DNA from: Nautilus pompilius
Lineage: Eukaryota > Mollusca > Cephalopoda > Nautilida > Nautilidae
Assembly (NCBI GenBank): GCA_018389105.1
Contig: JACATO010000121.1
Coordinates: 3,026,001 to 3,090,000, forward strand
Direction: 5' to 3'
Length of the DNA stretch: 64,000 nt
The notes under the pieces were generated by a model. The model was not told the DNA's origin. It saw only the letters and a list, made by a program, of their open reading frames with translations, and made no database searches. Positions 1-64,000 of the stretch are shown piece by piece. Numbering within the stretch: position 1 is the first letter of the stretch; every line of letters starts with the position of its first letter. A program made the translations under genes and the position numbers.

Positions 1-3000
1 AAGAAACAAATAGTTTTCACAGCATCAAAATATTCAGAGACTTCAAAATTGTCAGCAATTGAAACCTGCCCTTTAATCTAGCAAAATGTAGCCCCACTTT
101 CTGCCAAAAATGTATGTGCAACATCCCGACATGTGACATCCTAACCATGGTCAGATGTTGCTTGGAAACAATTTTATAAATATCATCAAGTTTTCATAAT
201 CAGAAGGCAGATGCAGTGATCCCAAACACTATAAAATCTACTTAAAGTCTTTACATCACAATTTCTTACATGGAAAATGTCAGCCAATTTACTGATCGAT
301 CAGTATAGATTTTGAACATCATTGGAAACTAATCAGTCCTTGATCAATCGCAAGTTTCAACAAACTTACACAGAAGAATATGATAATGCCAACTTCATCT
401 TATTACTTGTCCATGATAGCCAGCCATATAAATCAATAAGATTAATTTCATTTGGTAAAAGACGTTATAAATTTTCTTATTCTTTAATAAAACTGCACCA
501 ACAATTAAATAGTTTTATGATAATACAGTGTAGTGTGGAAATTACTTAGACAAAAACCTTAGCTTAGATCTGCCACTGAAAGTGGTTTAATAGTCAGTAA
601 TTTGTTTTCATTTTGTATACCCAAAGAAAGTGAGCTTTGTAATGCAGCATCAGAGTCTGCATAACTCATCTGGTTTCTGCTGGAAAATGCTTCCCAGTTA
701 TGCTCCAACATAATGCACTGATGGTCTCAGACTGTCAGGGGTGTAAGTTTCTACTGCCTCTAAAACTACAAGCCATCTGTTGTAATAAATAAATTTACTG
801 GATGCATGACACAAGACATTATTATATAACACTGAAATAAATGGTTTTCTTACTTGTGAATGATTTGTACTTATGATGGATTTTTTAGCCCAATGGCTGA
901 TAAGAGACAATAGATTTTCCAAAAAATAATGAAAAAAAAAAACCTCAAATAAGTAACATAGCTGTATTCTGCTTCACAACTGTCATCCAGTTGCTACGCC
1001 TGAGTGAACAAGATGTGACATTAAACAAACAACCCATTTTTAGCATGATGAAGAATTTTGGAGCAGTAGAATAGATGCTGCCAGGTAATGGATATAACCT
1101 TTCCTTGACTAATCATTTTGCACTTTAAGCCATAAAATAATTATCAAGTTTGATCAGAGCAATTTCTATAATAAAAGTAAATGCACATCAATGGAGTGTT
1201 AAAAAAAACATTTCTATGAAGACCTCTCTCTTTCCTGATGCAGGATCCAGACCGGATATGTGCAAGTAAATTATTTAAATCAAAAGCAAATAGAATTATT
1301 GGGATAAAAATCTGTTAACTTTGTTTAGTGCCTCCAATCTACCCAACCCATATCTGATCATCAGTATCCTCTGGTTAGCCTTGTACTGAGAAGAAAAACA
1401 TCCTAACATTGAAAAGATGCTGAAATGGTTGCTACTGGGATATGTGAAATGATACAAATCCTAATTATAGCTAAAACTATTTACATAAACACTTATGTTC
1501 TATATTCAAGAGATAATAAAATCAGTACCTGCATAATCTGTGATTAAAATAAAGATGGGTTAGTACTCACAATGAAGTAGACCTCTGCATCAAAGTGATC
1601 TTTCTTTTTTTATGAATTTTAAGGATGTTTTTTAACAACATTTTTCAAGTTTCGAAAAAAACTGATTAGGCAAACACCGCTGACTAAAGGAAGTTCATTG
1701 ATTATGACAAACACAAATTACTTGACTCTTCACACACCAACAAAACTAAAATTCTTCAAACATCAATCTCAAAAAATGCCACAGATACTCAGAAAACAAG
1801 ATTTTGTGCCTTTAAAAGGATGTTTGAATGAAATTGTTAAGGGTGGAAGTAGTGTTTGTTGTATCTCTGGTTGATGCGTAGATTCACCTAAGATTAGGTA
1901 CAGGTTACTCCAGTAATAAGCAGCATTTGTCTATATCTAGATTGGTTTCTTTATTTTCTAAAGGATAATTATGGGTGAAACGGCTTTTATGTGAAATAGT
2001 CAGCTTATTTTTGGAGAGAGAAAATATAATACTCTCTTTTGTTGCTGTGTTACAAAGTGCTTGTGCTCCAATTAGCCTGTAATAAAGCCAGAGGTATGCT
2101 CAAGAAACGGAATAAAAGACTGAGTTAAGGTAAGAAGAGCTCCATTTGCTTGACACAGCATCAACATGAAGCTCATGATAACTTTCATATTTCAACAATG
2201 CAACTTGTACAAGTTATATATATATATATAGCTGGAATTGAATTCTTCAAGAACATAAAATATTATTTTTTATGAAGTGAAAACAGATTACAAATATTTC
2301 TGCAGCTAATACCAATTATTCTATACAACTTGCCAGGTAAATTTTTGTTTTTGTATTAGACAGCATTGTCCATGAGAGAGGATGTTAATTTCTGAATGTA
2401 GTTGATTATTATACTCTTACCGACTAGAAGTGTTTTATTGTGTACATTATTTAGTGTGTGTCAGCATCCACAATTAGGAGGTACATTAGTGTAATCTGAG
2501 TCAGCTAACCATATACATTTGTTTCCTCCCAAAGCCCTGTTTTTTTTTTTTTTTGTCCATTTAGTTGCAGCTCTTCCAGGTGTTTTCCAGCAAATAAAAA
2601 CTGATGAGTATATATGTATTTTTAAGTGTTTAAAATACTAGTGTAATATTATTTTTCAAGTATCATTTTAAGAATAGGAATGTAAGAGGAAAGTAAAATC
2701 ATCCAATAAATGTCATGATTTATATAATGTATCTTAGTTAATAAATAAGTATGAATATTTATCATCTAAAATTGTTTTTGTTTTTTTTAATTTTTTATCA
2801 CATTTGGGATTCTTACCTCCTTAACCCCAAAAGTAGCATCTATATAATGGTGTGAGATGAGAAATCTGTAGAGACATTAAAAGATGAAGTACAGATGACT
2901 TGTAAATCAACAAGCACCAGTGCGTGAAAACAGATTATGCCTTCAAAAAAACATGGTGTCCCTCGATTATTTTTAAATCCACAGGTTGTAATTATTCAAA

Positions 3001-3091
3001 TATTTTTAATTTACTAATGACTGCCATTTAAGAATCTGTACTATACAGTAAGTGTCTGATCTAAAAGCCATGGGATGGCAAAGGGAGTTAC
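1..3091. other. Sequence 3' of the C2A exon (intron, no exon recognised)
   Basis: The exon ending at 3092 has a splice donor, so this stretch begins an intron of the RIM gene. It is AT-rich with poly-T runs and a short TA repeat near 2217-2230. I looked for a C2B or Ser-rich RIM linker exon on the minus strand and found none I could support. The open frames here are short and match nothing. The remaining C-terminal exons are therefore expected at coordinates below this window. Confidence 0.6.
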
Positions 3092-3461
3092 CTGGTGTGC
3101 GCTTGCTTTGTGTCAGTAGCTGCTTGACCTTGTCATGGGCTGGAGTGCTGGGAAGACAGCGTTGGATCTCACCTGATCCTGCAGCAGCTCGTGATGGGAA
3201 GTTTGGTGAAGGACCACGACTCGGGCTGGCTGCTTTACTGGATGTGTCAGCTGATGTGGAACTCATGGGTGAGATGTCCAGCAGAGCTTTTTTTCGTTGT
3301 GGCAGAGGAGAACTATTTTCATCATGGTCTTCCAGGCTGTACCAGATGGCAGCATCGTCTAGGTTGGCATCACCCAGATCTAGCAAAACCTCCCCCATGA
3401 ATTCATCATCACCGATTTTACTGTATGTCCACAGCGTCACCTCCAGAGCTTTCTGTTCTAG
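3092..3461 (-). CDS. Rim: RIM exon: C-terminal part of C2A plus Ser/Pro-rich tail
   Basis: Partial coding exon of about 123 codons, entering in phase 0 after a TTTTTTTCCAG acceptor and leaving in phase 1 at CCAG|GTAACT. It opens with the last C2A strands: ALEVTLWTY, then DDEFMGEVLLDLGDANLDD, then IWYSLEDHDENSSPLP. This corresponds closely to the vertebrate RIM C2A end (LEITVWD...FLGEILIEL...WYKLQTHDESSLPLP). After the domain it becomes Ser/Pro/Lys-rich with an SPSRGPSP-type stretch, typical of the disordered RIM linker between C2A and C2B. RIM C2A binds membrane and partners at the presynaptic active zone without calcium. The chain continues into exons beyond the window. The domain call is from visible similarity; the tail function is unknown. 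Confidence 0.93.
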
Positions 3462-4686
3462 CTGGAAAAAAATACGTGGTTACTTTAACAGAGTTAATCA
3501 GACCATTTTCTCATTGTCATGACTTTTTTAAAAAAAAAACCTGTTGCATTAGATGAACATTTGTCTACAACATCAGATACTTACTGTATCTTCCTTCTGC
3601 TTAGCAAACAAACTAAACAGATACTAAATAATGAGATGCAACAGGAAAAAAAGTAATGAGTTTGAATAAAATGAACAATTTCATAGAAATACACCTTTAA
3701 ATTACTGCACTTTGTACTGTTTAAGAATACAAATTACTTGTGTTTTTTAATGAAGTAACCTTTATTAAAAGCTTTGAAATTTTAAATGTCTTTGTAATGT
3801 TTTCACTGTTGAAATGCATCAGAATTTGAGTAACCAGAATAGAGTCTCGTGACAAAAGTCTAGGACATCAGCTCCTTAAAGAACCACATAAGCAGGGCTT
3901 CAGACAATATCATACCATGAGTTTATTTCAATTTTCTGCATGAGTGTGTGATTAGAAATGAATTCTGATCAATTGACAAAATCATAAACAGGATACTGCA
4001 GCAGTAGAGTTTTCAAACAATCAATATTAATGAGATTTTTAAATATAGATCAGTAAATTAATAATCCTGTTTTAGGCAACAAAAAACAACAATAAAGGAA
4101 ACGTCAGACTATCCTAAGGGAAATCATCTTGGGTGATTCAGACACTAGTCCATGTTTCTATCTTTCTCTTTGCATCAACCGACATCTTAGCTGAATAAAT
4201 GATGATTCAGATTGCTTTTGATTTCAATCTGTTGCTAACTAAATGTTGCACACGTAAGTAAAAAATTGAGCAATTTAGAAGACTCAAAATTATTTTTAGA
4301 GTATCTATTTTTAATTTTAGCTAAAATAAATTCTTACTCATGAAAAACTTCACAATTATTTTAGACTGCAATACAGTTAACTCTTTCAATAAGTTAATTC
4401 AAAATTAAATGATAAGTGCGGTTAGGGTTAATAAAATCGCAAGTTGGAAATTGGAATTGCATGCATACTTTTGATTCTCTAGAGAAATTCCTAATTTGAA
4501 GCTCGCAAAAGAAATTCAAAAAATATGAACACTTGATGAACCAGAACATATTTACAATGTCCACGCACACTTTTGTCTAGCTTTTTTGGTTCTTATTTTC
4601 TTAAGCAATGTATGATGTAGGGTAGTTTCATGGTAAAAAATACTGTTAATGACTGTATCTCACACAAATTAGATTAAAAAGTATTA

Positions 4687-4739
<53 letters not shown>

Positions 4740-6273
4740 ATTTTCTATACAGCAGTTATCTTCATAAAGCTTTTCAGCAATGCAGGTGCCAAATTTTCAT
4801 GGTGAACACACATAAATCGCATTTATTTATTTATTAGCAAGACAGGACTACACAGTGGGGGAAAAAACCAGGTTTCAATGGCACATATCAGCACCTGTAA
4901 TATATATCCAGAAGCTGAGTGACTCGGTGTAGTCTCATGAGCAGCATAATCATTTTAGCTTGTGAATCCTTAGCTGGCATCACTGCACACTGGTTATTTC
5001 CCCAAGGAAAAGCAGCTTCCATTATTATAATGACCATGATAAGTCAAATGCATTTTTAACTTCACAGTGGACAACAGCTCATAATAACCACCAGTGTGTT
5101 TAAATAAGCATCTCTGACAAGAACCCCCCCCTCCCTGGGGTGGTGCATGTAAAAGGGTATTAAAAGCAACAGTGCTATGGAAACAAATATTGCAATTTCA
5201 GCTGAAAACCAAGGATAAAGGTAACAATCAGTGAATTATGGGAAAATAAAATGGAAGAATTTTGGGAGCCATGCAACTTTAACAAATCTGAAAATTAAAA
5301 TAAATAAAATTTCAAAATGTTGTACAAGATGTAATCTTGCATTTTATTTTACATGTAACAAAACAAACAAACAAATAACTCGTCTTTATATAGGACAAAA
5401 AGTAAATAAACAAAGAGAATCATTGATAAGGATAATGAATGGGAGGGGAGGAGACAAAGACAACAGAAAAGTCTCCAGAAAATAGAAAGATGGTATGTTA
5501 GTTATCTTGTTGGCAGATATGTCTGAATGTCAAATTAAAAACTTTTAGTATTTTAACTTTTGATAGACCTGAAATTCATTACTGCTACACTATTTAATGC
5601 TACAGTTACGCATATTGGAGTTAGAGGCAATAGGAGAGTGCAAGTGTTAAAATCAAAAGATCTTACACATGGTAAATCATAAAGAGAAACGTGTTAGTTC
5701 TAGTTCCCTGTAAAAACCAGTGACTGATCTATGCAATGAGACTCAATCCTGCTCTTCGCATAGTCACCGGTATTTTAGAAAGAAAGGTTTTCTGTGAAGA
5801 TCAGCAGTCAAAAAGTTTTGTTTTCCCATTCTGTCTTAATTTCACTTTTTTATTTCTTCTTCCCATTTATAATGTTCAATGAGGAAATATCTAGAAGGTG
5901 GGCACAGAAGGCTTGCTTTACCAAAATACTTAGTTGAGACAGGTGTAACCAACCACCTTTAAAAGTTGGCCTGAGGCTCATTTTCTTTTTTGTTGCAAAA
6001 AGTAAACATAACAATTGATTTTCAAAACTTTTGTTCCTCTGGCCACTCATATCCACAAAAGAGCCAAAGATAGCAAGCACCCGGCAAGTCAGTTTTATTA
6101 GCTCGGTATAATATAAACATTCTGTTCCTGCTAGGATGCGCCAGTTTTGTTTAGAAAATCTAACGTATTACAGAGAATCTCAGCAGCGAGCACCTGCACT
6201 GAGAAGTACGCTAATGAAAAAAAACAAAAAAACGCAATGCAGCATTTTAAAGAGTAAACTACACAAAACTTAC
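3462..6273 (-). other. Intron between the two last C2A exons
   Basis: About 2.8 kb of AT-rich intron. Apart from the CT/TA microsatellite at 4688-4739 I see no coding exon, RNA gene or recognisable transposon. A GGTTAGGGTTA telomere-like motif occurs once near 4420. Confidence 0.7.
4688..4739. repeat. Compound (CT)n(AT)n microsatellite
   Basis: An uninterrupted CT run passes directly into a TA run within one intron. Confidence 0.95.
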
Positions 6274-6367
6274 CCATTCTTCGACAAAGTTTGTAAATAC
6301 AAAAATCTGGTTCCAGACAGCGGACGGAGATTCGAAAATTGGAAGTGTTTCAAATACCTGGTTCTCA
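6274..6367 (-). CDS. Rim: RIM exon: central strands of C2A
   Basis: A 94 bp exon that enters in phase 2 after CAATTTTTAG and exits in phase 0 at TGG|GTAAGT. Its key motif is VWNQIFVFTNF, matching the signature WNQTFVY strand of RIM C2A domains. The preceding segment (VFETLPIFES) occupies the position of the vertebrate TKTVKKILEP loop. Its phases fit the exons on either side exactly, which is the main reason for trusting such a short exon. Confidence 0.9.
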
Positions 6368-8752
6368 CTAAAAATTGAAAAGAAACTTTATTGACCACCG
6401 GCACAGAACAGTTTGGTGCATCTGCCAAATGATTTTAAAATAAATCCCTACAGAAACCACTTTTTAAAAAAAGTTATAAACATAAAAAAAAACAAAACCA
6501 ACAAAAAGACAAGAAGTTTTATATTTTAAAACAACTATTAAAACAGAAGGAGATAACAGAAACGTTCTAAGCATCATATTAATTGCTCTCTTAAACATCG
6601 CTGCTATAATAATTAGAACACCCGGGTTTTACATTTATTCTGCATGTACAAAAAATGCTCAGAGATTAACTCCAGTATTTGGCAGCACCTCATGTTCTGT
6701 ATCGAGTTTCTATATGCTTAAACATGGCATCTCTCAGATTGTTGGTTATGACCTGATCCAGATTTCTCCATAGAACTTGCAGTGGTTCTCTACTCCTGCT
6801 GTGAGATTGGTCTTGGTTGTTTGGCCATTAGTTGCCTACCAAGATACTGCCATAGGTGCTCAATAAGGTTCGTATCTGGATTTTGTGTAGTCCAGAAAAG
6901 TAACTGAGTTCATTTTACATCTTCAAAGCTTAATTTCTCTGCAGAATATAGCAATTATAGTAGATGATACTTTTATTATATGCAGAAGGGTGATGTTCAA
7001 AAGGATGGATGTGTAACCAGTAGAATTTAGACATTAGTCTATAGATGCACAATATTTTTTTTGCCACCATAGCAAATGGTGCCCACCTACACCATTGCTT
7101 CAAATCTACATATGCCGATGCAATGACTTCAGCGCACTGTAGGTTCAGTGCTTTGTTTTTAAGATATGATAGTGTGCGTGACAGCAACTAAACAGTAAAA
7201 AACAAGCTACTTTAAGAGGTTTCTTTGTTTAGGAATTAAGCAAATTACCTGCTTATTTACACAATTAGTTCAGCCTTTTCATTTGAGGCTCAGATAGTTT
7301 TAATAATAAAATCTATGTTCGTGGTCACGAGAATTAACTTCATTTTTCAAGCTACGTTAAGAAAGGTGAGTCCATTTTGTAATAACTACAAAAAAATTTT
7401 TTTAAACTGCTTTGCAATCCAACAGACCGATGATAAAAGGAGATTTTTTCTGTTCCCCAATGACCCGCTAATGGAGAGAGTGGAAGAGAGTCCTAAAAAT
7501 CAATGCGCTGAAATGATAAAATTAGCTGGCATTCATTCATGTATGGGAATTTGGAAATGTAAGAGTTATTTGCTGTTCTCGGATAGGAACCAGAGATTTA
7601 ATTTTATTTTAGTCTGTAGTAATCTTATTGTGATATGCTTTAAAGTAACTGGAATCATGTTGTGACCAATTTGCAGAAGGCATTTAGAAAGAAGGAAATC
7701 CCAAATGTAGTTCAATGAACTACATATTGTACACTGGCTGGCCATAAAAGAGCATGGTTAACGAGGAAATCTTCTGCTTTGCTGCTTCTTACTAAACCTA
7801 AATTAACTGGTGACTGTGCAACAATTCAACAATAATAACCATAAAGGCTGCAGAAGTCTGACTCCCAGGATTTACAGGAATGGCAAAAAGGACCCTAGCA
7901 AGCAGAATTTTCATCACAAAAGTCTTGATGGATGATGCTTGCAAAAGTGCATGGCGTATAATTTTAAAAAAAGCAACAGAAAGGCTTCAACAAGACTAGA
8001 CAACATACAGGGTGAGCTTCAGTAGACCGCCTCTGTTTGGACTGGTAAACAAGCCTGTCCATGTGCAGTGGTGTCTGGGAGTTTATTCGACTAATGGAAG
8101 ACGATTGCTTTAAAATTTAAAAAAAATTAAAATTAAAATTAAAAATCCTATGGATCAATGTCTTTCACTCAAACTCTACCATGACAGCAGAACTGAGTAG
8201 CTCATCTCCCACTTCAATTACAATTTTTAGAATGACTTAACAAGATGCGAACAGCCATCACAATGGCCAACCTCTCTCTCTTTCTCTCAATGTTTCAAAT
8301 AATTATGCTTCTTGCTGTTAACATCTTATCTTATCGACCAAGGAAAACATATACACTAAAGGGAAGGATTGTAGCCAGCAACGTGACTAGTAGTCAAACA
8401 ATTAACAGAAAAATAAAAAATAAAATTCTTTTATATATACATATGTGTGTATGTGTGTGTTTTCAGTATCTCAAGATACTGCAGACAGTTAACACTGGAA
8501 TTTGAACCAGGAATCTCCAGTTGCCAACCCATGTGCGCTGCCCTGGAGATGTCTACTGTATCTTGAGATACTGAAAACAAATATATACAATGCATCATTC
8601 TACTTTTGACAAAAAGTACTAACCCAGTTACAGGTGAGTTCTGCAGCAAAACACCACAAAAAATTCTTTTATTTGAACAACATGTCCAAGAATGAAAGAA
8701 GACAATTTCAAACAGCTGCTACACAGGCAAATGTTGCAGCGACCGTACTCAC
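6368..8752 (-). other. Intron within C2A
   Basis: About 2.4 kb. It contains the tRNA-like inverted-repeat element at 8459-8578 and short AATT-rich and GT-rich tracts near 8105-8145 and 8443-8462. The open frame at 7315-7665 on the plus strand shows no recognisable domain and is not called as a gene. Confidence 0.65.
8459..8578 (-). mobile_element. Short inverted-repeat element with tRNA-like core (SINE/MITE-like)
   Basis: A 120 bp segment is bounded by perfect 21 bp inverted repeats (GTTTTCAGTATCTCAAGATAC at the left end and its complement at the right). On the minus strand the core contains GGTTCAAATTCC, a near-perfect pol III B box, in a stem-loop context (CTGG/CCAG arms), preceded by an A-box-like stretch around GGGCAGCGCACATGGG. 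The arms themselves are nearly palindromic (CAGTATCT...AGATACTG). It could be a tRNA-derived SINE caught between inverted repeats, or a MITE that captured a tRNA. No other copy was seen in the window. Confidence 0.6.
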
Positions 8753-8934
8753 ATTCTTTTAGGCAGCAAGTGGAGCATGACCAGAGGGTTCGGCCGTTTC
8801 CTGTCCGGTTGTTCATATGGGGTCAGATGTTCTGCCCTCAACAGCGTCACCTGCAACTTATGTTCCTCCGCGATATACCAGAGCTGCAGCTCGACTCGGC
8901 CCGATATTCTGCGCGTATCTTTCTTGATCTCCAG
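8753..8934 (-). CDS. Rim: RIM exon: N-terminal part of C2A
   Basis: A 182 bp exon that enters in phase 0 after TTTTTTCACTGAAG and exits in phase 2 at AAT|GTGAGT. It encodes GRVELQLWY, then HKLQVTLLRAEHLTPYE, then RPNPLVMLHLLPKR, the first strands of a RIM C2A domain (vertebrate GQLSVKLWYD...LIVNVLQATDLP...NPYVKMYFLP). The position that is Asp in calcium-binding C2 domains (DPYVK) is Asn here (NPLVM), as in other RIM C2A domains, so calcium-independent binding is expected. Together with the exons at 6274 and 3092 it completes the domain. Confidence 0.93.
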
Positions 8935-9697
8935 CTTCAGTGAAAAAAGAAAATGAGATCTTACATGGTTCTTTTGAAATCTCTTTCAACGAAGCGTGGG
9001 GAACTGGGATGTATTTCTTTAACTAGATAAACAGTGACGTGAGAATAACCACAGTGCAATTAAAACTGCAGGTACGGTATGCACTTTCTGATGATTGCAT
9101 ATGTAATATTTACTTATTTGTGGTGGCATCCTCATATGTATTGATGCTTTTGTGTTTGTTTTTTTTTTTAAATTGCAAGCAAGCTGAACTATTTACCCTT
9201 CATTCTTTTAAATTCCAGCACTTCCGCGTTTTCGTGTGGTAACACACGCTTTAATTCTAAAGTATCACGTGATAACCAGTCGGGCGCCATCTGTTTGTCA
9301 CGAACAAACAATATTGGTACTGCAGGCTCTTCTCTGAATCTTTACGTAAAATATATATATGCAGGAGAAAGAAAGAAAGAGACTTCGCTTACTAGGGGCG
9401 ATGTGATGCGCGTCAAGAGCAAAGCACACAACAGCCACGGGAGCATTAGATTCTCCGACCAGACGCCGTCTCTTGTAAATGGACGGTCAGCTGCAGAAGC
9501 TGTTCGGTCGGGTACTGGGGAGACGGGAGATTGCACATACACAGGCCGTTACTTATACAATTTAGAGATTACTGCTCCTTCGGAGTAAGAACGAAAGAAA
9601 GGACAGCCCGCGTAACTTTCTGAAATATGTTTTGTTATCTTTAACCCTTCCCCGCAAGCGGCAGTTCTATTAACATTTTACCAGACTGAGAACTCAC
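8935..9697 (-). other. Intron before the C2A exons
   Basis: About 760 bp. The small open frames near 9295-9588 show no recognisable similarity. I see no repeat or RNA gene here. Confidence 0.65.
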
Positions 9698-9786
9698 GGG
9701 TGTTTTAGGCAGCATCCTCTTCCTTTTAAGGATGGGTATCCCGAACTCGGACTCCTTTGTTTGCGTTGATTCTGCATCCGCGGAAT
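9698..9786 (-). CDS. Rim: RIM exon: PDZ-C2A linker with proline motif
   Basis: An 89 bp exon that enters in phase 1 after TTTTTATTCAAG and exits in phase 0 at CCC|GTGAGT. It encodes an acidic/Thr-Gln stretch followed by FGIPILKRKRMLPKTP. The basic RKRMLPKTP is a PxxP-like motif of the kind SH3 proteins bind. RIM-BP binds a comparable motif in vertebrate RIMs, though there it lies between C2A and C2B, so partner binding is only suggested. The assignment rests on fit of phases on both sides, clean splice sites and position. Confidence 0.8.
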
Positions 9787-10291
9787 CTTGAATAAAAACC
9801 AGAAACAGTACCCAGTCAAAAATAGGATATCCAGCCAAACAAACGGAGCAGACCCGGCGACTTTAACGGTTTGTTAGGGGACTTCATCGAGTAAGAATTT
9901 CTTGTGTAACTTGGAAAACGGGATCTCGCAGGTTTGTATCGCTATTTTCTTTGAATATGATTCCGTGACAACGTAATGGTGAAATACAGAAAAACTTAGA
10001 AGAAAAAAGAATGCGCTGCTCGACCGGGGGGGCCCCCACATTGATTACCTCCCCTTTTTTTCCGTATGCAGAAACTCCAGACATCGGGAATTTTCGGAGT
10101 AAACCTCCCTGACACAATCAGCGGCAACTGGCTGCAGACGAAAAGATTAAAATAGTTTCTTTAAAGTTCTGAAACAGTCTAATTTGTTCAAGCGCAGTTA
10201 CATTTATATACCGACACCTGACCTTGTGGTTATTTTAGAGAGAGAGAGAGAGAGAAGGGATGGCGCGTTATTATAGCCAGCCTGTACTTAC
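9787..10291 (-). other. Short intron in the PDZ-C2A linker
   Basis: About 500 bp with a small GA tract at about 10236-10256. Nothing else is recognised. Confidence 0.7.
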
Positions 10292-10347
10292 CGGCTCGTA
10301 GGAACTTCCTGGACCGCGAAGGTGGCTCTACGTAACTTTCTTCTGCC
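10292..10347 (-). CDS. Rim: RIM exon: short linker exon after the PDZ domain
   Basis: A 56 bp exon that enters in phase 2 after TTTTATTACAG and exits in phase 1 at CCG|GTAAGT. It encodes about 19 residues, AEESYVEPPSRSRKFLRA, with Ser/Arg and Pro. There is no domain of its own. Support comes from strong splice sites and exact phase match to the PDZ exon upstream and the linker exon downstream. Its size makes it a candidate for alternative splicing, but skipping it would shift the frame because 56 is not a multiple of three. Confidence 0.75.
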
Positions 10348-11755
10348 CTGTAATAAAAGCACGGTGCAAAGCCATCAGATGCGGTGCTATTAGTGGAAAC
10401 CACGAAATAATCTACTTTCAGAGTTCCGATTGAAGACAGAGAGGTTACAGGAAAGAGCAGGCTACTCTCTCTAGTTTGTCGAGATCCCACCCACCCCGCC
10501 ACCAGTTCCATTCTCTCGTCAGTTCGTTCCGGTTTCCCTCCCGCTGCTTTGTTGGTGATCCCCACCTCTGTTTCGTGATTCGTTGGGGGCTGTTCCTCCA
10601 GCGTACCCTTTTGACCGAGGGAAAGAGTTGCGGTACCCTGCCCGCCGACATCTCCCTAACCTCCATTAAGTGTTTAACCCTTGACTACTGAAGATAAATG
10701 CTGGTCAACGTTCGAAGTTACAAGGCAAATCCTTTTGTTGTTTAAGTCGCTTTACTACTGACGGCTTTAACAAAGGAAGGAGCGCCAAACCCCATCGCCT
10801 CGTCTACATCTCTTTCGTTCGCCCCTTACCTTCTCTTAAGATCTACTATCTCACCTCAGTTTGCAAACTTTAGTAGCATATATTTAATAAAAACCTGAAC
10901 TATTTCCCTAACCGATCCCTGAACTACTGCAGGTACAGCCTCTTTTTAAAAGAATGCAGAGCCGTCTAAAACTACGTATTGTTGCTTCCTGTTTAAAAGT
11001 AGAAAGCCATAACTATCTCTTCCGTCTTTGTCTGTCTGTGACTTAATGTGATGTAAATAGTGAACTCACAAGAAACCGTGTCAGTGCTTTTAAACCTACC
11101 CGAGCTGCAATCACCTGGATAGCTTTTAATAACCCCGCGAAATTGTGCATTTTTCCTGTTTCACTTTTAACCAACACCTAAGCCAGGCCTGAAAGGAACT
11201 CATTAGGAATATCCTACCAAGAAGCCAGGTAACTGATGTAATACGTGTCAAGGTTGAGGGTTCTCTAACTGTTAACCTTGGGACCTGAAGATTTTACTTG
11301 TTTCTGAGTGCTAATTTAACCTTTTCTTCTGATATGTGAACATTGTCTACTATTAAATGCTCAGATTTTTTAAGAATGAAGCTAGTGATTTACCTTTCGT
11401 TAAAAAACCTGAAGCATTTTGCAGCATTAATATGATAGATAATTATTTAATAAAAGTCATGCGTTCGTAACTGGACTTAACTATATAAAAATTTTCCGCT
11501 GACAAATTTGTTGGTCACTTTCAGAAAGAAAAAAAACGTTAAGCAATTTATTTCATGCTGCTGATCGCCTGTCTCACCTGAGAAAACTCCATTAGAACAA
11601 TTATTTACGGCATTCATATATTACAATTAAAGTTAAAGTAAAGTCTTTAATTAATAAAAACAACTTTAAATCTGCAAAAAATTAATTCAAAACCTCTGAC
11701 ATGCGTTATGAGCAAAGTAAAATTAAAAAAGAAAAAGTCTATAAAATAATAGGGG

Positions 11756-11803
<48 letters not shown>

Positions 11804-12625
11804 AGTACAGAGAGATGACGTCAGAGAGAGATTTTCAAAGTTTAAAATGAAAGCATATTCCTGAATTTATATTATGTAGCCTATGTTCTGATTTAAGATA
11901 AATCCACAGATGTCATGATAAAAAGGAATGACACAGAACTCGACAGCTTACGGCATCGTTCCGTGGATTTAGATTTTATTAAAAGATGTAACAAATAAGA
12001 CAATGTTAACAGAAGTGGTTGTTTTTTTTAAATGGTTAAAAAAGAAAATTAAAGTAATTTGATATTCTAGGACCAAATACTTAATTAGGGCGAATTTGTG
12101 TGGACGTCCAAATAAATAGTCGTAATAGTTTAATTATCTATTCACAGACAACAGTGCAACATCTTAATATGCTAACAGAAAAATCCGTTAACAAAATACC
12201 ACGAAGTTTCAGTAAAATAGTTTTATATCTAATTAAGAACTAATGGATCTAGAACTTGGAATATTACCATTTGGTTTTAGCTCGTTTTCAGAATTTGAAG
12301 TTGTTTACCAATTCGCAGTAGGTTTCCTGAATTGATTAAGTTTAAGTAAAACTACAAAGCACGATAAATATTCATAAAAGATAAATTTAATTAAATTTTT
12401 GAAAAGATTTAAAGTATTAATTAACAAAAGAAAAGGAGGTAATAGAAGAGCAAATATGGTATCGTTTATTTTTATGCTTTAGCCCGAAATCTAGGAGACC
12501 ATGCACCAGTAACCAATCGAAGTGGGCGAGATTCTTTGCTCGTTTCTACATTAAAAGGAAAAAAAAAAAAACTCTGATCAAGTTTTCTATGTATTTGTTC
12601 AGCTTTAATTCCAGGACGGGGTTAC
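10348..12625 (-). other. Intron between PDZ end and linker
   Basis: About 2.3 kb. It holds the GA array at 11755-11799 with one adjacent TGACGTCA at about 11816-11823. No coding exon or transposon is visible. Confidence 0.65.
11755..11830. repeat. (GA)n array with a single CRE-type octamer
   Basis: A GA run of about 45 bp is followed by TACAGAGAGATGACGTCAGAGAGA. This matches the unit of the two larger TGACGTCA arrays at 38.95 and 42.49 kb, so it looks like a lone copy of the same satellite family. Confidence 0.85.
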
Positions 12626-12746
12626 CTGACAGGTCTGTGCCAGACCACGAGCTGCACGATGTCTCCTGACGTGTTCATGATCTGCAAGGCTTCTTCAAAC
12701 GTGGCGTCCACCAGACTGTGTCCATTCCACTCCAGTATCTGATCAC
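12626..12746 (-). CDS. Rim: RIM exon: C-terminal half of the PDZ domain
   Basis: A 121 bp exon that enters in phase 1 after TTTGTTACTCCAG and exits in phase 2 at CAG|GTAACC. It encodes DQILEWNGHSLVDATFEEA, then QIMNTSGDIVQLVVWHRPVR. DxILEWNG is the RIM-type PDZ signature (vertebrate DEVLEWNGKPLPGATNEEV), and the terminal VVWHRP corresponds to IIVSRP. The RIM PDZ domain binds ELKS/CAST and calcium-channel C-termini at the active zone. The glycine codon shared with the upstream exon is completed across the junction. Confidence 0.95.
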
Positions 12747-13257
12747 CTGGAGTAACAAAAGAAAAGCCGACAACGGTGCTTGCCGGGTAATTAGAGTTCA
12801 TTCTAAGCGCCGCCATCTTTATTAAAACCGTGGTTTGTATTTTAGAAAAAGAACAAGCGGAAACTATTGGTGAGAATGAGAATACAGATTTGATTACATC
12901 ATCAGATTTTTTAATCAGAAAAATGCAACAACAAAAAAAATAGACCACAAAAAAATCCCCAAAAATCAAAATGAATAATTTGGCGAATAATTCAGATCTG
13001 GTATGAAGTCAAATAAGCGTTAGAGATTTTGCTTTTAAGTGAACCATCATTTATTTATATGATAATTCTGTTGCCAACAAAGAAATCAATTAGAAACAAA
13101 CATATGATTGTGAAAAGTTGACAGTAATTTAACAAATTTAGAAGTACATTCAGTTTTTTTACAAGTGAAATGGGAAAAAGAGAACGTATAAAATAATATG
13201 AATTGTTAAAATAACAAGAAAAGGGCATCTAATATAATTTTTATCGTGTTATAAGTA

Positions 13258-13377
13258 CATTTTAGCCGGAGTTACGTAGACAATTGCTTTAATTTTATAA
13301 AACGTTTATTCTCTACAATGATTTTAACAACGTTTTATAGAATTAATGTAATTGTCTACGGAACTCCGGCTAAAATG
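13258..13377. mobile_element. TA-flanked MITE (Tc1/mariner-type)
   Basis: A 120 bp near-palindrome with terminal inverted repeats of about 50 bp starting CATTTTAGCCGGAGTT and a few mismatches between arms (for example TACG against TCCG). TA dinucleotides flank both ends, as for Tc1/mariner target sites. It is non-coding. No parent transposase with these ends was found in the window. Confidence 0.85.
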
Positions 13378-14106
13378 TATTACCTTAAAATATTTGTTTA
13401 GCTCTTAGTTACTGTACGAGGAATACCATCTGTTAATTAGATTTTTGTTATTCAAAGTGAAAATGCGAAATTAAAGTTTCACTTGTCTGCCATGGCATCG
13501 ATGGTTAGTTGAAACCATGTTTTGGCAGAATGCTAGCACGTGGACGGCGAACTTCATGTAAGATATTTCGTCAGGGAAGACCACGGTGGCTGGTTGTTAT
13601 AGCAACAGTAATTCTTAACTAAACATATAGATGAACTATAATCTACGTCATATGCTTGAAACAGGAGTATAGGATTTTAATAAAAATAAACATGACGTTG
13701 ATTGTAGCGGTAATATTTCAGCATTTTCTAGCAGAAAAATTTTTAACATATGGAATAAATTTCAGGCAAATGTAGTTGGTAGTGATGGTATAAATCAGGT
13801 AATCTGCTTATAAATATTCCTCTTCAACGGTGCTGGGGGTGGGGACGTCGTATAACCCAGTGCTGGCTTTTTGCCTTCTTGAAACTACTAAACCACAAAA
13901 GTTATGTCCCCTGAGTCTCACTCTGCTGCTCTTACCAAACTGAGACTCTGCAAATGCTGAAAAGGTAAGTCTAACAGCGCAGAAGGCAGATACTACATTC
14001 CGCGATAAGATGATCCTAACATTGGTTTAGGTTAAAGTATAGGACTGCTTGGTGTCTTAGAAGATAAAATCACCATACCTTCTCGTTTAGAACAAAAATT
14101 TAAGAC

Positions 14107-14200
14107 ATCTCTCTCTCTCTCCATCTCTCTCTCTCTCTCTCCATCTCTCTCTCTCTCACTCTCTCTCTCTCTCTCTCTCCATCTCTCTTTCATCATCATC

Positions 14201-14267
<67 letters not shown>
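14107..14267. repeat. (CT)n array with CCAT and ATC interruptions
   Basis: Long CT microsatellite with a block of (ATC)n in the middle, the same composite style as the arrays at 48.7 and 51.9 kb. On the transcribed strand it gives GA- and GAT-rich RNA. Confidence 0.97.
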
Positions 14268-14894
14268 ATTTTATTTTTTTTAAGGTTCATTTTAAAAAGT
14301 GATAACTAAACACAAATACCCACAGAAAGGTCTACATTAGCTGTGAAACAAGTCCAGGTTACGGAGAAAAACAGATTTAATTCTTCTTTTCCTAGGCAAA
14401 ACAAAAAAAAGGTTTGATAATTGATTTTTAGAGCCGAAGCAATTATTATCAAGAAAAACCTGTTTTGCTACTTAAATTTGTGTTCATAGTAGTACAAGGA
14501 AATGTTTACTATGGAATTTCAAGACCCGTCCGAAGCGTGTGCTGCTTAGATGTAATTGTAAGTTAATGAGATCTGTTTGCCCAAATTGCAAACAATTAAG
14601 TCGGAAAATAGCTGAGTTAATCACTAGCAGCCATTGTCCAGTTTTTCTTAGATTCTAGTAACCGTTTTCTTATCACCAATCAGATTTAAATATAAATTTC
14701 TAAATTTGAGATATCACTTACTTGAACGCGATATGTCATAGGGATTTTGCAAATATTTCTCGTATATACTTCACGCTAAATTTATTCCCATCCCAATCAT
14801 AGGCGGTTGGGATGCGTGGAGACTAAAATCTTTTCTTCGTGCCAGCAAAGGTCACCGCAGCAAAAGCGCTACAAAATAAGGCAAGTCCGTTTCC

Positions 14895-16152
14895 GTGTGT
14901 GCAGAACAGTCTCCTCTTACCTCTCCGTGTGTGTGTGCAGAACAGTCTCCTCTTACCTCTCCGTGTGTGCAGAACAGTCTCCTCTTACCTCTCCGTGTGT
15001 GTGTGCAGAACAGTCTCCTCTTACCTCTCCGTGTGTGCAGAACAGTCTCCTCTTACCTCTCCGTGTGTGTGTGCAGAACAGTCTCCTCTTACCTCTCCGT
15101 GTGTGTGTGCAGAACAGTCTCCTCTTACCTCTCGTGTGTGTGGTGCAGAACAGTCTCCTCTTACCTCTCCGTGTGTGTGTGTGTGCAGAACAGTCTCCTC
15201 TTACCTCTCCGTGTGTGTGTGTGTGCAGAACAGTCTCCTCTTACCTCTCCGTGTGTGCAGAACAGTCTCCTCTTACCTCTCCGTGTGTGTGTGTGTGCAG
15301 AACAGTCTCCTCTTACCTCTCCGTGTGTGCAGAACAGTCTCCTCTTACCTCTCCGTGTGTGTGTGCAGAACAGTCTCCTCTTACCTCTCTGTGTGTGTAT
15401 GCGGAACAGTCTCCTCTTACCTCTCTGTGTGTGTATGCAGAACAGTCTCCTCTTACCTCTCTGTGTGTGTATGCGGAACAGTCTCCTCTTACCTCTCCGT
15501 GTGTGTGTGCAGAACAGTCTCCTCTTACCTCTCCGTGTGTGTGTGTGTGCAGAACAGTCTCCTCTTACCTCTCCGTGTGTGCAGAACAGTCTCCTCTTAC
15601 CTCTCCGTGTGTGTGTGTGTGCAGAACAGTCTCCTCTTACCTCTCCGTGTGTGCAGAACAGTCTCCTCTTACCTCTGTGTGTGTGTATGCGGAACAGTCT
15701 CCTCTTACCTCTCTGTGTGTGTGTGCAGAACAGTCTCCTCTTACCTCTCCGTGTGTGTGTGCAGAACAGTCTCCTCTTACCTCTCTGTGTGTGTATGCGG
15801 AACAGTCTCCTCTTACCTCTCTGTGTGTGTATGCGGAACAGTCTCCTCTTACCTCTCCGTTTGTGCAGAACAGTCTCCTCTTACCTCTGTGTGTGTGCAG
15901 AACAGTCTCCTCTTACCTCTCTGTGTGTGTATGCGGAACAGTCTCCTCTTACCTCTCTGTGTGTGTATGCGGAACAGTCTCCTCTTACCTCTCTGTGTGT
16001 GTATGCGGAACAGTCTCCTCTTACCTCTCCGTGTGTGCAGAACAGTCTCCTCTTACCTCTCCGTGGGTGCAGAACAGTCTCCTCTTACCCCTCCGTGTGT
16101 GCAGAACAGTCTCCTCTTACCCCTCCGTGTGTGCAGAACAGTCTCCTCTTAC
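14895..16152 (-). repeat. Minisatellite made of copies of the PDZ exon splice donor
   Basis: About 36 copies (counting the real donor) of CAGTCTCCTCTTAC on the plus strand at intervals of 32-40 bp. Length varies mainly through a (GT)n tract, and there are CCGT/CTGT and GCAG/GCGG variants. Read on the gene's strand, each unit is ACACACGGAGAG followed by GTAAGAGGAGACTGTTCTGC. The first half resembles the last bases of the exon ending at 16153 (ACATACGGAAAG) and the second half equals the start of its intron. The array is immediately contiguous with that exon. The three long plus-strand open frames across it are a by-product of a stop-free unit whose 32 bp period is not a multiple of three. Confidence 0.97.
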
Positions 16153-16272
16153 CTTTCCGTATGTTCCCTTGTAAGTCGGCCGGCCCACCTTTGACAACCA
16201 TTGTCACGATGGCGCACAGACGGTTGTTTTCTGCCTGCTTCCCTCCAACGATTCGCATCCCCAAACCTCCAG
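16153..16272 (-). CDS. Rim: RIM exon: first half of the PDZ domain
   Basis: A 120 bp exon, phase 1 in and phase 1 out, after GTTGTTTTTATAG and ending ACGGAAAG|GTAAGAG. It encodes GGLGMRIVGGKQ, then LCAIVTMVVKGGPADLQGNIRK. GLGM is the carboxylate-binding loop of the PDZ domain (GLGMRVVGGK in arthropod RIM, GLKVVGGK in vertebrates) and GGPAD...G is the following helix region. The last glycine codon is completed by the exon at 12746. Its donor is the junction that has been amplified into the adjacent minisatellite. Confidence 0.95.
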
Positions 16273-18989
16273 CTATAAAAACAACGAAAACACGCCATCG
16301 TTGAAAAGAAACTACCATTTTATAATTCTTATTCTCGGAGGTCTGTTATTCGATAGCCGGAGCTTTCTTGCTCAAAGAAAAAAGATGACTTTACAAAGGG
16401 AATTCTCTTCTTGATTATCTACTGTGTAAAATATCGAGTCGGATGTCAGGGTTCACAAGGGAGACAACCTTAGTGAGGATACCTAGTGCCGCGGTTATCT
16501 GTAAAGAACGTTGCTTATCCGGCGCCACGATGACCCAACACTTCCGACTTTGACCGATAAATGCCTATCAGTACTCTTCATGCTTGGATGTGGGAGGAAA
16601 CTCATACGGTGAGCCGGTAAAGAAGAGCGAGAAGGAACCAGTCCGGGGAGGTACGAACGCTGGCTCCTCGTCTTTGGCGGTCCAGTGGGCCATCGGCCGC
16701 CCGCCAGAATGGCACCAAATCCGCCCGATCACTGCTCCTCTGGTGATTATCGATCATCTAAAGGTATTGACGTCTAAGTTCAAATCAACATCTAGAACGC
16801 TGACACGCGCAGCTTCGAAAACATGGACGTACGCGACTAAACCCCGTGGAAATATTTTCAAACTAAACGGAAATTTCCTAAATGTTTAGAGAAAAAAGCT
16901 GCCAGGTTGTTCATCGCATTTAATTGAAGATTTTTATTTATTCCGAGCTTTGCAAAGTCCGCAGAGACTGCGGGATGCTGTAAAGTGGATTAAAACCTAA
17001 AACATCTCGTATCGTAGGAGAGAGAACGGCCAGCACAGAGGTATGATGGTCATGTTTAAGTTAGGCTATTTGGGGAATTTGCGAGTGGAAGGTTGTGGTG
17101 GGGGCTGGAGAAGTTCGCTTGTCCTATTGTTTCACCCAGTCTCCAATCATCAGCTGATAAGAAAAAAATTAGGAGTTATATTTATCTGTTGTAGCAAAAT
17201 CATAACAGACGAGCAGTATTTAACACATGTATTGCACCCCGTTATCAGGACTATGCACCAAGATCAGGGTCTGGAAGTAGAAGTCAGGTCCTTTTAACTG
17301 TCTATTAAATCTAAATTATATTTTAATCGCATAAGAAGGAATTCAACCTTAAAATGTCTATCTGTCGATTATCAATAAGATATTTAAACAATAATTTTGT
17401 AAAGATGTATGTAAACTTTTGTTTGATATCATTATAATTCGTCACTAAATTCTCGAATATCTCTACCACACTTAGAAAACAAAGCAAAAACAAAAAAACT
17501 CAGCTTATCTAATATTTATTATTTTATTTCTTTTCATTTAGAAGAAAGTAATTTTGGAAATACTCGAATGTAACTATGGCCTGGAAGTTAAAACAATCCT
17601 CCTATTTAAAATTCGAAAATCTAGAATTCTTTGGTTTTTGTAATTTTAATTTACAGTTAAATGTTCTACACTTTTCAGTAAACAAGACAAGCTATGGTGT
17701 TATTTTACAACTTTGGCCGACAATTTTTCGTTACCAAAATAGTAAGAATAACAAGATCTTTACTGCACCCATGACCAGACTTCTATTTGGCTCCCACTTG
17801 TCGTCAGGATTTACATGTAGGTTTTTTCCGAAGTCATGCATCTGCGAGTTACATTCTGAATTGTCCCACTTTTCACTTGAAGCAGTATGCACTAATATGT
17901 TAATGTGATATTATTATGAACACTCAGCAAGTTTAATTCGACTTCATCATGCAAAGTTAGACACTTCTAGGATGCTGCAAAACTTTCGACCATGGCTGTA
18001 GATGCTACGGTTCCGTTCCGATGCAGAACTAATGGCCATTTTACCAATTCTTGAACACGTAGCTAACATTAAGAACAGCTGTTTATTCTTAATGCATAAA
18101 TTTTAGTTACTACAGTGAAGTTATTAAGCGAAGCCTCGACGAAAGTAGTTTTTATATGAAAAGGGTTACCTGGATTTGCCGTTACGGTAAATGAGCACGT
18201 GGAGTGTACGTCGTTGGAACTTAAATAAAAGCTGTAACTGTTTGGGAATGTTTTCGATGAAGTATGACTGCAAAAACAGTTTCCCAACGATACACATCTC
18301 GTGATTCCGAAATGAGACCATAAAATATTCAACAGTGAAATAGCAGTAAAGCACCCGGGTTTAAATGAATGCGGGAACTTGCATCGCTATGGAGCCAGGC
18401 TGCAGTGTCAACGGAGCGTGCTCCCTTTTCCAGATTAAGTCTCTTTCATTGAGCCACAACTGCACTATACAGATATGAATTGAATTTTCTAAGTCCTGCT
18501 TCAGACACTCGTGATATCCTGGAGGTTAAGCGTGGCGTGAACAGGGAACTGAAAGCTCTGAAAGAAATGTACCACTGACTCGAGACAGTGCCAGTCATGC
18601 CGGCGATAAATGGTTCTCCGTAACCTTTTGTTCTTGTTGCTGGCAGAGTCCGGAGAAGGGATAAACAGAAGTCGGGCTGAAAGGAGAAGCGATATGTTTA
18701 GCGCTGGCTGTAATTCTAAGTCTCGAGACAGCAGTCACAGGCGGCTCTTTGGAAATCTAAGAGCCGCTGATTATAGAAACCAAGACAAAAGATGCGGGCA
18801 TTACCGAGAGCATTTCTATAAAAAGGAAACGAAATTGTGCGAGAGAATAAACAGCTTTATATCATTAAATATCAGATCGGAATTTATCTAAATCAAATAA
18901 AATTGTAGACGTAGCTTTTCTTGTATTTTCGGGAAAGTTTTGCTGCAAAACCTATGCCATTAGACTGGTCGCAGAAATCTGGGGACATT

Positions 18990-19662
18990 GATTTAATTCT
19001 GCTTGTGAATGTTGTTGACCATAAAGGACGCACCTATGGCCATTATACCCTGCGTTCTGGCGTTGTCGTCCTGGAAACCTGGTGCTAGTTGTTGATGAAA
19101 AGACGGGACTGTCGATTCTAAAACCCCTGCTAGGTACCTCTGACCAGTCAGGCCACCTCTAACAATGAGCAGAGGAGTTCTTTTGCCAGTACTGAAACAA
19201 CAAGAATCGTTCTGCACAACAATGATAGCAACAGAGGAAAATCGAACGAGAGATCAGAAAACGTCACTCGTTCCCACCTTTTCCCAGCGATTTAAACTTT
19301 ACGCTGCCTAATCGAGTGTTGACGACGACTGCTCAGAGGGAGACAGACCAACGTATGGATATAATTCTGCATGGTGAAGATGGCTTGCGGACATTTTAGT
19401 CTCTGACTGCCAGCAAGTCTTGTTGAATCTAGGTGATAGTGACCAGCAGAGCCATACCTCTGGTCATCCATTTATCACGATCATCTGTACCATGGGGAAA
19501 ACATCTTCCAATCAGCCTGTCGCTAATGTCACTGGTCTGCTGGAGGTGGTACAGCCGGCTGACGGCTGACCATGCAACGTCTACCTGCCTGATGCCATTT
19601 TGAAACTGACTTATTGCAAGAAGTCTCTGATTATACGTAAAACATAGTGTGCAGACTACCAC
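18990..19662 (-). pseudogene. Tc1-like transposase remnant
   Basis: Two open fragments in the right order belong to one element. The 5' piece (19662-19429) has the paired HTH style QNGIRQVDVAWSAVSRLYHL followed by a DISDR...GR linker, as in Tc1 proteins. The 3' piece (19217-18993) has GGLTGQRYLAGVLESTVPSF and FQDDNART, the region around the second catalytic Asp (FQDDNARPH in intact members). The catalytic DDE domain is broken by stops and shifts and the C-terminal Glu region is not seen. It is an inactive relic. Confidence 0.85.
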
Positions 19663-20979
19663 TGGTTATTGCTGTACAACTGATGGCGGTCCCAACATAC
19701 CAATAGATAACCACGCACTTTGAAGATTGCTTTTGCATATCATGTGATCTGGTGAACTGTGAAGGTTCGTGTCCTGTCACATGAAAGCACGTGCTTCCGG
19801 CGCTAGAGCTCAGACTTACGAGTCGACAACACCTGAAGATAGTCTCGGTTTTGGTTACTCGTACCAAGTTCGATAGAATGTACGCGAAACCACTGCAATC
19901 TCCCCAAATATTTGTGCCGAGTATATTGTGATTTGTTTTTCAAAGTCGCGTGTTCATAAGATCCGACAAAGAAATTCCTATGGCTAAACTGGTATCGCCT
20001 TCCCTACAATCGCTTAATGAAGGCCATAAGTCGGCTATCGCCGCTATGTTCAGACAATAGCCACCATTCTTATGCCTATCCCATTCTTGCTAATTCTTCT
20101 CAGTAGAGAGTGACCCGTGCCCAAGTTCTAACGGCACCCGACTGTTCGGTTTTATACGTTGTTTTCTTTAGTCTCCACCAGAAGCCAGAAAGTTATTAAC
20201 TGTTGGGTGGAATAATGTCACCCGCACTCTCCTACCAACCTAGTGAGTTGGACACGTATGCACGATTTGGCAAAATAAGGTATGATATCGCGATCTATGC
20301 AGTATCGGTGTGTTACGACCCTAACTGCCATTATGGTATGGTGTGGCGGTGCTTTGCAGAAGCTTAGAGATGGCGAATAATGAAATGGGAAGTGCCGGGA
20401 TATTTCTGCAGAGATTCAGGAGAACAAATCGGCTGTGCCACCTTCGTAAGTGGTTTCGGTGCCACGCACGTTGTGTTCACGGCACTGCTGATCATAGATG
20501 CAAAGCGACACCTAGACTGGGTAAGGCAGCTATGTGTGAAATGCGTCACAGTTCTTTGCCAAATGCGGCTGACTTGGGAAACTCCTGGTAAAGCGACATT
20601 AGGATGTCATTAAGAACAGAGTTCAGAATTACCACGCCAATCTCTTTCTGGGAAACGTCCAAGGTTGTGAGATCGAAGACTGGGGACACAAAAAAAGGAT
20701 ACATTGGTCCGATAAAATTTGGTTTCTCCTGCACTGAGTCGATGATAGAATGAGAGTTTGGCGATACAGTAGACAAGCTTACAGCTGGAAAAACACGTAG
20801 GAACTCATGATTTTTATTGTCGATTCGAGATGGTATGGTGATATCCAATGATTAAGTGGAAACATGGAGCTGGAAGAAAGAATAGCAACTGGCGTTGAAC
20901 CGCTGCCAATGCGTGACCTGGAAGGTAATAATTCAGCAGAGCGCATGGCCTCTTCCCCCAATCGAAATACCAAACCCTG

Positions 20980-21057
<78 letters not shown>

Positions 21058-21058
21058 T
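20980..21058. repeat. (CT)n microsatellite
   Basis: Nearly pure CT run of about 80 bp, close to the Tc1-like remnant that follows it. Confidence 0.95.
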
Positions 21059-21199
21059 ATGAGCTGCTTCTGGTTATTTGCGGGGTAGTAAGCTGACCTT
21101 ATCACTTACCGTTATCCCTGCACTCCAGGTAATTCTGCTGGCACATCACGCAGACCAGAGTCATTATCAGTGTGATTAGCAGTTGTTCTGAACTCTGTT

Positions 21200-21500
21200 C
21201 TTGTTCTGTACCACTGCCCTCCTCCTCCTCTCATTTAAACCCCTGGTAATGTTTTCCATGACCATAACTTGTTCTTTTACTGTTGCTGGAACAATAAATG
21301 CTAGCAGGTACCGTAAAAGCATTCTTCATCCTGTCAATGTCCCTCATTCTGAAGATCACCTGCAGACCAATATTTACGGACGACAACACCAGACTTCACG
21401 GTGCTATGTTTCCAGAACTGAGCGTTAACCCTTTGCCGCCTACCTGGCCAGGTTTTAATTTGGTAGAATATTTATTTTTAAATCTAACCGGGCGCAAAAT
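21200..21500 (+). pseudogene. Tc1-like transposase remnant
   Basis: Two overlapping frames join into Tc1-type sequence. The first has VAGTINASRYRKSILHPV (the G-x-N/T-x-x-x-YR-x-x-IL motif). The next, in another frame, has FTDDNTRLHGA (catalytic-Asp region) and PPTWPGFNLVEYLFLNLTGR, a degraded WPxxSPDLNPIEHLWDxLGR. The frame change lies near 21300-21370. Only the C-terminal half of the element is visible. Confidence 0.85.
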
Positions 21501-24500
21501 ATTATTGGATTGGTACAGGCTTTACTGACTCGATGTCTTGTGGGTAGCATGAACAGGAAGATGTGAGAAAATCATCCGTACAAGGAGAGGAGGCTACCCT
21601 GACATTATACATCACAGAACTTCTAATTAAATAACACGTTCAGAGTAAAATACTGACAGAGAATCCAACAGTACCATGTGCTTTACGTCTATTTAATAGC
21701 CACTTTCAACTTTTCCATGCCATTTTACAAAGTGCTGTGTAACATCTAAAAGTAAGGCAAATGTCTTCATTTAATTCTCTTTTACTTTCCAAAATACCGG
21801 TACTTTGTCTCACGTTTTAGTCAAAGATGCATTTTCCATGATGTGGTAGTTGTGCAAGAAATTTTTCCATGGGAAATTTTCCGGTGCTTGCTAATGTCGA
21901 GATGCGCTGTCTGAAGTACTTAGTCGAGGTCTTTTCTAGCGAAACGAGTTCTCGTGTTAGTACAGTTGCTACATTTAGTAACACTACAAGTGCCTAAATG
22001 TAGTTCCCATGCCGCTGCTGACTGCTGTGGACTGTAGTATATGAGCTTATAGATACTTATGAATCTCTTTTCTTAACGTCTCATTTTATACGATTTATCC
22101 AGAATCAAAGCCCACAATATTGACAAATCAAAGTATGGAAATAAACTTTATATCAGTCATTTCGCACTTTTATTGAATCGTCAAAATGTTTCTCTATCCC
22201 AAACAAGCAGCGAAAAATGTTTTCGCTCAGCAGTCTGCTGCTCTGGAGATCATTTACCAATCTCTGAAAACCATTAATGCATTTCTGACACCCCACTCCC
22301 TTCGGCGGCTAACGAGAGAGTCGGAAGCGAGTTTATCAGACATCCATCTCCCAAAGCTTGATCGAATGGCCGGAAAGTGTTTTACTTTTTTTCTCCTGGA
22401 TCCTATAGATCAAGCAAGGCTGATAGCTTTAAAAGCCTTCTAAAGTAAATCTCTACGGTTTCTTTATATCCATTTATTTTGTTTTCACAAGAAATATTTC
22501 ATTTCGTTTCTCTTCTTGAATTTCTGATTACCTGCTTACCATGACGACGTTTTACAATCATTTTTGAACAGGCGTGTTTTTGAGATACCTCGAGACAGGA
22601 AGCACCAGCTCTTGTGAGAAGAAAGCTGTTTAAAGGTGAAAATCGGGAAAATATGGACATATTTTTTCTTGCTTTAGCGGAGCACTTGTCCAAACTAGTA
22701 TTTTACACAGACGCCAAAAACAACAATAAGAAGGGAGATAACTTCGCCAAAATCCAGACAGATAGAAATGTTAACGCGCACAAACAAAATTTGTTCTTAA
22801 TTACCATCTCTTATTATCTGCACATCTAAAATTTTAAAAAATTCAAAAAGTCTATTGTTAAAATGTCGGGAATTTTTACATCTTTAAGTAAACAAAAGTT
22901 TTATTACAATTTTAGAGCATTTGAATAGGTTAAATATTGCAGGTTAAACGGAAATTCTGTTAGATTTAAGAATTAAGTAGATAAGACTTTGTAATGTTGG
23001 ATTAACATGAAGATAAATCACGGTTTCAGACTTCTTAAATCTGAAAAAAAATAACTAACAAAAAGTAAATCTAAAGAACATTTTCTAAAAGAGATAAAAA
23101 CAACACAAAGAACACACGTAAGCACAAGCTAGTAGCGTAGAAACAAAAGCATTGTTTAGCCTTTGTTGTTTTTTAAGACAAACATTAATAAATTTGCTTC
23201 ACTGCGCCTAACATTTATATTTAACTAATTTACTTTTTTGCTTGACGATATTACTAATTGCAGGCAAACGTAGTGCGAGTGTATTCACAACACGGACGGA
23301 CGGCGCTGCCCCAGAAGCGAAGCCTTGGCTTATCAAAGTTTGATAATTATAGGAGCCATGTTGAAATGATACCGGAAACGCAAATATTTATAGATTTTAA
23401 AGATATCAGCAATAATAAAAAAAACACAAAATTTCCGGAAAAATATCAATGCAATATTGGTTTGGCAAAGAATGGCGATATGCCACCAAGTTAGCTTGGT
23501 TAGAACCTACTATTAAGTATTGCTTCATTCCATAGACCTGTTAATTATTTGTGAGATGTCCTCTCGCTGTAAACGAGAAACAGAAAGTAGCTACAAAAAG
23601 AATTGTTAACTGTCCCGTCGTCGTATTTAAAAAGAAAGAAGAAAAATAGACAGACAATTGATATGAAGCGGAAAACGCAGCTAGTTTATATGGGACAATT
23701 CGACTTGTTGTAAATAAGAACATTGCTTTGTAGATATTAGACGATTTTGGAAATTTGTTTTCTCTGATAGCAAGAGCTAAACCATTAGATATGAAACGAT
23801 TTGTTAAGTGACGTCTTCCGGTCAATTAAACCAGTCCTGTAGATAAGATTCGTATCGCTATAAATAAGAACACAACATTGTACAGACGAGACGGTTTGTT
23901 AGCTGTCTGCCAGCTGGGAATAATAACTTAGCCGTGTATAGTTATGCGACGATTTGTTAAGTGAACTATCGCTGTAAATAAGAGCATAATCATAGATTTG
24001 AGAGGATCTGATGTCTCCTGTTGCTGTAAACAAGAACACAACCGTGTAAATATAGAACAATTTGTTAACTTTTTTCTGATGGTAAATAAGAAATTATACT
24101 TGTAGACATAAGACATTTTTTGATTGAGCTCTCGCGATAGATATGAACGCACCTTCGTATATGCGGATGCTTATTTTCTGAGACGCTGGTTCCGCTTTTT
24201 TTTTCAGCCGCAAATTACTTTTCGACAGGCAGTGTATCAGAGAAGATAGCTACTGCAATATCGGAACAGAATGTTAAAAGCGTGTTCAGTTGACTTTAGC
24301 TGCTTGCGTCCTCTCTCTTTTTTCTTTCTACATTGATTCTGACAGAAGCGGTTTTGTTTTTTTTCCTTTTCTTCGTAATTTTTTTGACACGCTGATTTCC
24401 TGTTAATAGATGCACAGAAAATGGAGCTGATAGAAAATGTGGCTTTGCTAGCTACGTGCAGCTCTATAAGAAAGCAGGCTCGCATGGTCCAAGGGAAAAG

Positions 24501-24832
24501 GTTATAGGTTACAATCCAGTTTTTTAACATCTAGATTCCATGGATAATCTCGGAGACAGAAAGAAAATAAAGATAAACCTTTTTTGACTACATGTAGTTA
24601 TAGGGTGGTATAAAAGCATAATTATTCAAAGCGGTAGGATGTCGACAACTAAACTCCATCAGTTAAAGAACAAGGATTGCTTTGTTTTCTTTATTAATAA
24701 GAATGCGACTCGCAAGTAATTTTTGCTTGTAGGAGTATTTAACCCTTAATTGTAAGATACAGGACAACGCTTCATCACTTGAAACGGTCACGTGACACGT
24801 ACCCTTAAACATAAAGAATGAGTAACACTTAC

Positions 24833-24901
24833 TCCGACAGCTGCTGTCGTGTTTGTCTCTGTGCAAGATAACTTCGTGTGGGTTCGAAGGCGGCTCACTA
24901 C
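24833..24901 (-). CDS. Rim: RIM exon: PDZ-proximal strand, small exon
   Basis: A 69 bp exon, phase 1 in and out, after TTTTCTATTTCAG and ending GGA|GTAAGT. It encodes SEPPSNPHEVILHRDKHDSSCR. The EVILHRDxxDxxxR segment matches the first PDZ strand of invertebrate RIM, placed directly before GLGM. It joins the next exon to give CRTGGLGMR. As it is a multiple of three it could be skipped without frameshift, but the first PDZ strand would be lost. Confidence 0.9.
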
Positions 24902-27752
24902 CTGAAATAGAAAACAGTGACTGTTCTGGGAGGTTTTAAACCTAAACGGCCCCAAAGACGAGGCTCACGGGAAAGAAGGCTACTTCATTTCAATCAAATG
25001 CCTAACAAAATGGAGAGTAGTTGGTGATGTCAGGCAGTGAACAGTAAATCTCATCAATGCTAAGTAAACCGGTTTTACCAGGAAGAGAGATAACCGGAAA
25101 ATGCTTTTTTTTTTAAAAAAAAACAACCGAAAACAAACTTATCTGTAATCAGTTTTCAATAAAGTGTACAAGTTAACCTCATGTTAGAATTATAAAATAT
25201 AAAACCGACACGAGAAATTTCGTTACTTATATCATGTATGACGTCACATCCGATACCATTATGTTTTGAGAGTGAACGCCACTTAATAAAAATAGCTTAT
25301 TCTCAGCACAAGGTGCCCGTGAAAATAAATCGATTACCCTAGTGATTAGCAATAGCGCTATTAGAATTGTTCGTTTTTTCATTATATAGAGCAAGATCCA
25401 TTTTTGTTTTCAAAAGGTGTGTTGTCGCTTCGATTTCCTTTGACTTTAGGTCCTAAACTCCAAGACACTGCATGGGTACGAGAACATGAAAAACAACAAA
25501 AAATAGGATACGTACGTGAACGGTTCCGACAAGAGCTGCCTCTCAGGGGTGACTGAGGTTTTCTCTAGGTCATAAAGAAGATTTCTGCAGAACTGCCTGC
25601 TGATTGCCAGGTAAAAAATCTTACAGAGACTTGAGTAAATGAGCACCCAGAGACTCAGACAGGGACCGCAGGCTATAACGGCAAGCAAGCCAGACGAAAC
25701 CCTCAGGTTGCAGATGTTTTCTCCATGGACAGTAGGTTCTTAGGGACTGATAGATTTCGAGAGGGGGGCACATAGTCGGGCAGCGGGACGGTGTTTGGTT
25801 CAGGAAAAACATGAAAACCGCTCATCCGCGGCCTGGAGGCCCAAAGCTAACACAACGAAATCTTCGGCTGCAAATGTGGCGAGCACGTGCAGATGTCCAC
25901 GAGATCAATCAGACATTATTTCCACATCATGGAGTATAACAGCGGTATAGCGAAACGCAAACTATCAATTGACTGCAATGAGAAACGCAGATGCTACCAC
26001 GCCTTCCTGCCTTCTGAACACGGACATTTTTTCACAGTTCTTACACAATGGCCGTGAATGAGTGTGGCGCAGTTCAGCACAGGAATTTTTATTGAGCCAT
26101 CTAAAGCCCCGACAGAATATAGAGGTCTGCTTGTCAAGTTGCGGGTGCGATTTAGGCCACTGGACGGCCACAGCTGTATCACAAAGGATCCGTAATGTGT
26201 CACCAATACATCCACATTCTCCGAGAGGAATTGCTGCTAGGCCAATGATTATGTGGTTAAGGAGAGTAATGTTTTTTTTTATATTAACGACACTCACATG
26301 TACGACCTGAGCAACGCAAAGTTGGGAAGAGAATCGGGGCAGCACGATGAATTCTGTCATGACTTGGCGAATCACCGGACAAGAATCCCAGAGAGCGCGT
26401 TTCTGTTCTCGATCGTTCCATGAGCCCGTAATACGGATTCTGTGCTAGCAATGGGATGAAATCTGCAGAGACTACGACTGACAATCTTGGTTACACACTG
26501 TCAGCGCATTGCTAACACGTGTAAAATATAGGGCTGCACCACGAAGTATTAGCCATACTCATATTCTGCCAATGCTCGTATATGAATACAGAATAAACTG
26601 GTGTTGTTTTTCCTCAAACTTTGATGCTTATTTACTTTTGACAAGTAAGAAAAACGTTGATACACAGAAATAGTTCCGAATGTCTTGCTAGTCTTAAAAG
26701 CTGCTGAGCTTATTTCGACACCAATATATATATATATATATTAATGCAAGCATTAGTACAAACGACTTGTTTGAATCTTATCCAGCGTTGGTAATTTTAC
26801 GTTCTCGAAGAACAAAATTTGGCTTTGTATTTATTTATTTATTTTTTAAAAAGAAGAATTTTAATTACTTTTAAATTAAGTATAAGTTTGTTTTGTAATT
26901 TTTCGAGAATTTTTTTTTCCTAATCATAAATAATGTCTACCTTTACAGCCAGGTACTTTCAAGTTTGTGGAACTTGTATTCGCTATGTTACAGGCGTGGA
27001 CCGGGAAGGACAGCTCTCCTCAGGGCAGCAGCCCGTGGCCGTCCACGTCTGATAAAAGGTTTCCTATTAATTCGCTCGCGGCGTAATGCAGTCGAATCGT
27101 CGTAACTTCCTCCGGAAGTTCTGCCCCTCGCCGTTTAATGAAAGCTCCGGAGGAGAAGAAATTGGAAGATTACCGGTCCTCATCGCGGCCAGCCGGCTAT
27201 ACATTTAGAAGAAGCCACTTTATGAGATTCTTGATACAATTAATTTAACCACAAGGATATAGCATCCAAAGAAATTGTCCAAAATAATATTAACTTCATT
27301 TATTTCAGCGAAATTCATCTTCCAACGTGGTCTAACACAAGTAATTTAAATTTAGAAAAAACCCCATTTACATCGTTTAACCGCTATTGCTTATATTTCT
27401 GAGTGTTTATTTGGTGGGAAAGGAAATCCACTGTCCCAAATATTTGTGGCAAACGTAGTTTTAATAGCAAAGAGTATTGTAGAGAATTCTACAAAGACAG
27501 ATGTCTCCGAGTCACTTTTGTATAGCCTAATGAAAGGACAGATGCCGAGTTAAACTCCCAATACGAATTGAGATTAACACTTGTGGCACACAGGTTATTC
27601 GGATGATTCTTGTTCCCATAGATCCCATCATAGTTGATAAATGCCTGACCTATGTACACCTGACTGATCTGGTCGGCGCTCTCACTTTACTGTTAATAAA
27701 TTGATAAGTACATCTAAGAGTTTTATTAGATAAGCGTCGCTGTAATACTTAC
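24902..27752 (-). other. Intron before the PDZ domain
   Basis: About 2.85 kb with a short TA repeat at about 26723-26742. Overlapping minus-strand frames at 25965-26484 are open for up to 136 codons but show no motif I can assign. They may be transposon-derived. Confidence 0.6.
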
Positions 27753-28578
27753 TGAGCGTAGCCGCTTTGGCTTGCTGAGCCACGGCCTTGATGTTCTCAC
27801 AGTGCGGCAGGGTGATCCTGCGGCACTTGTTTTTCTCCATCACTGCGCTGAGGCTGCTCACCGCCCCGCTTACCTTAATGGGAGGCGGCTCCAGGCCGTG
27901 CTCGCCCAGGGACTGCGAGATCTCGCTCCGACGAGAGCTGGCGGTAGATTTGCTGGGCAACGTGCGCCGGCACTGGATAGGGCTTGGTGTGAGACTGTGG
28001 AGGTCGGATAACCTGGGATCAGAAACCAGGCTGTTGGAGGAACTGCTGTAACACACTGCGTTCTGCCTCTGCATCTTATTAGCGCTCGATGTGTCGTCAG
28101 AATGGCTTCCCTCTTGAGAACAGGGCACAAGGCGACTGCTATCCGTTGACGCGTCGGATGTGTTGGGTTTGGCGACCGGTTTCAGCTGGTCTTTGTCTTG
28201 CACAGCCAACGACGTGCCGCCGTACCAAGCAGACCGGTCCTCTTCACATTCTTCCGACCACAGCTCCGAGGAATTCCGAAATTCCTCTCCCGACTCCGGG
28301 GACAGGCTCTCCGGTGCATCACTTCCGTCTGTCCCGCATAACCTGTTTTTCATGGCGCGTTTCCTTAACTTCCTCTCCTGCCGTTTTTTCCTCGAGAGCT
28401 TTCGTTCCAGTTCGAACTGTTCCGTGTCGACCGACGCCTCTTCCTCGTCCTTTTCGTGAGTTTGATTGGAAGGCAGACTGCGTCTCCTGTGAGCCTTTTT
28501 GGACAGGTGATTTGAATCGACGATCCCCAGTTCGATATCAGATCGGTTACCGGTCGGAGAAACTTCTGTCAGGGTGTC
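27753..28578 (-). CDS. Rim: RIM exon: large Ser-rich/basic linker between zinc finger and PDZ
   Basis: The largest exon (826 bp, about 275 codons), phase 0 in after TTTTCCTATATCTCAG and phase 1 out at TCA|GTAAGT. Noticeably richer in GC than the flanking introns. It starts DTLTEVSPTGNRSDIEL. About 50 residues in is a charged helix-like segment (ELERKLSRKKRQERKLRKR), followed by long Ser/Thr/acidic low-complexity sequence, two CRRxxLP-type motifs (CRRTLPSK, CRRITLPH) and the end KAVAQQAKAATLS. It has the character of the disordered linker that connects zinc finger and PDZ in RIM proteins. It is open throughout with no stop, and continuity of phase places it in the gene. Specific partners cannot be read from it. 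Confidence 0.9.
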
Positions 28579-31500
28579 CTGAGATATAGGAAAAAAAAAA
28601 CAAAATAAATAATTCCCCGTTAGTTTAAAACAGCACTTCCCTGTGTATTCTTTTCTTCCTGTATAAATCTTAAAACAAAGCAATTGACTTATGGATTTTC
28701 CGTTGTTTTCTCATCAATAACTTTGCAGCAAAAACGAAAAAGTGAGACGGTTCCCTAACCAACCGCCTAAAAATGTCCACACGTCAAGATCAACGCGTCG
28801 TGTATTCATTGATCGAAGAAACTCTCTTCAGACAACGGAGTCGACGCGATGCTAGTTTCGCTTACTTCTCCTGTGACTAGAGAGGTTGTTCAGGCTTCTG
28901 TGCTCGATGAAAACGTCCAAAAGTTCTTACCTTTCATTTAGAACACCACTACATCTGCATTAAGTATTACTTGACATTTAAAGTGCCATATGCTGGTTTC
29001 GTACTGCCTAGTTCAAGACACTTTCCCGATGTATTGTACTTTTAGTCCTGAAATCCTAAAAGTAGTTGAATACGCTTGGATGAGGCAACTCCAGACTTGC
29101 TTCCTGATCTTTTACGATAATAGAAAGAATTCGTCCATTGACCTTTGGTTTCTAAACTAGCTGCCTTAATGAAGGTCATTTTGAATCGTGACCGTTACTG
29201 CAGCACGTTGGTTACCAAGTTGTCTCCAGATACGCACCCCCTGCCTTCTCTGATCAAAGCTGAAGGACCTATCATCTGCTAAAAGGACTCGTTGTTGCTT
29301 CTGGGCCTCTTGGGAGTCGAACTCTTTAACCCGGACCAAGCAAGAGTGGATTTGGATGATCGACAGGAGAGCCAGGCGCTGGAGATTTCAATAACTCTGT
29401 AAATCTATAACTTTTTCTGAAAGACCTGTCATGTAGAAATGTCTGAGAATGCAGTCGTTACGCAGCGCCTTTCTCGGCTGCCTCTATCGCTGACCCTTAA
29501 GGCCTTTCGATTGCGTGCATGCAGCCCTTGATTACCGACTTGGCTGCACAACAATAACCGACTGTCAAGAGATAATTGGCGTGCTAGTGTTTGACTATTT
29601 GAAGCCGACGCTACTAATTGAAATAGAAAAGCGAGTTTCGGTTCACATTAAAACTTAAGATATCGTGCTTCCTATTGTAGCCAGAATGTCAGTATAATTC
29701 TTTATAAGAAACAGAGTTTCAATAAAATTACCTGTAAGTATCTTAGGCGAGAAAGTGTTGTATATTAACGAAAATATTAATTTGAAACTGCCTCACACCA
29801 GGAAAGAAATAACGAAAACTAGATCTTTTCTTCATAAATAATAACAAATAATTAATCTTTATCCAAGGAATAGTAACTCAACTCCGTAAACAATTAAACC
29901 AGCTTTTGTTGTTGTTTTTTTTCCTTCAGGAAATAATCGATTCGATAAAGTTACGCGCCACTGTATGAATGATGCCTTGGTTGTTCTTCCTCTTTTTCTG
30001 AGATGAAAACATCTTTTCCCGTGGAAGAGCCCGTTACAGCTATCCTTCCTGACCCTCACGTAGACGGCCGGTATTCTAAACTTCTGTTCTGGCTTAATAT
30101 AGAAGTGTTTTATGCTACCGTTTCTATTTAAATGTAAGATAATTAATTTTCTGACCAGAGAAAAGAAAAATTCTTTAATTTTCGGTGGAACCGTCCTATA
30201 TGTAGTTTATATTTAATTAAAACATAACTTGTTGTCTCAGTTGTTTAAGCTGGAAAACATCCTTCTACATTGTTTTCTTGACAGTGGACCAAAAAATCTT
30301 TATTTTTAAATATATTTTTTGAAATAAAACGATTTAAATTTTTAAAAATTCAGCATAACTTTAAATAATGGTATAAAGGAGGAACAAAAGAAGCAAATTC
30401 TTTAGTGCTTTTACTAGATTCCTTACTGTTCGGCGTTGGTAAATCGGTTGATGTTGTTGTTGTTAAGTGAGGTTTTAAAATACATCAATGAAAGCAGGGT
30501 ATCACTGTAGGGTTCGAGTGAGGACTGAATTCATTTTTTATCTGTTATAAACTCAAAGTTTAAAAAAATACCTTCCTGATGGGCACAAGTTCGATGCACA
30601 AATGAAGTGAGAGATTTTTTTAAAAAAAATCTCCTCTCTTTTTATGTATCGTACTAATTGGTAAAAGTCAAACAATGAAATCCTGAAGTCTTGTAATGCG
30701 TTATCTGGTTTTGAAGCTAATGAATGAACATTCTGAAGGGGAATTATCGCAAGTAAAAAATAAAAAGAAATCCAGTTTGAATATAGGAATTTATTTAAAC
30801 TTATTTATTTGATTTATTACTAAAAAGAAAAATAAACGAACCAAGTGAAATATTAAGCATGTTAGATTTTTTATCAGTAAACAAACTTTGCCATTCTCTC
30901 ACAATTTAGCTACGAATTTAATCTGACCCAGCGGTTAGCAGTCTCGCACAGAATCGGCAGTGTCAATTTCTCCGAGTGTGTAAATTAACATACGGCTGCT
31001 TTGAATCTGGTGGAAGCTATTAGACGTATATTTTCTGCTGATGGGAAACGTATTTACAAATGGATCGTTAATTTCAGTTTAAGCTTTAGATGTCAAACTG
31101 ACGACAGTCGTTTATTTAATGTGGGGCAGTTAAATATTCAGCACTTCCGCTGGACGCCTGAAAAGCACGCGCTCTCACAATAATGGAGCAAAACGTCAGT
31201 GTACAAACACCGTGGGGATGTGATAACAACCGTAGTACTTCATATATTCTGTAGGTTTGGAAGAAAAAAAAATTATAGGTCGCAAAAACTGATATACGCG
31301 AAGAAAATGTTTTTTTTTTTCCCCCCGGATTTTAAACGCAAGTAGTTGCACGACATCGTTCTTTAGAAATCTACACACGGATTGCTCCCTCCCTGAATTC
31401 CGATGTCTTTATGTAACCCTGGTCCCTGGTTGTCATTTAGCCGAGAAACAAAGCCGTCGCGATGCGTCTAATCTGCGTGGTTTGGATGCTGGCAGACAGC

Positions 31501-34500
31501 TAACGATTTTTCTGGCTGTGAGTAGAAACGAGTTGCAAAACGGAAAGTAGGGCCAATGGAAATCAACTCGCGCGTTGTCCGATCGTGGCGCTGGCATCGA
31601 CCGGTAACGAAAACTAACCAGATTATCTTGGTTTCTAACTCTATCGGGTTTTTCCATGCATATCAGTTTTGGACTCATTTTCACGCCCCAGCTGCAGCCG
31701 GTCACGGAACATCAACCGGTACGTGACCTTCGCCCCGAACCCGAAAAAAAATGGTCCTATTTCTTCCGTAGATTTGCGGCCACGTGTGATGTTCCATTTA
31801 CACAAATCTCATTATTGGTGTAAGGTTGAAACGGGCTAAAGTAAAAAAAACGACGGACTTCACTTTCATTACAACGCAGGATACATTATTTAATGTCCGC
31901 GTCGATCTCATTCTACCTGCTTAGGGCACCGCTACGCCTGGCGTCGCGCTGTCTTCACGTCCACAGCCACTGGGCGGCGCCGTCCCGAACCAAGACACCG
32001 ATGACGCGCCGAACTTGGCCAGGTGAATCCTTGAACGCTCTGTAAACAAAACTCTTATGAAAAAGTCAAATATTCTGCTTGCCTTTAGTTTTAAGAAAGC
32101 ACTCGTTTACTTCTTGGCATCCGGTACCACTTTTTACATGGAATTCTCTGGTTTTGCGCTACTTTAACCTTTCCCGTGTTCTTGCTCCATCAGATGCTGA
32201 TCTCGATGAGCCAGAAATAGATTTGTAGTGTTCTTGGGAGGCTGATACCTGAGATGCTATTCGGGTCTTCTGTGGCTTGATCGCATGCGACACAAGTGGA
32301 TACTCCAGCTTTTCCCGAACAGGTATAAATTAATAATGACTGGACGGGCTATCATCTTTCTGACAGTATTGATTCTGCTTTTTTGTTGTGTGGTGTTGCA
32401 ACATGATGAAATTTCGATATCTGGAACTTCAGAAGGCTCTCCAATTTGGTTTTAAAAACGTGTTTTTACAACCTTTTCTACCAGTGGACGAAGAAGGATC
32501 TTTAATAGCTATCATAAAGAATAAAAATACCATAGTTACGAGGTTTTCACATGACTTACGTTTTCAGTGCACATTACGAGTTTTCTCATGAGGTTAGGAA
32601 AGTAGATACATTTAATATTACCACAGGGAAACAAAAAGTTGTTTTGAGCTCTTTGAAGTGTGGATAAAACTCTTATTTATAGATTAGGTTAAACCTTTTA
32701 CCAGAATTCTGTTATTCATGATAATCTATATTAAACCGTATTGGTTCCCGACTTTATAATGATGCAACACGCTCTCATGTTTGCTAATGTTATTAGACAT
32801 TGCTACATTAAATATAAAACTATTAATATTACTTACAGTCAGTAACCTCAAAAATAGCAACAACGTATATTGCATGGTATGGATTGGTTTATTTATGCAA
32901 AATTAATATGAAGGAAAATTAACATATTCCATTTCCTTCTGTATTGATATAACAGTCGAAATGAGAGATCTCACTGTTTCTTAAATCCATGAGCAATTAA
33001 TCACGGTGAACATCATATTATGGATTTGTTTTGGTCATATTTATGTTACTGTCAATATCCGTTGTACTGAATGATGCTAAAAAAATAAATACTTAGTTAA
33101 AACAAAGAATTAAAGATAATCAAAATATATAAACACTTTTTATAGCATCAAAAAGACCACAGTGATGGCTTCTACTGTAATACAATCAGCTCGTGGCTAA
33201 TTCTTGTTGCTACAGTCAGAAAGATTTTGATTGTTTTTCATTAGTCGCCTACAGTGACATTCCTCTAGGGAAGTAACTCCTGCTTAAACAATCGTAATTC
33301 AGATATTTATATGTATTAAACATTTTTAACAACTCTATAAAGGATATACTCGGTGTAAGCCGGACATGGCAAATATCGTTGGATGTAGTAAACTGGATGA
33401 CTCTCATAAGTTCTCAGTGACAGATAAGCTTAATGTTAACCATTAACATTCGACTCTCAACGAACAGTATACTGAACTTAAACAAATATCAATCATTTGT
33501 ATGTAACCAATATGCTCAAAGCAGCAGCGGATGGATTATAGACTTATTGCCGATCATCCCCGACAATCAACTCCGCTTGTTGTTTTCTTTCTTGACATTT
33601 TTTTTGTTATTTAGCGAAGAGATAGTATTAATTAGGGTGGATGGTGTTTAATCTTTCTTTTTGGCAGAAACATTGCTTTAAAGACAAATCTTTTCATTTT
33701 TATTACCCATCTTCGCTTCAACATCTTCCTACTATTAATATATAAGTCTAATATTATGCACCATGGTTAATATCACAGAATTGTGGCTGTACCGAAAAGA
33801 TATCTGCATTAAATACATTTTATTATTTTAATCTAGCGACAGGATTCTACATTTGAGCTTCTGGAATTTTGTTTGAATTAGATATTTACGCCCACTAGAT
33901 ACAGCAGAGTATGAATATGGTCTCTTTTCTAAAAAAAGAATGAATGGCATCAGCGATAGACACTTTTGTTAGTAATTTTCTCAGTAAAGTTCCTTGTACA
34001 AGGCATGCCGGGAGCATTACGTTGGGTCACGTGGTTTCTAAAGAAACATCAGTGGCGAGTTAGCGTCGTATCTTCTCACAAATGTTTGTGCGTGATGAAT
34101 GCAATTATATTCACAGAATACTGCTGTTTCTTCTAAAGTGGGCCCGAAAAAAGGGGGGGATCGTCCTATTCCTCCATACAGACTGGAGATGAGAACTTAA
34201 ACCTCTAAACTGTATCAGCTATTTGCACAAGTCTAAAGCGGGCGGATTGTAAACCCTTAAGATAACTAGGCGGTTGACTGGTCGTGGAAAGCTGGACTCT
34301 GAAGATGGGCCGAGTCTTATCCATCAGCTGGTGATCATTCGCAAGAAAGTTGGCCGACGGTTTGTACCACCATGGTGATTGCACGGAACCCGCCAGAAAT
34401 GTAGCAACTTTTTAAAAACATTCTGCTAGCAACATAAAATTTCCAAAGCATTTACGGTACGAAGCGTCCTATAGCAAGAGGTTAGTGGTAAGCCTCATTT

Positions 34501-35080
34501 TCCGACGTCGCTAGAGCAGGTTTATTTACCTGACTCTACAATGAGTCACAGTCAGTAACCTTTGCGCACAAAGATCAGAAACAGCCCAATGACAGAACAG
34601 CAGCGGGCTCTGTCCCACAAGGTCAACGCTTGGAACAATAACCACATTAGGGGGTCTCGTGCCGGTATCTCTGGTGTTCTATCTGTTTATAAGTGATTCA
34701 GCAGTGTACAGGATGTTTACGATTGCAGCAGTCGCAAGGCTAGCAAAGTAACTATCCGCACTTACAAGAGGCGGTGCAAGAATAGCAGAACCTAGAATAC
34801 AATACGCGAGAATATTGAAGGCCTGGCATTGCAGAAGAAGAGTGGCTAAGGAATTGGCAAACGAGGGTTAAACCAAAGCGACGCAGATAACTGTTCATAA
34901 ACCGATGTTGCACCCAAGTCCAAGTTTTTTTTCCCGATGGCTACAGCACCATTGATCAGAGGTTCTAAAAGCGACATGAAGAAGGTTCACCTATAATTAG
35001 TCGGGTTGTGGTAGTAGTTACGTCATCATAAACAGCGTGTGCTCACACAGTTATATAATAACGCGGAATAAAGTACTTAC
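28579..35080 (-). other. Intron between zinc finger and linker exon
   Basis: About 6.5 kb. No coding exon, RNA gene or transposase motif that I can support. Near 30610 there is a short T-run/A-run palindrome flanked by GAGA and TCTC. The region around 34270-34960 has the look of a decayed element but no diagnostic motif. Confidence 0.6.
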
Positions 35081-35248
35081 ATAGTTATGGAGCTGCGTAA
35101 AGTCGATGCTCAGTGAACGAGTCCGAAGTTCCGTCGCCGATATACCGCTTTCCTGGACATCCTCCGAGCCGTGATACCAAGTCCCCGTTTTACACATAAT
35201 TTCCCGTTTCAGTTGGCAGAGATTGCAGCGCCACTTCCCCCTGACGCT
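35081..35248 (-). CDS. Rim: RIM exon: last CxxC of the zinc finger and following helix
   Basis: A 168 bp exon, phase 0 in and out, after TTTGTCTCCCTTTTTCAG and ending TAT|GTAAGT. It encodes GKWRCNLCQLKREI, then CKTGTWYHGSE, closely matching the fourth CxxC and following stretch of the RIM zinc finger (vertebrate WVCNLCRKQQEILTKSGAWF). The zinc-finger region of RIM binds Munc13, linking it to vesicle priming. The end is Ser/Thr-rich (TRSLSIDFTQLHNY). The other three CxxC pairs lie 19 kb away in the preceding exon. Confidence 0.95.
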
Positions 35249-38200
35249 CTGAAAAAGGGAGACAAAAATTTATGAAAACTAATGAAAACACAGCTCGCAT
35301 TATCAAGTCAAACATTTTCATTAAAGTTATTAAAAGTTTTAAGAAAAAAAAAACAACAACAACAACAAACGCTTGTGCTGTCACAAGAATAACAGATTCA
35401 GTTAATTATCGATTGTCTGGTTTCTGATAGGTGAAAAAATTGGTGCAAATTTTAAATTCACCCCGGAATTAACACGGAAGTTGGCTTGTGCTGACCCGTT
35501 TTCTTAATTTGTCGTCTAATTTCCGCTTAATTAAAGCCGTTAAATTATTTAGCATTTTGAAAATCTGTTGTAAAATTTAAAGGGAGATTTTCGTAAAGTT
35601 CTATGGTGCGATTAAAAATGCCAAACATACAAAGAAAGCAAAAGTAGACGGCTGTCAGTCACACATCGCAAACTGCCTCGTTCTGACCTAAAGGCGGCGC
35701 TAGCTGCGTTTAAATATTGGATAATCCCAAACTCCAAGACTGCTGCGTTAATTAAATGCCCTGTTTTATCAAACTAGATTTGCATCAAGACGTAAACTAT
35801 AACTATATGTAAAAGAAAAAGTTTCTGAAAAATTTTTAATGTTAAATTCCTTTCGAGTAAGACGACGTTTGCAAAAAAAGAAACAAGGCACAGACTAAAG
35901 ACATCGTTTAATAAAAAAATATTCCGCGTAACCAAAACAAGATGTTTTTTATATTTTTAAACTTAAACTCGAAATCTTCGGAAATAACCTGTTTCTACCT
36001 TAAAAAGAAAAGAAAATAGGCAGTAAAGTAACTTTACAGCATCGATCGAGGTATTTAACAAAGAAATTAATTTGTGACGAATTGTGAAAAAACATCACGT
36101 CACAAATCAGTGGAATTCATTGTTATTACTGATACCCGATAGTTTATTATTATTTTACAAAGAAATTGATGCATTTTAAAATTAACGTTATTTTGTTGTT
36201 TTCCCCAGCTTTTGCATAACAAAGCGGTTATTTTAATAATTGCAATACCAAATGTACATAGGTATTTGAGAACGCTGACTTCCAGTATTAATCAAGTTGC
36301 ACTACAAACGCATTATAACACTTTAACCTTTAACCCATGTTCTATTAGTAGTCGTATGTTAATATGTAACTGAATGCAGTAATAACTTGGTTATATATAT
36401 AAGGTAGAGTGTTTTATATATAGGTCGCATGCTCCGGAAAAAGAGGCATATGTTCTTAGCAGATCTAGTTTTACTTTTAAATCGATGAATTTTAATTTTC
36501 TCTTCTGTTTCCGCTAACCTACTTGACGTAAATAACTTTCTAAACGTATATCATAATCACTTGTGTAATGAGAATCGACTGGTTTATCCAAGCTGTTTAC
36601 ACCGGATCTATCAGTCTGGTGGGGACAACACGTCGAGCTGTCTCATGTTTTAGGTGGACATTTGACAAGACGGAGCTTTTTCTCTCGTTTTATCCCTTAA
36701 AAATGCAGTACAGTTCAGCTTTTTGCTGGCGATGTCTGTATTAAAAAAAATGATTTGCTACAACTTTAAAAAATACCGTCCAACAAAAAAAATGCTAAAA
36801 CCAGGATTACTTCTCTAGCCCTCGGGTTATTTTAGTTTTATTTACAATGATATCGCATTAATCCGTACTTTTTTTTGTTTTTTTTTTACAAAACCTTTTA
36901 GTGCGAAACTTTAGAATTATAAGCCATTACGGGAAAAACACTACGTCAGCTGCAGGTGACGGTTCTACAACAATGGAAATCAATCATGGAATATATCTCT
37001 CCAACACTGGAGGCTTTGGGAAGACTACGCTCTCTTATTCTCTTTTCTTTTGCAAATTATTTGGCTGAAAAAAAAAAAAACGTTTTGATAATTAGGTATA
37101 AACTAAAAAAACCTGCGTTCAGCTGTAAATCAAAGCCAACTGATGCAAAAAGCAGGTAGCAGTTTCTCTCGATTTTTCTACGTGTCCGAACGGACGTGGT
37201 TCACTTCACGGAAATAAAGCAGCGTTTAGCTACCCTGCAGTCGGAGCGGCTACTCGAAATACCATCCGATGGACATAGTGGGAGAGAGGGGGGATTTTCC
37301 TTGTTAATGGCATAACAATGTCATGTTTAACTCCTAACGAGTCTAGAACGAAGGAAAATCTTTCCGAGATCGTTGCGTATATTTACGAGAAAGTGCTGCG
37401 GAGATGGAACGCAACAGTTCGTATCGGATTCTAATAATAACCAAAGAATGGTGCAAAGTTTCGACTTTTCCGTCAGAATATTAATGATTCTCACGCTTCC
37501 CTGAACGTGCAATTCGCAGTGTCTGATGGCCCTGTTTTGAAGACAAACCCTATAGAAATATTCCTTTTATGGCTACAACCGTGATAACCCAGTCCAGCCC
37601 AACTGGTCCTGCTGTAAAATCAATGTACATTCTGATTACGCTGACCGGTTCACTTCAGGCAGATCAAAGCATATTGATATTTGTTAGCCAACAAGAAAAT
37701 GGTGCTTCACGTAGATAACAGAAGCTATAGAAAACTAATTACTTATATTTCTGCGGGGTCGGCCTCAGATAACAAGGTTGAATATATATGTGCGTGTGTG
37801 TGTGAAAGAGAGAGAGGTGTTAAAGGTCAACGTTGATTTATTGATCTAGTTGATTCCCGTCCTTCAAATCATTTTAATTATACCACCGTTTAGCCGATAA
37901 CAAGTTTGCTGTGGGCGTGAGGTGCACATGTCAGCTCGACTGAGCGCGCGCGCCCTCGAAGAGATGCTGGCATAAGAACGGTACGTATTTTGGGCTGTAG
38001 ACGCACCCTTTACACTTACCGCCAAATAGATATGCATGCCGACCGACCTACTCTATGCGCGCTATGGAAAAATTCGCTGCAAGATATCATTAATCAGTTG
38101 AAAATAAACGTTATGAGATTATATACAACCCGTTGATTCATTAATAAATAATGACATTTCAGCCAGTTATCTCCTGATCAATTATGGTCGAAAATAATTA

Positions 38201-38953
38201 CAAAACAGGTAGATGTTTTGCCGCTCAGATCAGGAACGTTCACAAAGGATAATTCTGATTGTGCTGTATTCCGAATTGTAGTTTTCCTGAATTTAAAATC
38301 TTTCAAAGTATCAAACTGACAACGTGCAGCTTAGGGATGTGTATCCAGCCATTATCGACAGTTTCTGCTGAAACAGCGTAGAATTAAGCAGAATTCCTCT
38401 CGCAAACAGACGATCAAGCGATCGTTGGAAAATTCCTGCTTCATACTATATGCAATGGCTGATATGTAAATAAAATAATACGTAAATTAAGGAGAACAAG
38501 CAACATTTTTTTCTTTTTTGTTTGCTTTTATCCACATGACTCGGTTTGTTTGTATTTCCTGTAGCATGTTTTTTTTTTTTTAATGCTTACTAACTGTTGC
38601 TTTGATAAATACGAGGATTATGTCAACGTTTTGGAATTTGAGAAAAAACCGACAAATAAATAAAGATGGGATTTCTCTCACAAAATTGGTGTCATATGAA
38701 GGTGAAACCTAAATTATTCTTTGTGAAGAATAAAGGTATACCAAAGCCTTTGGCATTCGGCCTTCTTCTGGAGAGCAAGCAACAGCTATCATCGCTTTGA
38801 TTTATTTCTCATCTAGAAAGACGTCGATAAAAGCTGAAAACAAATGTATTTTTTCCTCAGACATTATTTTATAGATGTTTTCTTTATCCATCTCCACTCC
38901 TTCCAGTTTGCTTCCCTATTCAGTAGTTTAGCGTGAATTTTATTCCCAACAAT

Positions 38954-39780
38954 TCTCTCTCTCTCTCTCTTACTGACGTCATCCTTCTCGTATATTGACG
39001 TCATCTCTCTCTCTCTCTTACTGATGTCATCTTTCTCTCTCTGTACTAACGTCATCTCTCTCGTACTGACGTCATCCTTCTCGTATATTGACGTCGTCCC
39101 TCTCTCTGTACTAACGTCATCTCTCTCGTAATGACGTCATCCTTCTCGTATATTGACGTAATCTCTCTCTGTGTACTAACGTCATCTCTCTCGTACTGAC
39201 GTCATCTCTCTCTCTCTCTGTACTAACGTCATCTCTCTCGTACTGACGTCATCTCTCTCTCTCTCTTACTGATGTCATCTTTCTCTCTCTGTACTAACGT
39301 CATCTCTCTCGTACTGACGTCATCCTTCTCGTATATTGACGTAATCTCTCTGTGTACTAACGTCATCTCTCTCGTATATTGACGTCATCTCTCTCTCTCT
39401 TACTGATGTCATCTTTCTCTCTCTCTGTGTACTAACGTCATCTCTCTCGTAATGACGTCATCCTTCTCGTATATTGACGTCGTCCCTCTCTCTGTACTAA
39501 CGTCATCTCTCTCGTATATTGACGTCATCTCTCTCTCTCTTACTGATGTCATCTTTCTCTCTCTCTGTGTACTAACGTCATCTCTCTCGTAATGACGTCA
39601 TCCTTCTCGTATATTGACGTCGTCCCTCTCTCTGTACTAACGTCATCTCTCTCGTATATTGACATCTCTCTCTCTCTCTCTTACTGATGTCATCTTTCAC
39701 TCTCTCTGTGTACTAACGTCATCTCTCTCGTACTGACGGCATCCTTCTCGTATGTTGACGTCTTCTCTCTCTCTCTCTCT
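38954..39780 (+). repeat. TGACGTCA-bearing satellite, array 1
   Basis: About 830 bp of degenerate units of the form TACTGACGTCATCTCTCTCTC, with variants TAACGTCAT, TGATGTCAT and TTGACGTCGTC. I count about 11 exact TGACGTCA octamers. A higher-order period of about 140 bp is visible, for example ACGTCGTCCC at 39477 and 39617. Same family as the array at 42.49 kb, in the opposite orientation. Confidence 0.95.
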
Positions 39781-42484
39781 TTTACGTAGCTCAGGTAAAC
39801 ATGCATAACCGTAAATAGTTTATATCAGAAATCAATAGAAACCCTGTCTGTTGAGATAACCTCATTTCTGTGATCTCTTCTATTGCGGAAAAATTACTGT
39901 TAGCTACTAGGTCTGTAATTCATCTAATAGACAGGATTATCAGTTTGTCTACTATAATCTGTTTAAAATATCCGCTGCAAGGATTCGGCGCAGATGAGTT
40001 TCTTTCTTTGAGAAAGAGATCCACGCCAGAGCAGAATTAAGTACGCTGATCATCGTCAGTAATTGACACCATGACTTTCTTACTTTCTTGCAATGTCAGA
40101 CACTAGCAATCTTTCGTGAAAAATTACATTTCGTAAAATACAGTAAATCCGATATCTCTGGAACGATAGTAACGCAGATAAGATATTTAACATGTTATAA
40201 TGTGTGAGCTTTATCACCCAGCTCCTTTGTTGTTGTACAATTATGAATATTCTGGCAATATGATTTTTTTCCTGGCATTTTTTATGAAGACTTATTTAAT
40301 TGTTGCTCTATCCACTTCATCACCGAAGTTTTTGCCTTACTAAATAAGCATTTCCGTGGTATTTAAATTTTGTGCCTCGATCTATGGTTTTTACAAATGG
40401 CTTTCATTGTATGTGCTAATTGCAGGACCAACGGCGACTTGCTAAATCGATTTTTCTCATTTTTATTACTTGTGATGCTTTTCTGTACTATTCGTCATTA
40501 ATTTCTGTGGCTTTCTTTGTTTTTTCATTGCACTGTTTCTCACAACTACAAGTGGGGTGAGCAGATTGTGCCGTTAGCTCCACCATTTCTGCTTTAGGAG
40601 CAGAACATGGGCAGGTGTTTTGACAGTATGGCACTAATGAAATAGATAACTCGGATTTTAAACGCTTTGAAAAAAAAAACGATCGAGGCATTCCGTTAAA
40701 CCTTTGATGGACCGTATGAGGGCGCTGTTGTTGCTGTATTTTTCTGTTTCGCGTTATTTCCGCCTTTGGCGTTTTACCTTTTAAAAATATGACGTTGCAC
40801 ATCCATTTTACTGGAATTTGATATCAGGTGTTTCTTCTCCGCATGCGACATCGGTGGTTCACCAGCTCGGTTTTTACTTTCAGTTCTTTGTGGATGAGAA
40901 ACAAAAGGTTGATGAATTCAGCCGTTCAGTGTTTTTAATAAAGCCAGACTAATGTGAGTGGAGATAAATGTTTTACAATAGCGGGGAAAGACAGAAACCA
41001 TAAAATACTTCTTAAACAATAAAAAAATTCTGCATTAGGAAGAACTCTATCCAGGTTGGTCTTGTGCATATAATAATCATCCAGAGATAATAAAAAGATC
41101 ATCAAGTGGCTTCGTTCAGTTGCCGCGAAAAAAATTCCGGCGAGAAAAGGGTTTATGTTAGAAACCAAAGATCAGAGGCTAGAGAAAACGCTGACGGAGA
41201 AATGTCACTGGCGGGTTAGGGTTAAAGAGAGAAATCAGAACTGAACTGATAAAGTACAAAAACGAAAAGGCACTTTCAGGAGTTAATGTCGTTAGAAATG
41301 CTTGAAGACGAGACCGAATAGAAAATAAAGATGAAAAAAGGTAATAAATCTCCGAGAGGATTTAATGAATATTTGCTGCTGCCTACAAACTTCCCGAATC
41401 TCATAGGCTGCTAGAATTATTCAGCGCTGTCTTGGAATACTAGAATAAGTAGCTTGGAAAAATGGGCAGTCCCTTATATAAACCAAAAACACTGATGGTT
41501 TTCGGATGACGTTCTACGCCAGAATTTGGCAGTGAGGCGACTACTCAAAAATCCCAGCCATCAGTATTTTCTACTGTTTTAAGAAAATTAAAAAAAAAAA
41601 AAAATTGATGGCGTTAAAATCAGTAGGGAAGAAATGATTGTAAAGAATTCTACACGAAGAGAAAACTAAAATGTAAAGAGTCTCTATCATGGCATCAGGT
41701 GGAAAATGTATCGATAAACTGGGACTTTCAAGAAGGGCAGAAACTAAGGATTGATGTAAAAAAGTTAAGCGTCAAAGAAAATCAGAGCCACAGTCCAGGC
41801 CAGGTAAAGACCGGGTTGCGCTATTAGATGCCTCGATTCGTTAATCTTCGTAGTTTTATAATTCACCAAAGACTGTTTTGTTTTAACTAAGATATTTTCA
41901 AACTCGGCAAAAAGAACGATCAATTTATTTTAAAATTTCCAGTTCATATCTTTAGGTTTTAAAATAGTGAATGGAGATAACCGCTTTAAATCTTCGAGTC
42001 TCACGCAAAACTCTGGCGAGATAATTTTCAAATAAAATCAAATCATACAGATTGGATCTTTTTTTCACTGTACACCTGTTCCAGTGAATGTTTCTTTTCT
42101 GAAATGCAGCAACTTTCAGATTGTACTTAAAAATGTTAAAAGAATAAATGCTTTTTATTTCCCTCCGCAATCTTAGTAAATCCAGCACTTTTAAAACAAA
42201 AAAGCAGAAAACACTTTTAAAACATTATCGCCAATAGCTAAATTTATTTCGCCTAACTAATACTTTAAAAAAGCTATTTTGCTTCATGAAGTGCTTCCAC
42301 TCAAAACCATTTAACCGAATAGCGGTTATTTGGGAAAGAAAAGGAAACACTGACGCTAAAAGTTTCGGAATGACGATTTTAAAATTAGATAAATTTTGCT
42401 AGTGGCATTGTTACCTCAGAATCGATACAGTCTAAATAGTAATGTATCCCAGTTATTAAAGAGGCCTCGATATAACTGACTGGT

Positions 42485-42949
42485 GAGAGAGAGAGAGAGA
42501 ACTCCAGGACAGAGAGATATGACGTCAGTACAGGAAGAGAGGGGATATGATGGTGTCAGTACAGAAGAGATATGACGTCAGTGCAGAAGATATATATATA
42601 TATATGATGACAGCACAGAGAGATATGACGTCAGTACAAAGAGAGAGAGAGAACTTCAGGACAGAGAGATATGACGTCAGCACACAGAGAGATATGACGT
42701 CAGTACAGGAAGAGAGGGGATATGATGTCAGTACAGAAGATATATATATGATGTCAGCACAGAGAGATATGACGTCAGTACAAAGAGAGAGAGAGAGAAC
42801 TTCAGGACAGAGAGATATGACGTCAGCACACAGAGAGATATGACGTCAGTACAGGAAGAGAGGGGATATGATGTCAGTACAGAAGATATATATATGATGT
42901 CAGCACAGAGAGATATGACGTCAGTACAAAGAGAGAGAGAGAGAGAGAA
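42485..42949 (-). repeat. TGACGTCA-bearing satellite, array 2
   Basis: Units of the form AGAGAGATATGACGTCAGTACA, the reverse complement of array 1, with ATATAT-containing and TGATGTCAG variants. About 9 exact TGACGTCA octamers. The segment TCAGTACAAAGAGAGAG recurs at 42631, 42775 and 42921, giving a 144-146 bp higher-order unit. Confidence 0.95.
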
Positions 42950-44229
42950 GCTAAAAACACTCCTAATTTGGATTGTTTAGTGATCCATCTGTCCATTAAA
43001 ATTACACCTCTCGCACAAAAATAATAAGAGGCTGTCCGCCGTATGATGGACAACAAAAACTTTGAATGTCGACGATGTATACATGACGGTTAAAAAAAAA
43101 TTGCAAGTATTTATCACAGATAATAAAAGAATTAATAACTAGCCGACACATAAAAAAATAATGCCAAAACTAGATAATTATTTTAAAAGTTGGTAGAATT
43201 GTAGCAAAAAGATTCAAAAAGAAATCAAATAGTAAAGATAGCACCATACGAAAAAAATGCTTCAGTACAATGGAATATAGCAGAATGCGGTGGAACTACT
43301 GTAGCAAAGAGACAGTTAAAACGCTAACTGAAACCCTAACCCGCCGCTATAAAGCGCACAATATGACAGTAAGATGTGTCACATAACGACAGAAATAAAA
43401 TCAAAACATATCTATTGTTTTATTTGTGAGGATGGAGCGAACGCTAACACACAACTAACCAGGTTGCGGAAGGTCACAAGGACTGCTCACAGGGTGGCAG
43501 GGTTTTAAAAATTTCCCGCTCCACCAAATGTGTGAAGTTAGACCTTGAATCATGAAATACACCACAACCGTTAACCCTTGAAATATTCAGAAATAGTTAG
43601 TACATAGATCCCACCGACCTCACCCAATAGGGGCGTCAGAGCAGGAGCACGTGTAAGCCAGGTGCTTTCTTTAGTGCGTGGCTGAAGGCACGCATCAAGA
43701 CAATGCCCCGGATGTTTCTTGGACTAGAAAACCACGAGCCACTTTATCAGGACTTTTGCACCATTTAAGACTTGGGTCTGACCTAAACTGCGAAGAAACA
43801 AAATGGTTTGACCACAAGATATGAAGGATGATTGGTGCAGTACTAGATTTGGCTTGAACAAGCGCATGTGCAGTCAGTTTAACAGGGTTTAAGGAAGGCG
43901 GAGACATTACAGGGGCCGGAAGAAGCTGCTCGATGGTGGGCGCACGTTCAGCTGGTAAAACAGTGGCCAGGCGATAGTAAAAGGTGAAGAAAATGTCTAC
44001 TGCCAGGAAGAATTGCGGCCGCAAACGCGTAATGACAGAAGGAGAAAGACCATTAGACAGGATGGTAGATTATAATCGTTGTCAAACAATAGACTAAGAG
44101 AGAATTGAATGCAAAGTAATCCACAGCCATTTCTCGCAGTACCTTGCGGTGAACTTTGTAAGGAATAAACTGTTGCAGCAGGAGACCTTTGGGTAAACTA
44201 CTGATCACAGTTACCAACGTGGAAGTGTA

Positions 44230-44850
44230 AGAAGCGTAGACATTGGAATAAGAACTGGAGAAAAGTGATGGTCTGACGAGCCACGCGCTTTACCATTTCT
44301 TTTTGTTGCACAGCTCAAAAATAGATTTGGAAAAATCCACAGGAATTACTCAACTTTTCGTATATGGTTAGTTCCGCCAGTTCAGGCTTTTGCTGAGGGA
44401 GTCATGGATTGGATATTTTGCTAGCATACCATTGGGCCCCTCGAACCTTTTAGGCGGCAGAATTAATTCCAAAGCTAATACCAGTATCATTTCCAGTCGA
44501 GTGTATCCACTGATGCTGAATGTGCACCCGGATGGCGACGAGTTCTTCCAAAACGACAGAAGTCCCACTTACCCTGCCCGTGCCCATATTGGTGCATTTA
44601 TGGTTTGAGAAACATGACAAAGATTTCAGTCATCTCCCTTGGCCATTCCCGAATCTCAATCCAACTGAATATCTGCGGGAATTTGAAAGACGTATTCGTC
44701 ATCAAGATCTTCTGTATAGTTCGTTTCATACATTGTTGTACAATAGAAATTATTCCTCAAAGTACCTTCCAGCACTTTGTGGATTCTATTCCACGTTGTG
44801 TCATAGCTTTTTTGGGTGGGAGATATCTCAATCGTTATTAGATACTGGTA
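44230..44850 (+). pseudogene. Tc1-like transposase remnant (C-terminal half)
   Basis: Split over several frames but collinear with a Tc1 transposase. Near 44270 there is a WSDE-like stretch, then HTIGPLEPF, then NVHPDGDEFFQND (FQQDNAP region), then WPFPNLNPTEYLREFERRIR (the WPxxSPDLNPIEHLW block with the final catalytic residue), and last IPQSTFQHFVDSIPRCVIAF, the C-terminal helix. At least three frame changes disable it. It belongs to a different Tc1 subgroup from the fragments at 19 and 21 kb. Confidence 0.88.
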
Positions 44851-44889
44851 ATAATAAAATGTCTAGTTAGTTAGTATAGCTTGCAGAAT

Positions 44890-45735
44890 TCTGGTCCTTT
44901 CGGGTCGTTTCCACAGATTACAACCATCAAAACCAAAATCTCTCAAAGGCCGAAATCTAATAGATTCAGATCAGACGACGATGGTAACCATTTTTCATTG
45001 CCTATTATGTCCCGAAAATTCTTTGACAATCATTTGCGAGTCATTTGGTCTGTGGGCAGACGTTCCATCCTGTTGGAATTTTCAGGGCTCGGGCTCCACA
45101 TTAACTTCCAGAATATCTTTTTTTGTAGATTTTGGCTTCGATTTTGATCCTCTTACAAACAAAATCTAATTGGGTTTGTCCGTCAGAGATGATGCCAAAA
45201 ATATCTAGAAAGCGCATTTTGGATTCGCCAAATATTTGTTTGTTGAATGGAGAAAGACCCGGGGAACGATTCGTCATCCAAAAATGTAATGCTCGAATGA
45301 CTTCTAACTGCATTCCGGGTCTTGAGTCGAAGAAAAAGTTGTCTTTCCATAAATTGTAAGGATAGAATTTAAGCTATTTTCCAATCACTTCCCGCGCCTT
45401 AATCTCGTTGGCCTTGAGATTCTTGGCCATTTTCCTCATAAATAGCAGCCAGTTTTTAAAAAATCTGATTTGCTATGACTTGTAAAAATGTCTTTGTTCA
45501 GACAGTAATCGGTCGGCCTGATGATGGTCTGTCTTTGACAAAGGCGGTTTTGACGAACCAGTCGATTGGTAAGAGTGATAGATTTCCCCCGTAGTTTCAC
45601 TCTTGAGCAGATGAAAGATTTTATTCCTTTTTCAGGTTGAAAGGACTTCACGACAGCGGAACGTTTCTGTTTCATCTCGCACGATATGAACGCTTGGGCA
45701 TTTGGACACGGTGAACGATTAGGTTTTTCTGTCAC
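44890..45735 (-). pseudogene. Mariner-like transposase remnant, opposite strand
   Basis: The minus-strand frame at 45313-45101 carries FGIISDGQTQLDFVCKRIKI followed by an EAKIYKK-type stretch, resembling the mariner/Tc1 block WAGISANGKTPLVFVDEGVKIN...VYR that follows the first catalytic Asp. The frame at 45735-45436, rich in basic residues, would be the DNA-binding/linker part. It lies tail-to-tail against the Tc1 remnant that ends about 40 bp away. The second Asp and the final acidic residue are not clearly preserved. Confidence 0.65.
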
Positions 45736-45837
45736 TGCAAGTTATAGCAAATTTGGCCAATTTACAGCCTTGACATCAGCTCATTAAAAGCTTTTCACAA
45801 ACTTTAAAATCCACTCTATGCAATAGTAGACCACTAA

Positions 45838-45982
45838 GCAGTGTAGTGGTCCGATGGTTAGCTTATTGGACTGCTAAGGGGCCGACTCAGTTTGGCGTAT
45901 AATCTTGGCAGTTTTCTTCAGTTGATCGCGTGGGTTTTCTGAGGGATGTCCATTTTTCTCCCACATCTAAAAAAAAAAAAAA
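45838..45982 (+). mobile_element. tRNA-derived SINE with poly-A tail
   Basis: The head GTGGTCCGATGGTTAGCTTATTGGACTGC is tRNA-like with an A box (TGGTTAGCTTATTGG) and a degraded B box (GTTTGGCGTATAATC). The body GCGTGGGTTTTCTGAGGGATG...TTTCTCCCACAT resembles the deeply conserved central domain of metazoan SINEs (GGTTTCCTCCGGGT...TTTCCTCCCACAT). It ends in about 14 A residues. It has lost several consensus bases, so it is old. Confidence 0.8.
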
Positions 45983-46689
45983 CGTTTTAATAGGGTCGAC
46001 ACGAAGGATATAAAATGGAAACTTACGAGTCCTTTCTTCGTTGTAAATGTTGGCTAAAACAACGCCATGATGAATCGAAGACGATATTGTAGCCCTTTGT
46101 TATGTAGGTATTCTAAATAGGAAGATACCTGATACAAAGACAATTTCTGTCATCTGAAACTAGCAGTATAAGTATTAAAAATAACCCACTTCTCGCTTTT
46201 TACATTCGTTAAGGTTTATAAAAGTTCTCCCTGCTTTGCTCCATACACTGTTAAGCTGTCTGCTGTCAGTTAGGGATAAGCTTTGTCCAGTAATCGATAT
46301 CATCAGAGTTTCTGCTACTTTACAGTTTGTCATCAGAACTATCATTTATTGTGTCCTCGTTCTTAGTCGATCTCAACCTATCAGTTGTAGGTTTCCATCT
46401 ATAGACTAAATTTCGAGTTTTTTGCCTTCCATTTTGTTTTTTTTTTAAATGGTCAACCATTTAATTTGTGTAACCTCAACTATCTTCTTCAAGAGATCAA
46501 CACCAACAATTTCTCTTATATGATAATTATTGTTCCTTGTTTTGTGTATCTTGCACTTTACATCACGCCTTTCTGCTGCACGCAGTCTTGGTTTTTGTTT
46601 ATTTGTTAGAATTCAACTTCCGAAAACGCGATAAAGGCAGCAAAATAGATTTATATGATGTAGTAATTTTTTTTACACCACGTTAACAG

Positions 46690-47570
46690 TTTGTCTTCTA
46701 GTAATGGGAATAGCTTCCATAGATTTTGGCCGAAAATAATGCTGATGATTTTCCTGTTCGTGCTTCCGTTATCCATTAAGACTGTGCCAGGGATTTGTTT
46801 TTGTTTGTCTGTTATAATGTTACATGATCATGGCGATGTTATGTTCCTTAAACTCCTGGCTGTAGCTCTTCTTCAAAAATAGATATTTCTGCAATGTCAT
46901 CGGAAAATGCAACTCTCCTTATCCTCTTCTTTTTTGTCAGCCTTTCATAGGATTTTGTCTACTGTAAGAGGTAATGGTGATAGAATGTTGCCTTTACACA
47001 TGTTTAGTAGCCTGTTTTTACAATGCAATCGCTTGATTTATGTAGACTTTTCTTTTTCATGAGTAGCCCTCTACAGACTTCATATTCATTCCTCCAGGAT
47101 GTCAAAACTTTCCTTTCTAAATGCTTTATCGAACGCTTTCTGAAAATCTATAACGGTCGTAAATTCTGTGGCATTAAATTCCCTTAAAAACAGCATCTAG
47201 TATACTTTTACCAACGAAGAATAAGCCTTGGTGTCAGTCCACAACAAACGTTTTCACCTTTCTCTATAATTCTCATAAATTTTTGCCGCATGACAAATCA
47301 AACATATTCCTGTGTGACTGGAACACTCATGAGAATCTCTTTTACTTTTATATATATATAGCACATTTTCATGATTTTCTCCATTCATTTGAAATTTTCA
47401 CACTGCACTATGTATTCACCGAAGACTGGAATTTCCCTCATATCTATAAATTTCTGCGAATATACTGTCAATTCCTGGAACCTTATTTTTCTTCATCTCT
47501 TTGACTGATTTTTGTATCTCATTTAAAGTGATCTCCCCTTCTTCCGTTTTTAGGCGGTCATCATTTTCTC
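46690..47570 (-). pseudogene. LINE (non-LTR) reverse-transcriptase remnant
   Basis: Read on the minus strand, ordered RT blocks survive: EITLNEIQKSVKEMKKNKVPGID at about 47550-47470 (the classic I-xx-MK-xx-K-xPGxD block), IDFQKAFDKAF at about 47150-47118, NILSPLPLTVD at about 46980-46950, and VAFSDDIA at about 46912-46890, a FADD-type catalytic box with Ser for Ala. Several stops and frameshifts separate them. Sequence up to about 48.5 kb may include more of the element but I see no endonuclease motif. Confidence 0.85.
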
Positions 47571-48733
47571 CCTTTTGATTCTGTTCCTCATTAACATCAC
47601 GACTGAGCAGTTCGCATATACTCAGCCCACCATACTACTACTACCTCTTCTACCTCAAATACTGTTTATTATCCATTGCTCATCTCGTCTACTGTAACTG
47701 TTGTTGAGACTGTAGAACCTTCGACATCATTTCATAGGTTTTCCTTGGGATACTGCACTTTCGTCTAATTCAGTTTAGTCTAAATCACTTTGATCTACAC
47801 TTACGGCTAAAGACACAATAGTCTACAAGCATTTGATCTAATTATTTTAAACACAATGACTGAATAGTGAAGGCTACTTTCGTGGAATAGCCCATAATCT
47901 TGGATATTAAATTATGCCTTTGTTTGCTTCCGGTTTTAATTGATTTTATTCTATAAAAATAGATACAATCACATAATTTATGAAATAAATACAACAGATG
48001 ATTGTTGTTTACATTCTTTTGTGATCAACATTTAGCACACCACATGTGGAGTGTTTTTAGACCAAAGTTCCTTCAGACAGATGTGCTGTTAGACGGTTGT
48101 ACCTACACCCGTTTTTCTTCAGCTTAACTGATTCCTGACCTTTTTCTTTAACTTTCTAACTGTATTTCTGACATTTAAATTCTGTTCCTGTTTTAGGAAT
48201 TTACGATGAGCGTTTTTACCGTTGCTGTTACATCACCCGTACATAATTTAGGGTTCTTTTTCTTAACGCCTCTAATACTCTTAGAAACGAGTATTTTAGT
48301 TTCATCTTAGAGAATTTTACAGCTTATATTCCACTCTAATTCAATAGATTCCACTGTTTGTTTCAGAATGCAAGTCTAGTGCTTCCTTTATTGTGAGGTC
48401 TTTTTATATTGGCCATAGATTTAATCTTGATTTTTATCTAGAATTAATCAATGATGTGTGTAAAATGATACAATAGATAGCAGTTTACACCAACTATGTG
48501 TCTTCCCTGAGTGACAGTAGCCTATTACTGACTTCAGGTCACATGCAGCAGGTTCTATTTATAGCAGGGTTATATGTAGGTATCCTCGTGCTTGAAGAAA
48601 CCATTAATTACAAGGTTGTTTCTTATACAAAAAAATCTACTAGTTCATCGTCTGGGTAATTTCTTGTTTCTTCCCCCGATTGACCGTATGACTCGTCATT
48701 GCAGTTCTTATCTTCTCCTACACTTGCATTCAA

Positions 48734-48735
<2 letters not shown>

Positions 48736-48828
<93 letters not shown>

Positions 48829-49167
48829 ATCATCTCTCTCTCTCTCTCTCTCTCATCATCATCATCATCATCTCTCTCACTCTCTCTCTTATCATCATCA
48901 TCATCATCTCTCTCTCACTCTCTCTCATCATCATCATCATCATCATCTCTCTCTCTCTCTCTCTCATCATCATCATCATCATCTCTCTCACTCTCTCTCA
49001 TCATCATCATCTCATCATCATCATCATCATCTCTCTCTCTCACTCTCTCTCTTATCATCATCATCATCATCATCTCTCTCTCTCTCATCATCATCATCAT
49101 CTCTCTCTCTCTCTCTCATCATCATCATCATCATCATCTCTCTCTCTCTCTCATCATCATCATCATC

Positions 49168-49205
<38 letters not shown>
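48736..49205. repeat. (CT)n/(ATC)n composite array
   Basis: About 470 bp in which CT runs alternate with (ATC)3-6 blocks at least ten times. It gives long Ser-Leu, Ile and His pseudo-open-frames that are not genes. Confidence 0.97.
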
Positions 49206-49207
<2 letters not shown>

Positions 49208-51936
49208 ACATACTACTTTAAGTTGGGATAGGTCAGCAGACAAACGAGGCGCCGTCGAGACTTGCAGGGATATGGAGAATTCAAACTAGAAAAGACTGAG
49301 GATAAGCTAATATAAATTTTAAAAAAACATGCAAGAAGATAAACATAACTATGGCTACAAAAATAAAGTTAACTTATTAAAAGATTTAACCCTTTCCCAG
49401 CTGTTTTACGCCATTAGATCAGGACAGAAATCAGATAATCATTTGTTTTTGTTTATTTACATTTCATAAAATGAGTGCATTTAATTTTTTAAAAATAGAA
49501 TATGGATGAAAATTTATGATGTTGGCTGGTTGTCACTTCAGATATATCTACAGGCACCACCGTGATAATATAACTCTGAACCATTTTCCTGAAATATGTA
49601 ATTATCATCTGCCATCGTCTAAATCCACGGCGTAGAAATTCCAATTGAAGATAAATTCATAAGTTCTGAAACACCCGTCAACTCTCTACAGCGGCCAAAC
49701 AAAGGACACGATGCTCAGCCATTTAAATGGTCGCAAACCCTGTAGAACTCCGCGACCGAATGAACCGCGGCATGGCAACATTAATGGGCATAGGGGGCGG
49801 GGATGTCAGGTCTGCTTCCTTTCGCATCAACAAGCCCCGGTCGTAATTTTGTTTAAGTCGTTTCTCAAGTGCAGCAGGCACGAAGCCAGACACTGACAGA
49901 TCCGCGAGAGTACCTGGGCACGGCACATCCCGCTGAACGCTCGGATGGAGGCTTTCAGGTGGACACGCAAGGACATGTCGCCTTTCGTTCTACTGGATCC
50001 TAGAAAAGTCGGATAACACGGCAATCAAAAAAATTCTGTCCAGGAAAGGGAGTAAAAAAAGACGGCGAAACGATTTGCTTCTTTCATTAGTCCCGGAGCG
50101 TTTGCTCAGATCATAAAAGGTAAAGGGAATAATTTTTTTTAAAAAAAGCAAGAAAACTATAAAATCTATTAAACGCGAACTCGTTTCCAGTACCGAGACA
50201 TGAACCGGTCTTCAGTTAGCTACGGACCGGGCTCATTCGTCGGCTCTCCTCGCATCAGCTCGATTGGGACGAAACACCCCATCACACGATTAGAACAAAC
50301 AGGCAGCGTAGAGGTGTATTAATTTCTTTTCCGTTGAACACACGATATAACTTTGTTTTGTCAATTATTCTATAAATCACCCAGAACCTTAACAACACTG
50401 AGTAGAAGCTGGAAGCGAGAATTCTCAGTACTTGTATTGGCATAACATTAGCCAGCGCGCCGTCATCCAATCTTCCCTCCTCAGACAAATAAAGAGAAGC
50501 GCAGTAACCGGTAATAACAAGACACACGCTAATATTTATGTCTACAAAAAATGTAGCTAACCCCTTTTTTCTTCGAATAATTAATGGTTACTGTTTTTTG
50601 TTGTTGGACCGACTATGCCGACCAGTAACGGATGTCACTTATTCCTTGATGGCTGCTTTTAATGTTTAGAAATAAAGTGGAAAGAAAATGTTTAATACAT
50701 CTTGGCCACACGATTGCTCTTGATTCATTTGCTTCAGCTTCCTGCAGCTTTAATAATGTATCCCTTAGCCTGAGGTCAGGCCAGGTAGGTCACGAGTCTG
50801 AGGACATCAGATGACTCCGTTTCTTCTATGTTTTTATAAGACTTTGGACCATAAGCAAATCTTTTCCTGTTTAGATGACCCATACCCCGGGCAGAAAGAT
50901 GCGATTATCTGAATGCCAGTGTTCAAAAAGAACAAAAAAATATAAATAATCATAATTGACGCCCATGAGAAACTTTTTATATTCGATGTGCTCCAATTTC
51001 CGATGATGTCGTAGTTAGTAGCGGGTGAGAAATTGAGTATAAGGTTATTTTCATACGTCCATCATTGGTTCTCTTCCGGTGTGGGCGGCGTCACAAGAGC
51101 TTTGATCTCGGTGTTTGTAGCGTCACCAATTAGTCGCCGCCTTCTCAACCCTACAACCCAAATCGCGGCGGCGGGGTTCATTGTGTAATCAAATCGATTT
51201 TTAGGTTTACGCTGAAATTCTTTCCTCTCAGAAAAAAACATAAGTTTCTAAGTGGCGCTCGTGCTGCTGCTTCCCCCCCCCAGCTTTAACAACAAACACT
51301 TTTTTTCCCCATTCTGAACAGCGACCTCTGCTTCCGGCGGGTTCACTTAGGGGCTCTTTCGCGCTAGAAGACAGAAAAGTTATTTGTTTGGTGTTACTGC
51401 CGGTTAACGACACGAAGTTGGCAATAGGAGAGCAAAAAAACTTAACAAATTTACACAGAATCTACCGTCGAGTTTAACGGATAGTTTCAAGATATAAATA
51501 TTAATGTACTGTTGTTTAAATTATATGAAAAGAAACGAGTAATTAAGAGGTAAAATCAGATCCTTCCTCTCAGAGTTACAACATTTTCAGTGCTTTATCT
51601 ATTTTCTTTATTAATTACTTTTCACGATTCTACTGAGATAAACATTTTTTATTTAGATGCCTTTCTAACCATCAAAAGTTTAACTTTACATAATTTGTAT
51701 AGATACGAGTAGTATCAGAGAAGAAAGATAGCATCTTGATCCAATTCCTTCATGTCAACTCAGCAGCAACCAAACCAGCTTTTACCCCTGGCGAGCTTTG
51801 CTGAAAGACTGAAATGGACAGCATCCACCGGCCATCCTAAAGGCAGAGAGAAAAACCCATACTGACTGTTTTACTTGTTGTCTTACGTTGTCCATGGTTT
51901 CCCAAAGTGACAACAGGCAGAATTTACTGCAAAAAA

Positions 51937-51999
51937 CTCTCTCTCTCTCTCTCTCTCTTCTCTCTAGAGAGAGAGAGAGACTCTCTCTCCCTCTCCTCC

Positions 52000-52032
<33 letters not shown>

Positions 52033-52139
52033 ATCATCATCTCTCTCTCATCATCATCATCTCTCTCTCCCTCATCTCATCATCATCTCTCTCTCTCTTT
52101 CTTTCTCTCTCTCATCATCATCATCATCATCATCAGCAT

Positions 52140-52171
<32 letters not shown>
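51937..52171. repeat. (CT)n/(ATC)n composite array with a CT-GA inversion
   Basis: Same composition as the array at 48.7 kb. Near 51960-51980 the CT run turns into AGAGAGAGAGAGAGA and back, making a perfect short hairpin-forming inverted repeat. Confidence 0.95.
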
Positions 52172-54322
52172 CATCCGTGATCTTCACGTGCAAATCTATT
52201 TTTTAAAATTATTTATATTAAAAATTAACTCAATCTAATACACCAAGCATCTTCTAAGATGGTTTTAGAAGCGCGTGACCATGAATTACGGACTGGGCGT
52301 CCAGTTCACTTTCTGCTCGATAATGCTAAATATTTCTTTCAGCGTTCATAGAACAAGGTATCACGCACGACCTGTTCCTGGCTGCCAGTTCCGCCGCATT
52401 TCCCGAAACTCGATGGAGGCACTCGTAATCGTGCAGAGAATTTGTCAGCGATTGAACAAAATCAAAATTGTATTTGAGATAAATATAAATTCGTTGCCAC
52501 CTTTTATAAATATTTAATTGCGTAGATTTCAGTAGAGAGACTCTGTAGAATGGTAGCTTGGTCGTCTTCTCTGACCGAGGCGGTTAGGAAGATGCACTGA
52601 GAACAAGAGAAAGAGACCCCCTAAAATACGCCGGCACCGTAAAGGGCAGATTTACGAGGGAATTTATCACTACACCATTTTAAAACATCTTTTCACTTCT
52701 TATAAATGGATGAACGTTTTTATTGCTTGCAGGGATAACGTAATCTCATAATATCTACGTTACCCGGCCCCCAAACACTTCTAGACGAAATGTATAATAA
52801 TGGAAATTGTTCGTTTTAACTGAATCCAACCTAAGGGGTGGGGTTTAAATCTAACCAAGCAGCTAGAAAATTTCAGTCTAATCGAACCTCCAGAATTACT
52901 AACGTCTACAAAACAAGAAAGACGGTAGAATTGACGTTCGATCCTTCCCTTCGCATCTTCTGTGGCGCACGCGAGTTCAAGAAGTGTGGAGAAAGGTAAC
53001 AGAATTAACGTACTTCTGACGCGAATAATCTCGGTTACCCGGATTCGCCAATCCACCTGGTGGGTTTTGCTAGGCTCCAGGTAGCTATTTTCCAAGCTGT
53101 TAGCCATTTAAACAAATTAGAAAACGCTCACCGCGAATGTGACAGTACCGCGCCCGCGAGAAGTCCTAAAGAACGAATTCTCTTGATGGAGACGGAAGAA
53201 TTTCTTCAGTACTTAATTGCATTACTGCTAATCTAGATAACCGTGAGCTAACCCGTCATAACTTCGAGAATATTCTTATGCTCACTGTTATTAAGGAAAG
53301 TTCTGGAAGACAAGACAAGAGCTTTAAAAAGGCGGGGCGTTGACCGTCTGACACAGGTATTGACGTAATGACAGCTCGATGCCTCGCCTTCTGGTTGGTA
53401 AAAAAAAGAAAACTAAAGTCGGGCGAAAGTAAAAGTTTTTGCTTTTTACTTAAACAGAACTCCATGGCCAGTTCTACCGTGTATTATCCAGGGAGTAGTG
53501 AACATCTTAAAGTTAAAACCCGCTGTCCTTGAAATAGAGAACTGAAGTTTCTGTCACATATTCATGGAGCATTCATAATTCCAACCAGCAAGAGCGGTCA
53601 GGGGCGACAACAACTGTCCGACACCTAGACGAGGCCTTCATCCATGATACAGCGCCGAGCACTGGCCTACTAGTGGGTACCAAAAGGCATCGATACATTT
53701 TACTTTGACCATTCGCAGCGCCGTAGAAACAGGAAATTCTCTATCAGTCATTTTTATCCAAACAAAACAGAAAAAGACTTTGTCAATGAATTCCACCAAA
53801 AGCTACTGCTCCGGCTCGCGAGGACTTGGATGCGCATGCGCAACTTTGAAAATACAGATCACTTTCCAGTCGGTCATAGGTTTTCGGAACCCGTAATAGT
53901 TTAATCTTTTAAAATTACTGCCAGACTAAACTTTTAGTTGCTACAATTAAAAACAGCAGCATCCAATCATCAAACGCAATTTAATTTAATAGTTCGTTAG
54001 TTGTTTTAAAATTTAAATAGTTAGCTTTGAATTTATTACTTTCTGACTGGGCTCAATAAACTCACGTCCGAGTTGTTTTCCCCCGAATTCCGAGAGTCGT
54101 ATCTCGACCCGAATTAACCGCTGCAGCCACCTCTGGCGGACTAGATAGAAATCACCATTCGTTCTGGCGATTGGGCCGGGATTGTTAGATTTACTTTTGA
54201 GGAAGGAAAGGGAAAAAAAACCAAGACAGATTTAATCGGTGTATAGAGGATAAAAGATATATTTAGCCAAGAAACTGCAACATACTCAAATAACAGCAAG
54301 AAAGAAAGTATCTGCGTACAAC

Positions 54323-54533
54323 CTTACTTCTTTTCGGATCCCATCTGGGCCGAGCGAAGGAGCCGCACTTGTGACACACACGTTTCTCGCAGTCGTAGCA
54401 GACCCTTCCCACACCATCCGTAAACTTCACCTTGAAGCAGAGCTGGCATAGCCGAAGGTCTACGTGTCGAGGGCGTTCATTGGTGTGCTGTTGCAGGTTT
54501 ATTTCATACGTCACCAGGTCTTCGTGCAGTTTT
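54323..54533 (-). CDS. Rim: RIM exon: first three CxxC pairs of the zinc finger
   Basis: Enters in phase 2 after TCGTCGTTCTCACAG. It encodes KLHEDLVTYEINLQQH, then LRLCQLCFKVKFTDGVGRV, CYDCEKRVCHKCGSF and RPRWDPKRS. CQLC, CYDC and CHKC, with CNLC of the next exon, give the eight zinc ligands of the RIM FYVE-like finger; DGVGRxCYDC matches vertebrate DGCGHLCSYC. The end is ambiguous. The stronger donor GAA|GTAAGG at 54328 leaves phase 1 and would not read in frame into the exon at 35248. The weaker AAG|GTTGTA at 54323 gives phase 0 and does, so I use it. A missed small exon between would be an alternative explanation. Confidence 0.93.
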
Positions 54534-56061
54534 CTGTGAGAACGACGAACGATTGGCTCATATTAAAAAAAAAAAAAACGTTTTGTCTCTGAGATCACAG
54601 ACATTTGTCGGGTATTTTTAAATATGATACTCTTGAAGCTCTGTGAATTACTTGTTAACTGTGTAATTAATTATAAAAAAAAACAATTAAAATTATGCCA
54701 GTTAAGAAAAAGGATTAAGTTTTAACCCTCACCCGGACGAACACGTGCTTGCATATGCTGCCTTAAGCCAATGGAATAAAAGTATTTTAAAAACGAAAGA
54801 ATAAACATTAGAAAATAAAATAAAAATAATATCAATTAAAATGAAATCCTTTTTTGTGCATGTATTTTTCATTCTTACATCCTTTATAAATGTTGTTTTT
54901 TTATTTGTGAGGGTAAATTTTTAGAAAAGATTGGGCGGTTAGTGGCCACGGGCCACCAAGCAGATCTGTAGTAGTAACCCCGCCTCTCTTCCGACACCAG
55001 CCGTTATACGGTGGGTTTTGTCAGCTATTCATACAAAACTTGGTCCATGCAGGTTCAGAATTCGCGGCCTACGCATCATTTTCCACATATTTTGCCTAAG
55101 TTACCCTATCTCTCGAAGATATCCCTCTCTTCCACATCTAGGGTGTTCTGGAGTTTTTGCCTATCTTGTTCTTGATAACAATAATAAATTCTACCATGCG
55201 ACCACTCCTTCTAAATAAACCGTTAAATTAATGTTTTCCACCAATAGACAAGTTCTAAATTTAGTTTATATTTCAACAAAGGAAGTCATTTCTAGGATAA
55301 TAAACTTCAGATAAATATATATATATAGCTATGTTCTTATTTATAAGATTTAGTTTCCAAAAAGCTAAACTTATCTACAAGCCCCTATGCCAAGTTTCTG
55401 GTAGGAACCATTGTGTATAGTAGTATAGAATCTGATTATCCCAGTTATCTAAAATAATTTAGTTCTTGTAAATCTGCATGTCTTCAGACAGTAAACCGGC
55501 TTCCCGTATATGAATTGGATAATTTATAAACTAAAAAAATAATTTATAAAAACAATGTGCACTATTACGAGTCTGAGTACATTCTTTGAGACTTTCATTT
55601 CTTCACCCAGCCTACTTATTTCCATCTATTTCTATGACTGTCCTCTCATCTAAAATAATCATGGTATATCTGCATATATAGAACTTATTTAAAACTGGAA
55701 GGAATCTATGTTAGACAAAGAGACAATTTTAGAAGTTGTGTGGTACTATGTTAAAATCATTAAAATTACTTAGAAATTGTATTTAAAGTTTTGACGTCAG
55801 GCAGACGAAAATTGGTCTCTATGGGGGCAACTCAAAACTTCAGACAGTTTTCTGGAAGTTGGCTTTATAGAGTATGCACGCTTGACTGCAGAATATTGAC
55901 GACCTCAGAATGTTTCATACTATTCTAACTTTCGTTATTATTTATTTCACATGAAAAGGACATTTTGGCTGAACCAATTAATAATGTCTACTAAAAAAAG
56001 AAGAAATTTTAGTTACAGATGAAAGTTATTTTTTTAATCAGTCTAGTGACGGCAAGCTTAC
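54534..56061 (-). other. Intron between Rab-binding and zinc-finger exons
   Basis: About 1.5 kb, AT-rich with a small TA repeat near 55314-55328. No gene or mobile element recognised. Confidence 0.7.
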
Positions 56062-56312
56062 CTTAGCCTGTCCTTCTCCTCTTGCTCAAATTGCTGTTGT
56101 CGACGGAAGACATCGTTGAGAATGCTGATCTCGTCCACAGTGAGACATGAGAGATCAGGGGAAGGAGGGCATTGTGGCATGGCTAAGCTCGAAGTACCCG
56201 GATCAGAACTACCTTTGCGTTGTTGTTGTTGTTGTTGTAATGGTGGTGGATCTAGCACTGCTTGTGGTGTCTCCACCTGCTGTTTCTGTTTGTCTCCCCC
56301 AAGCCGAAATAC
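56062..56312 (-). CDS. Rim: RIM exon: N-terminal Rab3-binding helix with polyQ
   Basis: A 251 bp exon, phase 0 in after CTCTGCTTCTAG and phase 2 out at AAG|GTAAGC. It starts VFRLGGDKQKQQVETPQ, has a six-glutamine run coded purely by CAA, then PPSPDLSCLTVDEISILNDV and FRRQQQFEQEEKDRLR. The block PDLSxLTxDE...I...V..RQ...E.EE matches the start of the RIM Rab-binding region (vertebrate PDLSHLTEEERNIIMAVMDRQ). An in-frame TAG directly precedes the acceptor and no ATG occurs before the conserved block, so the initiator methionine must lie in an upstream exon. This region binds GTP-Rab3 on synaptic vesicles. Confidence 0.93.
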
Positions 56313-59300
56313 CTAGAAGCAGAGACACACAGTAACATGTCCGTCACTCAAATGCAAAACGAGGATTAATAAATTTTTCAAAGAGTCAGAAAAATGGCTA
56401 ATCATTATGCGGATTTGGAGAAACTCGGGTCACTTCCCCTTTTCACATTATACGATCTTATTCACTACATTTATTACCTCTTAGGTCCTGATATATTTTA
56501 TATAGATACTCGTGCATGAGTTATCTCCACAACAGCTATCCAATGGTTACGACACTGCAACGTAATTAAATTGTTTTGAACACAATATGGCGTCACCTCA
56601 TTTGAAATAAAGGGCAGGCAAAATACAACTGAGGTTAATACTTTGTGGTGCAGCAACGCGCTGATACATTGCATAGATAAGATAAACAGTCCTACCTAAC
56701 TCATTTATGGCACAGAATCTGTATTAGAAAGTCCCGAAAAGTGGGTTTTCGGAGATACTTTTGCAAGTACTGACTGAGGAAAGCCCACAGAGATTGGCCA
56801 GCCAAGCCAGGCCAGAGTTGTAATGCTTAACTCACGGGCTGTCAGATGGAACGCCTTCATCGGTTAAATTAGTGACCTCTTTGGACAAATGAACATTGGA
56901 AAACACAGGCGGGAGTCCACTCGTGGACAATGTTGATGTATCAAACACCGCCCACTAGCTTACTTCGCACCACATGCTATGACAGACAGACTGCATCTTT
57001 CTTTGTCTGGTTTAATGAAAATTCTGCGGGGTGCCACAAGTATACACAACCATCATTTGCCGAGAACTGTGAAAACCTGCACTCATCAGGAAAATTGAAT
57101 GTCCCCGAGCCATGAAAATATGACAGCATCTGCGTTTCCAATTGCTGTGGACGATAGGCGTTGCGTGATGAGAGGATATCGCTGCTCTTCCGCAGTACTC
57201 CATGGTATGGAGATAATCTCCGATGGTTCTCTTGAACATCTGCACATTCTCTGCTATGTTTATCCCGATTCTCAAAATTCATTTCCCGCACTTTTCACAG
57301 CACGATGTTTCGGTTCTGGTCTTTGCAAACATATGGTTGTCTTTTCTTGAATCAAACAGTCCCCTGTTAACGGTCGACAACAGAATATTCTGTATTTTAG
57401 AGTTTTATTCTACCAATATTCTGTTGCCTATAACTATGTGCTTCATCTCGAAGATGGTCAGTTTTCGTAAACTAGTGGGATTTTCGTTCATGGTGCCTGC
57501 TTTGTTCTCAGAGCATAAATCTTGCGCTTACCATGTGGCTCAAATCAGGTGATATTACAAGTCTCTGGAAGTGTATAGAGAGAAAGAAAGAGAGCAGGAA
57601 GTAGGATTATTTAACTAACTTTCTGGAAAAAGACGTCATTTAAAAATCTGGTTATTGTGACCATCAGACGATGGTTGTCTGTCAGTTATAAGACACTAAT
57701 TTTAAAGGTTAAAGCAATTTTGAAAACCAATAAAATCAGAAAATCAAAGAATTAACTTAATCGGCCGAAAGGTAGGTTTAGTGAGGCATTTGACAACTGC
57801 TACTCACAAACCTCTAAATTCCTTGGTGTATTTTAAAATAAAATATCTCGGAAAAATACGGATTAAAATTTCTAAACCATAATTATTTCGAGAACGATTT
57901 CCTTATATCATTATAACTCATGAACTCTTTTCATGAAAATTATTCATCCGGAGGCTCCTTCTCTTGATTAGTAGAAATTGATATCAAGGAGACGATCTAA
58001 CTATCCGTCGTTATTTTAAGTCATTTTTCGCTGTCTTCGACTATATCCTTGAAAATCTACAACAAAAATCTAAAAGTTTAGACTCTGATAACAAATTTTC
58101 TTCATTAGAGTCCCTGACCCCAAGACATTATTTTATATCTTGAATTATTTTTACAAATGACCCCTAGACTGAGACAATTGCTGGTATTGTTCCAGTATCT
58201 ACGTGCTTTGTATACGACAACACCAAGTTTGAAAGACAATCCTGGCCATCTTTAACTTTTACAATGAGCGACTGTAGACAACACATTAGTGTAATCTCCC
58301 CTGTTTTTAACGGGAATCGTTTGTTTTACTTTCACTTTCCACACAGACCACAACCATCTGCTTTTTCTCATCGTTCTTTAGTGAATTTCCCAACAGAGAC
58401 ATCCAAATTGCTGTCCTTCTCCATGATTAGAGAACTACCCGTCAAAAATAGAGATTATATTGATCAAGTGGAAGGAAATAACGGCACAGAAGTAGGTGCC
58501 TAATAGTTCTCACGGTAGTTCAGATGAGAGGAATGTCTAGTAAGCACTAACATGGGGTCTACAAAAATTTTGTTAACGTTCCTTAACGACACTTATTCTG
58601 ATGAACTTTTACAATGAAATACGACTTAAATTGCTTTTATACAATTGTATAATTTACAGTTTTTTAAATACGATATTGTAAATTTAATCCCCTGGTCTCA
58701 TAGGCACTACTAGAAACACAAAGGACAAATGCGATATTTCACTAGTAATCTTTGGCAAAATCCGTCTTGCAAAAGTCACATGAGCTTATAAACCCAACAT
58801 TTCCAATTTTTTTTTTTTAATATCATAGAAAGCTGTCTGGAAAATTACGACCGTTTCCGTTTTCTGTGATTAAACCAAACAACAAGAAAATATACTTTGC
58901 CTTGATATAATATTAGGTTCGTTCTGAGCACAGCTGATATTTGCGGTTCCCGTTTAAATTATTGATAAGAACATCTATGGAAAATTCGTTGCCACGGAGA
59001 TGGTCGTCGGCTGTGAACCGATCGCGGAAAGCTCGGCGGCTTACAAGAATTCTGAGCCAGAGGTTTCAGTGCCTCGATTTCCATTCTATCGACTTTTAGG
59101 AATGTCAAGGATGGCAGCTGGTTTTTTTTTTTTTTCTAACGCAACAAAGATATAATTTTAATTAACGCCAGTAAGCCGCCGCTCTTTGAAGACATCTGTG
59201 TTCACGGTGTTTGGAGATGAGCACGGTAAAGGTTTTGAAGAAAAGGCTGCGCGAGTCACATTTGCTAACGGCGAACGTTCCAGGAACTAGAAGACAGCCT

Positions 59301-62300
59301 GTTTACTTGTGCTACAAATCAGTGAGAAGATAACAGGGATACGTGTTATCTCAAAGATCTTTCTGTAGATGGTGGACAGAAGAAGGCAGTTTTTTTTTAT
59401 CGCTTCGGATTGGTTTATTCTACGCCTGCCCTGTAAAGCAAGGAGTTTGCATCGTTAGGTACCAATGTGTCCCGATGGATCTCAACAATCCCTACATCCA
59501 AGTGTTCGTTCCTTTTGGGGATTGACAATTGTAGGCATACCTTTGCTCATCTATGGCATCTTTCACACTTTTTATAGTTTTCTATAGTGCATTTATACGT
59601 TATATTAACTGAAAGGACCTTTTAATGAAAGTTTAAATTTAACTTGGTCCGACAGCAACACCGAGACTGGGCCCACTATTTTTGTAGCCCTTTCTTTCTT
59701 AAAAAAAATATCGCACCACAAACAATATAACGTTCACGTTGATAATGAATTCAGATGTTAAAATTTCCTCATACAAAATATCTTTAAAAGAAAAGCGAAC
59801 TATATGTTTCCGTTTATCCAAAAAGGGGGCATTGGAAGTCAGAATAAGCTGAACGGTGAGAAGGATGCAAACTAAGATAGTTTTTCTGAGGTGTAAGAAA
59901 AAACTGGATATGCAAAATTCTTTGTATTTAGCTGACGTTTCAAAACTGAATTAAATTTAAAATTATATTGGAACACAATTTTTTATGGAAAATGTAACAG
60001 TAGATAAACCGTTTTCATATGTAATAGAATTCTTCTAATTATATTGTAAGATCTTCGTTTTACAGCTTTAATTTTAAAGTATAATTTGTGTCCTTTAAAA
60101 TTATGGTAATTCCGAAGGTTTTAATAATTGGGGTGCATCTATAACACGCGCAAGTATTGCCTGGAGTTAGTTGCTAACCAGTTCGGTGGAATGCAGGGAT
60201 GTTTTGAAACCCATAGGTTCTCCTCTTTAGGACGACGGAAACAAAATAAAAACCAAAAATTGAAAGCTTTTACCATTTGTGATAAATTTGTCTTTCTGAA
60301 ACTAGAGGTCGCTTGATGAGGTTAAATCGCTCCGGGCATCGACACTAAAATACGTCCGAGTTTAGAGTCTGTCTCTCTAATTGCAGCAGCACAGTTCGTT
60401 GCGACATTAACTCGCAGTGGCAACAATTTATTTTAGATGGCGTCATAAGTATCAAATCAAATAAGTTAGTTAACAGAAAGAAAGGGAAAAAAAAAACGAT
60501 AACCCTACACGGTTTCATGGGGCCAGAACCTATACAATCAGTCGATTGTTGATTTACAACAAACTTGGAATTAAATTAAATTTTACGTTGATTACTTTTA
60601 AGGTTTTTTTTCTGTCTGGTAGGAAGGAAGATGATTTTCTTTTACTGCATCCGGGTTTTGTTTGCAGAATATCTGACTGTAATACGTCAGTGGGTGACAT
60701 GGCCAACACGCACGGACGCCCTCTTAATGTGGCCTTGTTACTTCTGCTTCCCTTTAACATTTTTGATGTAATGATTGATGACAGCTGTTGTATAAATTTG
60801 CCGCAGTAAATCAGAAAAATAACGAAGTAAATGTTGATTATTATTATTTATTTTTTTTTTTTTTTGGAAAGTGTTTGCTTTTATGAACATATTTTGTACC
60901 ACTTTTTAGCTTTAGTAGGTTGTTGTTTCTAAAATAGATATTTGTAGGCTCTAATATGAAGAAAAAAAACAGATACCGATAGCACCGGTGTTTATCGAGG
61001 ATACCCGAACTTCTACGTGACGTCTGATAGCCGTCTGGCGGTGACTCGTCCTGACAGCCACTAATGGAGTCAGCCAGATGGTCACAGGCCATTACAATAG
61101 AAACTAACTGTTATTAGATCTCGGTCTTAGCAGAAATCCTGACAGATCCGTACAATCCGGTCATTTATCGAAATGTCACCTGTCAAAGATTTCTGTGAAC
61201 TTCATTTTCTAATTCGATATCTTATATATATATAAAACTGATATTTAAATGCAAAGCAAAGAAAAAATACTTCATCAGAAACATATTCTACCCATCCCTT
61301 CTTTTGTATATAGTTTAACTTTTGATACCAAATCAGGGTTCAGAATCGCCAATGTTTGGAAACAGTTATCTGAGTACTTGTTCCTGAAGCAAAGACGACG
61401 GCGTCTGACTTGGCAGCCAGATATCGACTAAGTAAATCAATAAAAAAAAATATTTTTTTATTATTCCGAGTTTTGTTTCTCCGTCGACATTTTAAAGGAG
61501 ATACTGGAAAACGTGGGGCAAGGCGATGATTCAGCTGAGCGTGTGGCTTTCATTAAGATTGATGTTGAAGTAGATTAATTGAGATATGTCTTTTCAAATG
61601 GACTTCGAACGAGAATATGAAAGGTGTGAAGCGTGACTGACTCTTCTGGTTAACAAGGAGAGAGAGAGAGAGCTACGGTTTGGCTTATGATGAACTCTGC
61701 TGAAAGTCATCAGTTTAACTGTGTGCTTCATCCCGAGCCTCACTGGCAGCAAAATAGCGATTAAATCCTAGACTACAAGTTGAATTCAGTCGATCTTCCA
61801 TGATTTTGTAGAATCCTATCGGCGCTGGGTCAGCGACTTCACCAGACGTATCTTTAGGAATTAGCCCAGTCGCGTGATTCCCAAAGTAACGTTACTGACT
61901 TCGGGATCCCCTTCCAACAGAACATCTCTCGCCAGGACTAACTTAAGGTCGACGACAGCATCAAAGCAGTATTGATATTTTACTTTGTGGGTTTTTTTAA
62001 AAAACTATCACAATGATATATTCTGTATGATGAAGTAATTTTAAAATCCTTTTTTACATTATTTATTCCACGTGACAAAATATACCGGTAATAGTTATAA
62101 CTGAAGCAGAAAATGGTAAAAGTAAATATTAGACTCATTACGACTTTTTTCTAGCATATTCATCTCAACAGAGTAAGAGATGCCGAGGAAGCGGCTACAG
62201 CTCTAAGTTACACCTGTTGTATACCTTACTTACTACATAGTGGTTTGTTAATATTAGAGAAAGAATTTCGTACCCATTTTCAGTTTATGTAAAATACCAG

Positions 62301-64000
62301 CAACATATTTCCGTAAGTCGGGCAGGTAGCTTTTAAAAGCCAACATCTAGTTAACTCTTTTCATTTGTACCTGTGCACGCGTCTCATCCTAATAGTGATA
62401 AAAAATTAAATAAATTGGATTGAAAGTTAAATTCTTTTCATATACATTTAAATTACTTTTGAGCTTTTTTCCAACAACTTCAAAATTGCCAAAAAGTCAG
62501 TAAAAACGAACGTGTTATCAAAAATATTCTGACCCTAACCACACCAATTAGAGATACTACCACTTCAAACACAAAGCATTTCCAAAGCTAATCTGTCGTA
62601 AATTGCTGCAGCTTTATGGACTCTAGTGTATTTTTTGTTTTTTTTTTAATTTACATTTACTTCTACTTACAAAGCTATTTATTAAAAAATAACTAAAATA
62701 TATATCATTTATAATGTTAATATTATTGTAAATAAAAATGCTAAAATCTGCGAGATAAGTCAAAGAGTTAAAATAGAAGGGGTCATAATGAGAACGACAG
62801 GGAGCTTCAGGCAACGTCATCAGACACGTGACCATACGCCTTCGATTTCATCGCTATACCGATGGATTTAAATGCATTCTTCGCATGCTACTCGCTGACA
62901 GCGCGACCCGATTAATATTTAAGGGGCGTCTCATATTATAATTAATAATCGATAGCCGGTGTCCTGTTACTTTGATCCTGACTTTTCCCGGAGAGATGCG
63001 AGTGCACACCGGATCGATCCGGCACTTCCCGAACGAAACGTGTTGTATCCGTCCAGTTACCAACTGGACAGTAATCTGAAACCAGCAAGTGAAAGTAAAT
63101 TCGATTAAGAGCGAAAGATCCCGGAAACTGTAACCGGAAGCGCCATCCCAATGAAAGTGGCAGCCGCTGAAACCGTCAATGAGAGCATTTCTGGAAAATC
63201 CCGAATCCAGAACTAAAAAAACACACAATTACTTTCGCTCAGCCGTTCGGCCCCCAGTAATACTGCGGCAGCCTATTACAACTTGTTACTGAGTTCGGTG
63301 CTTTCCCCCTTTGTCACTGAAGCGAAGGAACGCGGGGAGCTCTGCACAGTGACAACAAGTAGCTTCTGAGTGCCAGGGCCACAACTGTGAACGGAAGCCG
63401 ATGAAAATTGCAAAGATAATAAAGTAACCGACTTTAGAAAGAGTTAACTTCTATTGCTGCTTTTATCTCCATACAAAGGAATATGAGGAAATAGTCAGAA
63501 CTCGAGAAACAAGGATTAAATGTACAGATAAACAACAGGGTATCACAAATTGGTACGTCAGAGTCCCGCCCGGCGTTCGTCAGCTTTATCGAGATGCAGA
63601 CCTACTACTCTTGTTTGTGATCATTAGAAGGTCACCAATATTAGCAGCAATGGAGTGGATTTGCTAATAATATATCATCCTCGTGTCCAGCACTAACTGT
63701 CATCGTACCTCAGGGGTAGGACAACAGAGCTACGCCGTTTGAAGCTGAGATTTATGAGAGCCCTGCTCTGCGTTTCGGCTCGATACCAGCCATCAAGCAT
63801 TTAATTGACAGACTGCTTCCGTTTCGAAGTTGACAGGTGGATCGTCATCGGTTATCTTCAGTGTTCCCTGTGTGTGAAGCTGCTGTACGTAACCGCTGAA
63901 GCAAGATTAATGATGAAGTAAACGTTTTTTGGAACTGGAATTATATTCCGAGTGTCACTTTTTCATCTTTCTCTGGCCCACCACCAGTCTCGGAGAGCTC
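56313..64000. other. Upstream region, first exon not identified
   Basis: It must contain, or lie before, the upstream exon(s) carrying the RIM start codon. Apart from the Tc1 fragment I find no exon I can defend. The stretch 62.8-64.0 kb looks richer in GC and holds two overlapping minus-strand frames (62854-63228 and 62942-63151) with no recognised domain. The segment at about 63695-63790 has weak A- and B-box-like motifs (CTCAGGGGTAGGAC, GGCTCGATACC), perhaps a decayed tRNA-type SINE. Confidence 0.5.
56990..57200 (-). pseudogene. Tc1-like transposase fragment
   Basis: One minus-strand frame has FPDECRFSQFSANDGCVYLWH (57090-57020), clearly the first catalytic Asp block of Tc1 transposases (FSDESRF...DGRVRVWR). 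The upstream 100 bp shows matching pieces in other frames, so it is frameshifted. Nothing convincing of the second half survives. Confidence 0.75.

Follow-up and report, generated by a model that had tools for sequence, protein, structure and literature searches.

In Nautilus pompilius, the authentic 5′ splice site of an exon encoding the first half of a PDZ domain, in a gene that we read as that of the synaptic protein RIM, was found to be the first of 36 donor motifs carried in tandem by a minisatellite that fills the first 1.26 kb of the host intron (Table 1). All positions refer to the stretch of 64,000 nucleotides that was analyzed (the window; contig JACATO010000121.1). Our preferred reading, to which we give a probability of roughly 0.6, is that this is a donor-spanning intronic minisatellite that arose from a direct-repeat seed, of which unit 1 is normally used, with slight leakage followed by decay, and which is mostly tolerated. 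The array is a large and clean new example of an architecture already known from human ABCA7 and from amphioxus.

The 5′ end of exon A was placed by homology and the AG of a putative 3′ splice site directly upstream (TTTTTATAG/CTGGA). The joined translation of exons A and B (GGLGMRIVGG...GNIRKGDQILEWNGHSL...; it includes base 12625, past the end of exon B, which completes the last arginine codon only) matched the PDZ domain of RIM2 (1wfg; E = 9.6e-18), those of RIM1 (2css and 1zub) and the Pfam PDZ family (E = 9e-14), and the homology crossed the exon junction (IRKG/D) without a gap. A multi-PDZ DLG4 chain stood at the top of the PDB table because the scores of its several PDZ domains are summed; taken singly, the best of them gave 1.1e-10 compared to 1.4e-17 for RIM2. 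In addition, a zinc finger near position 54448, on the minus strand like the array-bearing gene, matched Pfam RIM2a_ZnF (E = 3.7e-8) and the RIM2 zinc finger of known structure (2a20; E = 2.6e-4), and a C2 piece within 3479–3009 scored 22.6 bits, just over the Pfam cut-off of 22. The PDZ and zinc-finger matches, together with the borderline C2 piece, led us to read the gene as RIM. Exon A DNA was found at one genomic location, and no second haplotype or paralogous copy of the exon was found when this DNA was searched in the genome. Skipping of exon A would be in frame (120 nt), whereas skipping of exon B would cause a frameshift (121 nt). Elsewhere in the window, a 342-codon open frame on the minus strand (27685–28710), long for this window, showed a sub-threshold Pfam match to LPG_synthase_C (E = 0.095).

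Table 1. Features of the array-bearing part of the putative RIM gene, in window coordinates.
Feature	Position	Strand	Basis
RIM exon A, first half of PDZ domain, 120 nt	16153..16272	-	Homology to RIM2/RIM1 PDZ; Pfam PDZ
Authentic 5′ splice site (GT) of exon A, array unit 1	16151..16152	-	Sole donor of 36 with an open PDZ reading
Array-bearing intron, 3406 nt	12747..16152	-	Donor and acceptor from joined PDZ reading
RIM exon B, second half of PDZ domain, 121 nt	12626..12746	-	CCAG/GTGATCAG...TCAG/GTAACC
Donor-bearing minisatellite	14895..16164	-	About 36 units of 32, 36 or 40 nt; TRF and unit table
35 decoy donors	14919..16120	-	GT 16120 to 14920; 33 AGAG/GTAAGAGG, 2 AGGG/GTAAGAGG

For the minisatellite, TRF returned a period of 36, 36.1 copies and 88% matches, and the array runs in the sense of the RIM gene from 16164 down to 14895. 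The sequence GTAAGAGGAGAC occurred 36 times without mismatch on the minus strand of the window, every time inside the array; the first copy is the donor of the 120-nt PDZ exon (GT at 16152), and the GTs of the 36 copies range from there down to 14920. Each unit opens with the 17-mer GTAAGAGGAGACTGTTC, exact in 36/36; (T/C)GCA comes next, then a tract rich in CA, and the unit closes with a stretch rich in purines, mostly GGAGAG or AGAGAG. The dinucleotide before the GT is AG in 34 of the 36 units and GG in units 2 and 3. The 35 unit spacings were shown to be 32 nt (12 times), 36 nt (18 times) or 40 nt (five times). Within the window, the minus strand contains 42 AGGTRAG motifs, eight of them outside the array, compared to four on the plus strand; thus, the array of donor motifs is not a matter of chance. 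CA-repeat elements are bound by hnRNP L, for example in an eNOS intron, and CA runs near a donor are found here as well; the longest pure run per unit is one to seven CA (35 units), interrupted by the donors. The first-pass annotation had pointed to hnRNP L, the putative binding of which to these tracts is neither supported nor excluded by the sequence.

Two further features of the array were noted. All unit spacings between 14920 and 16152 are multiples of 4, and spacings of 34 or 38 nt, as from single CA steps, are absent; few independent length events may be enough for this pattern. The unit with its GT at 15164 still measures 36 nt despite one extra C and one G less. Besides, the antisense of the array (14780–16304, plus strand) contains stop-to-stop ORFs of 464, 455, and 474 aa in all three frames, because the unit has no stop on the plus strand.

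When each of the 36 GTs was joined to the start of exon B (12746), an open PDZ was obtained from unit 1 only, and the other 35 donors all led to a premature stop. For units 4–36 this stop falls in the third unit, whereas units 2 and 3 meet it at exon B or inside it. The possibility that the array is a longer exon was rejected on the stop in the third unit from unit 4 onward. All 35 decoys behave on paper as poison (decay-triggering) donors, in that their use brings in a premature stop; thus, a working gene requires that unit 1 be the donor mainly used. Predicted pairing with the 5′ end of U1 amounted to −9.5 kcal/mol at the true donor and to −9.6 at 33 of the decoys, the remaining two giving −9.2. 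Among the GTs outside the array on the minus strand, 19 of 3440 matched or beat the true donor. Approximate parity of the decoys with the true site in predicted U1 pairing is supported at the level of sequence. Masking of the decoys by RNA structure was not supported for the stretch 15700–16290 (591 nt; exon A plus roughly 12 exon-proximal units), the predicted fold of which was weaker than those of 100 out of 100 shuffles (z = +2.8), so that structure is not predicted to hide the decoys there. The first-pass annotation had described about 36 donor-bearing units over 1.26 kb next to the exon, spaced 32–40 nt, with the true donor at 16153/16152, an AG/GT junction in every unit and some 35 high-quality decoys. 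The array, its spacing and the position of the true donor were confirmed; the AG/GT junction stood for all but units 2 and 3, and the high quality of the decoys agrees with the predicted pairing.

In the pre-mRNA, all 36 donors would be able to pair with U1 about equally. The exon-proximal donor would normally be chosen, as exon definition would prefer the 120-nt exon over a longer one, and occasional use of unit 2 or a later unit would add 32 nt or more, leading to a premature stop and nonsense-mediated decay. On this view, the array would for the most part be tolerated, and any cost to RIM splicing, or any modulation of it, would be small. For this donor choice and decay we infer the course of events from the frame consequences and from precedent.

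Concerning the origin of the array, the exon ends in ACATACGGAAAG, and these 12 nt were identical to the unit tail (ACACACGGAGAG) at 10 of 12 positions, whereas none of the 356 other AGGT sites in the window exceeded 9/12, a value reached once. At its far end, the array shows CACACGGAAAC, similar to the exon end CATACGGAAAG, and the exit sequence there is CACACGGAAACGGACTTG. Counted from the exon, spacings one to four measure 32 nt and the 36- and 40-nt forms start deeper, while the last unit carries the (CA)3 body of the exon-proximal 32-nt units. A seeding of the array on the exon–intron boundary is well supported by sequence comparison, with an exon contribution to the unit that appears to be short, only about 10–12 nt. 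The resemblance of the far end to the exon end makes it probable that the array was seeded by a short direct repeat whose two copies lay on either side of the donor at a distance of 32 nt. In the unexpanded state, CAYACGGAAA would have been present twice, at the end of the exon and 32 nt further on, the configuration on which slippage depends; the 32-nt spacings next to the exon and the (CA)3 body of the last unit would fit such a 32-nt seed. We thus propose that a near-direct repeat of about 10 bp flanked the donor, with CATACGGAAA at the exon end and CACACGGAAA 32 nt deeper in an intron whose start in the single-copy state would resemble GTAAGAGGAGACTGTTCTGCACACACGGAAAC. Slippage or unequal exchange between these near-direct repeats, which we infer, would have duplicated a donor-holding unit of 32 bp, and later expansion with growth of the CA tract in 4-nt steps would have led to about 36 units. 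Because the residues align with the RIM2 PDZ domain through and past the junction, the exon is likely the source of the unit. This array hints at a way in which minisatellites may be seeded, namely by short direct repeats on both sides of a splice site.

The genome search covered 727,640,739 bases, all match counts being lower bounds. The exact 17-mer GTAAGAGGAGACTGTTC was found in 36 copies, all of them in the RIM array, and two scattered singles were found with one mismatch; on these counts, a dispersed repeat or a transposon-derived satellite was rejected as the source. With up to two mismatches, the 17-mer was present at no fewer than 114 places (at least 114) compared to at least 238 for the reversed motif. 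A search for donor-like arrays (three AGGTRAG motifs spaced 8–38 nt), in which overlapping places are counted so that large arrays weigh more, showed 901 places (503 and 398 by strand) vs. 865 for the reversed motif (653 and 212). The RIM array alone makes up 31 of the donor-like places, and the places listed fall into at least 17 arrays. A genome-wide class of selected donor arrays was therefore not retained, as there was no clear excess over the reversed motif. In a background sample of 200 kb, made of twenty 10-kb stretches that were chosen rather than randomly drawn, four arrays with a period of at least 10 and at least five copies were detected, one of which contains AGGTRAG in an 84-bp unit that we take to be zinc-finger coding sequence. 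Thus, donor-like arrays are part of a general richness in minisatellites, and the RIM array stands out in that it includes the own donor of a working exon. The first-pass annotation had taken the unit for exon tail plus intron head, with the exon as source and not product, and had named dispersal of the unit away from this exon as evidence to the contrary. No such dispersal of exact copies was found in the bases searched, and the proposed origin is largely supported and refined.

Among the papers listed by literature searches with limited coverage of subscription journals, none described such an array in a RIM gene. By anatomy, the RIM array belongs with the VNTR of human ABCA7 and the 'mirages' of amphioxus. 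Thus, the build described in the first-pass annotation is not without precedent, and its observation was confirmed while its interpretation is partly supported. In ABCA7, the donor of exon 18 is the first GT of a VNTR in intron 18 with a unit of 25 bp, and use of the donor one unit on causes a frameshift and a premature stop (PMC5954066). Frameshifting isoforms are given as 14 ± 6% and 2 ± 1%, unit retention being the latter as judged by the order of the text in that study; use of the next-unit donor is independent of repeat length, while skipping of exon 19 goes up and expression goes down with length. The RIM array likewise begins at the exon, the first GT of its first unit (GT at 16152) is the canonical donor, and the next copy is out of frame and leads to a stop. 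The ABCA7 unit, however, is C-rich and polymorphic, with RNA measurements and 12 to approximately 427 units, a range that includes the approximately 36 units of the RIM array, whereas the latter is CA-rich with units of 32, 36, or 40 nt and known as one allele from sequence.

The amphioxus mirages are described as tandem duplications of exon–intron boundaries with AG/GT signals that are unstable in length and reported to be harmless to regular splicing; they occur in Adh3, in globin genes and, by report, in TnC and PGBD5 (PMC3087553, PMC3902484). They share with the RIM array a minisatellite-like duplication of the boundary and many AG/GT units, and also include 3′ exon boundaries (BflGb9). 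In RIM, the units span the boundary with the 17-mer intron head in 36/36 and an exon share of about 10–12 nt, and carry AG/GT in 34 and GG/GT in two of 36. Globin units of amphioxus measure 150–160 bp in three or six copies and Adh3 units 10–72 bp, compared to about 36 units of 32, 36, or 40 nt in RIM; length and somatic instability were observed in amphioxus, whereas the RIM array is known from one assembly. PAH intron 11 also contains a U1-complementary intronic sequence close behind a real donor, but as a single site with an effect shown in minigenes (PMC5933811), in contrast to an array with predicted pairing in RIM. Studies on minisatellites of C. elegans (PMC4039745), the miR-137 VNTR (PMC6692358), and tandem repeats in duplicated human genes (PMC2812944) were judged less close.

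The preferred reading of a tolerated donor-spanning minisatellite draws on the observed anatomy, the frame that unit 1 alone keeps, the 10/12 likeness of exon and unit tails, and the lack of other exact copies in the genome searched, as well as on the reported 2 ± 1% use of the next-unit donor in ABCA7 and the reported harmlessness of mirages. Neither predicted U1 pairing nor predicted structure of the folded stretch, which leaves its decoys exposed, gives unit 1 an advantage, so that its preference rests on frame and precedent. Moreover, the direct-repeat seed is a reconstruction from a single genome, and the rise in exon skipping and fall in expression with long ABCA7 alleles imply that full tolerance is not assured. 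These ABCA7 data would also agree with a brake or dosage tuner, in which decoys compete for U1 and splicing, array length sets the RIM level and a set share of RIM pre-mRNA is led to premature stops or exon skipping. The premature stops from 35/35 decoys, the donor core identical in 36/36 units while the rest of the unit varies, and the 120 nt of exon A, in frame if skipped, point in the same direction. A young or homogenized array would, however, also give an identical core, next-unit donor use in ABCA7 is reported to be independent of length, donor-like arrays show no clear excess genome-wide, and such a function would be argued from sequence; we regard this alternative as unlikely. In a more far-reaching form, which we hold to be very doubtful, the array would be a length-adjustable U1 platform in a gene of the active zone, and its 35 decoys with identical cores would set the share of stopped or exon-A-skipped RIM transcripts; differences in repeat length between individuals or cells would then tune transmitter release.

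U1 is known to guard introns against premature 3′ end formation. The intronic copies may in the same way help, with U1 bound to them and without being spliced, by protecting the intron or by strengthening the definition of exon A; this would agree with decoy pairing equal to that of the donor, with the predicted openness of the folded stretch, and with the promotion of exon inclusion by U1 bound downstream of the donor in PAH intron 11 (PMC5933811). We consider it rather improbable, as the true donor is already strong (reached by 19/3440 other GTs on the strand) and U1 binding at the copies is predicted pairing. About equally improbable is a chance origin of the minisatellite next to the exon, in which no exon sequence was copied and exon and unit tails are alike by accident. 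The genome is rich in minisatellites, with similar numbers of donor-like and reversed-motif places, and the exon-derivable part is short with two differences common to most units; yet the array is in register right up to the donor and the exon tail resembles the unit more than all 356 other AGGT sites do. Recursive (stepwise) splicing, in which each AG/GT would serve as acceptor and then as donor, would make use of the AG/GT in 34/36 units, but in the five of 35 decoys examined, pyrimidines make up only 45–50% of the 22 nt that precede the AG and form no tract, which makes this alternative extremely unlikely. The locus is a natural experiment in donor choice, with 36 donors of near-equal predicted strength 32–40 nt apart at one exon. 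It bears on the extent to which exon definition prevails over U1 pairing, and on the general tolerance of repeats that span a donor, such as the disease-linked one in ABCA7.

Further arrays were observed in the window at 39010–39776 and 42486–42944, with units containing TGACGTCA and CT/GA runs, and a similar unit was detected on another contig (G000:C74:4168–4318); these arrays perhaps represent a dispersed minisatellite family. Besides, a donor-like motif in each unit was also found at C89:32826–33232 and C89:64525–64771, C117:9733–10101, and C114:235246–235532 of the same genome (G000), the unit on C89 being present twice, approximately 32 kb apart.
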